Part shown: positions 1 to 33,557 of the stretch, in pieces
How the letters are laid out: each line of letters starts with the position of its first letter
Numbering within the stretch: position 1 is the stretch's first letter
From: a virus
Direction: 5' to 3' (one strand)
Length of the DNA: 33,557 bases
Virus record (IMG/VR): IMGVR_UViG_3300042007_000191
Coordinates: 1 to 33,557 of that record
Made by a program: the position numbers and the translations under genes
Notes under the pieces: model-generated
Database searches by the model: none
What the model was told of the DNA's origin: nothing
Seen by the model: only the letters and a program-made list of their open reading frames with translations

Positions 1-154
1 CTGTCCGGGATGTCCGATTTGGTGATTTTGACTCCCCTACCCCCCGCGAGGACCCTCGGAGGGGGTGGTGAGTCCACCCGACCGGGCTCTCAGAGGCCCG
101 AAAATCGCACATCCTGGCGTCCATTTTCGCACCCAGAAACGGCCCTGTACAGGG

Positions 155-511
155 TCAGAATGTGAGCCCGGGACCGTCCGGACGGGTCCTGCGGCGCCTG
201 TCCTGGTCGGATTTGACCTCGTGACAGCTCGTACAGAGCGTCTGCAGGTTGTCAGCGTCCCATTTGGAGCCCTGTTCGGACAGCGGACGGATGTGATCGA
301 CCTGGAGATCGTTGCGCGAGCCACACCATCGGCATGCGGGCTCACGCTTGAGCTGTTCTGCCCGATGCGTGCGCCACTTGCGGGTACTGCCTGATCCCCA
401 AGCCGTGGACCTGTTCGCCCACGCCTTTCGCTGATGCTGCTCGCATCTGCCTTGCGTGGTGAGCTCGTAGCACCCTGGCTCCCCGCACCTGGTGGGGGGC
501 GATACGGGCAT
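155..511 (-). CDS. HNH endonuclease, phage packaging type
   Basis: A 118-residue HNH nuclease. An N-terminal CGEPGC...C..H zinc cluster is followed by CRWCG (about residues 60-64) and the core DHIRPLSEQGSKWDADNLQ with a final LCTSCH, so both zinc-binding CxxC pairs and the catalytic His of DH are present. Small proteins of this kind lie beside the small terminase gene in many actinophages and can assist DNA packaging; that role is inferred from family and position, since the terminase would lie left of the window. Start chosen at the ATG giving the full N-terminal zinc cluster. It is the last gene read leftward after the fibre gene. The nuclease call is firm; packaging versus homing is open. 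Confidence 0.88.
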   Translation of the reverse strand: MPVSPPTRCGEPGCYELTTQGRCEQHQRKAWANRSTAWGSGSTRKWRTHRAEQLKREPACRWCGSRNDLQVDHIRPLSEQGSKWDADNLQTLCTSCHEVKSDQDRRRRTRPDGPGLTF

Positions 512-550
512 CCTCCCCTCCCCTCGGGTACCCCCTCCCCCCCCTCAACC

Positions 551-561
551 GGGGGGGGGGG
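551..561. repeat. G11 homopolymer between HNH and fibre genes
   Basis: Eleven consecutive G on the plus strand follow a C-rich stretch (about 521-549) in the short intergenic region between the fibre stop and the HNH start. The C-rich and G-rich halves could form a hairpin or quadruplex. It lies outside coding sequence, so length changes would alter spacing only. Function unknown. Confidence 0.5.
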
Positions 562-572
562 TTGCTCAACCC

Positions 573-2834
573 CTAGGGGGTACTCAGCTCCTGGATGGCT
601 GCTGCGATGCGCCTGGCCAGGTAGGAGTGCCCTGCATCGGTGGGGTGGATGGCATCCGTTCCGATGTACACGTCGGCGTTTCCGCTGCCTGTGGTGGCCC
701 CTACGCGCCCCGTACCCGTGATCCAGGCTCCTTGCGTGACCACGAGCGCCCCAGAGGCGTCGTAGAGGCTCCCGGTGATGGGTGAGATGAAGGGAAAGCC
801 GGCCGCGGCGGCTGCCGTCCTCAGGGTCGCGTCCGTGTTCGTGAGGCTGGCCCCAGGGCTGCCTGTCGGGGACCAGCAGCCGATGACGTAGACCTCGCAG
901 TCGGGCAAGCCTGCCTGGATGGCCGCGTAGAGGCTGGCCGCGGCTGATGCGATGGCCGGCTGGGAGCCTCCGCTGTCGTTGTAGCCCGCCCAGACGACCA
1001 GCTTGGTCGGCGCGTTCGCGATGACGTCGGTATTGAGGCGGGTGGCGAGGGTCGCGAAGCTTCCGGCGGTGATGTAGCCGGTACCTCCGCGGCTCTCGTT
1101 CCAGTAGTCGTCGTGGCCGAGGAGGAGGCCGGTCTTGTGGGCCCAGGTGCCGGCTCCGCCGCCGGTGTTCATGCTGGAGCCGTCGGAGAGGCTGTCGCCG
1201 AAGGACATGAAGCGGCTGCTCCTGGCGGAGGTGGACCACATGGTGGCCCCCGGGGGGAGGTAGATCCCTCCGAAGGGCACGGTGTAGAAGTCGAAGCGGA
1301 TCACTCGCGGCTTCGCCGTGCCGAGGTTGATGGTCATCAGGTGCGTGCTGCCGGCAGTGGTGCCGCCGACCGCCTGCATGAGGTCGGTCATCCGCCGGCC
1401 GTCGATGGACAGCCGGTACATGCCGGCGGTCTGGTAGTTGAAGCGGAGCTGCAGCGTGGTCGCGTCGGTGCCGAACTCGACGCTGTACACGGACTGCGAG
1501 CTGGACAGGGTGCCGCGGGTGTTGGGGTAGCGGCTGGTCGGTAGGACGTAGGTGGAATCCGGGGTGCCCGAGCCGATCTGGAAGTTGGTGGCGCCGAGGT
1601 AGGTGAACGGGCCGGTAACGTCTGAGCCGCTCAGTGCGGCACCCGCGGGCGCGTACTTGATGTACCCGCTGGCGGGAGTGCTGGTCTGGGCGACGCTGAT
1701 GCTGCTGGGGGCCGGAGGCGGCCCCAGGTTGGTCAGCGTCATCCTGAACGGGTAGTCGGCGAACGCGTAGACGCGGCCTGCGCCGGTGCCGCGGTTGGCG
1801 AGCGCGACGGTGGCGAGGCCTGCGGCCAGGTGGCTGGCCGAGACGGTGAAGAGAACGCTCGAGGAGGCCTTCCCGAACGAGGTGCTCGGGTAGAACTCGG
1901 GGTTGCCTTCGGTCAGCGGGCTGCTCGTGCCGGACCCGGCGTATTGGGCGATGGCTCCGGCGGAGTCGAGCAGGACGAGGTCGAGGAAGCGTGTGCCCGA
2001 GTACAGCATGCCGAGGTCGACGCGGATCCTGTCGCCTGCCTCGGCCGCGATGCTGCACTTGAGTTGCGTGCCGACGCTGGTCGCGCAGATTGTCCACGAG
2101 GCGGCGGCCGCGAGGTCTTGGACGGATCCGTCGCTGATCCGTGCTTCGGCGGTGCGGATGTTCGCTCCGTCGGCGCCGGCTACGCCTTGCGGGCCCTGGG
2201 GGCCTGTGTCGCCGGCCGGTCCGGTGGCCCCTGTGGGTCCGGGGTCGCCCTGGGGGCCGACGGGCCCTTGAGGGCCTGTCGCGCCGGTTGCTCCCATGGC
2301 TCCGGTCTCGCCGGCGGGCCCGGTTTCGCCTTGCGGTCCCTCCGGGCCTGCGGCACCCGCTGGTCCAGGGTCGCCCTGCGGTCCGGCCGGACCCGTGGCG
2401 CCAGCCGGTCCCGTCGGTCCCTCCGGGCCCGTCGCTCCGGCTGGTCCTGCGGGGCCTGCCGGTCCGGGCACGGTGACGTAGTCACCGTTCGCCGGGCTGG
2501 TGGGGGCGAGATCGGAGAGCTGGACCGAGGCGCCGAGGTCCGTGGTCAGAAGGATCGCGTAGTTGCGGGCGGGAGCCCCGTAGGGCCGCTCGATGACCTC
2601 GTAGGTCCAGTCGACCGGGTCGATGTCGTCGGAGTCGCACGCCAGGAGCGTGACGGACAGCTGCCCGTTGACCCACGTACCGACGACGTCGCCCATGATG
2701 ATGGTGCCGTGCTCGGCGGAGGTGACCGTGGCGACCGTCGGCCGGAAGATCACGCGGCCGCGCATCGCCGTTCCGTTCGGGGCAAGGCGGTTGTCGGTGA
2801 CGGTGATGGTCTGGAGGCCGGCAGGCAGCGGCAT
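573..2834 (-). CDS. Tail-fibre-like protein: N-terminal domain, collagen-like stalk, SGNH/GDSL esterase head
   Basis: A 753-residue modular protein. Residues 1-123 form a beta-rich domain resembling N-termini of actinophage fibre proteins. Residues 124-225 are 34 uninterrupted Gly-X-Y triplets. About 226-540 is a beta-rich linker. About 542-753 is an SGNH hydrolase with all four blocks: FGDSLSDG (nucleophile S548), RGGTG (G584), WAGYND (N619) and DAIHP (D727, H730). It should deacetylate or de-esterify a surface polysaccharide; that is inferred from the family. The start follows a strong GAGGAGG site. It could instead be a secreted host-type esterase, but there is no signal peptide, and the HNH neighbour and domain order favour a virion receptor-binding protein. 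Catalytic activity is very likely; structural location is inferred. Confidence 0.85.
2160..2465 (-). repeat. Collagen-like Gly-X-Y coding repeat (34 triplets)
   Basis: DNA coding for 34 perfect Gly-X-Y triplets, rich in GPA, GPQ, GAT and GPE, inside the fibre gene. The nucleotide sequence is a degenerate 9-bp periodicity and would be prone to recombination and length change. The triplets are expected to fold as a trimeric triple helix forming a stalk. Confidence 0.9.
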
Positions 2835-2853
2835 GACGGCCTCCTCGCCTAGG

Positions 2854-3234
2854 TCAGTCGGAGTCCGGGGCCGTCGCTTCGCCGTTGACGAGAGTCGCGA
2901 ATATGCGGGCCTGCGGCTCCTTGGCCGCGGCGACGGGCTGCACGAGGACTTCCCCGCCGGCGCCTTCGATGGTGATAAAGAGCTTGGTCATGTCCTTCTT
3001 CAGCCACAGCGCGAAGATGCCGGTGAGGGCTACGCGGGTGGCGGTGATGCGGGCCTTGGCTTCTTCGCCGCGCTCGAGCGTCACCTTGGCGCCCTCTACG
3101 GGGACATCCATCTGGTTCGGGGCTCGGAACTTGCCGCCGAACATGGTGACGCCGGCTGTTGCGGCTGCTCCGCGGATTTTGTTCATCCGGGCTGCGGCGG
3201 CCTTCTCTTCTGGTGACTTCTTGCTGCCGAACAT
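2854..3234 (-). CDS. Conserved-looking small protein upstream of the fibre gene
   Basis: A 126-residue protein not recognised. The N-terminus is basic ([17 protein letters not shown]), followed by a beta-rich region (about 45-115) with alternating hydrophobic residues. There is no signal peptide or membrane segment. It ends 19 bp before the fibre start and is read in the same direction, so it is probably co-transcribed. A structural or fibre-associated role is possible only by position. Confidence 0.65.
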
Positions 3235-3301
3235 GTGGACCCCTATGTCGCGGTTCTGGGTGCCTCATGCTGGCGTAGCGGCCGCGGGTGTCGCAGCCGT
3301 T

Positions 3302-3577
3302 TCACGCGGCTCGCGTGTGCCGGTGTGGCCCGCGGGCGTTGGCGGCGGGATCGCTGGGCGTGAACCGTGCCGTGCGGCTGGCCGCCGCTGCCGCAACGGT
3401 GGGGAGGTGGTAGATGGCCTCGCCGTCACCCAGAGGCATGCGTTCGATCTTGCCTCTGGATTCCCAGACGCGGATCGTGTCGGGCTTTACGCCGGCGATC
3501 CGGGCAGCGTCCCAGATACTGCCGAGGTGGTTGCGGTCCTCGATCTCGTATATCGAGGGGTGGGGGGGGGGGGCCAC
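3302..3577 (-). CDS. MerR/excisionase-type helix-turn-helix protein with a C12 tract at its start
   Basis: A 91-residue protein. After the start comes a Pro-rich stretch, then a MerR-like winged helix (SIWDAARIAGVKPDTIRVWE with a basic wing) and a variable tail. The GTG start at 3577 is chosen because GGGAGG (3583-3588) lies 5 bp upstream; the longer ATG start at 3646 would run through a hairpin (3600-3621) and has a low-complexity N-terminus. Codons 2-6 contain a run of 12 C on the coding strand, so slippage would shift the frame at once. Likely a DNA-binding regulator; target unknown. Confidence 0.65.
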   Translation of the reverse strand: MAPPPHPSIYEIEDRNHLGSIWDAARIAGVKPDTIRVWESRGKIERMPLGDGEAIYHLPTVAAAAASRTARFTPSDPAANARGPHRHTRAA

Positions 3578-3599
3578 CGTTACCTCCCGGAACGCGTAA

Positions 3600-3621
3600 G
3601 GCCCCGCTCGAGAGCGAGGCC
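3600..3621. terminator. Hairpin between GIY-YIG and MerR-type genes
   Basis: An inverted repeat, GGCC-C-CGCTC / GAGCG-A-GGCC, with a single mismatch and a 2-bp turn. It sits downstream of the GIY-YIG gene and just upstream of the MerR-type gene. There is no U-tract, which is usual for high-G+C terminators; it could also be a processing site. Confidence 0.45.
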
Positions 3622-3687
3622 TGCTTTGGGATGGGTGTTCCACCATCAGTTCGGAGATTACAGCTCATTCGATCTCCGACACAAGCC

Positions 3688-4278
3688 TTACTCGGTGGAG
3701 ATCGGCGGCCTGCCTTCGTCTGCGCGGATTCGATTGATCAGGTCGACGAGATCTGGCCCGGGTTCGAACCACTCGCCATGCCTCCGGAGAGCTGCGAACC
3801 GCTCGTGGAGCTGGGTCTCTTCCGTGTAGCTGCCGGGGATCCGTGCGAGAACCTGAGCGTTAACCTGCTGCGCCCGCTGCTTGAGGTTCGTTGTGGTTCC
3901 GATCTTGATGAGCCGCTCGCGCCGCATGAAGTAGACCCACCCGTCAAACGCCGGAGACTTCGGCTGGCGATATCCGCCTGCGGATCGCGGGAATGGGTCC
4001 ACTTCGGCGGAGGCGGCGGCTATGGCGCCCCAGTCGAAACGGACGACCAGGTGGGCCAAGCGGTTGACGGTTGCACGCTGGTGGTCCTCGCAGAGCCTGA
4101 GCGGCTCGTCCGTTACGGCTCCCTCGTTACAAGCTTCAAACCAGCACTGTCGCCCGCTGAAGCGTGCCGCGGATACTCGGATTGTGGCCCCGCAGCCACA
4201 GCGGAAGGCGCCTGCGCCAGCACGACCGTTGGGGCTCATCTGCCGGCCGCAGCCGCAGGATATGGCGTATGCCGTCAT
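3688..4278 (-). CDS. T5orf172-type GIY-YIG domain protein with N-terminal zinc cluster
   Basis: A 196-residue protein. The N-terminal third has CGCGRQ...CGCGA and C...C...C..H pairs (zinc-ribbon-like). The C-terminal half has WVYFMR......IKIGTTTNLKQR, the signature of the T5orf172/MUG113 branch of GIY-YIG nucleases, with HERF(AALR).HGEWFE further on. The ATG at 4278 is preceded by AGAGGAG; upstream extension in frame is low-complexity shadow. Such proteins are frequent in phages as homing or DNA-processing nucleases. Substrate unknown. The family call is good; activity is not proven. Confidence 0.8.
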   Translation of the reverse strand: MTAYAISCGCGRQMSPNGRAGAGAFRCGCGATIRVSAARFSGRQCWFEACNEGAVTDEPLRLCEDHQRATVNRLAHLVVRFDWGAIAAASAEVDPFPRSAGGYRQPKSPAFDGWVYFMRRERLIKIGTTTNLKQRAQQVNAQVLARIPGSYTEETQLHERFAALRRHGEWFEPGPDLVDLINRIRADEGRPPISTE

Positions 4279-4322
4279 GGGTTGATTCTCCTCTGGGCTA
4301 CCGACAGTGGTTCTGCCACGGA

Positions 4323-4362
4323 GAGGCCCCCACGCCCGGCAGAATGCCGCTGTGGGGGCCTC
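4323..4362. terminator. Strong bipartite hairpin, likely terminator
   Basis: A perfect 11-bp inverted repeat GAGGCCCCCAC / GTGGGGGCCTC encloses a second small hairpin CGGCA-GAA-TGCCG. It lies between the start of the GIY-YIG gene and a plus-strand small ORF. Probably ends transcripts from the right-hand minus-strand operon. Confidence 0.75.
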
Positions 4363-4366
4363 CATC

Positions 4367-4540
4367 ATGATCCGAGCCGCGTCGCGAGCTGAGTGCCAGC
4401 GCGAGCTGGATTGGTACTGCGCCGAGCGTGGCGCCCGGCCGGTGCTGCTGCCGACGGATCGGCTGGGTGAGGGCTGGATCGCGCGGGCGGTCCTCATGCC
4501 GGCGGCCCCGACCGGTGAAGGCCAGGGCCGCGACGGCTAG
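4367..4540 (+). CDS. Small plus-strand ORF, unknown
   Basis: A 57-residue ORF with about 84% G/C at third positions and a protein-like composition (hydrophobic, Arg/Glu rich). It starts immediately after the large hairpin, with no clear ribosome binding site, and is convergent with the membrane gene ending at 4544. No family recognised. Confidence 0.45.
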   Translation: MIRAASRAECQRELDWYCAERGARPVLLPTDRLGEGWIARAVLMPAAPTGEGQGRDG

Positions 4541-4543
4541 CGG

Positions 4544-4987
4544 TCACTGCTTGTTGATCGTCTTGGCGAACAGGCCGCGGGTCCGGTTGTTCACAGTGTG
4601 GTGCTGCTGGCTGACAGGCCCGTTGTAGTGGTGGTGGGTCTCGGTGTGCAGGCCCTGCAGGCCGCGGGTGGCGGTGCGGATGAGTGCGCCGACGGCGAGG
4701 ACGAGGGCGACGGGTGCGGCAGCTCCGATGGCGAGCGCGGCGGGGTCGACGGTGCCGAGGGTGTACAGCACGAGCGAGGTCGCGGCCCCCATGGGGAGGG
4801 ATGCGGCGCCGGCGGCGAGCATGAGGACGCTGGCGTCGGTGGCGCGCTGACTCATGGGCGGCCTGCCGGGCTGCGGGACGGGCGGGGTGGCGCCGACCGA
4901 CGGCAGCGGGTTGGGGTCGCGGTAGGCGGTGGCGGGCGCGAGAGCCTCGTTGACCTCTGCGATGAGGCGTTCGGCGTCGATGGTCAT
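4544..4987 (-). CDS. Two-helix membrane protein (possibly DUF6251-like)
   Basis: A 147-residue protein with two hydrophobic segments (about residues 51-75 and 83-104) and a C-terminal tail containing ETHHHYNGP and QQHHTVNNRTRG, which looks like a polar cytoplasmic tail. The ATG at 4987 follows AGGAGGT at good spacing and is preferred over the ATG 18 bp upstream. It is the last gene of the transfer-like operon. The tail resembles proteins of Streptomyces mobile elements that I associate with DUF6251, a weak recollection. Function unknown. Confidence 0.7.
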   Translation of the reverse strand: MTIDAERLIAEVNEALAPATAYRDPNPLPSVGATPPVPQPGRPPMSQRATDASVLMLAAGAASLPMGAATSLVLYTLGTVDPAALAIGAAAPVALVLAVGALIRTATRGLQGLHTETHHHYNGPVSQQHHTVNNRTRGLFAKTINKQ

Positions 4988-4997
4988 GACGGACCTC

Positions 4998-5258
4998 CTA
5001 TTCAACTGAGTCGGGAGTCGAATCGAACTGGGCGTTGAGTGCCTCCACCTCTGCGATCTGCTCGAGAATGGGGCCGAGGTCGAGCGTCATCCTTAGGTGC
5101 GCCGGGGTCTGCTTGCGCAGTTCGGAGCGGACCAGCGAGTCGCCGGGCGAGAGCATCAGCAGGTGGGCGTCGACCAGCTTCTCGACGGCGTCCAGGATCG
5201 ACTTGATTTCCTGGGTGTTGCGGGCTTCGAAGGTGTACTTGGGCGGAATGGCAGGCAT
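4998..5258 (-). CDS. Small soluble protein in the transfer-like operon
   Basis: An 86-residue protein, mostly helical and acidic at its C-terminus. No recognised domain. AAGGAGA precedes the ATG; the stop lies 10 bp before the membrane-protein start, so it is co-translated with its neighbours. It sits directly downstream of the FtsK/TraB-like ATPase, which suggests an accessory role only by position. Confidence 0.7.
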   Translation of the reverse strand: MPAIPPKYTFEARNTQEIKSILDAVEKLVDAHLLMLSPGDSLVRSELRKQTPAHLRMTLDLGPILEQIAEVEALNAQFDSTPDSVE

Positions 5259-5273
5259 GACGGTCTCCTTGTA

Positions 5274-7256
5274 CTAGGCGGCGGTCTGGGTGCTGGTGTC
5301 GCCGAGATTGTCGGCGTGGTCGGCGTGGGCCCAGATACCGCGGTCGACGTCGACGGCCCGGCCGGCCTTCTTGAGGCGGGTGAGCGCGTTCTTGACGGCG
5401 CTGACGGTGAGTCCGGTGTCCTGGGCGATGGTGTTGCGGCCGACGGGTCGCCCTCGCTGGAGGAGGTAAGCGGCGATGGTGTCGTCACTGCCAGCGGGCG
5501 TTTCGGCCTCTATCGCAGCGGTGGCGGCTGCGATGGGGTCGGCTGAGGTCTGTGCACTCGGCGCGTCCGGGAGGATGACGGGTTCGCCGCGGAGTCGCGC
5601 TGCGAGGCGGTCGTGGCGTTCGGTGTAGGCCTTGCCGGTGCAGGCTTGCGCGGATGCTTCGGGTGTGGGGGTGGCGCCTGTGGTGGCCCAGTGGGCGGGG
5701 TCGCGGTCGAAGTGGGCGCGGAACTGGGCCTGGCGGTTGTCGGGGCCCTTGATGTAGCCGAGGCCGGCGGTGGATGTCTTGTCGGGCCAGTACATGGGCA
5801 GCTGGGACGGGTTGACCTCCCAGCCGGGCAGGCCGATGGAGTCGGTGAGCGTGGATGCGGTGCGGAACATGACGGTGTTGCCGGACTGGAGCTGTTCGCG
5901 GATGTCGGTGGATTCGGGTCCGGAGCCGTACATGTTGGCCTTGGGGCCTTGGAAGACGAGGCGGAGCTTGATGCCGCACTTGCGGGCCATGAGCACGATC
6001 TCGAGGACCAGTGCGGGCGCCCCGGGGAGGGCGAGGACGCGGTGGGCTTCGTCGATGGTGACGGAGATCAGCGGGTCGGGGGCGCCGACGACGAAGTGGT
6101 CTCGGCCGCGGAGGGTGCGCCCCTTGTGGTCGATGAACTCCATCATCGAGTAGCGGCCGGACCGCTCGTACATGACCTTGCGGACTTCGTGGAGCATGGC
6201 AAGGCCGCCCTGGGCGGTGTCCTCGTACCAGTCGACGGCCTCCCTCCAGCGCGGTAGGGACTGGCCGCCTTGGGGGTCGCACACCCAGGACACGATGCCG
6301 TTGTGGCGTTCGGTGCCGAGGAGCATGTCGAGGAAGCGGGACTTGCCGCCGTCGGTGGCCCCGTAGATGACGGAGTGGACGGGCCCGGACGGCTTCCAGA
6401 ACGCGTAGTGGGCGGGCGCCCCGTCGTAGAAGATCCCGACTTCGGCTTGCCCGGTCTTGGTGTCAAGGATGTGCGGGCCGGGGTAGTCGGTGCCCTTCGC
6501 GAGCGGGTTGTGGTCGAAGACGGCGATGATCGCCCGACGGGCTGACTTACCCATTGCCTTCTCGACCTGAATCATCTCTTCGGGCAGGTCCAGGTCGCCG
6601 GCGATGTCGTTGACGGCCGCGACGGCGCGCCGCCAGTTGCCCTTTTTGAGGACGATGACGCCGGTCCAGCCGTAGTCGGTGGTGACGACATCGACGAGCT
6701 TGGAGCCGGGCAGCGACCCCTCGGCGCAGGCGACTTCCTCCTGCCAGGCTTTCATCTGCTCGCCGAGGTCGGTGACAGCGGGGGCTGCGGTGCGGCGTCC
6801 GCGCCGCCACCAGTAGATGCCGTGGGCGAGGCCCCAGGTGAGGAGGAGGCCGGGGTAGGGGCTGTGGCCGGGCTGGAGTCCGCCGGTGGCCGCCATCGCG
6901 GTGAGGAGGCCGCCGCCGGTGGTGACGGCGGACGTCGCGGCGATGACGTCGCGGCGGGCGGGCATCCGCTTGCGGAGCCGCTTCTTGCCTACGCGGGCGT
7001 TCCAGCGGCCCCATGCTGCGGTGACCGCGGTCCCGGTGAGGGTGGCGGCGACGGCGGTCTTCCACCCGTCCGCGGGTACGGACAGCGCACTGCCGGCGAG
7101 GGCGAGGGTGGTGGTTGCGTAGAGGGGTGCCATGCCGCGGCGGGTCCGGTAGGCGAGCCGCATCAGCCGGCGGGCCCGCTTCGAGGCCGTCTTCCGGCTC
7201 TTCCCGGCGTTGGCGGTGGTGGTGCTGGGCTTGGCGACGGTGCTGGTGTTCGACAT
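5274..7256 (-). CDS. FtsK/SpoIIIE-TraB-like DNA translocase with membrane N-terminus and C-terminal winged helix
   Basis: A 660-residue protein. A basic N-terminus is followed by about four hydrophobic segments between residues 43 and 150, a linker domain, then a P-loop ATPase: Walker A YGATDGGKS (299-306) and Walker B LISVTIDEAH (396-405). The C-terminus (about 590-645) is a winged helix (NTIAQDTGLTVSAVKNALTRL). This matches Streptomyces TraB proteins, which form membrane hexamers and move double-stranded DNA between mycelial cells after recognising 8-bp repeats through the winged helix. Some actinophages also carry FtsK-like ATPases. Neighbours are Spd-like membrane proteins, supporting a transfer role. 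The ATPase class is firm; conjugation is inferred. Confidence 0.85.
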   Translation of the reverse strand: MSNTSTVAKPSTTTANAGKSRKTASKRARRLMRLAYRTRRGMAPLYATTTLALAGSALSVPADGWKTAVAATLTGTAVTAAWGRWNARVGKKRLRKRMPARRDVIAATSAVTTGGGLLTAMAATGGLQPGHSPYPGLLLTWGLAHGIYWWRRGRRTAAPAVTDLGEQMKAWQEEVACAEGSLPGSKLVDVVTTDYGWTGVIVLKKGNWRRAVAAVNDIAGDLDLPEEMIQVEKAMGKSARRAIIAVFDHNPLAKGTDYPGPHILDTKTGQAEVGIFYDGAPAHYAFWKPSGPVHSVIYGATDGGKSRFLDMLLGTERHNGIVSWVCDPQGGQSLPRWREAVDWYEDTAQGGLAMLHEVRKVMYERSGRYSMMEFIDHKGRTLRGRDHFVVGAPDPLISVTIDEAHRVLALPGAPALVLEIVLMARKCGIKLRLVFQGPKANMYGSGPESTDIREQLQSGNTVMFRTASTLTDSIGLPGWEVNPSQLPMYWPDKTSTAGLGYIKGPDNRQAQFRAHFDRDPAHWATTGATPTPEASAQACTGKAYTERHDRLAARLRGEPVILPDAPSAQTSADPIAAATAAIEAETPAGSDDTIAAYLLQRGRPVGRNTIAQDTGLTVSAVKNALTRLKKAGRAVDVDRGIWAHADHADNLGDTSTQTAA

Positions 7257-7293
7257 GGCGGCCGTGTCTCCGTGTGTCGCGGCGGGAAGCGGA

Positions 7294-7319
7294 GCGGCCC
7301 CGGTGGTCGCCGGGGCCGC
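7294..7319. terminator. GC hairpin ahead of the FtsK/TraB-like gene
   Basis: A perfect 10-bp stem GCGGCCCCGG / CCGGGGCCGC with a 6-nt loop. It is in the 72-bp gap between the coiled-coil membrane gene and the translocase gene, the largest gap inside this part of the operon. It may attenuate read-through or stabilise an mRNA end. Confidence 0.5.
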
Positions 7320-7328
7320 CGGGATGCC

Positions 7329-8150
7329 TTAGACGTCGTTTGTGTAGGCCTCCTTGGCCGCCATGCGTCCGCCCTGGGCTGCGACGGCTTCCTGGATGTG
7401 GGTGTGCCGGTCGTGGATGTTGCGGCTGGACTGGGTGGCGATGGCGGCACTGTCGAGGGCGGCCTTCTGGTACTGCTGAGCCATGGAGAGGGCCGCCGTG
7501 TAGGTGTCGCGGAGGGCGAGGAGCTCGTCGAGGGTGCCGCCGTCGTCTCCGAATTCGAGGGCGCCGGCCTGCTCGATGGCGGCCTCGATGGCGGCGAGCT
7601 GGTCGGCTGCCCGCTGGGCGAGGGCCGCGGCTTCCTCGGCGGTGACGTTGGCTTCGGAAGCGAAGCGGGCCACGGCGGCCTTGAGGGTGTTGACGCCGGT
7701 CACTTCGGGGATGGTGGCGAGGGCCATGGGGTCGTCTCCTGGGGTGTCGGGCTGGTCGGAGTTCTTGATCAGGACGAGGGTGGGCTTGGTGTCGGTCACC
7801 GGGTCGGGTGCGACGGGGTTGGTGGCCTGGGCCGGCTCCGAGGCGGGTCCGGTCTCGGGCTTGGATTCGGCGGCCGGTTCGTCTTTGCCGAAGCGGGCGG
7901 CGGCACGCTTGCGGGCCTTGGGCCACTCGCGCTTCCAGCCGCGGACGAAGCCCTTGCCGAAGGTCTGAGCGAAGGTGGCCGCGGTCGCCGTGTAGGCGGC
8001 GAGTTTCGCGCCGAGCTTCCGGCCGGCCTTCTTTCCGGCCTTGGCGACCCGCTTCTTGTGCTTGTCGCCGACCTCGCCGAGCGCGCTGTCGATCGCCTTG
8101 GCGCAGCAGTAGGCGATCGCGAAGAGCAGGATGAGGGCGAGCACGGTCAC
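7329..8150 (-). CDS. Spd-like membrane-anchored coiled-coil protein
   Basis: A 273-residue protein: one N-terminal hydrophobic helix (residues 1-18), a very basic region (about 28-90), a Pro/Thr/Asp linker and a long helical Ala/Glu/Gln-rich C-terminal half (about 145-270). The GTG start overlaps the upstream stop as GTGA, so translation is coupled to the four-helix membrane protein. The anchor, basic linker and coiled coil suit a protein that holds DNA or partners at the membrane, like the poorly conserved spread (Spd) proteins of Streptomyces plasmids. No family motif is recognised. Confidence 0.7.
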   Translation of the reverse strand: MTVLALILLFAIAYCCAKAIDSALGEVGDKHKKRVAKAGKKAGRKLGAKLAAYTATAATFAQTFGKGFVRGWKREWPKARKRAAARFGKDEPAAESKPETGPASEPAQATNPVAPDPVTDTKPTLVLIKNSDQPDTPGDDPMALATIPEVTGVNTLKAAVARFASEANVTAEEAAALAQRAADQLAAIEAAIEQAGALEFGDDGGTLDELLALRDTYTAALSMAQQYQKAALDSAAIATQSSRNIHDRHTHIQEAVAAQGGRMAAKEAYTNDV

Positions 8151-8614
8151 ATCCCCAGGAGCAGGCCGATGAGGCGGCCGACCTGGGTGGCGATGAATCC
8201 GAGCAGGCCCGCGGCGCCCTCACCGAGAGACCCGGGGATCATGACGGCCAGGAACGGGGTGACCGCGGCCAGAATCAGCGTCCGCGGCTGCACCCCGGTC
8301 ATGAAGTCGGAGATCAGCCACAGCAGCGCGGCCAGCGCCACGGCAAAGCTGATCCCGACGCCCGTGTACTGGCCGACGATCCCCGACACCGCGCCGTCCA
8401 CGACGGTCACCGTCCGGTTGAGGAACTGGCCGACCGGGGTCGAGACCAGACCGACGGACGCGGTCAAGACGAGGATGGTCTGGATCTGCGGGCTCTTGAC
8501 CTTCCCGGCGAGCTTGTTGATCCACGGGAGGCGGTCGGCGACGAACAGCACGCCGGCTGCGCCCAGGCAGGTCCCTCCGGTGGCGACGGAGATCCCTGCA
8601 TCGATAGCAGGCAT
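8147..8614 (-). CDS. Multi-pass membrane protein, Spd-like
   Basis: A 155-residue protein that is mostly hydrophobic, with four or five predicted membrane helices (about 8-28, 44-64, 82-105, 112-128, 132-152). AGAGGGG precedes the ATG. Translation is coupled to the downstream coiled-coil gene. Position upstream of the translocase agrees with Streptomyces spread proteins, which assist intramycelial plasmid movement. No sequence motif proves this. Confidence 0.7.
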   Translation of the reverse strand: MPAIDAGISVATGGTCLGAAGVLFVADRLPWINKLAGKVKSPQIQTILVLTASVGLVSTPVGQFLNRTVTVVDGAVSGIVGQYTGVGISFAVALAALLWLISDFMTGVQPRTLILAAVTPFLAVMIPGSLGEGAAGLLGFIATQVGRLIGLLLGM

Positions 8615-8742
8615 ATCAGGTTCCCCTCTTGCGGTGACGGTGTGTTAGTGGTTTCATCGCGCGCGCGGGCGCGCGGGGGCGCGTTGGAGCCGGCGGCTCG
8701 TCCCGGACGGCTTGAGCCGAGCCGTTGAGCCATTACGGACGG

Positions 8743-8976
8743 TCAGCTCGCCGCGATGTCTTGCCTCAGTTCGTCCAGCAGCTGGACGGCCTGCCGGGCG
8801 GCTGCTGCCCGCTGGGATTCGGGGAGCTTGGCGATCGCGGCGCGGAGTTGGTCCACGGCGATCGGCAGTGCGGTGAGGGGGCCTTCGGCGTCCGCGGCTC
8901 GCCGCCTGTCGCCCAGGTGCTGGGCGGACCGGGCCTGTCGTTCGGCCTGTCGGGGGCGGCGGGTGCGGGGCGTCAT
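8743..8976 (-). CDS. Small basic helical protein
   Basis: A 77-residue protein: an Arg-rich N-terminus (TPRTRRPRQAERQARS) followed by a helical region ending in LDELRQDI. GGAGGG precedes the ATG at 8976; the longer upstream frame lacks a start site and is low complexity. It may bind nucleic acid. The 128 bp downstream of it holds a GCGC-rich stretch (8658-8685) and no gene I can support. Confidence 0.6.
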   Translation of the reverse strand: MTPRTRRPRQAERQARSAQHLGDRRRAADAEGPLTALPIAVDQLRAAIAKLPESQRAAAARQAVQLLDELRQDIAAS

Positions 8977-9101
8977 CGGTTCCCTCCGGGTGTGTGGTCT
9001 GCCGGGTCTGCTTGCCGGGTCTGCGAGGGTGCCGCTCACCGGTTCACTCGACGGCTTGACCTGCTGGTTTGTGGTTCGGACTGCTTCCGGCAGTCTCAGC
9101 A

Positions 9102-9128
9102 AGGTCCAGCAACAGGGGTGCTGGGCCT
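9102..9128. terminator. Hairpin downstream of the SpdB-like gene
   Basis: An inverted repeat AGG-t-CCAGCA / TGCTGG-g-CCT with a 7-nt loop, 22 bp past the stop of the gene at 9150. Likely a partial terminator in the operon. The 173 bp around it (8977-9149) also contain GCCGGGTCTGC twice, 13 bp apart (9001, 9014). Confidence 0.55.
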
Positions 9129-9149
9129 CACTGGCGGTGCCGGCGTGCG

Positions 9150-10220
9150 TCAGGCGGAGACGGTCTGGGCTTCGCGGGTCTCGATCTCGCCCCAGATACG
9201 GCGGACGCGGTGCTCGCCGCCCTGGAAGCCGGCCTTGCGGAACGCTTCCTGAGCCTGGCGGTAGGAGCGGGGCGGTTCCATGGCGTAGCGGAGCCAGCGG
9301 AGTACGACGTCGAGCTGTTCGTCGGACAGCTGGGCGCGGGGCTGGGGCAGGGGTACGCCGTCGATGTCGGCCAGTTCCTGCAGCGTCATGGCCCGCTCTA
9401 CGTGGACCTGCTCGACGGGCTCGGCCTCGTCCGTTTCGTCCGGTGTCACAGGCTGTGGTGTCACGCCCGCGATCTCCGGCCTGACCTGTGTGACACCCGT
9501 GACACTCTGCTGTGTCACGGCGTGGCGTGACACGGTCAGCGCCAGGTCCCGCGTCAGGAAGGCGCGGGCGGCCTCGCCGTACTTCTTGTCGGCCTCGGCG
9601 AGGGTCTTCTCGGCCTTGGCGCGGGCCTCGTTGATCTCTGCCTGAGCCATGGTGAGGACTTCAGCGCGGGCGATTTGGCGGCGCAGCTCGGCGCGGTGCC
9701 CGGCAGTCTCGGTGAGGACTTCTGTGTGGGCTTTCGATTCCAGGTGCCGGGCGTCGGCTGCGGCGAGGGCGCGGGCGTTGCGGTCGGCGGCCGACTGCTT
9801 GGCGATCTGGGCCGCTGTCGTAGGGTCCGCGAGCATGTTGCCGGCGAACAGGCGGAGACCCATGAACACGGCGGCCGCAACGGGGACGAAAGCGAACACC
9901 TGGGCGTGGCCGAGCTTCAGGAGCGTGGCCACCGAAACGGCGATGGCGACCAGGGCGACGGCGAGGAACACGGCCATGCCGACCTTCGACCGCTGCCGGA
10001 TCGCGACCTCGGACATGCGCAGGGCGCCGATCCAGAGGGCGTCGTAGACGATGGCGATGGACCAGCCGACCGCGAGGGCGGCCTTGCCGTGCAGGCCGAT
10101 CATCTCGCCGAGCTGTCCGCCGACTGTCACGGCCATGAGGGCCAGGGCTGCGGCGGTGAGGAGCTTTTCCACGATGGCGAAGACGTCCATGCGGACGTCC
10201 CGCAGCTTGCTGAGGTTCAC
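9150..10220 (-). CDS. SpdB/DUF2637-like membrane protein with coiled coil and C-terminal DNA-binding-like region
   Basis: A 356-residue protein. Residues 10-130 hold four hydrophobic helices, typical of SpdB/DUF2637 proteins of Streptomyces conjugative elements. Residues 140-225 are a charged helical coiled coil. Residues 229-259 are rich in VT(Q/G/P) repeats encoded by the GTGTCAC cluster. The last about 80 residues (LSDEQLDVVLRWLRYAM...SYRQAQEAFRKAGFQGGEHRVRRI) resemble a helix-turn-helix. SpdB proteins bind DNA and TraB and help spread plasmids across septa; that role is inferred. The start has only a weak upstream purine run. Confidence 0.75.
   Translation of the reverse strand: MNLSKLRDVRMDVFAIVEKLLTAAALALMAVTVGGQLGEMIGLHGKAALAVGWSIAIVYDALWIGALRMSEVAIRQRSKVGMAVFLAVALVAIAVSVATLLKLGHAQVFAFVPVAAAVFMGLRLFAGNMLADPTTAAQIAKQSAADRNARALAAADARHLESKAHTEVLTETAGHRAELRRQIARAEVLTMAQAEINEARAKAEKTLAEADKKYGEAARAFLTRDLALTVSRHAVTQQSVTGVTQVRPEIAGVTPQPVTPDETDEAEPVEQVHVERAMTLQELADIDGVPLPQPRAQLSDEQLDVVLRWLRYAMEPPRSYRQAQEAFRKAGFQGGEHRVRRIWGEIETREAQTVSA
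9443..9533. repeat. Six GTGTCAC/GTGACAC repeats, three in each orientation
   Basis: Plus-strand GTGTCAC at 9443, 9458 and 9512, and its complement GTGACAC at 9490, 9499 and 9527, all within 91 bp inside the SpdB-like gene. They encode the VT-rich segment but are more conserved at DNA level than the amino acids demand. They could be recognition repeats for the TraB-like winged helix (a clt/TRS-like locus) or for a regulator. Confidence 0.6.
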
Positions 10221-10245
10221 TTCTCCCCCTTCCGGGTTGGAGAGA

Positions 10246-10407
10246 TCAGGCCGCGTGGGGCGGGTCGATGGCGGTCGACGTCTGCCGGAACTCGATGACC
10301 TGGATGCGGGCCTCGAGGTCGACGGCCGCGGCCTTCAGCCGGTCGAGGGTCTCCCGGTCGCGCCAAGCGTCGTCGGTCTGGGCGTTGAGCAGGGTCAGGT
10401 CGTTCAT
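10246..10407 (-). CDS. Small coupled ORF, helical
   Basis: A 53-residue protein (MNDLTLLNAQ... ...ARIQVIEFRQ), predicted helical with heptad-like spacing. The ATG at 10407 follows GAGAGGACC. It lies 25 bp upstream of the SpdB-like gene in the same operon. Not recognised. Confidence 0.6.
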   Translation of the reverse strand: MNDLTLLNAQTDDAWRDRETLDRLKAAAVDLEARIQVIEFRQTSTAIDPPHAA

Positions 10408-10429
10408 CGCGGTGGTCCTCTCTCGGTGG

Positions 10430-10591
10430 TCAGGCGGTGGGCTCGGGGGTGGGGTCGGCGCTCTCGTCGCTGCTGGCAGCCGGGTCGAGGATCTTGACGG
10501 CGGCGCTGAGGACGATGAGCGCGCCGCCGGCGACGAGGAGCAGGCCGACCTCGGCGACATCGGACAGGTGCTGACGGACGGAGCGGGACAT
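10430..10591 (-). CDS. Small single-pass membrane protein
   Basis: A 53-residue protein with one hydrophobic helix (VGLLLVAGGALIVLSAAV, about 16-33) and an acidic Pro/Ser/Thr tail. The ATG at 10591 is preceded by GGAGGACAGCC. Part of the transfer-like operon; the layout fits small Spd-type membrane proteins. Confidence 0.6.
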   Translation of the reverse strand: MSRSVRQHLSDVAEVGLLLVAGGALIVLSAAVKILDPAASSDESADPTPEPTA

Positions 10592-10653
10592 GGCTGTCCT
10601 CCAATCGGTGGGTGCCGGGGTGGGTAGGGCCGGCGGTGTGGCCGGCCTGGGGT

Positions 10654-10815
10654 TCAGCTGCGGTGGGTGTGCTGCTGGCCGCTGATGGCGCCGAGCTGGG
10701 TGCGGGCGTCGGCGGCGGCCTGCGCGGCCTGGGCGGGCGGCCGGTAGTCGGCGGCGCACTGCTGCGGGGTCGCCGGCCGGTCGATGATCGGGTGGTCCTG
10801 CTGGGCGGCGGCCAT
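10654..10815 (-). CDS. Small polar protein, translationally coupled
   Basis: A 53-residue ORF (MAAAQQDHPIIDRP ... GAISGQQHTHRS) rich in Ala, Gln and Asp. Its ATG overlaps the stop of the upstream gene as ATGA, which is the main support for it being real. No family recognised. Confidence 0.55.
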   Translation of the reverse strand: MAAAQQDHPIIDRPATPQQCAADYRPPAQAAQAAADARTQLGAISGQQHTHRS

Positions 10816-11057
10816 CAGACCGGCTGCCGGGTGCGGGCGGCGATCTGCTCACGGGTGACGAGGGCCGCGTAGCGGTGCCATTCGGCGACCGGCCTGGGGG
10901 TCAGCCTGTCCGCGGCGCGGTAGAGGCGCCCGACACGGGCCGTCTCGTACCGGGTGAGGCCGGGAAGGCCGGGGAGGGTGCTCGCCGCGGCGAGGGCCGC
11001 CTGGAAGGGGGCGGCGAGCTTGTCGAGCCTGAGCGACCGGGTGGACGGGGCGGCCAT
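10815..11057 (-). CDS. Small basic protein, translationally coupled
   Basis: An 80-residue protein, Arg- and Ala-rich, largely helical (RYETARVGRLYRAADRL, EWHRYAALVTREQIAAR). Starts by ATGA overlap with the upstream gene and overlaps the next by ATGA. Not recognised; co-translation places it in the transfer-like operon. Confidence 0.6.
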   Translation of the reverse strand: MAAPSTRSLRLDKLAAPFQAALAAASTLPGLPGLTRYETARVGRLYRAADRLTPRPVAEWHRYAALVTREQIAARTRQPV

Positions 11058-11545
11058 CAGGCGGCGCTCGCGGCGGACAGGGCCTGGGTCAGGCGGCCCG
11101 TCGGGATGTGCTGGCCGTAGGGAGCGCGTCCGACGAGGACGTCGGCGAGCCTGCGGGTGTCGATCCCGACGATGGTGGCGAGGGCCTCGACCTTGTGCGG
11201 CTGGTCGGGGTTGTAGCCCGCGGCCCGCATGGTGGTGCGCAGGCGCAGAACCTCGCGGGCGATCGCCGGCACCGGGACCGTGCGGTCGATGAGGTGCAGG
11301 TGCCCGGACCGGGCGAGCTCGGTGCAGGTGTCGGTGAGGGTGGTGCGCGCCCGGCTGATCGCGTCGAGCTGGGAGTCGCGCAGGTCGGCGGCGGCGAGGC
11401 CGGCGAACTCGGCGACGACGCGGGCGGCGGCCTCGTGGCGGTCGACGATGAGCGTCAGCGGGCCGGTGCCGGTCTTGCGCCCGACGACGATGTGTCGGCG
11501 GGAGGGGACCCGGGCGGATGCCCGGGTAGAGTTCGTGGAAGCCAT
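11057..11545 (-). CDS. First gene of the transfer-like operon, unknown helical protein
   Basis: A 162-residue protein. The N-terminal 40 residues carry a basic beta-like stretch (RRHIVVGRKTGTGPLTLIVDR); the rest is helical, with DLRDSQLDAISRARTTL and a C-terminal region that could be a helix-turn-helix (ATIVGIDTRRLADVLVGR). AGAAGGG precedes the ATG at 11545. It is the promoter-proximal gene, facing the ribbon-helix-helix gene across a shared 210-bp region. Could be a regulator or relaxation-like accessory; not recognised. Confidence 0.65.
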   Translation of the reverse strand: MASTNSTRASARVPSRRHIVVGRKTGTGPLTLIVDRHEAAARVVAEFAGLAAADLRDSQLDAISRARTTLTDTCTELARSGHLHLIDRTVPVPAIAREVLRLRTTMRAAGYNPDQPHKVEALATIVGIDTRRLADVLVGRAPYGQHIPTGRLTQALSAASAA

Positions 11546-11690
11546 CAGGGGACCCTTCTGAAGTTCCTGGTGGTTAGGCCCTGGCCCTGGGAGTGGAGTC
11601 CCGTGGCGCTGGGGCCGTTCTGTTTTCGGTTGTGGTGCTGTGCCGGTGGAGCGGCATGAGTTGGCCCCTTCGAGGTGGTGGAGCACCCCG

Positions 11691-11749
11691 AGTGGCACTC
11701 CACTAACGTAGCGCCTTCTCTGGACCGTGGCAATCCACTGTGGGACGAT
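11691..11749 (+). promoter_or_regulatory. Divergent promoter with two operator-like palindromes
   Basis: AGTGG-N4-CCACT at 11691-11704 and CGTGG-N4-CCACT at 11726-11739 are two matching palindromes 35 bp apart. The second sits in the 17-bp spacer between a -35-like TGGACC (11721-11726) and a -10-like GACGAT (11744-11749), six bp before the ATG of the ribbon-helix-helix gene. This is the layout of an autoregulated divergent promoter controlling the transfer-like operon too (KorA-like). The rest of 11546-11690 shows no gene. Confidence 0.6.
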
Positions 11750-11755
11750 TCCTGC

Positions 11756-11944
11756 ATGCCAGCCGGAATCCACCTCAAGAGAGCTCGCACGTATCGCCCC
11801 GAGCCCGACGTATACGAGAAGGCCAAGGCCGCAGTTGCCGAGGTCGACTCCGACATGAACGCGCACATCAACGCGTTCCTGCTGTGGCTGATCCACGAAA
11901 CGGACGAGCTGCCGCCGCGCCCTCCGAAGCGGGTGGCGGCCTGA
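11756..11944 (+). CDS. Ribbon-helix-helix-like regulator (KorA-like role)
   Basis: A 62-residue protein with a short basic beta-like strand (KRARTYRPEP) followed by two helices (DVYEKAKAAVAEVDSDM, NAHINAFLLWLIHET), the shape of Arc/MetJ ribbon-helix-helix repressors. The ATG at 11756 lies six bp after a -10-like element, so it may be leaderless. It faces the transfer-like operon and could repress it through the palindromes in between, as KorSA represses tra in pSAM2; that parallel is inferred from position. Confidence 0.65.
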   Translation: MPAGIHLKRARTYRPEPDVYEKAKAAVAEVDSDMNAHINAFLLWLIHETDELPPRPPKRVAA

Positions 11945-12075
11945 CTGCTGTTTGCCATGCCTTCGAGTCAATCGGCTGGGTGACTGGCCGACGAGCGGCT
12001 GCCGTATAGCCGCCGTACACGAGACGATCAGTGGCTGTACAGGTCGCAGGACTCGGGACGCCGGGAGGCGCGAGA

Positions 12076-12711
12076 GTGGACGTCATCGACACCTGGACCG
12101 GCGAGCTGGCCTGCCACCTACAGGCCGCGCACCGCTGGAGCCGCGAGGACTTCGCCGCGCGCCTGGGGGTGCACCCGCAGACCGTGGCGGGCTGGCACAC
12201 CCGGCCGGGCATCGTGCCCCGCGGCGAGATCCAGGCCGCCCTCGACACCCTCTACGAGAAGGCCGACCCGCCCGTGCGCCTGCGCTTCGCCCGCCTCGCC
12301 CAGCCGCCCACCGACACCTCGGCGCAGGCCCTGCGTGTCGCGATCGCCGTGGTTCGCCGCGGCGCCGAGGTGCTGCTCGTGCAGCGCCGGGACGACGGCG
12401 CTCTCCGCTGGCAGTTCCCCGCGGGGATCGTGAAGCCGGGCGGCTCATCGGAGGCGGTGGCCATCCGCGAGACCCACAACGAGACCGGCGTCCACTGCGC
12501 GGTGCAGGAGACGCTCGGCGAGCGGATCCACCCGGTCTCCGGAGCGCTCTGCGGCTACTACCTCGCCGAGTACCTGACCGGCGAAGCCTCCAACCTGGAC
12601 ACCGCCGAGAACGCGTCGGTGACCTGGGTTCCGGTCTCCAGCCTGACCCGCTTCATCCCTGCCGACCGGATCTACCGGCCGGTCCTTGACGCCCTAGGAG
12701 TATCCGCGTGA
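12076..12711 (+). CDS. Helix-turn-helix/Nudix fusion protein (Pif-like)
   Basis: A 211-residue protein. Residues 10-60 are an XRE-like helix-turn-helix (SREDFAARLGVHPQTVAGWH). Residues 85-205 form a Nudix fold. The Nudix box (117-139) is degenerate: the first conserved Glu is G123 and the first Glu of the EE pair is N135, while R131-E132, E136 and G138 remain, so metal binding and catalysis are doubtful. The GTG at 12076 follows GGGAGG. In pSAM2 the Nudix protein Pif blocks redundant transfer and lies next to korSA; the same neighbourhood here suggests a transfer-immunity role. Overlaps the next Nudix gene by GTGA. Confidence 0.75.
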   Translation: MDVIDTWTGELACHLQAAHRWSREDFAARLGVHPQTVAGWHTRPGIVPRGEIQAALDTLYEKADPPVRLRFARLAQPPTDTSAQALRVAIAVVRRGAEVLLVQRRDDGALRWQFPAGIVKPGGSSEAVAIRETHNETGVHCAVQETLGERIHPVSGALCGYYLAEYLTGEASNLDTAENASVTWVPVSSLTRFIPADRIYRPVLDALGVSA

Positions 12712-13109
12712 CCGACACCAAGCCCGCCGTCTCCATGGCGATCATCGTGAAGGGCGGCCGCGTGCTGATGGTCCGCCGCCGGCAGCAGGAAGGCAGGCTG
12801 CTGTGGGCGTTCCCCGGCGGCGGCATCGAGGCCGGGGAGACGCCGGAGCAGGCAGCTGTCCGCGAGGTCGCCGAGGAGGTAGCGCTCGAGGCCAAGGCCG
12901 TCCGGGTCCTCGGCGCCCGCGTCCACCCGCAGACCGGCGCCGACATGACCTACGTGGCGTGCGAGCCGGTCGCCGGCGAGGCCCGCGTCGAGGACGACGA
13001 GGAGCTGGCCGAGGTCGCCTGGATCGCGCTCGACGATATCCCCACCTACGTGCCGTGGGGGCTGTACGGGCCGGTGCAGGACTACCTCGACGAGGTGCTG
13101 GCCGCCTGA
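12708..13109 (+). CDS. Nudix hydrolase
   Basis: A 133-residue single-domain Nudix protein. The box G38-x5-E44-x7-R52-E53-V-x-E56-E57-x-A59-L is complete except that the last Gly is Ala. All metal-binding Glu residues are kept, so it is probably active on a nucleoside-diphosphate-linked substrate. The GTG start overlaps the stop of the HTH-Nudix gene, so both are made together. It may provide the activity that the degenerate partner lacks, or act in nucleotide clean-up; the substrate cannot be read from sequence. Confidence 0.82.
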   Translation: MTDTKPAVSMAIIVKGGRVLMVRRRQQEGRLLWAFPGGGIEAGETPEQAAVREVAEEVALEAKAVRVLGARVHPQTGADMTYVACEPVAGEARVEDDEELAEVAWIALDDIPTYVPWGLYGPVQDYLDEVLAA

Positions 13110-13123
13110 CCCCGGACATGCGA

Positions 13124-13156
13124 GAAGGCCCCCACCCGGTTCGGGTGGGGGCCTTC
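13124..13156. terminator. Strong bidirectional terminator
   Basis: A perfect 14-bp stem GAAGGCCCCCACCC / GGGTGGGGGCCTTC with a 5-nt loop and TT after it. It lies between the convergent Nudix gene and the zinc-ribbon gene whose stop touches it, so it ends transcription from both sides. Confidence 0.9.
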
Positions 13157-13157
13157 T

Positions 13158-13772
13158 TCATGCCGCGGTCCTGCTGACCACGGGTAGCTGGAGGACTTCG
13201 GCGTGCCCGTACTGGGTGTTGCAGCCGGGGCAGCGGGCGCCGGGGGTGTCGATGGTGACGCGGAGGATCTGGCCGCACGTGCACTGGACGGGTATGCGGC
13301 GGGGCGGTTTCTCTCCGGTCAGCTGACTCTCGGCCTGCCGCTTGATCTGGCCGACCTCGTGGGCGAACTCGGCGAAGGCGGGGTGCGCGCTCGCGGCCCA
13401 GGCGAGGTTGGTCCGGAGGGCGTGGACGGCCTGGTCGAGCTGGCCTTGGAGGTCGCCGGCCCAGCGGGGGTAGCGCCAGCCGAGGGTGTCGTGCCAGTCG
13501 ACGAGCCACGTCTGCAGGATGGTGATGATGCCGCCGCGGGCGGTGAGGGAGAGTGGTTCGAGGCGGACGGGGATGGGCGCGTTTCGGGAGCCGGAGACGG
13601 ACGGTCCGCGGTTGCTGCTGCCGGGGGTGAGGCTGACGGCGAGTCGGGCGTAGAGGCCGGCGGGTCCGGCGAGGGCGCGGAGGTGTTGGTCGACGCGGTT
13701 GGTGCAGGGGCGGCAGGCCTGGTGGTCGAGCTCGTCGGCGTAGAGGGCGCTTGTGCAGACGGTGCAGTGCAT
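13158..13772 (-). CDS. Zinc-cluster protein of phage type, unknown function
   Basis: A 204-residue protein with an N-terminal CTVC....C..C finger (residues 3-23) and a C-terminal CTCGQ...CPGC ribbon (about 168-184). The middle is helical, with a Trp-rich WLVDWHDTLGWRYPRWAGDLQGQ. This double-zinc arrangement is common in actinophage early regions; the function is not established. CAGGAG precedes the ATG. It is the last gene of the long early minus-strand run. Confidence 0.72.
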   Translation of the reverse strand: MHCTVCTSALYADELDHQACRPCTNRVDQHLRALAGPAGLYARLAVSLTPGSSNRGPSVSGSRNAPIPVRLEPLSLTARGGIITILQTWLVDWHDTLGWRYPRWAGDLQGQLDQAVHALRTNLAWAASAHPAFAEFAHEVGQIKRQAESQLTGEKPPRRIPVQCTCGQILRVTIDTPGARCPGCNTQYGHAEVLQLPVVSRTAA

Positions 13773-13802
13773 GCGGTGCTCCTGGGGCGGCGCTGGGTGG
13801 GA

Positions 13803-14372
13803 TCAGGCGGTGTGGCGGGGCTTCCAGTTCGGGCCGCGGAGGGCGGCAGGCACGTCGGATGTCGGGGTCGTGGAGCGGAGGGTTTCGTCGAGCTCGCGGA
13901 GCTGGGCGGCGAGCCAGTCGGCGTGGCTCTTGTAGAGCGACACCGGCCTTTCCAGCTCGGGCCGGTCGAGCCGCGTGCGCTCGTCGTCGGTGAGGCCGTA
14001 GCCCTCGGCGAGGGCGAGGAGCGTCTCGCAGTCGTTGGCGTGGTCGACGAGGTAGCCGGTGTCGTCGTAGCCGCAGCCGTGGCAGGCGTACTGGTCCCAT
14101 CTGTTACCGCCGGCGTAGTGGTGGATGTCGAGGATCTTTCGGTCGGCGGCGCAGCGGCGGAGCACCGCGGCTGGGTCGTTGCCGACCACGAACACGCCGG
14201 TCGCGTGGAGCTGCCGGCCTGACAGCGCGAGCATCTCGGCGACCTGAATGCCGTCGGCCGCGAGGACCGCGTCGTCGTCGGTTTCGAAGGTCCACGGCCA
14301 GGGCGGGCACGCTTCGACGGCGGTCTCGGTGTCGCGGATCCGCTGGAGGATCCAGTCGCGCAGGTCAGGCAT
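13803..14372 (-). CDS. DUF6221-like protein
   Basis: A 189-residue protein. It starts MPDLRDWILQRIRDTETAVEACPPWPW, continues with VFVVGNDPAAVLRRCAADRKILDIH, and has a C..C zinc-like pair and an ADWLAAQLREL end. The order (start-DL..WI..RI, Trp-rich strand, DPAAVLR..AA.R.IL) matches proteins I know as DUF6221, frequent in Streptomyces genomes and phages, function unknown. The ATG at 14372 overlaps the end of the upstream gene by 8 bp. Confidence 0.72.
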   Translation of the reverse strand: MPDLRDWILQRIRDTETAVEACPPWPWTFETDDDAVLAADGIQVAEMLALSGRQLHATGVFVVGNDPAAVLRRCAADRKILDIHHYAGGNRWDQYACHGCGYDDTGYLVDHANDCETLLALAEGYGLTDDERTRLDRPELERPVSLYKSHADWLAAQLRELDETLRSTTPTSDVPAALRGPNWKPRHTA

Positions 14373-14634
14373 CGGGGGTCTCCTGGGGGTCGAGGGCGGC
14401 GAGAGCGTCCGAAAGGGCGCGCCGGGTCTGAGGTTCAAGCGTGTTGAGCATCCAGCGGTCCAGTTCGGCGCGGACGCGGGCGATGGTGGCTTCGGCCCGC
14501 TCGGCGCGTTGCCGGAGTTCCTCGTAGGCCTCCGCGGTGGGGCCGGCGTCGCCGCGGCCGCAGTGCGGGCAGTAGCCGGCGTCCGTGATCGCCTCCCGCC
14601 GGGTGTGCGGGTCAGTGGGGTCGGTCTCGGTCAC
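14365..14634 (-). CDS. Small zinc-knuckle coiled-coil protein
   Basis: An 89-residue protein: YCPHCGRGD zinc half-site near residue 22, then a helical region (EAYEELRQRAERAEATIARVRAELDRWM) and a C-terminal helix. It overlaps the following gene by 8 bp. Likely a small phage-type accessory protein; not otherwise recognised. Confidence 0.65.
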   Translation of the reverse strand: MTETDPTDPHTRREAITDAGYCPHCGRGDAGPTAEAYEELRQRAERAEATIARVRAELDRWMLNTLEPQTRRALSDALAALDPQETPDA

Positions 14635-14800
14635 AGCAGATCTCCGGGTGGTGGTGGGTGGTCACGTTGCGGTAGGGGCGGGGCGTCCGGGGTGGCGGGC
14701 CGTGGAGGTCGAGGAACGCCTGTTCGTCGGGATCGGGTGCCGCGGTGTCGCAGGGTTCGATGTCCCAGCCCGGCCCCCACAGCTCGAGCTGGTCGGTCAC
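14612..14800 (-). CDS. Small ORF, coupled, unknown
   Basis: A 62-residue ORF beginning TDQLELWGPGWDIEPCD and ending with a His/Cys-rich tail (TTHHHPEICCD). The GTG at 14800 overlaps the upstream stop as GTGA, which fixes the start; the next gene start (14634) lies inside its end. The His/Cys tail could bind metal. Confidence 0.55.
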   Translation of the reverse strand: MTDQLELWGPGWDIEPCDTAAPDPDEQAFLDLHGPPPRTPRPYRNVTTHHHPEICCDRDRPH

Positions 14801-14982
14801 GGGGCGGGCTCGGTTGCGGTGCGGTGCGGTGTGGCGCCGGGTGTGGGGTCGGTCCACATGAGGGTGGTGTCGCCGACGGTCGGGCCGCGGTGCCAGGTGT
14901 CGTGGCCGGCGGTGAGGGTGCAGTGGTGGGTGCGGCCGGTGATCGGCTGGTCGTCGAGGCTCGCGGTGCAGGGGGCGGGCAT
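14797..14982 (-). CDS. Small Cys/His protein of phage type
   Basis: A 61-residue protein with C...DGQ-like and HHCTLTAGHDTWHRGP segments, giving two Cys and several His in a small zinc-binding-like pattern. I recognise this kind of sequence from Streptomyces mobile elements but know no function. The ATG at 14982 lies just after the upstream stop (14985). Confidence 0.6.
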   Translation of the reverse strand: MPAPCTASLDDQPITGRTHHCTLTAGHDTWHRGPTVGDTTLMWTDPTPGATPHRTATEPAP

Positions 14983-14984
14983 GG

Positions 14985-15326
14985 CTACTCCTCGGTGCTG
15001 GTGGCGGCCTGGGTGCACCAGGGGCAGCCGGTGACGGGGCTGGTGTGGTGCTGGTCGTGGACGGGCCGGTAGTGCGTGCAGTGCTCCGGCTCGCCGCGGT
15101 CGGAGGCGGGTTCGCGGGTGATGGCGCGGGCGACGGCGAGGGCTTCGGGTGCAGCGCTGCGGTGCCCGAACTCGGCGAGGGTGTACGCCTCCTGCCGTGC
15201 CTCCCGCTCCAGCCAGTCGGCGATGAGGAAGCCGAACTCGGGGTCGATGCCGATCGTCAGGCCGGGGTGGTGGAACGGGTTGCGTAGCTGGAAAGCGGCT
15301 GCTGCGAGCTCTTCGGTCGCGGTCAT
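14985..15326 (-). CDS. Unknown early-region protein
   Basis: A 113-residue protein with a helical N-terminal half (MTATEELAAAAFQLRN, LIADWLEREARQEAYTLAEFG) and a C-terminal CTHYRPVHDQHHTSPVTGCPWC that may bind zinc. CCGGAGAG precedes the ATG. The 144 bp upstream (15327-15470) contain only GC-rich inverted repeats. Confidence 0.65.
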   Translation of the reverse strand: MTATEELAAAAFQLRNPFHHPGLTIGIDPEFGFLIADWLEREARQEAYTLAEFGHRSAAPEALAVARAITREPASDRGEPEHCTHYRPVHDQHHTSPVTGCPWCTQAATSTEE

Positions 15327-15470
15327 TGGTCTCTCCGGTGTCGTGGCGTGTGCGGCCGTCTGCGGGCTGTTCGGGTGTGGGCGGGTCGCGGGAACGGCGC
15401 GGCCCCAGTTCCGGTGGTGTGGGTGGTGTCCGGGCCGGCCGCCCCGGGCGGGACGGCCGGTGAGGGCGGG

Positions 15471-15719
15471 TTACAGGCGGCTGGGGTGTGAGGCGATGTC
15501 CGCGTCGGCCATGGCGCGCATGCACGCCGCTTCCGGGTCCTCCACGACGGCGGCGCGCGCGGTCGGGCTGGCGGGCGGGTCGATGTCGAGCGCGCGCATC
15601 ACGGCGTTGAGCACGGTGTCCGGGTCGGCGGTCTCCCAGTCGAGGCCCTCGACCGCGTGCCAGGCTCGGTCGTGCTCCAGCTCGGTCAGACGGCGGCGCG
15701 GATTGGTCTTGGCGGTCAT
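15471..15719 (-). CDS. Small acidic helical protein, unknown
   Basis: An 82-residue protein, helical, acidic in its second half. AAGGAGA precedes the ATG at 15719. Not recognised. Confidence 0.6.
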   Translation of the reverse strand: MTAKTNPRRRLTELEHDRAWHAVEGLDWETADPDTVLNAVMRALDIDPPASPTARAAVVEDPEAACMRAMADADIASHPSRL

Positions 15720-15792
15720 GTGGGTCTCCTTCGGGTTGGGTTAGGTGGTGTGGGTCGGGCTTGCCCCGTGCGGGCCCCTGTACGGCCCTGTG

Positions 15793-15807
15793 CGGCCCTT
15801 CGGGCCG
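15793..15807. terminator. Short GC hairpin
   Basis: A perfect CGGCCC-TTC-GGGCCG hairpin in a gap (15720-15846) otherwise filled with degenerate TGCGGGCC/TACGGCCC repeats. Probably an intra-operon terminator or mRNA stabiliser. Confidence 0.45.
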
Positions 15808-15846
15808 GGGTTGGTGTCTGCGGGCCTTGCGTCGCCTTACGGCCCC

Positions 15847-16128
15847 TCAGGCGGCCTCTGCGGGCTTCGGGATCGTCGGCCGGTGGATGGCGGCCTCGAC
15901 GAGGGCGACGGGCAGGGTGTCGTGGCCTCGACGCCGGGCGCCCACTGCGAGCCGAGCGAGGGCGTCGATGCGAGCGGTCCGGATCTGCGTCGTCCAGGTC
16001 CGCCGAGGCCCGTACAGGGCGTGGATGCCGGCCCGGAGCCGGGCGGCCTCGGCGGCGGACAGCGGCCCGCGCTCGGCCCGGTCGGCCAGGTTCAGCAGCT
16101 GCTCGCGGGTCGGCCGGGGCGCGGTCAC
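15847..16128 (-). CDS. Small basic early protein, unknown
   Basis: A 93-residue protein starting TAPRPTREQLLNLADRAERGPL. It has helical content with RLRAGIHALYG, and an Arg-rich middle. The GTG at 16128 overlaps the upstream stop (GTGA), which fixes the start; the longer ATG frame is antisense shadow of the methyltransferase-side DNA. Resembles small phage proteins of unknown function. Confidence 0.6.
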   Translation of the reverse strand: MTAPRPTREQLLNLADRAERGPLSAAEAARLRAGIHALYGPRRTWTTQIRTARIDALARLAVGARRRGHDTLPVALVEAAIHRPTIPKPAEAA

Positions 16129-16328
16129 GACTCGGCCTCGGCGTGCTTCGGGCAGAGGTCGCGGCCGTCCCGGGTCCACCGCCACCCTCGCTCGGCCTTC
16201 AGCAGGCGGCGCAGTTCCCGGTGGTTGGCGACCCGCACCGGCCAGTGGCCCTCGCTGTCGCACTGGCCATCGGATGAGCTTGGGTCGGTGGCATTGCAGT
16301 GGACGATCAAGTAGGCGTCAGCGGTCAT
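16125..16328 (-). CDS. Small Cys/His protein, unknown
   Basis: A 67-residue protein with YLIVHCNATDP, CDSEGHW, and a C-terminal RDLCPKHAE. Spacing of Cys and His suggests one zinc site. GGAGAC precedes the ATG at 16328. Coupled to the next gene by GTGA. Confidence 0.62.
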   Translation of the reverse strand: MTADAYLIVHCNATDPSSSDGQCDSEGHWPVRVANHRELRRLLKAERGWRWTRDGRDLCPKHAEAES

Positions 16329-16360
16329 CGGGGTCTCCGTTCGTGAGAGTCTGGTCGGGT

Positions 16361-16387
16361 ACCCCCGCCCGCTGCCTGGGCGGGGGT
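16361..16387. terminator. Terminator downstream of the methyltransferase gene
   Basis: A perfect 10-bp stem ACCCCCGCCC / GGGCGGGGGT with a 7-nt loop, 9 bp past the methyltransferase stop. Likely divides the early minus-strand run into at least two transcription units. Confidence 0.75.
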
Positions 16388-16396
16388 GCACTGCTG

Positions 16397-17362
16397 TCAG
16401 GCGGTGGTGAGCGCGTGCTGGCTGAGCGCGGCGGCGACGAGCGCGTGGGCGAGCGGGGGCGGGCACAGGTTCCCGATCTGCTGAGCTACGTCACCGCCGG
16501 CCCACTGCCAATCGGCGGGCATGCCCTGCAGGATTCCGGCCTCGCTGTGGGTAAGCCGCGGGAGTTCGCGGCCGGTCGGGTCGACGAGCCGCAGCCGGCT
16601 GATCTTCCCGGTGACGGTGAATGCGGGCTCGCGGCTGGTGCGTCGGCCGCGGTTCTTCGGGTCGCCGCCCGTCCCGTAGTTGGAGATCACCTCGAACGGC
16701 CAGCCGCCGCGGATGACGTCGCCCATCGCCACCCACGGCAGCAGAGCCGGGTCGCCTTCGTGCTGCGGGACGCCCTTGCGGTACGGGCGGTGGGTCGGGG
16801 CGGGCAGGTGGGCGTCAGCCGCGTACCGGGCGACGAGGACGGCGCGGCGGCGGGTCTGCGGGATGCCGTACTGCTCGGTGCGGAGGATGCCGGTGGCGAC
16901 GCCGTACCCGAGGCGCTCGAGGACCGTGGCGTAGGCAGTCCAGACGGGGAGGACCGCGGGGACCTGCTCGAGGACGACGGCCTCGTAGGGGCGGTCGAGG
17001 CGTTCGGCTTCGAGGATCCAGCGGAGGGGCTCGAGGACGAGGCCGGTGCGGTCGTCGGCGAACGCGGGGACCGGGTGGCCGGTGGCCATGCCGTGAACGG
17101 CGGCGACGAGGGTGGCGAGCTCGACCCTCCCGGATCCGGTGCCGGCCATGGTGAACGTCTGGCAGGGCGGCCCTCCGGCGAGGAGGCGACGGTCGGGGAA
17201 GTCGGCGGGGCCGTGCCGGCGGACGTCGGCGTGGATGGTGGGGAGGCCGTTGGCGCGGCGGGTGGCGACGGCGTTGGCGTCCCACTCGATGCCGATGCCG
17301 GGGGCTCCGGCGGTGCGGGCGCCGAGGGTCATGCCGCCGGGGCCGGCGAACAGGTCGGTCAT
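16397..17362 (-). CDS. Orphan C5-cytosine DNA methyltransferase
   Basis: A 321-residue enzyme with motif I DLFAGPGGMTLGA (residues 3-15), motif IV GGPPCQTF (catalytic C67), motif VI LEQVP (E132; usually ENV, here EQV), motif VIII QYGIPQTRRRA (about 164-174) and motif X QIGNLCPPPLAHAL near the end. The target-recognition region lies around 190-260. There is no restriction endonuclease next to it, so it is likely an orphan enzyme that protects element DNA from host restriction. The start overlaps the upstream stop by ATGA. The class is firm; the target sequence cannot be predicted. Confidence 0.9.
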   Translation of the reverse strand: MTDLFAGPGGMTLGARTAGAPGIGIEWDANAVATRRANGLPTIHADVRRHGPADFPDRRLLAGGPPCQTFTMAGTGSGRVELATLVAAVHGMATGHPVPAFADDRTGLVLEPLRWILEAERLDRPYEAVVLEQVPAVLPVWTAYATVLERLGYGVATGILRTEQYGIPQTRRRAVLVARYAADAHLPAPTHRPYRKGVPQHEGDPALLPWVAMGDVIRGGWPFEVISNYGTGGDPKNRGRRTSREPAFTVTGKISRLRLVDPTGRELPRLTHSEAGILQGMPADWQWAGGDVAQQIGNLCPPPLAHALVAAALSQHALTTA

Positions 17363-17547
17363 CGGGTGGCCTTTCGGGGTCGGGGCGGGATGGGCTGCTG
17401 CCAGTCAGTGCCGTCAAGGGCGGCGAGGAGCTGGGCCCGGTTGCGGGTCTGCTCGGCGGCGGTCCAGCGGGGACGGCGCGGGTTGTGGAGGGCGGCGGTG
17501 ATGCCGGCCTGGCAGCGGGCCTGCTGCTCGACGGTCGCGGCGGTCAC
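17359..17547 (-). CDS. Small basic ORF coupled to the methyltransferase
   Basis: A 62-residue protein, Arg/Ala-rich (EQQARCQAGITAALHNPRRPRW). It starts at a GTG overlapping the upstream stop (GTGA) and ends overlapping the methyltransferase ATG, so it is co-translated with that gene. Not recognised. Confidence 0.6.
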   Translation of the reverse strand: MTAATVEQQARCQAGITAALHNPRRPRWTAAEQTRNRAQLLAALDGTDWQQPIPPRPRKATR

Positions 17548-17858
17548 CGGTCAGCCTCGGCGGAGGGCAGCGTGTACCCGGCGCGCTTCAGGTCGGTGAC
17601 GAGGTCGCTCGCGTCGAGGCCCTGTCCGTCGTTCACGTCCTCGTACCAGTCGGCAACGATGCGGAGGATTGCGGAGGCCTCGGGGTTCTGTGCTGGCACC
17701 GGGATGAGGACGCTGGGGTCGATGGCGTTGAGCGTGGCGGCCAGGCAGTAGCGGGCGCCGAAGGCCTCGCTGCCGGGGTCGTTGCTCCAGAACATCAGGT
17801 CGTCGAGGACGGCGAGGGCTCGGCGGGCGTCTGAGATCAGGCGGTCGGTGTCGGTCAT
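17544..17858 (-). CDS. Helical acidic early protein, unknown
   Basis: A 104-residue protein, helical (DRLISDARRALAVLDDLMFW, ARYCLAATLNAI), acidic, with DLVTDLKRAGY near the end. GAAGGA precedes the ATG at 17858, which overlaps the upstream stop as ATGA. Resembles phage proteins of unknown function. Confidence 0.6.
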   Translation of the reverse strand: MTDTDRLISDARRALAVLDDLMFWSNDPGSEAFGARYCLAATLNAIDPSVLIPVPAQNPEASAILRIVADWYEDVNDGQGLDASDLVTDLKRAGYTLPSAEADR

Positions 17859-18163
17859 GCTGCGGTTCCTTCGGCTTCGGTGTAGCGGGCGTCGTGGACG
17901 GGGCTGGTGTCGGGGCGCTGTACGCCGCTGTCGTGGCAGGGGGTGCCGGGTGCGGTCTGGCAGGTGGTGCAGACGGCGACGGCGATCACCCAGGTGGCGA
18001 TGCGGCTGGGGTGGGGTTCGGTTTTGGTGATGCCGGCGGCGGGGGTGGTGCAGCGGGCGAGGGGTGCGGCGCCGCAGTGGGGGCAGCGGTAGTCGAGGGC
18101 AGGGTGCCGGCGGCCTCGGCGGAGGCCGGGCGGCATCGGGGCGGAGCGGGGGCGGTCGGCCAT
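17855..18163 (-). CDS. Tandem phage zinc-finger protein
   Basis: A 102-residue protein with two copies of the CxxC...G..C....G......H motif: CPHCGAAPLARCTTPAAG...PHPSR and CTTCQTAPGTPCHDSG...VHDAR. These are the short zinc-binding domains widespread in actinophages; they probably bind nucleic acid. A helical hydrophobic stretch between them is too short to be a confident membrane segment. Confidence 0.72.
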   Translation of the reverse strand: MADRPRSAPMPPGLRRGRRHPALDYRCPHCGAAPLARCTTPAAGITKTEPHPSRIATWVIAVAVCTTCQTAPGTPCHDSGVQRPDTSPVHDARYTEAEGTAA

Positions 18164-18175
18164 TAAGTGCTCCCG

Positions 18176-18499
18176 CTAGTTGTCGAGGTCGGCGATGAGG
18201 AGCCAGGCGGGGGCTGTGGTGTCGGTGTGGCCGAGGAGCCCGGCGGCGGCCTTGAGGGCGGCGTCCCAGGCGTCCAGCTCGGGCCTGTGGCTGAGTGTTT
18301 CGGGAGCGACGGTGAGAAAGCCCCCAGCGTCGACGCCGTGGCATTCGGTGGTCAGGTAGGTCTGCTGCTCGTCAAAGCGGCCGGCGGTGAGGTAGCTGAC
18401 ACCGTTGTTGAGGCTCTGAAGGGCGGTTTCGACGGTGTCGGTTTCGGTGTCCGGGATCCGGATGGCGTAGGCGAGGTAGGCGGAGCTGTAAAAGCGCAT
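18176..18499 (-). CDS. Unknown early protein
   Basis: A 107-residue mixed alpha/beta protein (MRFYSSAYLAYAIRIPD... ...APAWLLIADLDN). No motif seen. AAGGAGAG precedes the ATG at 18499. It is followed within 12 bp by the tandem zinc-finger gene. Confidence 0.65.
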   Translation of the reverse strand: MRFYSSAYLAYAIRIPDTETDTVETALQSLNNGVSYLTAGRFDEQQTYLTTECHGVDAGGFLTVAPETLSHRPELDAWDAALKAAAGLLGHTDTTAPAWLLIADLDN

Positions 18500-18511
18500 T
18501 GCGGCTCTCCT

Positions 18512-18817
18512 TCAGGGGGTGTGGGGCTGGCTGGGTGTGGTGCATCCGGGGCATTCGCAGTGGGTGCCGGTCTGGGTTCCGACGCGGTCGCGTTGGAGGG
18601 CAGCCATCCAGGCACCGGGCGGTTGTGCGGGGAGCGGGCTGGGCGGTCGGCTGCCGGCCGGCCAGGCGCCTGGGGCGTGGCCGGGCGGGCGCGGGGCGGG
18701 CGTCGGCTTGGCGGGGCTTTTGCGGGCTTGTCCTTCGGCCATCTGCAGGCGGAGGTAGTCGCGGAGGCTGCCCTCCTTCCGCATGGCCTTGATGTCGTCG
18801 CGGCCGATGTCGCTCAC
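18512..18817 (-). CDS. Small protein downstream of the helicase-loader-like gene
   Basis: A 101-residue protein: helical N-terminus (SDIGRDDIKAMRKEGSLRDYLRLQ), Pro-rich middle, and a CECPGC zinc half-site near the end. The GTG start overlaps the upstream stop (GTGA), so it is made with the replication proteins. Function unknown. Confidence 0.62.
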   Translation of the reverse strand: MSDIGRDDIKAMRKEGSLRDYLRLQMAEGQARKSPAKPTPAPRPPGHAPGAWPAGSRPPSPLPAQPPGAWMAALQRDRVGTQTGTHCECPGCTTPSQPHTP

Positions 18818-19563
18818 TGCGCGTCCTCGACGATCTCGGCGTCGTGGATCTCGTCGGCGTGCTCGGCGAGGTAGCGGGCCGAGATGGCGCGCCGTCGGGC
18901 TTCCTCCGCGGCCGCAGCTTCCGGGTCTGGCAGGGGCTGGCCGCCGGCAAGGAGGCGGCGCTCGGGGTGGGGGGAGCGCTCCTTGCCGAGCGGGTGCCGG
19001 TCGCCGAGGGCGGGGCGTCGACAGGGGCGACCTATGGCGGCCTCGCACTTGGGGCAGACCACACCGAGCGGGCCAGCCCGCCGGACCGTGCTGACCGCCT
19101 CCGCCTGGGGGTCGCTGTCGTCGGGGTTGGGGACGGCGCGGTTGCCCTGCCAGCCGCGGGCCTCAAGCTCCTGCATGAACTCTTTGGACGGGCCGCCCGT
19201 GAGGGCGAGCCGTCCGGCGGGGGCCGGTACGTGGCCGGAGGCGATGGCCTGAACCTGGCCGCGGTAGCGGGCGAGGTACTCGGCGGTGCTCTCACCGGCG
19301 ACCGGCTCGTACTGGAAGTTCTCCAGCCGCGCGGACCGGATCTTGGATCGAAGGGTGCGGACGTGGTGGGGCAGGATCCACAGCTTCGCGTCGGGGTCCT
19401 TCGGCGGGGTCGTGTAGTAGGCGTCGATGGCGGCTTTGGCGTCGGCGTCCAGCGGTACGTCGCGGAGGGCCGAGGACCAGGCGATCGCGGCGGCAGTGCT
19501 GGGCTTGCGGTTGTCGAAGGCGGCGCAGTAGCCGAGGAGCTTGGCGGCTTCCTTCTCGTTCAT
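18814..19563 (-). CDS. Probable helicase loader (G39P-like N-terminus) with zinc ribbon
   Basis: A 249-residue protein. The N-terminal 75 residues (EKEAAKLLGYCAAFD..., LDADAKAAIDAYYTTPPKD, HVRTLRSKIR) have the helical pattern of phage G39P-type helicase loaders. A CPKCEAAIGRPC...H..R zinc motif follows at about 172-205, and the C-terminus is a charged helix. It is co-translated (ATGA) directly after the initiator gene, like lambda O-P or SPP1 gene pairs. Homology is remote and judged by pattern; position strongly supports a replication role. Confidence 0.6.
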   Translation of the reverse strand: MNEKEAAKLLGYCAAFDNRKPSTAAAIAWSSALRDVPLDADAKAAIDAYYTTPPKDPDAKLWILPHHVRTLRSKIRSARLENFQYEPVAGESTAEYLARYRGQVQAIASGHVPAPAGRLALTGGPSKEFMQELEARGWQGNRAVPNPDDSDPQAEAVSTVRRAGPLGVVCPKCEAAIGRPCRRPALGDRHPLGKERSPHPERRLLAGGQPLPDPEAAAAEEARRRAISARYLAEHADEIHDAEIVEDAQ

Positions 19564-20498
19564 GCGGAGTCCTCGGAGTCGAAGGAGTCGGCGATGGCGG
19601 CCCAGCCGGCGACGGTGGCGTCGGTGCCGGTGAGGGTCTGGCCGGAGGGGAGTTGGACGACGTTGCCGCCGGGCCGCTGCTGCTGGCGTTGGCTGGCGCG
19701 CTTGGCGTCGTCGCGGATCCACTTCTGCCAGGCGTCGGGCCATGAGCGGCGATTGACGCCTGTGGAGCGGTAGTGGCTGACGAACTGGGCGGTCGAGTGC
19801 TCGACGTCGAGGCCGGGGTAGACGCCTTCGGCCCAGCGGCGCATGGAGTCGGTGACCGCGAATCCGGCGTCGTCGATCGGGGCGCTTGGCGCGAGCCCCT
19901 GGGGTCCGTAGGTAGAAGCACCCACCTCAGCCATAGAGGTTGTTGGTGGTTCTACTGGTGGTTGATTGGTGGTTACGGCGGCACTGAGTGCGTGACGGCC
20001 GGATTTAAAGTGCGTGACGTCACGCACTTCAAGTGCGTGACGGCCGGACTCAGAGTGCGTGACATCCGGATTCGTCACGGATTCCGCGTCCGTGACGGTC
20101 ACGTCGTTTGAGTGCGTGACACGCTTGGCGCGGGACCGACGCTTCCGCTCCGCAGCCGCCTCCCTCGAAGCCGCCTCCTCCCTCTCCAGTTCCACCCAGT
20201 CAGAGGCGTCCCGGAGCAGGTGCATCGACAGCTTGTACTTGATCCGGTCTTGGACCATGCCGTCGCGGACGATCAGCTTGGCGTCCTCCAGCCGGCGCAG
20301 CGCTCGCTGAACGGTGCGCCGGTCGTAGCCGGTGCGGTACTGGAGGCGGGTGACCGAGGGGTGCGCGTTGGTGCCGGTCTTAGATGCGTGTTCTGCGAGG
20401 GCCTGGAGCACGTGCCGCGACGTGCTGTCCGGCTTACCGGACGGCGTGCGCAGCATGGGCGCGTCGTCCATAGCCCAGTTCACGGCCTCGTTGCTCAC
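19560..20498 (-). CDS. Replication initiator-like winged-helix protein carrying the origin in its gene
   Basis: A 312-residue protein. Residues 25-105 form a winged helix (SRHVLQALAEHASKTG, RLQYRTGYDRRTVQRALRRLEDAKLI). Residues 126-171 are repetitive (DVTH..SGRHAL) because they are encoded by iteron-like DNA repeats. The C-terminal part includes ADAWQKWIRDDAK and a Gln/Arg-rich segment. An N-terminal DNA-binding domain followed by in-gene iterons is the organisation of lambda O. The start is a GTG with a weak AGAGAAG site. A transcription factor is the alternative, but the iterons and the loader next door favour replication. Confidence 0.72.
   Translation of the reverse strand: MSNEAVNWAMDDAPMLRTPSGKPDSTSRHVLQALAEHASKTGTNAHPSVTRLQYRTGYDRRTVQRALRRLEDAKLIVRDGMVQDRIKYKLSMHLLRDASDWVELEREEAASREAAAERKRRSRAKRVTHSNDVTVTDAESVTNPDVTHSESGRHALEVRDVTHFKSGRHALSAAVTTNQPPVEPPTTSMAEVGASTYGPQGLAPSAPIDDAGFAVTDSMRRWAEGVYPGLDVEHSTAQFVSHYRSTGVNRRSWPDAWQKWIRDDAKRASQRQQQRPGGNVVQLPSGQTLTGTDATVAGWAAIADSFDSEDSA
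19944..20120. repeat. Putative replication origin: decamer iterons plus AT-richer flank
   Basis: Five direct copies of AGTGCGTGAC (19987, 20009, 20032, 20054, 20111) and one inverted copy (20019-20028). The first four direct copies are 22-23 bp apart, two helical turns, so they face one side of the helix. Copies two and the inverted one form the perfect 20-bp palindrome AGTGCGTGACGTCACGCACT. Next to them, 19944-19974 holds TGGTGGTT three times (19944, 19956, 19967) in DNA with clearly lower G+C than its surroundings, a possible unwinding element. Confidence 0.68.
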
Positions 20499-20531
20499 GG
20501 CGTCTTCTCTCTGGCTGGCTGGTGCGGGTGG

Positions 20532-21335
20532 CTAGGCGGCGGTGGCGTCGGCGGCGGTTTTCTGCCGGTAGAGGGAGAGCGCCCGCTGGAGTCCGTCGCG
20601 GGTGACGCCGAGGCGTTCGGCGATCTGCTGCCGGCTGTGGCCCAGGCGCTCGAGCTCTGCGCAGTTCTCGGCGAGGGCGACGTACCGGGGTACGTCTTCG
20701 GGGAGGCACGGCCCTGCGGCCGGGTCGTCGATCGTGTCGTCGTCCCACCACGCCGGCGCCAGGAAGCCGAGCTGCGCAGCACGGTTGCGTTGCCGACGCG
20801 CGACCCAAGCAGTGACCCCGTGGTCCTCGGCCTGGCCAATGGAAGCCCAGGCGTAGAGGTCCCGGATGGCTCGGGCGAGGCGCGCCTTGACGCCAGGGTG
20901 CGTGTGCACCCGCTCGATGGAAGCAACGTTCCCGAAGCCGAGTTGGCGGTGGATTGCTGCTGCCGTCCAGCCGATCGCCGCGAGGGCCTGCACTCGCCGG
21001 GCTGTCCCGGTGCTGTCGACTACCCCCAGGTCGGGGTAGTCGTCGAGGGTGGGCCAGTAGGCCAGGAGTGCCGTCGCGCTTTCGGTCCGGATCTTTCGTG
21101 CCGGCGGGTAGGGGTCTCTGCCGTACACGAGGTGGTCGAGCGTGGCGATGGTGACGCCGGTCTTCTCGGAGAGGGTCGTGATGGCCATGCCGGTCTCGCG
21201 GATGGCCTGTACGTGCTGGCGGACCGGCTCTGCGTCGACGAAGGGCTGCCACTGGCCGTAGGCGATGAGTCGCCGGCGGCGCCTCATCCAGCGGGCGGTG
21301 GCGGCTCGCATTGCGGGGGTGGTGTCGGTGGCCAT
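20532..21335 (-). CDS. Actinophage-type helix-turn-helix protein
   Basis: A 267-residue basic protein with several helix-turn-helix-like segments: TTLSEKTGVTIATLDHLVYG (about 55-74), AAIHRQLGFGNVASIERV (about 125-142) and QQIAERLGVTRDGLQRAL (about 236-253). Proteins of this build are common in actinophage genomes as predicted regulators. It lies upstream of the initiator gene with 33 bp between them. Target unknown. ATGA overlap fixes the start. Confidence 0.75.
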   Translation of the reverse strand: MATDTTPAMRAATARWMRRRRRLIAYGQWQPFVDAEPVRQHVQAIRETGMAITTLSEKTGVTIATLDHLVYGRDPYPPARKIRTESATALLAYWPTLDDYPDLGVVDSTGTARRVQALAAIGWTAAAIHRQLGFGNVASIERVHTHPGVKARLARAIRDLYAWASIGQAEDHGVTAWVARRQRNRAAQLGFLAPAWWDDDTIDDPAAGPCLPEDVPRYVALAENCAELERLGHSRQQIAERLGVTRDGLQRALSLYRQKTAADATAA

Positions 21336-21580
21336 CAGGGTTCCTCCGTCCTGCGGATCTGGTGGGGGATGTCGTGCGCGAATCCGGCGACGATCTGTTC
21401 GAAGGCCAGCGCTTCGTCGTCGGTGAGCGGGCCCTGGGTGCGGGCGGCCTGCCGTGCGGTGCGCTGGAAGCGGCGGTGGGTGCGTCGCTTGATGTGCCGG
21501 TCGAGCGCCTTGGAGGCGAGCCAGATCAGGCCGATGGTGACGGCGAGGGTGGCGCCGATCGCGGTCTCGACGCCGTCCAT
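21335..21580 (-). CDS. Small single-pass membrane protein, coupled
   Basis: An 81-residue protein with one N-terminal hydrophobic helix (AIGATLAVTIGLIWLAS), a strongly basic stretch (RHIKRRTHRRFQRTARQAAR) and an acidic C-terminus. Both ends overlap neighbours by ATGA. Function unknown. Confidence 0.65.
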   Translation of the reverse strand: MDGVETAIGATLAVTIGLIWLASKALDRHIKRRTHRRFQRTARQAARTQGPLTDDEALAFEQIVAGFAHDIPHQIRRTEEP

Positions 21581-21978
21581 CAGGCCGCCGCCCGTCGTGC
21601 GGCCCTCGCCTTGGCCTGCTCGGCCTTGCGGGCCCGCTCGTCTCGGCGGATCTTCAGGAAGCGGCCGGGGCTGGTCGTCAGCCGGTACGTGTAGACCTTT
21701 TTGCCGCGGGCCTTCGGGTTGATGGAGCGGACCTCGCCGACCTGGACGAGCAGGTGGGGTTCCCGCATGAGCAGGCCGTGGAAGTACAGGCCGGCCTGCT
21801 GGTGCTGGTGGCCCGGGAGGACGGTTCGGATGTCGTTCATGGAGAACGGCTGACCGTCGGCGGCTATCGCGGCGACCGCCTGGTCGTAGACGGCTTCGGT
21901 CCAGTCGGAGACGTTGGAGTAGAGGGACGCGAGGTGCTCGTTGGCCTTGATCCGGGCCTGCTCGGGGGTGAGGTCCAT
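21580..21978 (-). CDS. Probable DNA-binding protein, winged-helix-like
   Basis: A 132-residue protein. The middle (DQAVAAIAADGQPFSMNDIRTVLP and GLYFHGLLMREPHLLVQVGEVRS) has the helix-helix-strand pattern of a winged helix; the tail is strongly basic (KIRRDERARKAEQAKARAARR). The ATG at 21978 is preceded by AAGGACACC. It lies downstream of the Sak4/YqaJ pair and may act in the same recombination pathway. Confidence 0.65.
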   Translation of the reverse strand: MDLTPEQARIKANEHLASLYSNVSDWTEAVYDQAVAAIAADGQPFSMNDIRTVLPGHQHQQAGLYFHGLLMREPHLLVQVGEVRSINPKARGKKVYTYRLTTSPGRFLKIRRDERARKAEQAKARAARRAAA

Positions 21979-22046
21979 GGCGGTGTCCTTCCGAATCTGC
22001 TGTCCTGGGGTGGGCCGGCCGCATTCCCGGCGGCCGGCCCGGGTTT

Positions 22047-22994
22047 CTACTGGGCGCCGAGCGTCAGCAGACGGGTGTTGATGTAGTCGGCGAGGGTGAC
22101 CGCCGAGCCGTCGGCCGGGTCGAGGAGCGGCGTGGCCTGCAGGCCGCGAGACTCGACCTCTACGAGCAGGGTTGACAGCGCGTCCTGGCCGGCCTCGGCC
22201 GCGGTGGCGCGGTCGACGTAGGTGGCCGGATCGACGGGCGCCGCGCCGTCGTTGAGCCAGGTGTTCAGCGTCTTCGCGATCTGCATGCCGTCGGGCCTGG
22301 TCACGTTCAGGCCGTGCAATTCGGGGCAGCGGGACTTGATGACGGTGAGCCGGTTGTCGGTGTCCATTTGAGCGACGACATCGAACTCGTACTCCACGCC
22401 GCGTCGCTGCTCGGGTCGGGTGCCGAGGCGTACCGGCTCCTTCTTCCCATTGGCGTTGGTCTGCAGGGACCACTCGGTGTGTGACCGCATCGTGGCCACG
22501 ACGTGCCCGGGGTACGAGAGCAGGGCGTCGACCATGGAGTTTTGAAGCGGGGTGCCCTCGGACCAGCCGGCGAAGGAGTTGCCGCCGTAGCCCTTCTTGG
22601 CGGCGCGGTCGACCTGCTCGAGGGTTCCGTCGGTGCCGGACCAGAAGTGCGACCAGGAGTCGACCATGACGGCCCCGTATCCGGCGTCCGCGGCCGCGGC
22701 GAGGGCGCCGATCAGGTTGCGGGGGTCGAAGCTCTGCAGCTGCAGGGTGTCGAAGTGGATGCCACGGAGGCCGGCGTACTTGGAGGCGGCGCCGCGCTCG
22801 GTGTCGATGACTGCAAATCGGTCGGCGAGTCCGGCGGTGAGGCGGAGGCCGGTCCAGGTCTTGCCGCTGCCCGAAACTCCCATGAGGGCGAAGCGAGCTT
22901 TGGCCTTCTCGCGTGTGGCCGGGGTGAAGGTGAAGCTGCCGGCAGCCTGGCTACCGGGGGCGGGGCGGTCGTTGTTGCCCTGGAGGCGGGACAT
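22047..22994 (-). CDS. Sak4-type RecA-like ATPase (AAA_24)
   Basis: A 315-residue P-loop ATPase: Walker A GVSGSGKT (39-46), a strand leading to DTERGAASKYA, Walker B AVMVDSWSHFW (D112), and a RecA-like C-terminal half ending VLTLADYINTRL-like. This is the phage Sak4/AAA_24 family, single-strand annealing or RecA-like recombination proteins often paired with an exonuclease, as here. ATAGGAG precedes the ATG at 22994; the exonuclease ends 8 bp upstream. Probably works on replicating or concatemeric element DNA. Confidence 0.83.
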   Translation of the reverse strand: MSRLQGNNDRPAPGSQAAGSFTFTPATREKAKARFALMGVSGSGKTWTGLRLTAGLADRFAVIDTERGAASKYAGLRGIHFDTLQLQSFDPRNLIGALAAAADAGYGAVMVDSWSHFWSGTDGTLEQVDRAAKKGYGGNSFAGWSEGTPLQNSMVDALLSYPGHVVATMRSHTEWSLQTNANGKKEPVRLGTRPEQRRGVEYEFDVVAQMDTDNRLTVIKSRCPELHGLNVTRPDGMQIAKTLNTWLNDGAAPVDPATYVDRATAAEAGQDALSTLLVEVESRGLQATPLLDPADGSAVTLADYINTRLLTLGAQ

Positions 22995-23002
22995 GGTGGC
23001 TC

Positions 23003-23860
23003 CTATCGGGCGGGCTGGAGGGCAATGGTGGTGCCGTCCTCGCGGGCGGTTCGGTAGGCGATCCGTCGGCCGAGGTGGACGGCGTTGCGGCCGTTGCCGA
23101 GGGCGTCGAGGAGGAGCGACTTGGCTGCCGTGTACTCGGCGTCCGCGGCGACCTTGGAGTCGCGGCACACCTCGTAGCGGGCGGCGATCGGGCCGGGGAC
23201 CTCGACGTCGATCTCGTCGTACCGGTCGGGCTGGAGGCGGATCGTGTCGTAGGTGTGCTGGGTGTTGCCGACCTCGGGCCGCCGGCAGGTGCGGACGTCG
23301 TCGAGGAACTCCTCCGCGGCGGCCCGCATGGTGGCGGCGTCGGCCGGGTCGTACTCGACGGTGTATTCGCGGTAGTCGTGGCCGGCGATCAGGACCGCGA
23401 CGTGGCAGACCTCGAAGCCGAGGGTGTCGAGCTGCCACTGGGTCTGGCAGTAGTAGTGCAGGGGAACGCCCTGGTCCCACTCGTGGGCGACGGGGCTGGT
23501 CTTGATCTCGACGATCTCGTTGTGGCCGAGGAGGTCGGGGGTGGCACGCTGCCAGGGACGATCCTGGTGCTGCCAGGTGCCCGTCTTCGTGAGGGTTAGT
23601 TCCGGGTGCTCGTCCTGGAACTTGGCGCCGACGGCGGGCTCCAGGCGCGTCCCCCATTCGATCTGCGGGGTGGCCGTGAAGGGCGGGACTCGCAGGCCGC
23701 TCTTCTTGTGCCAGAGAGTGAACTGGTCCGACCAGGGCGAGACGCCCATGACGGCGGCGATCTCGGTGGCGGTGATGCACAGGCCGGCGCGGGCGGCGTC
23801 CCACTCTGGGGTGCCGGGGGTGAACTCGCCGAGGAGGACACCAGTCGGGGTCTCCATCAC
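23003..23860 (-). CDS. YqaJ-type recombination exonuclease
   Basis: A 285-residue PD-(D/E)xK nuclease of the YqaJ/lambda-exonuclease family: GLCITATEIAAVMGVSPW (27-44), E74 in WGTRLEPAVG, D109 in RATPDLL, E118-x-K120 in VEIKTS and the conserved YYCQTQWQLD (137-146). It should resect double-stranded ends to give single strands for the Sak4-type partner downstream. The start is a GTG overlapping the upstream stop; an ATG one codon later is equally possible. Confidence 0.88.
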   Translation of the reverse strand: MMETPTGVLLGEFTPGTPEWDAARAGLCITATEIAAVMGVSPWSDQFTLWHKKSGLRVPPFTATPQIEWGTRLEPAVGAKFQDEHPELTLTKTGTWQHQDRPWQRATPDLLGHNEIVEIKTSPVAHEWDQGVPLHYYCQTQWQLDTLGFEVCHVAVLIAGHDYREYTVEYDPADAATMRAAAEEFLDDVRTCRRPEVGNTQHTYDTIRLQPDRYDEIDVEVPGPIAARYEVCRDSKVAADAEYTAAKSLLLDALGNGRNAVHLGRRIAYRTAREDGTTIALQPAR

Positions 23861-24099
23861 AGGACGTTCCCGGCGATGCGCTGGAGCTGGTCCATGCCGG
23901 TCTCGTCGTACTTGGCGAGGCGGACGGCGGCGGCTTCGCCCGGGTAGATGGTGGCGAGCTTGGCCGTGTTGCTCTCGTCGGCGTAGGCGAGGAGCTCGAG
24001 GAGCTTCTGCGTGTAGGTGCCGGGCCGGTAGCCGCCGTCGCGGCCGAACGTCCAGATGACGTGGGCGGCGGTCTCGGCGGTGATGGTGGGCTGGGACAT
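23857..24099 (-). CDS. Small protein upstream of the exonuclease
   Basis: An 80-residue mixed protein (TAETAAHVIWTFGRDGGYRPG..., LLELLAYADESNTAKLATIYPG). CCGGAGACC precedes the ATG at 24099; the stop overlaps the exonuclease start. Found by position with recombination genes; not recognised. Confidence 0.65.
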   Translation of the reverse strand: MSQPTITAETAAHVIWTFGRDGGYRPGTYTQKLLELLAYADESNTAKLATIYPGEAAAVRLAKYDETGMDQLQRIAGNVL

Positions 24100-24131
24100 G
24101 ACGGTCTCCGGTTCAAGGGTGTGGCGGGCCG

Positions 24132-24150
24132 GGGCCCCGGCGTGGGGCCC
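24132..24150. terminator. GC hairpin between early genes
   Basis: GGGCCCC / GGGGCCC with a 5-nt loop in the 120-bp gap (24100-24219) between the HNH-like gene and the recombination genes. The gap holds no supported ORF. Likely partial terminator. Confidence 0.45.
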
Positions 24151-24219
24151 TGCGGCGGTGATTGGGCGCCGGGGCGGCGGTCCGAGAGGGATGCGCTGGC
24201 CCCGGCGAGTCGGGGTGGG

Positions 24220-24624
24220 CTAGGCGGCGCCCACGTCGGCCTGCCTCTGGCTCGCGCGGTCGACGCAGAACTCGGAGGCGTCGAAAAGGCCGTCTCCGGG
24301 GGTCACCTGCTTCTCGGCCCGGCGGATCTTCCGGAGGACCGCGTCGTGGCACGGCCTGCACATCGCGGCCAGGCGTCGGGCGGGCAGCTGGGCCGCGGTC
24401 ACGAAGTCGCCCTCGTTGATCGGGTCGCGCGGCATCGCGATGAGGACGATCTCGCCGACCTTGCTGACGTGGTCCCCGTTGCGGACCGGACAACGCTGCT
24501 GCTTGCGGGTGCGGTCGGGGTCGTGCTTCTTGCCGCAGGCGCCGTGGCACTCGCAGCGGTGCTCGGCGTTTTTCATGACGGCCGACCAGAGGGCGGCGCC
24601 GACGATGGGCGGACGAACGGTCAC
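24220..24624 (-). CDS. HNH-like zinc protein
   Basis: A 134-residue protein with HRCECHGACGKKH (22-34), RCPVRNGDH (about 44-52) and a final AAMCRPCHDAVLRK, the end of an HNH fold. The central DH of active HNH nucleases is not clear, so activity is uncertain. The GTG start follows GGAGGT and overlaps a 41-residue ORF. Could be a homing-type nuclease relic or a zinc-binding regulator. Confidence 0.6.
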   Translation of the reverse strand: MTVRPPIVGAALWSAVMKNAEHRCECHGACGKKHDPDRTRKQQRCPVRNGDHVSKVGEIVLIAMPRDPINEGDFVTAAQLPARRLAAMCRPCHDAVLRKIRRAEKQVTPGDGLFDASEFCVDRASQRQADVGAA

Positions 24625-24746
24625 GGCGTACCTCCACGGCGGCCGGGGAGCGGCGCCAGCCAGAGCGGCCAGACGCGGATCGGTCGGGCGGGCGGGGTGG
24701 CGGTGGCTGGCAGGCTGCCTTCCCCGCGGGGTATGGGGCCGGTCAT
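24621..24746 (-). CDS. 41-residue coupled ORF
   Basis: A short ORF, MTGPIPRGEGSLPAT... ...VWPLWLAPLPGRRGGTP, with ATGA overlap to the upstream gene and GTGA overlap to the downstream gene. The double coupling is the only support; the peptide is Pro/Arg-rich with a Trp-containing hydrophobic patch. It may serve mainly to carry ribosomes to the next start. Confidence 0.45.
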   Translation of the reverse strand: MTGPIPRGEGSLPATATPPARPIRVWPLWLAPLPGRRGGTP

Positions 24747-25060
24747 GCGGTGGCCTCGTTCAGGCCGAGGGCCCGCTCGTAGGTGCCGTTCTCCGCGGTC
24801 AACTCGGCGACGGTCGCCTCCAGCTCACGGACCCGGTCGAGCAGCCACTGGATGTCGTCGGGTGCATTGGCGATGAAGGCGGCGTCGGCCTGGTTGCAGT
24901 TGCCCAAGTAGCCGAGGTTCGCGTCGAGCATCCCGTCGTAGCTGACCACGCGGCGGGTGAGTGTGGGCTGGTGGGCTTCCACGGTCCACGGGCCCTTGGC
25001 TGCAGCCTGCAGGCGGGCGGCGATCTCGGCGAGGCGGTCCCGCGTCAGAGGCTCGGTCAC
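24743..25060 (-). CDS. Unknown early protein with C-terminal coiled coil
   Basis: A 105-residue protein. Its middle, AANAPDDIQWLLDRVRELEATVAELTAENG, is close to the IANAR.DVP.LLA.VR.LE motif shared by many actinobacterial small proteins, ending in a coiled coil. The GTG at 25060 follows GGAGGACC and overlaps the upstream 31-residue ORF. Confidence 0.68.
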   Translation of the reverse strand: MTEPLTRDRLAEIAARLQAAAKGPWTVEAHQPTLTRRVVSYDGMLDANLGYLGNCNQADAAFIANAPDDIQWLLDRVRELEATVAELTAENGTYERALGLNEATA

Positions 25061-25152
25061 GTGGTCCTCCAGGTGCGTCGCCCCCACAGGAAGAGGCCGA
25101 TGAATGCGGCGCCCGCGAGAGCGTCCAGGATGATGGCGGTACGGAGGCTCAT
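25057..25152 (-). CDS. 31-residue single-helix membrane peptide
   Basis: A tiny ORF: MSLRTAIILDALAGAAFIGL, then FLWGRRTWRTT. One hydrophobic helix with a basic C-terminus. ATGA overlap upstream and GTGA overlap downstream support translation. Such peptides are common in phages as small membrane effectors; function unknown. Confidence 0.5.
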   Translation of the reverse strand: MSLRTAIILDALAGAAFIGLFLWGRRTWRTT

Positions 25153-25313
25153 CGCTGGCCTCGCAGGTCATCGGGGAGGTCGAGGAACCCCTCGGCGATC
25201 GACGCCCGCACGGCCGGGTCGGTGATCCATCCCGGGACCTCCGGGGCCGGGCTCAGGCCCAGCGCCCGCACCAGCGGGGCACCGACCTGGACCGCGGGGG
25301 TGGGGGTGGCCAT
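25149..25313 (-). CDS. Small coupled ORF, unknown
   Basis: A 54-residue protein (VGAPLVRALGLSPAPEVPG, IAEGFLDLPDDLRGQR), acidic at the end, coupled at both ends by ATGA. No recognised family. Confidence 0.55.
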   Translation of the reverse strand: MATPTPAVQVGAPLVRALGLSPAPEVPGWITDPAVRASIAEGFLDLPDDLRGQR

Positions 25314-25936
25314 CACGCCACCGCCTTCGGGGTGGCCTTCGCGGCGTCGTACTGGGCGATGCCCCAGCGGATCGCGTGGCAGGCCCACAGGAAGGAGTGC
25401 GAGAAGTCCCGCATCCGCCACTCGTGCCAGTCGTAGAACTGGTGGCCGTCGTGGTCGAACTCGTGCAAGGCTCGGTGGGCTTCGCTCTCGTACTCGACGT
25501 TGAACTCGGTCCACTCTCCGAAGAAGTGCTCCTCGACGGCCGCGCGCAGCGCCTCGGCCTTCTCGTCGGGCAGGTCTTCCGTCCACGTCTTGACCGTGTC
25601 GTTGATCTCGCGGCGCAGCAGCTCGTCGCTGAAGCACTCGACGCCGTCGCGTCCGGCGACGACCTTCTCCTGCCAGTAGCCGGGGTTGATGTCGCCGACC
25701 AGGGCCGTGCGACGGAACATGTCGAACAGGTCGACCGTCGGGTACAGCGAGAACATGAAGTGCACGCCGCCGGTGATGACGAGCCGGTGGTCCCACGTGA
25801 GCAGGTCGAAGGCGTACAGGCCGCCGGGGCGAGCGAACCGCAGGTGCCGGAACGAGCCGTCCTCGTGCAGCACGGTCATCTCGTGGTCGGCGGTGTCCCG
25901 GGCGAACCGGGCAGCGATCTCGGGGTACTCGCTCAC
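25313..25936 (-). CDS. Conserved-type phage protein rich in aromatic residues, unknown
   Basis: A 207-residue protein with SFRHLRFARPGGLYAFDLLTW near residue 28, HFMFSLYPTVDLFDMFR at 60-76 and a C-terminal WHEWRMRDFSHSFLWACHAI. The pattern resembles phage proteins encoded near single-stranded DNA and recombination functions, but no function is known to me. The GTG start overlaps the upstream stop. Confidence 0.7.
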   Translation of the reverse strand: MSEYPEIAARFARDTADHEMTVLHEDGSFRHLRFARPGGLYAFDLLTWDHRLVITGGVHFMFSLYPTVDLFDMFRRTALVGDINPGYWQEKVVAGRDGVECFSDELLRREINDTVKTWTEDLPDEKAEALRAAVEEHFFGEWTEFNVEYESEAHRALHEFDHDGHQFYDWHEWRMRDFSHSFLWACHAIRWGIAQYDAAKATPKAVA

Positions 25937-26241
25937 GACGCGCCTCCGGCGGGCAGGTACGGGTAGAGGGAGGCGCCGGCGATCGGGCAGACGCTGTCGA
26001 CGTCCAAGTCGAGGAACTGATGCCGCTGCTCGGCCAGCAGGCCGTCGTGCTCGCGGCGGGCAGCCACCGTGCGCAGGTCCATGTCCAGCTGGGCCAGCGT
26101 CACCGGCGCCAGACCGGCGACCACCGCGGAGACCGTGTCGGGCGGGAGGGTGTCAGCCACGCGGCGGAAGGGGAGACCAGGTCGGTTCAGCAGTAGCTCG
26201 ACTGCCTCGGCGGCCGTGTACAGCTCGTCCGCGGCGCTCAT
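25933..26241 (-). CDS. Unknown helical early protein
   Basis: A 102-residue protein: AADELYTAAEAVELLLNRP and DTVSAVVAGLAPVTLAQLDMDLRTVAARREHD are long helices. Starts by ATGA overlap. Not recognised. Confidence 0.6.
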   Translation of the reverse strand: MSAADELYTAAEAVELLLNRPGLPFRRVADTLPPDTVSAVVAGLAPVTLAQLDMDLRTVAARREHDGLLAEQRHQFLDLDVDSVCPIAGASLYPYLPAGGAS

Positions 26242-26432
26242 CGCGCGACCTCCGTCCACGCCTCGTCATCGCCGGCCCGCTGGACCAGGACACCGCCGGA
26301 GTGCAGTCGGGCCTGCGCCTCGGCGGCCGACCAGTCGGTCGTCACGCCCACGGTCAGGAGGTTCGGGCCGAACCAGTCGTCGAAGGGGATCTGCACCGCG
26401 TACTCGACCGAGTCGGGCATCATGAGGGACAT
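26238..26432 (-). CDS. Small protein at the head of an early cluster, unknown
   Basis: A 64-residue protein (MSLMMPDSVEYAVQIPFDDW... ...VLVQRAGDDEAWTEVAR), mostly beta-like. GCGGAGAG lies upstream. The 104 bp to the next gene (26433-26536) show no gene or clear hairpin. Confidence 0.6.
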   Translation of the reverse strand: MSLMMPDSVEYAVQIPFDDWFGPNLLTVGVTTDWSAAEAQARLHSGGVLVQRAGDDEAWTEVAR

Positions 26433-26536
26433 CGGGATCTCGCTCTCTCCGCATCTACCTGCGGGTGAGTGGTGGGATTGCGGTAGGCCTCGGCCGGCGG
26501 TGTGTCAGAGCCCGCGGGTCGGGGCCGCATAGCCAA

Positions 26537-26803
26537 CTAGCTGGCCTTGCGCAGCTTGGGCTTGGGGGTCTCGCGGGTGGGGTCCAGCGCCCTGTTGGAG
26601 CGCGAGTCGGACGCGGCGCCTCCGGCGAGCCAGGCGTCCAGCTCGTGGACGTAGTAGTAGATCCGGCCATCCAGGTTGAAGGAGCGGGGCCCCTTGCGGC
26701 GGTGGCGCATGATCTTCATGGCGTTGGGGGTTCGACCGCAGTAGAGAGCGGCCCTCGACGTGGTCATGACGGGCGACGCCAAACCCTTGGGCTGGTCGCT
26801 CAT
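26537..26803 (-). CDS. Excisionase-like helix-turn-helix protein
   Basis: An 88-residue protein: residues 14-60 form a MerR/excisionase-like winged helix (TSRAALYCGRTPNAMKIMRH, then DGRIYYYVHELDAWLAG), tail basic. It is coupled by ATGA to the Cro-like gene and is read away from the repressor/integrase operon, the position of xis in ICEBs1- and phage-type switches. It is the best candidate in the window for the recombination directionality factor; a transcriptional role is also possible. Confidence 0.7.
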   Translation of the reverse strand: MSDQPKGLASPVMTTSRAALYCGRTPNAMKIMRHRRKGPRSFNLDGRIYYYVHELDAWLAGGAASDSRSNRALDPTRETPKPKLRKAS

Positions 26804-27012
26804 CTGTCCTCCTCTTCGTGTGACGCGATCTCGGTGATCGCAACGTTCAGCCCTGTTGCTATGCGTTTCTGCACTTCAGGGCTCGGTCGGGTGAGCTGTC
26901 TTTCGATCCGCGACATGTGCGAGGGGTCTACGCCGATCAAGCGGGCGAAGGCGTTTAGGCCGTGGCCGGCCTCCTCGCGCAAGCGGCGGATTTTGCTTCC
27001 CCGCGTTCGCAT
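26800..27012 (-). CDS. Cro-like XRE regulator
   Basis: A 70-residue protein made of one XRE helix-turn-helix (FARLIGVDPSHMSRIERQLTRPS). The ATG at 27012 is chosen because a -10-like TATCGT (27020-27025) lies just upstream, giving a nearly leaderless message; the ATG at 27048 would sit inside the promoter. It is first in the early minus-strand operon, opposite the repressor operon, as Cro or an ICEBs1-type early regulator would be. Confidence 0.75.
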   Translation of the reverse strand: MRTRGSKIRRLREEAGHGLNAFARLIGVDPSHMSRIERQLTRPSPEVQKRIATGLNVAITEIASHEEEDR

Positions 27013-27185
27013 GTCAGCAACGATAGGCAACAGGATCGGAAACCGCAAGACACCATCGGAAACCAGTGGGTAATCACATGGGCGAGCTGCGGCGATGGCC
27101 GGGATGCCGCCTTAGTGTCACGGCGTGCCGCGTGGGATGCTGTTGCCTGTCGTTGCGTGCCGTTGCCGAGAAAGGGTTGTGTCAG
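27013..27185. promoter_or_regulatory. Immunity switch: divergent promoters and operator arrays
   Basis: Leftward promoter: TTGCGG (27043-27048 complement), 17-bp spacer, TATCGT (27020-27025 complement). GCAAC occurs at 27017 and 27027 and its complement GTTGC at 27142, 27152 and 27162, each exactly 10 bp apart, so 17-bp boxes CTGTTGCCT(A/G)TCGTTGC stand in inverted orientation at both ends of the region. ATCGGAAACC occurs at 27035 and 27055, 20 bp apart. The arrays suit repressor and Cro or excisionase binding. AGAAAGGG lies before the rightward ATG. Confidence 0.7.
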
Positions 27186-27710
27186 ATGTCGGGCCAGAAC
27201 TGGAAGCACCTGGGCGAGGTGATCAGGCGGGATCGCCGCCGGGCCCGCATGAGCCAGGCCGATCTGGCCGCAGCTGCCGGGCTCTCCACCCGCACTGTCG
27301 GCAACTATGAGCGCGGCCGCATCCCCGAAACGGCACCGGTAGTGCCCGACGGCTACTACGACATCGCGGCAGCGCTTGCCTGGTCGCGAGCATCCATCGA
27401 CCTCGCGCTCGCCGGAGGTGAGCCCGAGCCGGCGCGCGCCACCGAACGTCCCATCTCCCAAGACGACATCAACGCCCTGGCGGCACCCTCTCTTCGCCTG
27501 GCCGACATGGCCCGGGACATGGGAGCGCCGCAGGACCTGGTGGACCGGTACCGCCTGGCGGCCGTCTCTCTCGCAGGCTGGATGACGAGCCACGCCTCTG
27601 TCGTCCGGCCCGAGTTCAACCTCGCGGCGTACCGTCCGCATGCACTGGGCGAGGGTGTGGCGCCGGATGACGCCGAGCGCATCCTGCGAGCCTTCGAAGA
27701 GGGCAAATAG
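27186..27710 (+). CDS. XRE-family repressor (ImmR/CI-like)
   Basis: A 174-residue protein with an N-terminal XRE helix-turn-helix (SQADLAAAAGLSTRTVGNYERG, about 24-45) and a helical C-terminal half that may dimerise. It is followed by an ImmA-type protease and the integrase on the same strand, the ICEBs1 order immR-immA-int, so it is the likely lysogeny or residence repressor and the likely protease substrate. No self-cleavage (S24) domain is present, consistent with needing ImmA. Confidence 0.78.
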   Translation: MSGQNWKHLGEVIRRDRRRARMSQADLAAAAGLSTRTVGNYERGRIPETAPVVPDGYYDIAAALAWSRASIDLALAGGEPEPARATERPISQDDINALAAPSLRLADMARDMGAPQDLVDRYRLAAVSLAGWMTSHASVVRPEFNLAAYRPHALGEGVAPDDAERILRAFEEGK

Positions 27711-27808
27711 CCCCAAGGTGCAGGAAGCGGCAAGGAGTGGAAACAGGTCGTGACGATCCGCTTCCGCACAGGTAGTCAAAGGGTGTACAACTAGTCACTC
27801 GAAAGGCG

Positions 27809-27843
27809 TGCCACCCCACCGCCAACAGTCCCAGGGGGTGGCA
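27809..27843 (+). promoter_or_regulatory. Hairpin over the ribosome binding site and start of the ImmA-like gene
   Basis: TGCCACCCC (27809-27817) pairs perfectly with GGGGTGGCA (27835-27843), which contains the ribosome binding site and the A of the ATG. In mRNA this would hide the start of the protease gene. Upstream, GTGTACAACTAGT (27782-27794) resembles a promoter region. Confidence 0.55.
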
Positions 27844-28301
27844 TGTCATACGAGCCTCTGCAAGCCTGCGCCGAGCTAGGAATCTCAGTCGAGCGCATGT
27901 GGCTGCGGGACACCTGGGGTGCGTGGGTGCCCCAGTACCGAGCGATAGTGCTGGCCGAGGGGCTGACCTCCATTCAGGAGCGCTGCGTGCTCGCCCACGA
28001 GCTTGAGCACGCCATCGCCCAAGACGAGATCGGGTGCGGCAGCGGCCCCTACGCCGACCGGCTGGCCGCCGAGGGTGGCCAGAACCTGATCGCCATCAAG
28101 CAGGAGCGCCGCGCAGACAGAGAGGCGTGCCGCAAGCTGATAGCGATCAGCGACCTCGGTGAGGTTGCCCGCTGGGCCGGCGGCATGGGCGCCGCAGCAG
28201 AGGAGTTGGGAGTCACCGAGCGCATGCTGAGCATCCGACTTCAGGACCTCGAGGGCGAGGGGTGGCCGTGGCCGCTGGAAACATCGAAGATCGCTGGCTG
28301 A
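27843..28301 (+). CDS. ImmA/IrrE-type metalloprotease
   Basis: A 152-residue protein with the zinc-protease motif HELEH (H52, E53, H56) in CVLAHELEHAIA and a downstream E88 in the QERRADREA helix as the likely third ligand. The C-terminus has a helix-turn-helix-like AAEELGVTERMLSIRL. ImmA-type proteases cut XRE repressors to induce mobile elements; the repressor gene lies immediately upstream and the integrase starts inside its 3' end. The family call is firm; the substrate is inferred. Confidence 0.85.
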   Translation: MSYEPLQACAELGISVERMWLRDTWGAWVPQYRAIVLAEGLTSIQERCVLAHELEHAIAQDEIGCGSGPYADRLAAEGGQNLIAIKQERRADREACRKLIAISDLGEVARWAGGMGAAAEELGVTERMLSIRLQDLEGEGWPWPLETSKIAG

Positions 28302-29599
28302 GCAAGAGGAAGAACCCGGAAACGGGCAAGAGGGAGCGAACCGCCCGCTACGGAAAGGGCGCGCGGTACCGGGTCAAGCAAATCCCGGGAGTACGAGACC
28401 GCTCCTTCCACTCGCTCGAGGACGCCAAGGCGTGGCTCAAGAGGGCCACGACCGACGTAGAGCGCGGCGAGTTCTACGACCCCAGGAACGGCGACATCAC
28501 CCTGCAGGACTATGTCGACAACACCTGGTGGCCCGGCTTGCGCATGCCTCCCACCACCAAGGCCAGCATGAAGTACAGGATCTTCGGCCACATCATCCCG
28601 CTTGTGGGGCACATGCGGCTGAACCGGATCGGCCCGGACGAGATCAGGCTCTGGCTCACGCAGGTGGAGCAGCGGGTAGACGTCAGCACCGCCCGCGTGA
28701 CCTGGCGGCACTTCTCCTCGATCATGCAGGCGGCGTACAAGGCGAAGAAGATCCCCGCGAACCCGTTCAGGGACGACGACCTCAAGGCGCCTAGCCCTCC
28801 CAAGTCGAAGGCGAAGGCCTGGCCGGTCGAGACCGCCGCAGCCGTTCGGGCGCAGCTGGACGCGCGCTATCGGGTACTGGTGGACCTGGCTCTGGGTGCG
28901 GGTCTGCGGCAAGGGGAGTGCTTCGGATTCTCTCCCGACGACCTCGACGGCGAAGTGGTCCAGGTGACGCGGCAGATCGTCAAGGTGGGATCGCAGTTGG
29001 CCTTTGCTCCGCCGAAGGGCAATAAGGAAAGGGAGGCCCCTTGCCCGCCTGCCCTTGCGGAATTGATCAAAGAGCACATGCGCGAATTCGGCACGGTCGA
29101 GGTGACCTTGCCGTGGGTTGACCCCGACCGGCCGAACCTTGCATGGGAAAGCCGGCCGACACGGACAGTACGTCTCCTAGTGACAACGCCACGGACCGCC
29201 GGGAAATCCGGCGGAGCCATCAACCGAAGCACCTTCGATGACAAGCAATGGAAGCCCGCCTTGGCGAGGGCGGGGGTGATCGCGCCCCCCAAGCGGGAGA
29301 CCGTCGAGCTCCCTGGAGGAGCGACTCGCGCACGTATCTCATGGGCCATGCCCAGGGAGGACGGCTTTCACGTGCTGCGACACACCTTCGCAAGCGTCAT
29401 CCTGGCTGGCGGCGAGACGATCACCAAGCTGGCCGAGTGGCTCGGCCACAGCGACCCGGCCTTCACTCTGCGGACCTACGTACACTTCATGCCGCGGGCC
29501 GGCGAGCGCGGCATCGAGGCCCTCTCGGCGATGTTCCGGAGCGTGCAGGAGTCCCCTGCGGAGCGAAACTCCCCAGAGACTCCCCAGCCCTCCGAGTGA
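28262..29599 (+). CDS. int: Tyrosine integrase
   Basis: A 445-residue tyrosine recombinase. The N-terminal AP2-like/SAM-like arm and core-binding domains (1-180) precede the catalytic domain with R216 (GAGLRQGE), K252 (PPKGNK), H370-x-x-R373 (HVLRHTFAS), H396 (LGHSD) and Y406 (LRTYVH). It starts at a GTG 40 bp inside the ImmA-like gene. Its last codons contain one pair of arm-type repeats and the rnpB-derived core lies 40 bp further, so it almost certainly acts on that site. All catalytic residues are present. Confidence 0.95.
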   Translation: MAVAAGNIEDRWLSKRKNPETGKRERTARYGKGARYRVKQIPGVRDRSFHSLEDAKAWLKRATTDVERGEFYDPRNGDITLQDYVDNTWWPGLRMPPTTKASMKYRIFGHIIPLVGHMRLNRIGPDEIRLWLTQVEQRVDVSTARVTWRHFSSIMQAAYKAKKIPANPFRDDDLKAPSPPKSKAKAWPVETAAAVRAQLDARYRVLVDLALGAGLRQGECFGFSPDDLDGEVVQVTRQIVKVGSQLAFAPPKGNKEREAPCPPALAELIKEHMREFGTVEVTLPWVDPDRPNLAWESRPTRTVRLLVTTPRTAGKSGGAINRSTFDDKQWKPALARAGVIAPPKRETVELPGGATRARISWAMPREDGFHVLRHTFASVILAGGETITKLAEWLGHSDPAFTLRTYVHFMPRAGERGIEALSAMFRSVQESPAERNSPETPQPSE

Positions 29600-29796
29600 C
29601 GGCGGCTGGCGATCCTCCACCGCAGGTGAAGCGGGGGTGGGGCAGACGAGTCGGCCTGTACGCCGGGTTCTGTCACTGCCCGTCCGCGACCTCAATCAAC
29701 TGTGCGAAGAACGGCTGTGAGCTGCGACTTTATGTTCCTCGGGGTTTCCCAAGGTTTCTACAGGTTTCGCTCTCAGACTCCCCAGGGACTCCCCAC
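29567..29796 (+). other. Phage-type attachment site (attP) with core, arm repeats and phased GGTTTC repeats
   Basis: The core is the rnpB 3'-end copy at 29639-29674. Arm-type repeats (A/G)ACTCCCCA(G/C) lie as a pair 11 bp apart on the left (29567, 29578, inside int) and as a second pair 11 bp apart in the same orientation on the right (29776, 29787). GGTTTC occurs at 29743, 29753 and 29763, exactly one turn apart, between core and right arm, where excisionase sites are expected. Matching arms on both sides argue for an unsplit attP. The remaining gap to 30013 holds a terminator and ATGATC repeats (29950, 29988, 29993) but no gene. Confidence 0.72.
29639..29674 (-). ncRNA. rnpB: 3'-end fragment of RNase P RNA gene (attachment core)
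   Basis: Read on the minus strand: GACAGAACCCGGCGTACAGG followed by CCGACTCGTCTGCC. This is the universally conserved ACAGAACCCGGCNTA element and the terminal P1 strand of actinobacterial RNase P RNA. Sequence 5' of it has no CTAGATGGATGGC-type conserved element and does not look like rnpB, so only the last 36 nt are present. It is not a functional RNA here. Confidence 0.8.
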
Positions 29797-29822
29797 CGGG
29801 TCCACCGAGGCGCATCATGGGT

Positions 29823-29856
29823 GAGCCCGCCCCATCTGGGTAGATGAGGCGGGCTC
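29823..29856. terminator. Terminator downstream of int/attP
   Basis: GAGCCCGCC / GGCGGGCTC with an inner CATCT-GGGT-AGATG stem gives a nearly continuous hairpin. It would end the repressor-protease-integrase transcript after attP. Confidence 0.75.
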
Positions 29857-30013
29857 TGACCCGGCGGTCGGCGGCGTGCCACCCCTGACACATTCCCTTC
29901 CGCCGGGTCGTCTGTGAGCCGCCGGCTTTCTGTCGGCCGAACGGCTTACATGATCGAAAGATGCCCCGTTTCCGGTGCTGACTTTATGATCATGATCGGC
30001 TGACCTTTAACGG

Positions 30014-30247
30014 GTGTCAGAAGATCAGCCGGAGCAGTGGCTTCTAGAGGCCCGCAGACGGCTGGGAGACCGAATCCGCGATGCTCGCTTGTACGCGAAT
30101 CTCACCCAGGAAGAGATGTGCAACCTCTCCGGCGTGCCGCGTACTACCTATCAACGCGTGGAGCATGGCGTGAGTGACGTCAAATTCAGCCACCTACTGC
30201 GCATCGCCCGCGTCCTCCGCATCCCGGTTCGTGACCTGATCCCATAG
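30014..30247 (+). CDS. XRE-family regulator
   Basis: A 77-residue protein: acidic N-terminus, then a complete XRE helix-turn-helix (LTQEEMCNLSGVPRTTYQRVEH) and a C-terminal helix. GTG start. ATGATC repeats upstream (29988, 29993) form the palindrome GATCATGATC and may be its operator. Between this gene and 30465 (about 218 bp) I see no gene. Confidence 0.75.
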   Translation: MSEDQPEQWLLEARRRLGDRIRDARLYANLTQEEMCNLSGVPRTTYQRVEHGVSDVKFSHLLRIARVLRIPVRDLIP

Positions 30248-30465
30248 CGCCATGCCTCATGGCCCGGCCTTGGCCGCCGAGCAGTGGCTACATCCTGCCT
30301 GGCATATGCCTCCAGCGAAAGATGCCAGCCACACCTAGAGGCACGTTGAGTTGGCTACCGGACCGTATCCGTTACCAAGTGGCATGCCGTGGCCAGGACT
30401 TACGTCAGGTTGACTACTGTCCCTTGCCCCGGATTCCAGGTCACAAATCAGCCACGCTCCGGATT

Positions 30466-30499
30466 CCCGCCCCTCCCTGCCGCCGCTGGGAGGGGCGGG
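30466..30499. terminator. Terminator of the small zinc-protein gene
   Basis: A perfect 12-bp stem CCCGCCCCTCCC / GGGAGGGGCGGG with a 10-nt loop, 3 bp past the stop of the minus-strand gene. Confidence 0.82.
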
Positions 30500-30502
30500 G
30501 GT

Positions 30503-30697
30503 CTAGGTGGCCGTACAGACCTGGCAGGCCCGCGGGAACCAGCGGACGACCGTGTCCAGCCGGCGAAGTCGCCGCGGCCCGAGGTCGACTGCGGTCGCGT
30601 CGTCGAGGTCGACGCCGCAGTGCACGCAGGCCGTGCCGCGGACCTGCCGCTCGGACAGCCGGCCAACGGGAGGTAAGGCGGGGCGGGTGCTGCTCAT
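30503..30697 (-). CDS. Small conserved Streptomyces-type zinc protein
   Basis: A 64-residue protein with CVHCG (39-43 region), DLGPRRLRRLDT and a final RACQVC. I recognise this CxxCG...DLGPR......WFPRAC..C layout from small Streptomyces proteins of unknown function; two CxxC pairs suggest one zinc ion. Start at 30697; no clear ribosome binding site, so possibly leaderless. Confidence 0.7.
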   Translation of the reverse strand: MSSTRPALPPVGRLSERQVRGTACVHCGVDLDDATAVDLGPRRLRRLDTVVRWFPRACQVCTAT

Positions 30698-30773
30698 GCT
30701 CGTACTGTGCCCCATGAGACCCCTGGTTCTACCGTGATCCGCGGCACGGGTTCCGGCTGTCGGTGGCGGCTCG

Positions 30774-30785
30774 TAGGATCGGCGC
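30774..30785 (+). promoter_or_regulatory. Leaderless-type -10 element
   Basis: TAGGAT (30774-30779) is followed after six bases by the ATG of the next gene. The same TAGGAT-N6-start spacing recurs at 30930 (its TAG is the stop of the preceding gene) before a GTG at 30942, and TAGACT-N7-GTG at 31306 before 31319. These indicate leaderless mRNAs. No convincing -35 elements. Confidence 0.55.
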
Positions 30786-30932
30786 ATGATCCGATCCGCT
30801 GAGGTCGTGAACGCCGAGATCCGGGCGCTGCTGCAGGACGGCAAGCCGCGACCCGACAACCGGGAGCGGTACCTGGCCCTCGTCGTCGAGTGGGCCGAGG
30901 CGGTCCGCGCCGACCGGCCAGCGGCAGCCTAG
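30786..30932 (+). CDS. Small helical protein
   Basis: A 48-residue protein (MIRSAEVVNAEIRALLQDGK..., YLALVVEWAEAVRADRP), predicted two helices. Preceded by a TAGGAT element at leaderless distance. Not recognised, but the composition and third-position G/C are those of a real gene. Confidence 0.6.
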   Translation: MIRSAEVVNAEIRALLQDGKPRPDNRERYLALVVEWAEAVRADRPAAA

Positions 30933-30941
30933 GATCTGCGG

Positions 30942-31175
30942 GTGGCTATCGAACTGACTCCCGACCTGATCCGCCTGCAGACCGCCTCGGACAAGGCCTG
31001 GGCTGCCGTCCTGGAAGGCGGCGGCGAGGCGGCCTACGCGGTGTGGCGGGAGCGAGCCGCCGAGGTGCGGGCCGCGGTGACGGCGCATGCGGCAGAGATC
31101 GGGGAGCCGCGGAACAAGGTCGAGCAGACGCTGAAGACCGCGGTGCGACACCCTGCGGGCGAGACTGAAGGCTGA
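30942..31175 (+). CDS. Small helical protein of Streptomyces type
   Basis: A 77-residue protein (AIELTPDLIRLQTASDKAW... EAAYAVWRERAAEVRAAVTAHA). I recognise similar MAIELTP.LI.L..A proteins from Streptomyces genomes; function unknown. The GTG start lies six bases after TAGGAT. Confidence 0.68.
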   Translation: MAIELTPDLIRLQTASDKAWAAVLEGGGEAAYAVWRERAAEVRAAVTAHAAEIGEPRNKVEQTLKTAVRHPAGETEG

Positions 31176-31182
31176 CAGCGCT

Positions 31183-31214
31183 CCGCCCGCCGGCACGCAT
31201 CAGCCGGCGGGCGG
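31183..31214. terminator. Strong hairpin terminator
   Basis: A perfect 12-bp stem CCGCCCGCCGGC / GCCGGCGGGCGG with an 8-nt loop, 7 bp past the preceding stop. Confidence 0.85.
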
Positions 31215-31318
31215 ATTCGAGTGCACCCGCCCGGGCAGCAACCGGGTGGATGTGATGTGTCCATGCTCCCACGCAGCACTGACATCGGGTAGATGTGTGC
31301 AGCGGTAGACTCGAACAT

Positions 31319-31651
31319 GTGTCCGATCTGCCGCCCGACCTGCCTCGTCTCCGCACGCTGGAGACGTGGCTCGAGCTGAGCCTGGCCCGCGTCCGGCAGC
31401 AGATCGTCGCAGCCGAGCAGCAAGCCGCGGCCGAGGCGGCCCGCCGTCCGCCGGCCCCGCCGCCGGACTGGCTGCTGGAGCACGGCATCGGCGCCGGCCG
31501 CCACCCCGTCCGCGTCCACGTCGGCGACTGCTGGGACACCCGGAACCGCTGCCACCCCGCCGACCGGGACGCTGCCCGCCGCGCCCTCGCCGACGGCGTC
31601 GAGGCCTGCACCCACTGTCGGCCGGACACTGAGCTCGGCGTGCTGGACTAG
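31319..31651 (+). CDS. DUF6233-like protein
   Basis: A 110-residue protein: SDLPPDLPRLRTLETWLELSL, a coiled coil, then PPDWLLEHGIGAGRHPVRVH, GDCWDT and a C-terminal CTHCRPDTELGVLD. This exact order defines the Streptomyces family I know as DUF6233, frequent near mobile elements, function unknown; the Cys/His residues may bind zinc. GTG start seven bases after TAGACT, so probably leaderless; the ATG 24 bp upstream would sit inside the promoter. Confidence 0.85.
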   Translation: MSDLPPDLPRLRTLETWLELSLARVRQQIVAAEQQAAAEAARRPPAPPPDWLLEHGIGAGRHPVRVHVGDCWDTRNRCHPADRDAARRALADGVEACTHCRPDTELGVLD

Positions 31652-31721
31652 CGCGCCGACGCTCCAACCTGCGGTGTTTCGAGCGCCCCAACAGGCCGTT
31701 CACTCTTCCGAGTTACACCCC

Positions 31722-31751
31722 TTGCCAACTTCGCTGTACGTACAGCATAGT
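31722..31751 (+). promoter_or_regulatory. Promoter with 14-bp perfect palindromic operator
   Basis: TTGCCA (31722-31727), 18-bp spacer, CATAGT (31746-31751). The spacer contains the perfect palindrome GCTGTACGTACAGC (31733-31746). A regulator bound there would block polymerase. The helix-turn-helix gene that follows is a natural candidate for autoregulation. Confidence 0.65.
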
Positions 31752-31778
31752 GAAGTCATCGTAAGGGAGGGGAACCCG

Positions 31779-32282
31779 ATGAACACCACCACCGCAGCCA
31801 CCGAGGCCCGCGTCACCGTCGCCACCATCCGCACCTGGGCCCGCCGCGGCGCCATCGCCGCCACCAAGCAGGCCGGCCGCTGGGTCATCGACGCCGCCTC
31901 CCTCGCCCGCCGCATCGCCATCGGCGCCCGCAAAGCCCGCAAGGCCATCGCCTTCACCGTCGAGACCCTCACCGCGGTCGGCGGCAGCCGCTGGCAGAAG
32001 AACGGCATGGACCGCATCTACTTCAACAACCACGCCCAACTCGCCGGCCTCGAACTCCACCGCTACAAGACCGGCAACATCTCCGCCGCCTACTGGCAGG
32101 GCGAGCTCGTCTCGAACAGCCAGGGCGGCAAGCTCGCCACCACCATCGACAAGCTGTGGTTCGACCTCGCCGACGGCAAGTTCCACGCCCGGTTCGGCTG
32201 GGGCCGGTCCCGCGAGGCCAGCCCCGACGAGGTGTTCGACGCCGCCATCGCCGGCATCCGCACCGCCATCGCCGCCCTCTGA
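31779..32282 (+). CDS. Helix-turn-helix protein heading a plus-strand operon
   Basis: A 167-residue protein. The N-terminal MerR/excisionase-like helix-turn-helix (VTVATIRTWARRGAIAATKQAGRW, about 13-36) is followed by a basic helix and a C-terminal alpha/beta domain (GMDRIYFNNHAQLAGL, AAYWQGELVSN, TTIDKLWFDLADGKFHARFGWG). GGGAGGGG precedes the ATG. The two genes downstream are close enough to be in one operon. The C-terminal domain is not recognised. Confidence 0.75.
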   Translation: MNTTTAATEARVTVATIRTWARRGAIAATKQAGRWVIDAASLARRIAIGARKARKAIAFTVETLTAVGGSRWQKNGMDRIYFNNHAQLAGLELHRYKTGNISAAYWQGELVSNSQGGKLATTIDKLWFDLADGKFHARFGWGRSREASPDEVFDAAIAGIRTAIAAL

Positions 32283-32299
32283 CCATCAAGGAGAACGCC

Positions 32300-32854
32300 A
32301 TGACGTACCGCCCCAACACCTCTTACGGCACCTGGTGCAACCGGATCAACGACTTGGAGACCAGCCCCGAGGGAGGCCTCAACGACTACCTCGGCGGCCA
32401 GGACCCCGACGAGTACGACATGGACTCCATCCACGCGGCGTACCGCCAGGCCATCGACGACGCCCTCCCGCCCAGCATCTCCCTCTGCGGGGACGAGTTC
32501 ATCGGCCCCGCCTACCCCGAGGACGACGAGTTCGACGGTTACCCGAAGGACGAGGACGGCGCCCTCGACCTGAAGGCGATCATCGAGGGGCTCGACTTCG
32601 ACCTGGCCGACGCCTTCGAGCGGAACACCCTGTACACCCTGGACAGCGTCGGCCGGTGGATCCTGGAGTCGAAGGCCAAGGACCCGGCGAAGGCCGCGGC
32701 CGCCGCCATGTCGAGGCTGAAGCTGAAGCCGTTCGCGTACCGCCCGCACCCCGACAGCGGGCGCCCGCAGGCCTGGTACCGAGTCGGTGACGTCAAGGAC
32801 GCGCTCGCCGCCCGGCCCGGCCAGGGGAAGCGGACCGACAGGCCGGGCGCGTGA
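32300..32854 (+). CDS. Acidic protein of the plus-strand operon, unknown
   Basis: A 184-residue protein, very acidic in the middle (YPEDDEFDGYPKDEDGALDL) with a basic C-terminus. No domain recognised. AAGGAGAA precedes the ATG. Overlaps the next gene by GTGA. Confidence 0.7.
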   Translation: MTYRPNTSYGTWCNRINDLETSPEGGLNDYLGGQDPDEYDMDSIHAAYRQAIDDALPPSISLCGDEFIGPAYPEDDEFDGYPKDEDGALDLKAIIEGLDFDLADAFERNTLYTLDSVGRWILESKAKDPAKAAAAAMSRLKLKPFAYRPHPDSGRPQAWYRVGDVKDALAARPGQGKRTDRPGA

Positions 32855-33557
32855 CCATCCGCCCCTCGCACCTCCCGAAGATGCGCCGCCAGTTCCTCGA
32901 CCACCTTGAGGATCCGGCCTCCTCGCTGCGGGCGAACACCGGCAGTAAAGCCCAGGCGGGGCTCGACGGGCTCGCCTCCCACCTGCGGGCCGCCGACATG
33001 TACTGGGTCGCCCCCGAAATGGCGGCCCTGGCCATGTCGGCCGGCGCCCAGCTGGCTGCCGCCCGCTGGGCCACCGCGGACCGCCCGTCTCCCTGCGGCC
33101 TGCTGTGGTGGGCTGACGGCATCGGCTCCGTGGACGCCTCCGGTGTTCAGATCCCGGTAGAGGGCTGCGTGTGGGGCCCGTTTGACGGCGAGGTGCTGGT
33201 CTGGCTGCTCATGTCCCGGAAGCGGCTCGCCGCCGAAATGGCCGCCAGGAACGGGCTGGCCCTGGCGGACGAGCACGTGCCTCCGCTGATTCCGATCCAG
33301 GGAGGCGGCCTCCCCGTGACCGCCGAGCCGGTGCCGTTTGCCAGCCTCGACGCGCAGCTGCCGACCACCATCGTGGCCGCGCTCGCGGCCGCATGGCTGC
33401 TGATGCAGCAACCGGTACTGGTCGACCGGACCGTGGTGCGCCCGTCGCCGGCTGAGGCCCGCAGCCTGGCGCGGGCCGGCCTCGGCGATCCTGCCGTAAC
33501 CGTGACCTCGCTGCGCCGCCAGTACGTGCCCGGCAGCGACGATGCCACCGAAGGCGC
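32851..33557 (+). CDS. Unknown protein, runs off the window (partial, 3' missing)
   Basis: An open frame of 235 codons without a stop before the window end. It starts at a GTG overlapping the upstream stop (GTGA). The sequence reads TIRPSHLPKMRRQFLDHLED near the start, then AADMYWVAPEMAALAMSAG, LLWWADGIGS and GPFDGEVLVWLLMSRKRLAAEM; mixed alpha/beta with several Trp, no membrane segment. The high third-position G/C and coupling show a real gene. Function not recognised. Confidence 0.75.
   Translation, partial: MTIRPSHLPKMRRQFLDHLEDPASSLRANTGSKAQAGLDGLASHLRAADMYWVAPEMAALAMSAGAQLAAARWATADRPSPCGLLWWADGIGSVDASGVQIPVEGCVWGPFDGEVLVWLLMSRKRLAAEMAARNGLALADEHVPPLIPIQGGGLPVTAEPVPFASLDAQLPTTIVAALAAAWLLMQQPVLVDRTVVRPSPAEARSLARAGLGDPAVTVTSLRRQYVPGSDDATEG

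Follow-up and report, generated by a model that had tools for sequence, protein, structure and literature searches.

Transfer and maintenance functions of Streptomyces elements provide the closest described counterparts of the locus considered here. TraB is described as finding its DNA via clustered short repeats (PMC4170104, PMC5133688, PMC12857230), and the TGACACC repeats in the clt of pWTY27 are bound by TraA (PMC3583192). The Spd proteins are placed together with TraB in the vegetative septa during spreading (PMC5133688). For pSVH1, SpdB2 is described as an integral membrane protein which forms oligomers, interacts with TraB and binds DNA non-specifically, while an spdB2 mutant of SLP2 displays reduced stability (PMC4170104). 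Likewise, the stability protein SpdA2 of pIJ101 is described as binding a short site, sps, within the coding region of its own gene, with an accompanying plasmid-stability phenotype (PMC4170104).

The locus that we compare with these systems lies in a window of 33,557 nucleotides, by which we mean the whole stretch of DNA that was analyzed (IMG/VR virus record IMGVR_UViG_3300042007_000191, positions 1 to 33,557). It consists of a dense cluster of a short word within the linker codons of a SpdB2-like gene (Table 1). We propose that this cluster is probably an array of binding sites, which is read by the C-terminal helix-turn-helix of the very protein whose linker it encodes, and which might tether the element for spreading or inheritance.

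Table 1. Features of the SpdB2-like locus and its neighborhood in the window
Feature	Position	Strand	Remark
TraB/FtsK-like translocase with C-terminal winged-helix-like region, rival reader	5274..7256	-	
Small gene directly downstream of spdB	8743..9102	-	possible partner
SpdB2-like gene, 356 aa, GTG start	9150..10220	-	holds the site cluster
C-terminal helix-turn-helix, about residues 298-352, proposed site reader	9165..9329	-	predicted structure
Residues 334-338 (GGEHR), start of the predicted recognition helix, covarying with the motif	9207..9221	-	
Linker codons, residues 228-273, pLDDT <50	9402..9539	-	contain the site cluster
GTGWCAC cluster, six sites	9443..9533	.	within the codons of residues 230-260

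Within the cluster, GTGTCAC occurs at 9443, 9458 and 9512 on the plus strand and at 9490, 9499 and 9527 on the minus strand; elsewhere in the window there are only single copies at 20116 (minus) and 27115 (plus), so that six of the eight copies fall inside 91 bp. Across 1000 dinucleotide-preserving shuffles of the window, the maximum count per 91 bp was two, and GTGACAC/GTGTCAC is the tightest-clustered 7-mer of the window. The element thus carries clustered short repeated words of the kind by which clt/TRS regions are recognized. A sequence-only reading of this DNA, which had reported the cluster as lying far beyond chance, was correct on both the positions and the improbability. The count over the whole element that it had suggested as a check yields the above eight copies against 4.4 expected, with at least eight in 6 of 100 shuffles; hence, the word is not clearly enriched over the window as a whole. 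Its tally of three copies per orientation is accurate, but GTGWCAC is a palindrome around a W center, and the two orientations therefore represent six copies of one near-palindrome rather than independent facts. It had further pointed to a 13-mer, GTGTCACGGCGTG, shared with an immunity region as a hint of a common binding protein. This 13-mer is indeed present at 9512 and 27115; however, 58% of 400 random 91-bp stretches have an exact match of at least 13 nt with the rest of the window. The sharing is hence chance-like and carries no weight, and we reject it as the mark of a common binding protein.

The single copy at 20116 forms part of another array in a different gene, namely a set of 22-bp repeats at about 19987-20120 with a AGTGCGTGACG core and a CGTGACGTCACG palindrome, situated inside an HTH_36-domain gene (19560-20498, minus strand); from its sequence this array looks like replication iterons within an initiator gene. 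The contig also bears phage-like genes (573-2834, 155-511, 22047-24116, 23003-23860 and 28262-29599), with products that include a collagen/GDSL tail-fibre-like protein, an HNH endonuclease, an AAA_24 ATPase, a YqaJ recombinase and a tyrosine integrase. Their co-occurrence with a TraB/Spd module could mean that the contig is a phage-AICE mosaic or, alternatively, that an integrated element was swept into a provirus call. A terminase profile finds a match in 3 of 10 related viral records, and no near DNA relative of window bases 1-24000 was recovered among phage records.

Our scans recovered 10 viral and 7 genome loci whose best segment is 61-73% identical to the window. All 17 relatives have a cluster at the same place; these comprise 15 distinct elements, with the linkers of L019 and L020 repeating those of L009 and L014. 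Their words differ, with nine of the 15 using GGTCAC (L009, L011, L012, L014, L015, L018, L021-L023), four GGCCAC (L013, L016, L017, L024) and two a mixture of C/TGTCAC (L010, L025). The spdB2-like gene of SLP2 also carries such a cluster. In every one of the 17 elements compared (the window, SLP2 and the 15 distinct relatives), the element's own word reaches its highest density per 210 bp in the spdB linker, as judged over the whole window and over 6-13 kb of each relative.

These clusters extend well beyond the immediate relatives, and across the wider set of genes TGTCAC, GGTCAC, GGCCAC, CGTCAC, CGGCAC, GGACAC and CGACAC are all seen at this place. A search of Streptomyces genomes gave matches in 41 of 392 (E up to 1e-8), and a profile of the C-terminal domain detected it in 80 of the 394 genomes searched at the family level and in 13 of 296 at the class level, all 13 of which the family search had also listed. 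Of the 150 loci examined, 149 contain the domain, and 137 of these are distinct. We dropped the 12 duplicates among the 149, L028-L030 (the same places as L019, L024 and L021) and L032 and L239 (no domain); the remaining loci of the later searches repeat rows already in the set. In an unbiased test of all 6-mers against a synonymous null with family-wise correction, which left out the short L098, p<=0.05 was reached by 51 of 75 linkers of protein family A (domain score of 80 or more), 24 failing this strict test, and by 7 of the 74 control regions taken from these genes; in the more distant family B, the counts were 10 of 61 linkers and 4 of 41 control regions. When 17 named words were tested (at most 5% of shuffles reaching the count, uncorrected for the 17 words), 107 of the 113 linkers had at least four copies of a word, compared with 7 of the 113 after synonymous shuffling and with 1 of 111 control regions; with at least three copies as the threshold, the counts were 111, 14 and 4, respectively. 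The low counts in the control regions and shuffled linkers support a site array. The linkers mostly hold 4 to 14 copies within the 390 bp analyzed. Two of them (L088 and L161) have 13-14 copies of CGTCCC, which breaks the CAC ending of the other words. A second, more distant family (L100-L159), mostly with the helix ASEVRLRAAW and common in the Streptomycetaceae genomes searched, displays at most a weak CGTCAC excess of about 4 versus 1.8.

The protein encoded by the window's gene has a hydrophobic N-terminal half (read from the sequence by eye), a long helix, a linker predicted to be disordered and a C-terminal helix-turn-helix. In the full-length AlphaFold2 model built from 16 sequences, most of residues 1-166 are of low confidence; the long helix precedes the linker, whose residues 228-273 are without confident structure, and helices at 280-287, 300-313, 320-329 and 336-355 are predicted at good confidence. 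Modelled alone, the C-terminal 80 residues reach a pLDDT of 88, and we read the predicted arrangement of helices as a helix-turn-helix. The closest solved folds are mostly the DNA-binding domains of Fur/Zur, a weak resemblance (best Z 6.3, rmsd 1.6, 53 residues) with YqeY as the second-best aligned chain (Z 6.1). Foldseek with this model returned no match below E 0.7, a search of PDB sequences with the C-terminal alignment none up to E 1, and curated Pfam/NCBIfam profiles none above their cut-offs for the P0001, SLP2 or pIJ101 proteins. The window protein shares its C-terminal domain with the "spdB2-like" protein of SLP2 (54.5% identity over 77 residues) and with SpdB of pIJ101 (a partial match of 29 residues with E 2.3e-8, the search being of this single sequence), which places it among the SpdB2-like proteins by this domain.

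A comparison of this domain with the words reveals that the two vary together. To an initial 75 genes we added others from plasmids and viral contigs, giving a set of 113 genes, of which 107 could be labelled with a word of at least four copies; the short-linker L208 was left out of both this and the viral-contig test. All 27 labelled genes with an Arg or Lys at residue 335 (29 such genes in all) have a word that begins with G, against 0 of the 80 with another residue there. Within the 75-gene set, A[RK] helices have a first base G in 19 of 20, the remaining one being unlabelled; GG/GA helices other than GGEH have CGTCAC in 30 of 30; GGEH goes with TGACAC/TGTCAC, both within GTGWCAC, in 3 of 4, again with one unlabelled; and GS helices have a first base C in 19 of 21. 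The resulting helix-to-word rule was fixed from these 75 genes, at a threshold of at least three copies, before new sequences were tried. Besides SLP2, 20 of 43 plasmid matches were sampled: all 20 have a significant word and 18 of the 19 with a rule agree, though this set has no A[RK] helix and is therefore a weak test of the first-base rule. Of eighteen new genes from viral contigs, 17 fall under the rule and 15 of them agree with it, GS being scored by first base only; all eight A[RK] helices and the single GGEH are among those in agreement. Two of the 15 (L202 and L207) combine the helix GSDERLR with CGACAC, a word absent from the rule, and thus agree by first base only; they are another paired change of helix and word. 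The rule failed twice in the viral-contig test and once in the plasmid test, and weak exceptions appear at three or more copies (L078 and L086, with GGGCAC three times and GS helices). The threshold of at least four copies was adopted after these two had been seen, and at that threshold there is no exception among the 107. The sub-code is imperfect: SREG pairs with GGTCAC and AREG with GGCCAC, GS helices pair with CGGCAC, CGTCAC or CGTCCC, and the third base follows no clean rule.

Since the sites and the helix reside in one gene, common descent or joint recombination can mimic such coevolution. A scan of 268 alignment columns in the window's clade (n=25) speaks against pure linkage: columns 334, 335 and 337 best predict the first base, and domain columns nearer the linker (297, 303) rank lower; for the whole word, 337 and 324 rank first. 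Across all 107 genes, the best predictor of the first base is again 334; columns distant from the helix (56, 34 and 192) are next in rank, as shared descent would give, and 324 and 335 are the best for the whole word. When the linker and the five recognition columns were left out of the tree, each trait changed five times on it, and four independent supported pairs all changed in the expected direction (sign test p=0.125); a smaller gene set offered two independent pairs. Taken together, the proposed reading of the sites by the SpdB-like protein's own helix is well supported by these comparisons, and from the covariation we infer that SpdB would physically bind them.

One alternative is that the DNA has no function here, with the cluster being a by-product of a Val-Thr-rich linker peptide, of pausing at rare codons or of mRNA structure. 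Such linkers are indeed found in many relatives, and ACA and TCA, both rare codons, occur in the window's copies. However, when the peptide is held fixed and codons are drawn from the usage of these genes, only 0.18 GTGWCAC are expected against the six present, a number reached in 0 of 5000 draws; codon choice rather than the peptide thus makes the cluster. Further, the window spells its word as VT, VSR, SVT and GVT, and the GGTCAC copies of L021 are spread over all three frames (as GSH, RVT, GH, GVT and VT); on these grounds, together with the synonymous null, we reject a peptide-level repeat as the source. The CGTCAC copies, for their part, mostly use common codons such as GTC and ACG. At the RNA level, the window cluster folds better than dinucleotide shuffles (z -4.1), but against synonymous shuffles z lies below -2 in only 2 of 26 genes and reaches +3.2 in one, for which reason an mRNA hairpin is rejected. 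Hence, we regard the by-product explanation as extremely unlikely: the cluster is a DNA-level site array in a conserved place, real and widespread. A DNA-level array might alternatively serve autoregulation, wherein SpdB's own helix-turn-helix reads the sites and the bound protein blocks transcription through its gene. Sites within the binder's gene could act as such a roadblock; yet both the usual number and spread of the copies and the lack of any GTGTCAC over the 9.8 kb that lie upstream of the window's spdB fit a tether better than an operator. We consider this purpose unlikely.

The reader itself might be another protein. The sequence-only reading had favored the winged helix of the TraB translocase, which would make the cluster the element's clt. 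It recognized correctly that these are DNA-level sites of the general kind found in clt/TRS clusters, and the case for TraB has its attractions: the mode of DNA recognition described above, the presence of traB in the same gene group as spdB, and three occurrences of the pWTY27 word TGACACC in the window cluster. The window's translocase is 23-39% identical to plasmid proteins among the matches listed (30 of 155), some annotated as FtsK/conjugative transfer, and has no match up to E 0.01 among PDB sequences. Its identity to the counterparts in the 17 relatives is 75-84% for eight and 24-36% for the remaining nine. Near-identical TraB recognition helices of the LTVSAVKNALTRL type (the window, L010, L011, L012, L014, L015, L024 and L025) go with three motif classes, TGTCAC, GGTCAC and GGCCAC, and GGTCAC is common to three unrelated TraB helix types. 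Across the window and its 17 relatives (the TraB end being cut off in L009), the word thus does not follow the TraB recognition helix, and TraB does not fit as the reader. We accordingly reject it as the main reader, and deem it quite improbable that the cluster is the element's clt. The product of the small downstream gene, or some other third protein encoded by the element, is a very unlikely reader. In 16 of 17 relatives, tblastn matches the small gene's product next to spdB, in several cases over no more than 18-40 residues, but L021, which has a strong cluster, gives no match; and the variation of the motif with specific SpdB helix residues could be explained otherwise only by linkage.

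Returning to the reading of the array by SpdB itself, we advance the following plausible mechanism, in which the tethering, spreading and stability roles are our guess from the literature. The SpdB2-like molecules would be anchored in the membrane by their N-terminal part and reach out on the flexible linker, with several of them gripping the element's DNA at its own spdB gene. The gripped element, and only that element, might then be tethered to the TraB/Spd machinery at the septa, a tether that would serve both mycelial spreading and stable inheritance in a clt- or centromere-like role. As word and recognition helix change together, each element would carry its own address. We put forward, as a proposal to which we give slightly less than an even chance, that in Streptomyces plasmids and integrated elements the SpdB2-like proteins act as self-addressed tethers: the gene for the membrane anchor would double as its landing site, and helix and word would co-diversify such that co-resident elements grip and spread only their own DNA. 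If so, the covariation table could quite possibly be read as a code from helix to base for a DNA-binding domain that is as yet undescribed, although we hold this too only tentatively. Were this to be so, a specific site and reader of the SpdB2 class would be in hand, about 100 natural protein-site pairs would predict binding preferences, and the specificity of the elements, possibly also their incompatibility, would find an explanation. The proposal bears on the role of the Spd proteins and on how Streptomyces elements mark their own DNA for crossing septa.

How, then, does this array relate to the known systems? In the open-access literature, to which our search extended, we found no description of clusters in spdB linkers; the primary papers on TraB sites and SpdB2 binding lie outside that search. 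SpdB2 of pSVH1 and spdB2 of SLP2 belong to the same general protein class, and the SLP2 gene has its own cluster; in contrast, for pSVH1 SpdB2, which we compared by description, only non-specific DNA binding is reported (as cited in PMC4170104). With the TraB clt/TRS systems (pSVH1 GACCCGGA; pWTY27 TGACACC), our locus shares a cluster of short repeats beside traB on a Streptomyces conjugative element, with words that differ between elements. Unlike these, the spdB cluster lies within the spdB coding sequence and its word does not track the TraB helix.

The SpdA2/sps system is a working precedent for a site within its reader's own gene: the window's sites likewise lie in the gene of their proposed reader, whose binding the covariation suggests, and CGTCAC, the word seen most often in the spdB clusters, is a half-site within the sps palindrome CGTCACGTGACG. 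The palindrome itself has no match in the window at up to one mismatch, and its one match at two mismatches (at 20013, in the repeat array) is fewer than shuffles give. On pIJ101 (L026), the two sps sites at 8140-8184 hold four CGTCAC half-sites; as the SpdB helix of this plasmid (SAGEAR) is without an Arg/Lys at the first-base position, its SpdB might also read sps. The differences are nevertheless clear: SpdA2 is small, has a zinc-finger hit and goes with a 12-bp palindrome that is nearly constant and present in 1-3 copies, whereas the spdB clusters belong to a membrane protein with a helix-turn-helix and mostly comprise 4-14 copies of a 6-7 bp word that varies between elements. A comparable arrangement exists in phage lambda, where the DNA-binding protein O has its iterons inside its own O gene; there, the sites serve replication initiation with a fixed sequence rather than membrane tethering. 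If our proposal is true, the spdB clusters would be a further case of a mobile element hiding a cis-site inside the gene of its reader.

Follow-up and report, generated by a model that had tools for sequence, protein, structure and literature searches.

A probable lambda O-type replication origin with an 11-bp-phased AACC array inside the initiator gene of a temperate actinobacteriophage

The placement of a replication origin inside the gene of its own initiator is known from bacteriophage lambda. In lambda, binding of O dimers to the iterons is accompanied by bending of the DNA, and under negative supercoiling the 40 bp of A+T-rich sequence next to them melts (PMC5043065). The A/T-rich region is needed for unwinding and not for binding, and O proteins also bind single-stranded A/T-rich DNA (PMC7466680). 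A related order of functions is found in the 38-39-40 genes of Bacillus phage SPP1, which encode the origin binder G38P, the loader G39P and the helicase G40P. Plasmid iterons, for their part, lie outside the rep coding sequence and bind monomeric Rep initiators. Here we describe a locus in a virus record of 33,557 bases, analysed at its full length and hereafter called the window; the locus very probably serves a temperate actinobacteriophage as replication origin and follows the lambda O/ori plan, with binding by the initiator, opening of an array and recruitment of a loader as its likely steps. The newest content of the analysis is an AACC array common to otherwise different phage origins.

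The initiator gene, its iterons and the AACC array

The 312-aa product of the initiator gene, which has a GTG start (Table 1), matched HTH_36 in Pfam (E 4e-9) and, in PHROG, best phrog_1032 (replication initiation; E 3e-20), bearing out the winged-helix protein that a first-pass annotation, made from the sequence alone, had seen around the repeats. That annotation had also held the proteins to be unrelated in sequence to those of lambda, which was too strong, because the initiator matches O-like families that lambda O matches as well, namely phrog_678 (E 3e-9) and phrog_391 (E 3e-8), both distantly, and likewise phrog_345. What stands of the statement is that the window protein is not a member of lambda O's own family: in the PHROG search lambda O matched phrog_277 with an E of 1e-152 in addition to phrog_678, 391 and 345, whereas the window initiator gave no match to phrog_277. 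In the AlphaFold2 model, low confidence was confined to residues 131-209 and the tail, and this disordered linker is the stretch coded by the origin. The closest solved folds found for the N-domain with Foldseek were winged-helix regulators.

Table 1. Features of the origin region (positions in the window)
Feature	Position	Strand	Remarks
Initiator gene	19560..20498	-	winged-helix N-domain ~1-126, disordered linker 131-209, C-domain ~217-274
Iteron unit 1 (GTCACGCAC..ACGTGAC, imperfect dyad)	20098..20120	-	decamer 20111-20120 (+)
Variant unit, coding strand GTCACGGACGCGGAATCCGTGAC, imperfect, 23 bp	20074..20096	-	without exact decamer
Iteron unit 2	20042..20063	-	decamer 20054-20063 (+)
Iteron unit 3, full dyad GTCACGCACTTGAAGTGCGTGAC	20019..20041	-	decamers 20032 (+) and 20019 (-)
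Iteron unit 4	19997..20018	-	decamer 20009-20018 (+); with unit 3 forms perfect palindrome 20008-20029
Iteron unit 5 (last)	19975..19996	-	decamer 19987-19996 (+); start 22 bp before AACC array
AACCACC array, putative DNA unwinding element	19940..19974	-	units begin 19974, 19963, 19951
Downstream gene, 249 aa	18814..19563	-	ATGA overlap with initiator gene; G39P-like N-domain and zinc finger

The decamer AGTGCGTGAC occurs in six exact copies in the 33,557-base record, all of them within the initiator gene, and its reversed pattern, used as a control, has 0 copies in the whole record. Successive distances of 22, 23 and 22 bp separate four direct copies, so that both the number and the phasing given in the first-pass annotation were correct. 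One inverted copy creates a perfect palindrome, AAGTGCGTGACGTCACGCACTT, as had been reported, the length being 22 bp, with the reported 20 bp as its core. A second inverted repeat (12+1+12) is located at 20018-20042. On the coding strand the complete iteron unit reads GTCACGCAC-N5-GTGCGTGAC, the other copies being imperfect dyads, and some homologues have an exact iteron in place of the variant unit (offset 402).

The repeats code for a disordered, fast-evolving linker, and could thus be a by-product of a repetitive peptide with no function at the DNA level. However, a spacing of 22 or 23 bp is not a multiple of 3 and places the copies in two frames, where they are translated as VTHS and GRHAL, which makes them a feature of the DNA and not a peptide repeat; some copies are, moreover, inverted. 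In 1000 synonymous-codon shuffles the best 10-mer had a mean count of 2.0 and a maximum of 3, none reaching the 6 observed, and the best 10-mers of 12 other ORFs in the window had counts of 2-4. The AACC arrays of other phages likewise occupy three frames: 37, 36 and 27 of the sites with a repeated 8-mer among the matches listed in the scan described below are in frames 2, 0 and 1, respectively (overlapping matches counted). On the strength of the shuffles and the frame variation we rejected the peptide explanation, to which we attach a negligible probability. The lambda O gene, taken as a positive control, gave no more than 3 exact 9-mers, a count that its shuffles also reached, and exact-word counts therefore under-detect degenerate iterons.

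Immediately 3′ of the iterons lies an easily melted region, as judged by computed stability and G+C content. It is the block described in the first-pass annotation as a lower-G+C TGGTGGTT repeat (complement AACCACCA), and its G+C content is indeed 49%, against 67% for the initiator gene. Read on the coding strand it is AACCACCAATC-AACCACCAGTAG-AACCACCAAC, that is, AACCRYC at 11 and 12 bp. A pair of AACCRYC motifs at 11 bp has a single occurrence in the window, at the array, against 0.00 expected by chance. By computed duplex stability only one other distinct 45-bp region of the window is weaker than the array, which ranks 7th among the 33,512 overlapping windows. The locus thus has the proposed lambda O/ori/P architecture, with an N-terminal winged helix, iterons in the linker, a 3′ low-stability block and a C-domain, and this plan is kept in homologues.

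Elsewhere in the window, a tyrosine integrase gene (28262-29599, +; phrog_1, 2e-39) adjoins a gene for an IrrE-like metalloprotease (27843-28301, +; phrog_87), which marks the element as a temperate phage or prophage. A C-5 cytosine DNA methyltransferase (16397-17362, -; PF00145, 5e-26) is encoded near the replication region. The 689-aa protein encoded at 22047-24116 (-) (phrog_1366, weakly Sak4-like) carries an AAA_24 (RecA-like) domain in its C-terminal half, and its first 390 residues gave no match in Pfam or PHROG.

Homologous loci and the gene slot after the initiator

Protein searches returned 43 viral and 27 genome loci, and a profile query added further viral loci. The approximately 60 homologues belong mostly to Streptomyces phages and prophages, nearly all named loci being from Streptomyces. 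Most of them have a common grid of repeat offsets (378, 402, 435, 457, 471-, 480, 502), and in most the repeats exceed synonymous shuffles; no such excess was seen in some distant homologues found through the C-domain (e.g. L067, L068, L071, L072, L075). The iteron sequence itself varies by lineage: it is GTCACGCAC in most homologues, GTCACGGAC in the clade around L028, GTAACG(G/C)A in L009, L053 and L088, GTCACAGGC in L015, GTCACGTCG in L057, and GGGGTGACGCCC in L026, L039 and L069. The copies within one phage tend to change jointly. When 2.9 million viral contigs were searched with a degenerate iteron-grid pattern, blind to protein, 9 contigs were found, all carrying this initiator family.

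The distance to the array is almost fixed: in 49 of 53 homologous genes the first AACC comes 22 bp after the last iteron begins, with the array in frame 2 (29 genes) or frame 0 (20 genes); in the four exceptions the distance is 33 bp (two), 34 bp and 89 bp. In 52 of 61 homologues, moreover, no other 40 bp of the gene is as unstable as the AACC block.

Within the recognition helix, residue 61 mostly tracks base 7 of the iteron, with R accompanying C, T accompanying G and V accompanying A. The covariation is strong by mutual information and corresponds on the tree to only two or three independent changes; L098, L089, L093 and L094 are exceptions. Given the few independent changes and the exceptions, we regard it as a lead and not as proof of contact, and its link to recognition is only suggestive. 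Two homologues depart from the common form. The initiator of Streptomyces eurocidicus (L070:9928-11946) is split over two frames, which may reflect decay or misassembly. In the divergent L073, initiator offsets 480-650 hold GGACGTGGACGTCC units followed by AAAGGTCCTTTG repeats in place of the AACC array, possibly another type of opening module.

The protein encoded directly downstream of the window initiator belongs to phrog_8924 (unknown function) and has a zinc finger (PF24623). Its profile had SPP1 G39P (1no1) as top PDB sequence match, with a weak E of 0.045, and its fold matches in BFVD include proteins named as G39P N-domain or replisome organizer proteins, again weak (E 0.13-2.2). The PDB fold search gave no usable match, and fold identity with G39P is therefore not claimed; nor was any loader family matched, including any Pfam G39P-type family. 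The gene that the first-pass annotation had called helicase-loader-like is a putative replication gene overlapping the initiator gene by ATGA, without a loader-family match of its own. Among the loci compared, the initiator is followed by a gene of the window type in 39, by one for a DnaC-like AAA+ loader in 13 and by one for a DnaB helicase in 6, among others. Because DnaC-like loaders or DnaB replace it in sister loci, and because of the weak G39P similarity, the downstream protein is likely to be a helicase-loading accessory protein.

Loci that match only in the N-terminal part and loci that match only in the C-terminal part meet at the origin, around which N-domains and C-domains have been shuffled. 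The FGAFWxxYP type of C-domain occurs only with DnaC-like neighbours (9/9 loci), and another type is paired with one small unknown gene in 5/5 loci; the C-domain type of the window is found with several downstream gene types. Judged by these associations across loci, the arrangement resembles the lambda logic, in which the N-domain would serve the iterons and the C-domain the loader. Other genes also occur beside homologous initiators. In Streptomyces phage TurkishDelight (L077:6439-6849) a gene annotated as ADP-ribosyltransferase lies just before the initiator. In Arthrobacter phages (L078:5788-7107; L122:3273-4685; L124:3277-4680) the gene after the initiator is annotated as a DNA methyltransferase and not as a loader, and iterons and the AACC array are present there. 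Mycobacteriophage Giles was examined because of a fold match, and no link was made.

Repression is a common role of winged-helix proteins that have dyad sites, and the fold matches of the N-domain are regulators, so that, rather than forming an origin, the repeats might act as operators through which the initiator regulates its own gene, or as a centromere-like site for partition. This would not be expected from sites in the middle of a gene, away from a promoter, from a protein belonging to replication-initiation families, or from neighbouring DnaC, DnaB or loader-like genes, and it leaves the low-stability array at a fixed 22 bp without explanation. We therefore consider it very unlikely. 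The origin reading is favoured because the repeats are conserved as DNA, the low-stability array is fixed in position, the protein falls in initiator families and the gene order fits; on these sequence comparisons a lambda-like origin is strongly supported.

The AACCRYC array in other phages

Viral contigs were scanned for three AACCRYC at 11 bp, with the same pattern reversed as control, and the two scans were compared by the make-up of the matches listed and not by total counts. A winged-helix profile trained on sequences gathered without the AACCRYC pattern matched the ORF over the motif, always on the same strand, in 76 of 119 contigs among the matches listed, against 0 of 120 for the reversed pattern. 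PHROG names replication initiators for 77 of the 100 listed ORFs covering the motif. At least three copies of an 8-mer were present in the 200 bp upstream at 73 of 108 motif sites and 6 of 109 control sites among the matches listed, and in 1 of 108 shuffled stretches, although the sample holds near relatives and these counts are not independent events. At the listed motif sites the commonest spacing of the upstream 8-mers is 22 bp, and about 35 different 8-mers are represented. The diversity of iterons and of reading frames argues for a DNA function of the array that has been kept across many lineages.

Arrays follow quite different iterons in the Arthrobacter phages Abidatro, TaylorSipht and Juno112, in Pseudomonas phage JBD68 and in Bordetella phage PHB09, whose initiators are annotated as replication initiation protein, HTH protein, DNA replication protein O or hypothetical protein. 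Shorter or variant arrays are found in Klebsiella phage RothD and in Microcystis and Bifidobacterium phages, and the array is absent from lambda and from Morganella phage IME1369_02. The view that the plan is special to a high-G+C actinobacterial element does not hold, since phages of Proteobacteria have it too. The open-access literature searched yielded no description of the AACC array.

We lean towards the view that the 11-bp-phased AACCRYC array, at a fixed helical distance, is common to many non-lambda in-gene iteron origins as a portable, host-independent module for strand opening or initiator loading, next to which cassettes of iterons and DNA-binding domains have been swapped, and that it can serve as an origin tag. 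A less probable reading, still to be taken seriously, is that the region is an origin in which a conserved factor, of the host or of the phage, binds the array as duplex DNA, the array being something other than, or more than, an unwinding element. It is a specific sequence, and not just A+T richness, that has been kept across phyla and G+C contents, and a phase of 11 bp would let a protein bind along one face of the double helix. On the other hand, the array is the duplex-stability minimum of the gene, and it sits where lambda has its A+T-rich opening region (PMC5043065). The array could also be both factor site and unwinding element.

If the portable-module reading is true, the replication origins of many unannotated temperate phages can be recognised in sequence by their AACCRYC array, and rapid change in the recognition repeats goes together with an opening module that is conserved from phylum to phylum. 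It then becomes testable which factor reads the array and by what route new iteron specificities emerge, and the locus suggests functions for 'unknown' families such as phrog_8924.

Proposed mechanism and comparison with known systems

In the mechanism that we propose for the window, the 312-aa protein, probably dimeric, would use its winged helix to bind the dyad units GTCACGNAC-N5-GTNCGTGAC, and the bound copies, phased at 22-23 bp, would put strain on the neighbouring DNA, so that the AACCRYC array, where the duplex of the gene is weakest, would open. The C-terminal domain of the initiator would then recruit the product of the overlapping next gene, which would load the host DnaB. We infer that the array functions in strand opening or as a landing site, and its specific, phased sequence suggests that it is also read, the candidate readers being the initiator (on one strand), the loader and a conserved host factor.

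Lambda O/ori/P and the window have in common an origin inside the initiator gene, the succession of N-domain, linker and C-domain, a next gene overlapping by ATGA, iterons with imperfect dyads 20-24 bp apart, an opening region 3′ of the iterons (PMC5043065, PMC7466680) and the O-like PHROGs 678, 391 and 345. They differ in iteron sequence and C-domain, and the window is without a P homologue; the opening DNA of lambda is A-rich and has no array, whereas the window has AACCRYC. With SPP1 the window has in common an initiator followed by a loader-like gene, whose product weakly resembles the G39P N-domain at the protein level; the window protein differs in its added zinc finger, and no helicase gene is next door. 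The Arthrobacter, Pseudomonas and Bordetella phages named above have the same succession of in-gene repeats and AACC arrays, and differ in iterons, C-domains and downstream genes, their records being without annotation of an origin. With the iteron plasmid origins of RK2, P1 and F, the window shares phased iterons beside an easily opened region (PMC5043065).
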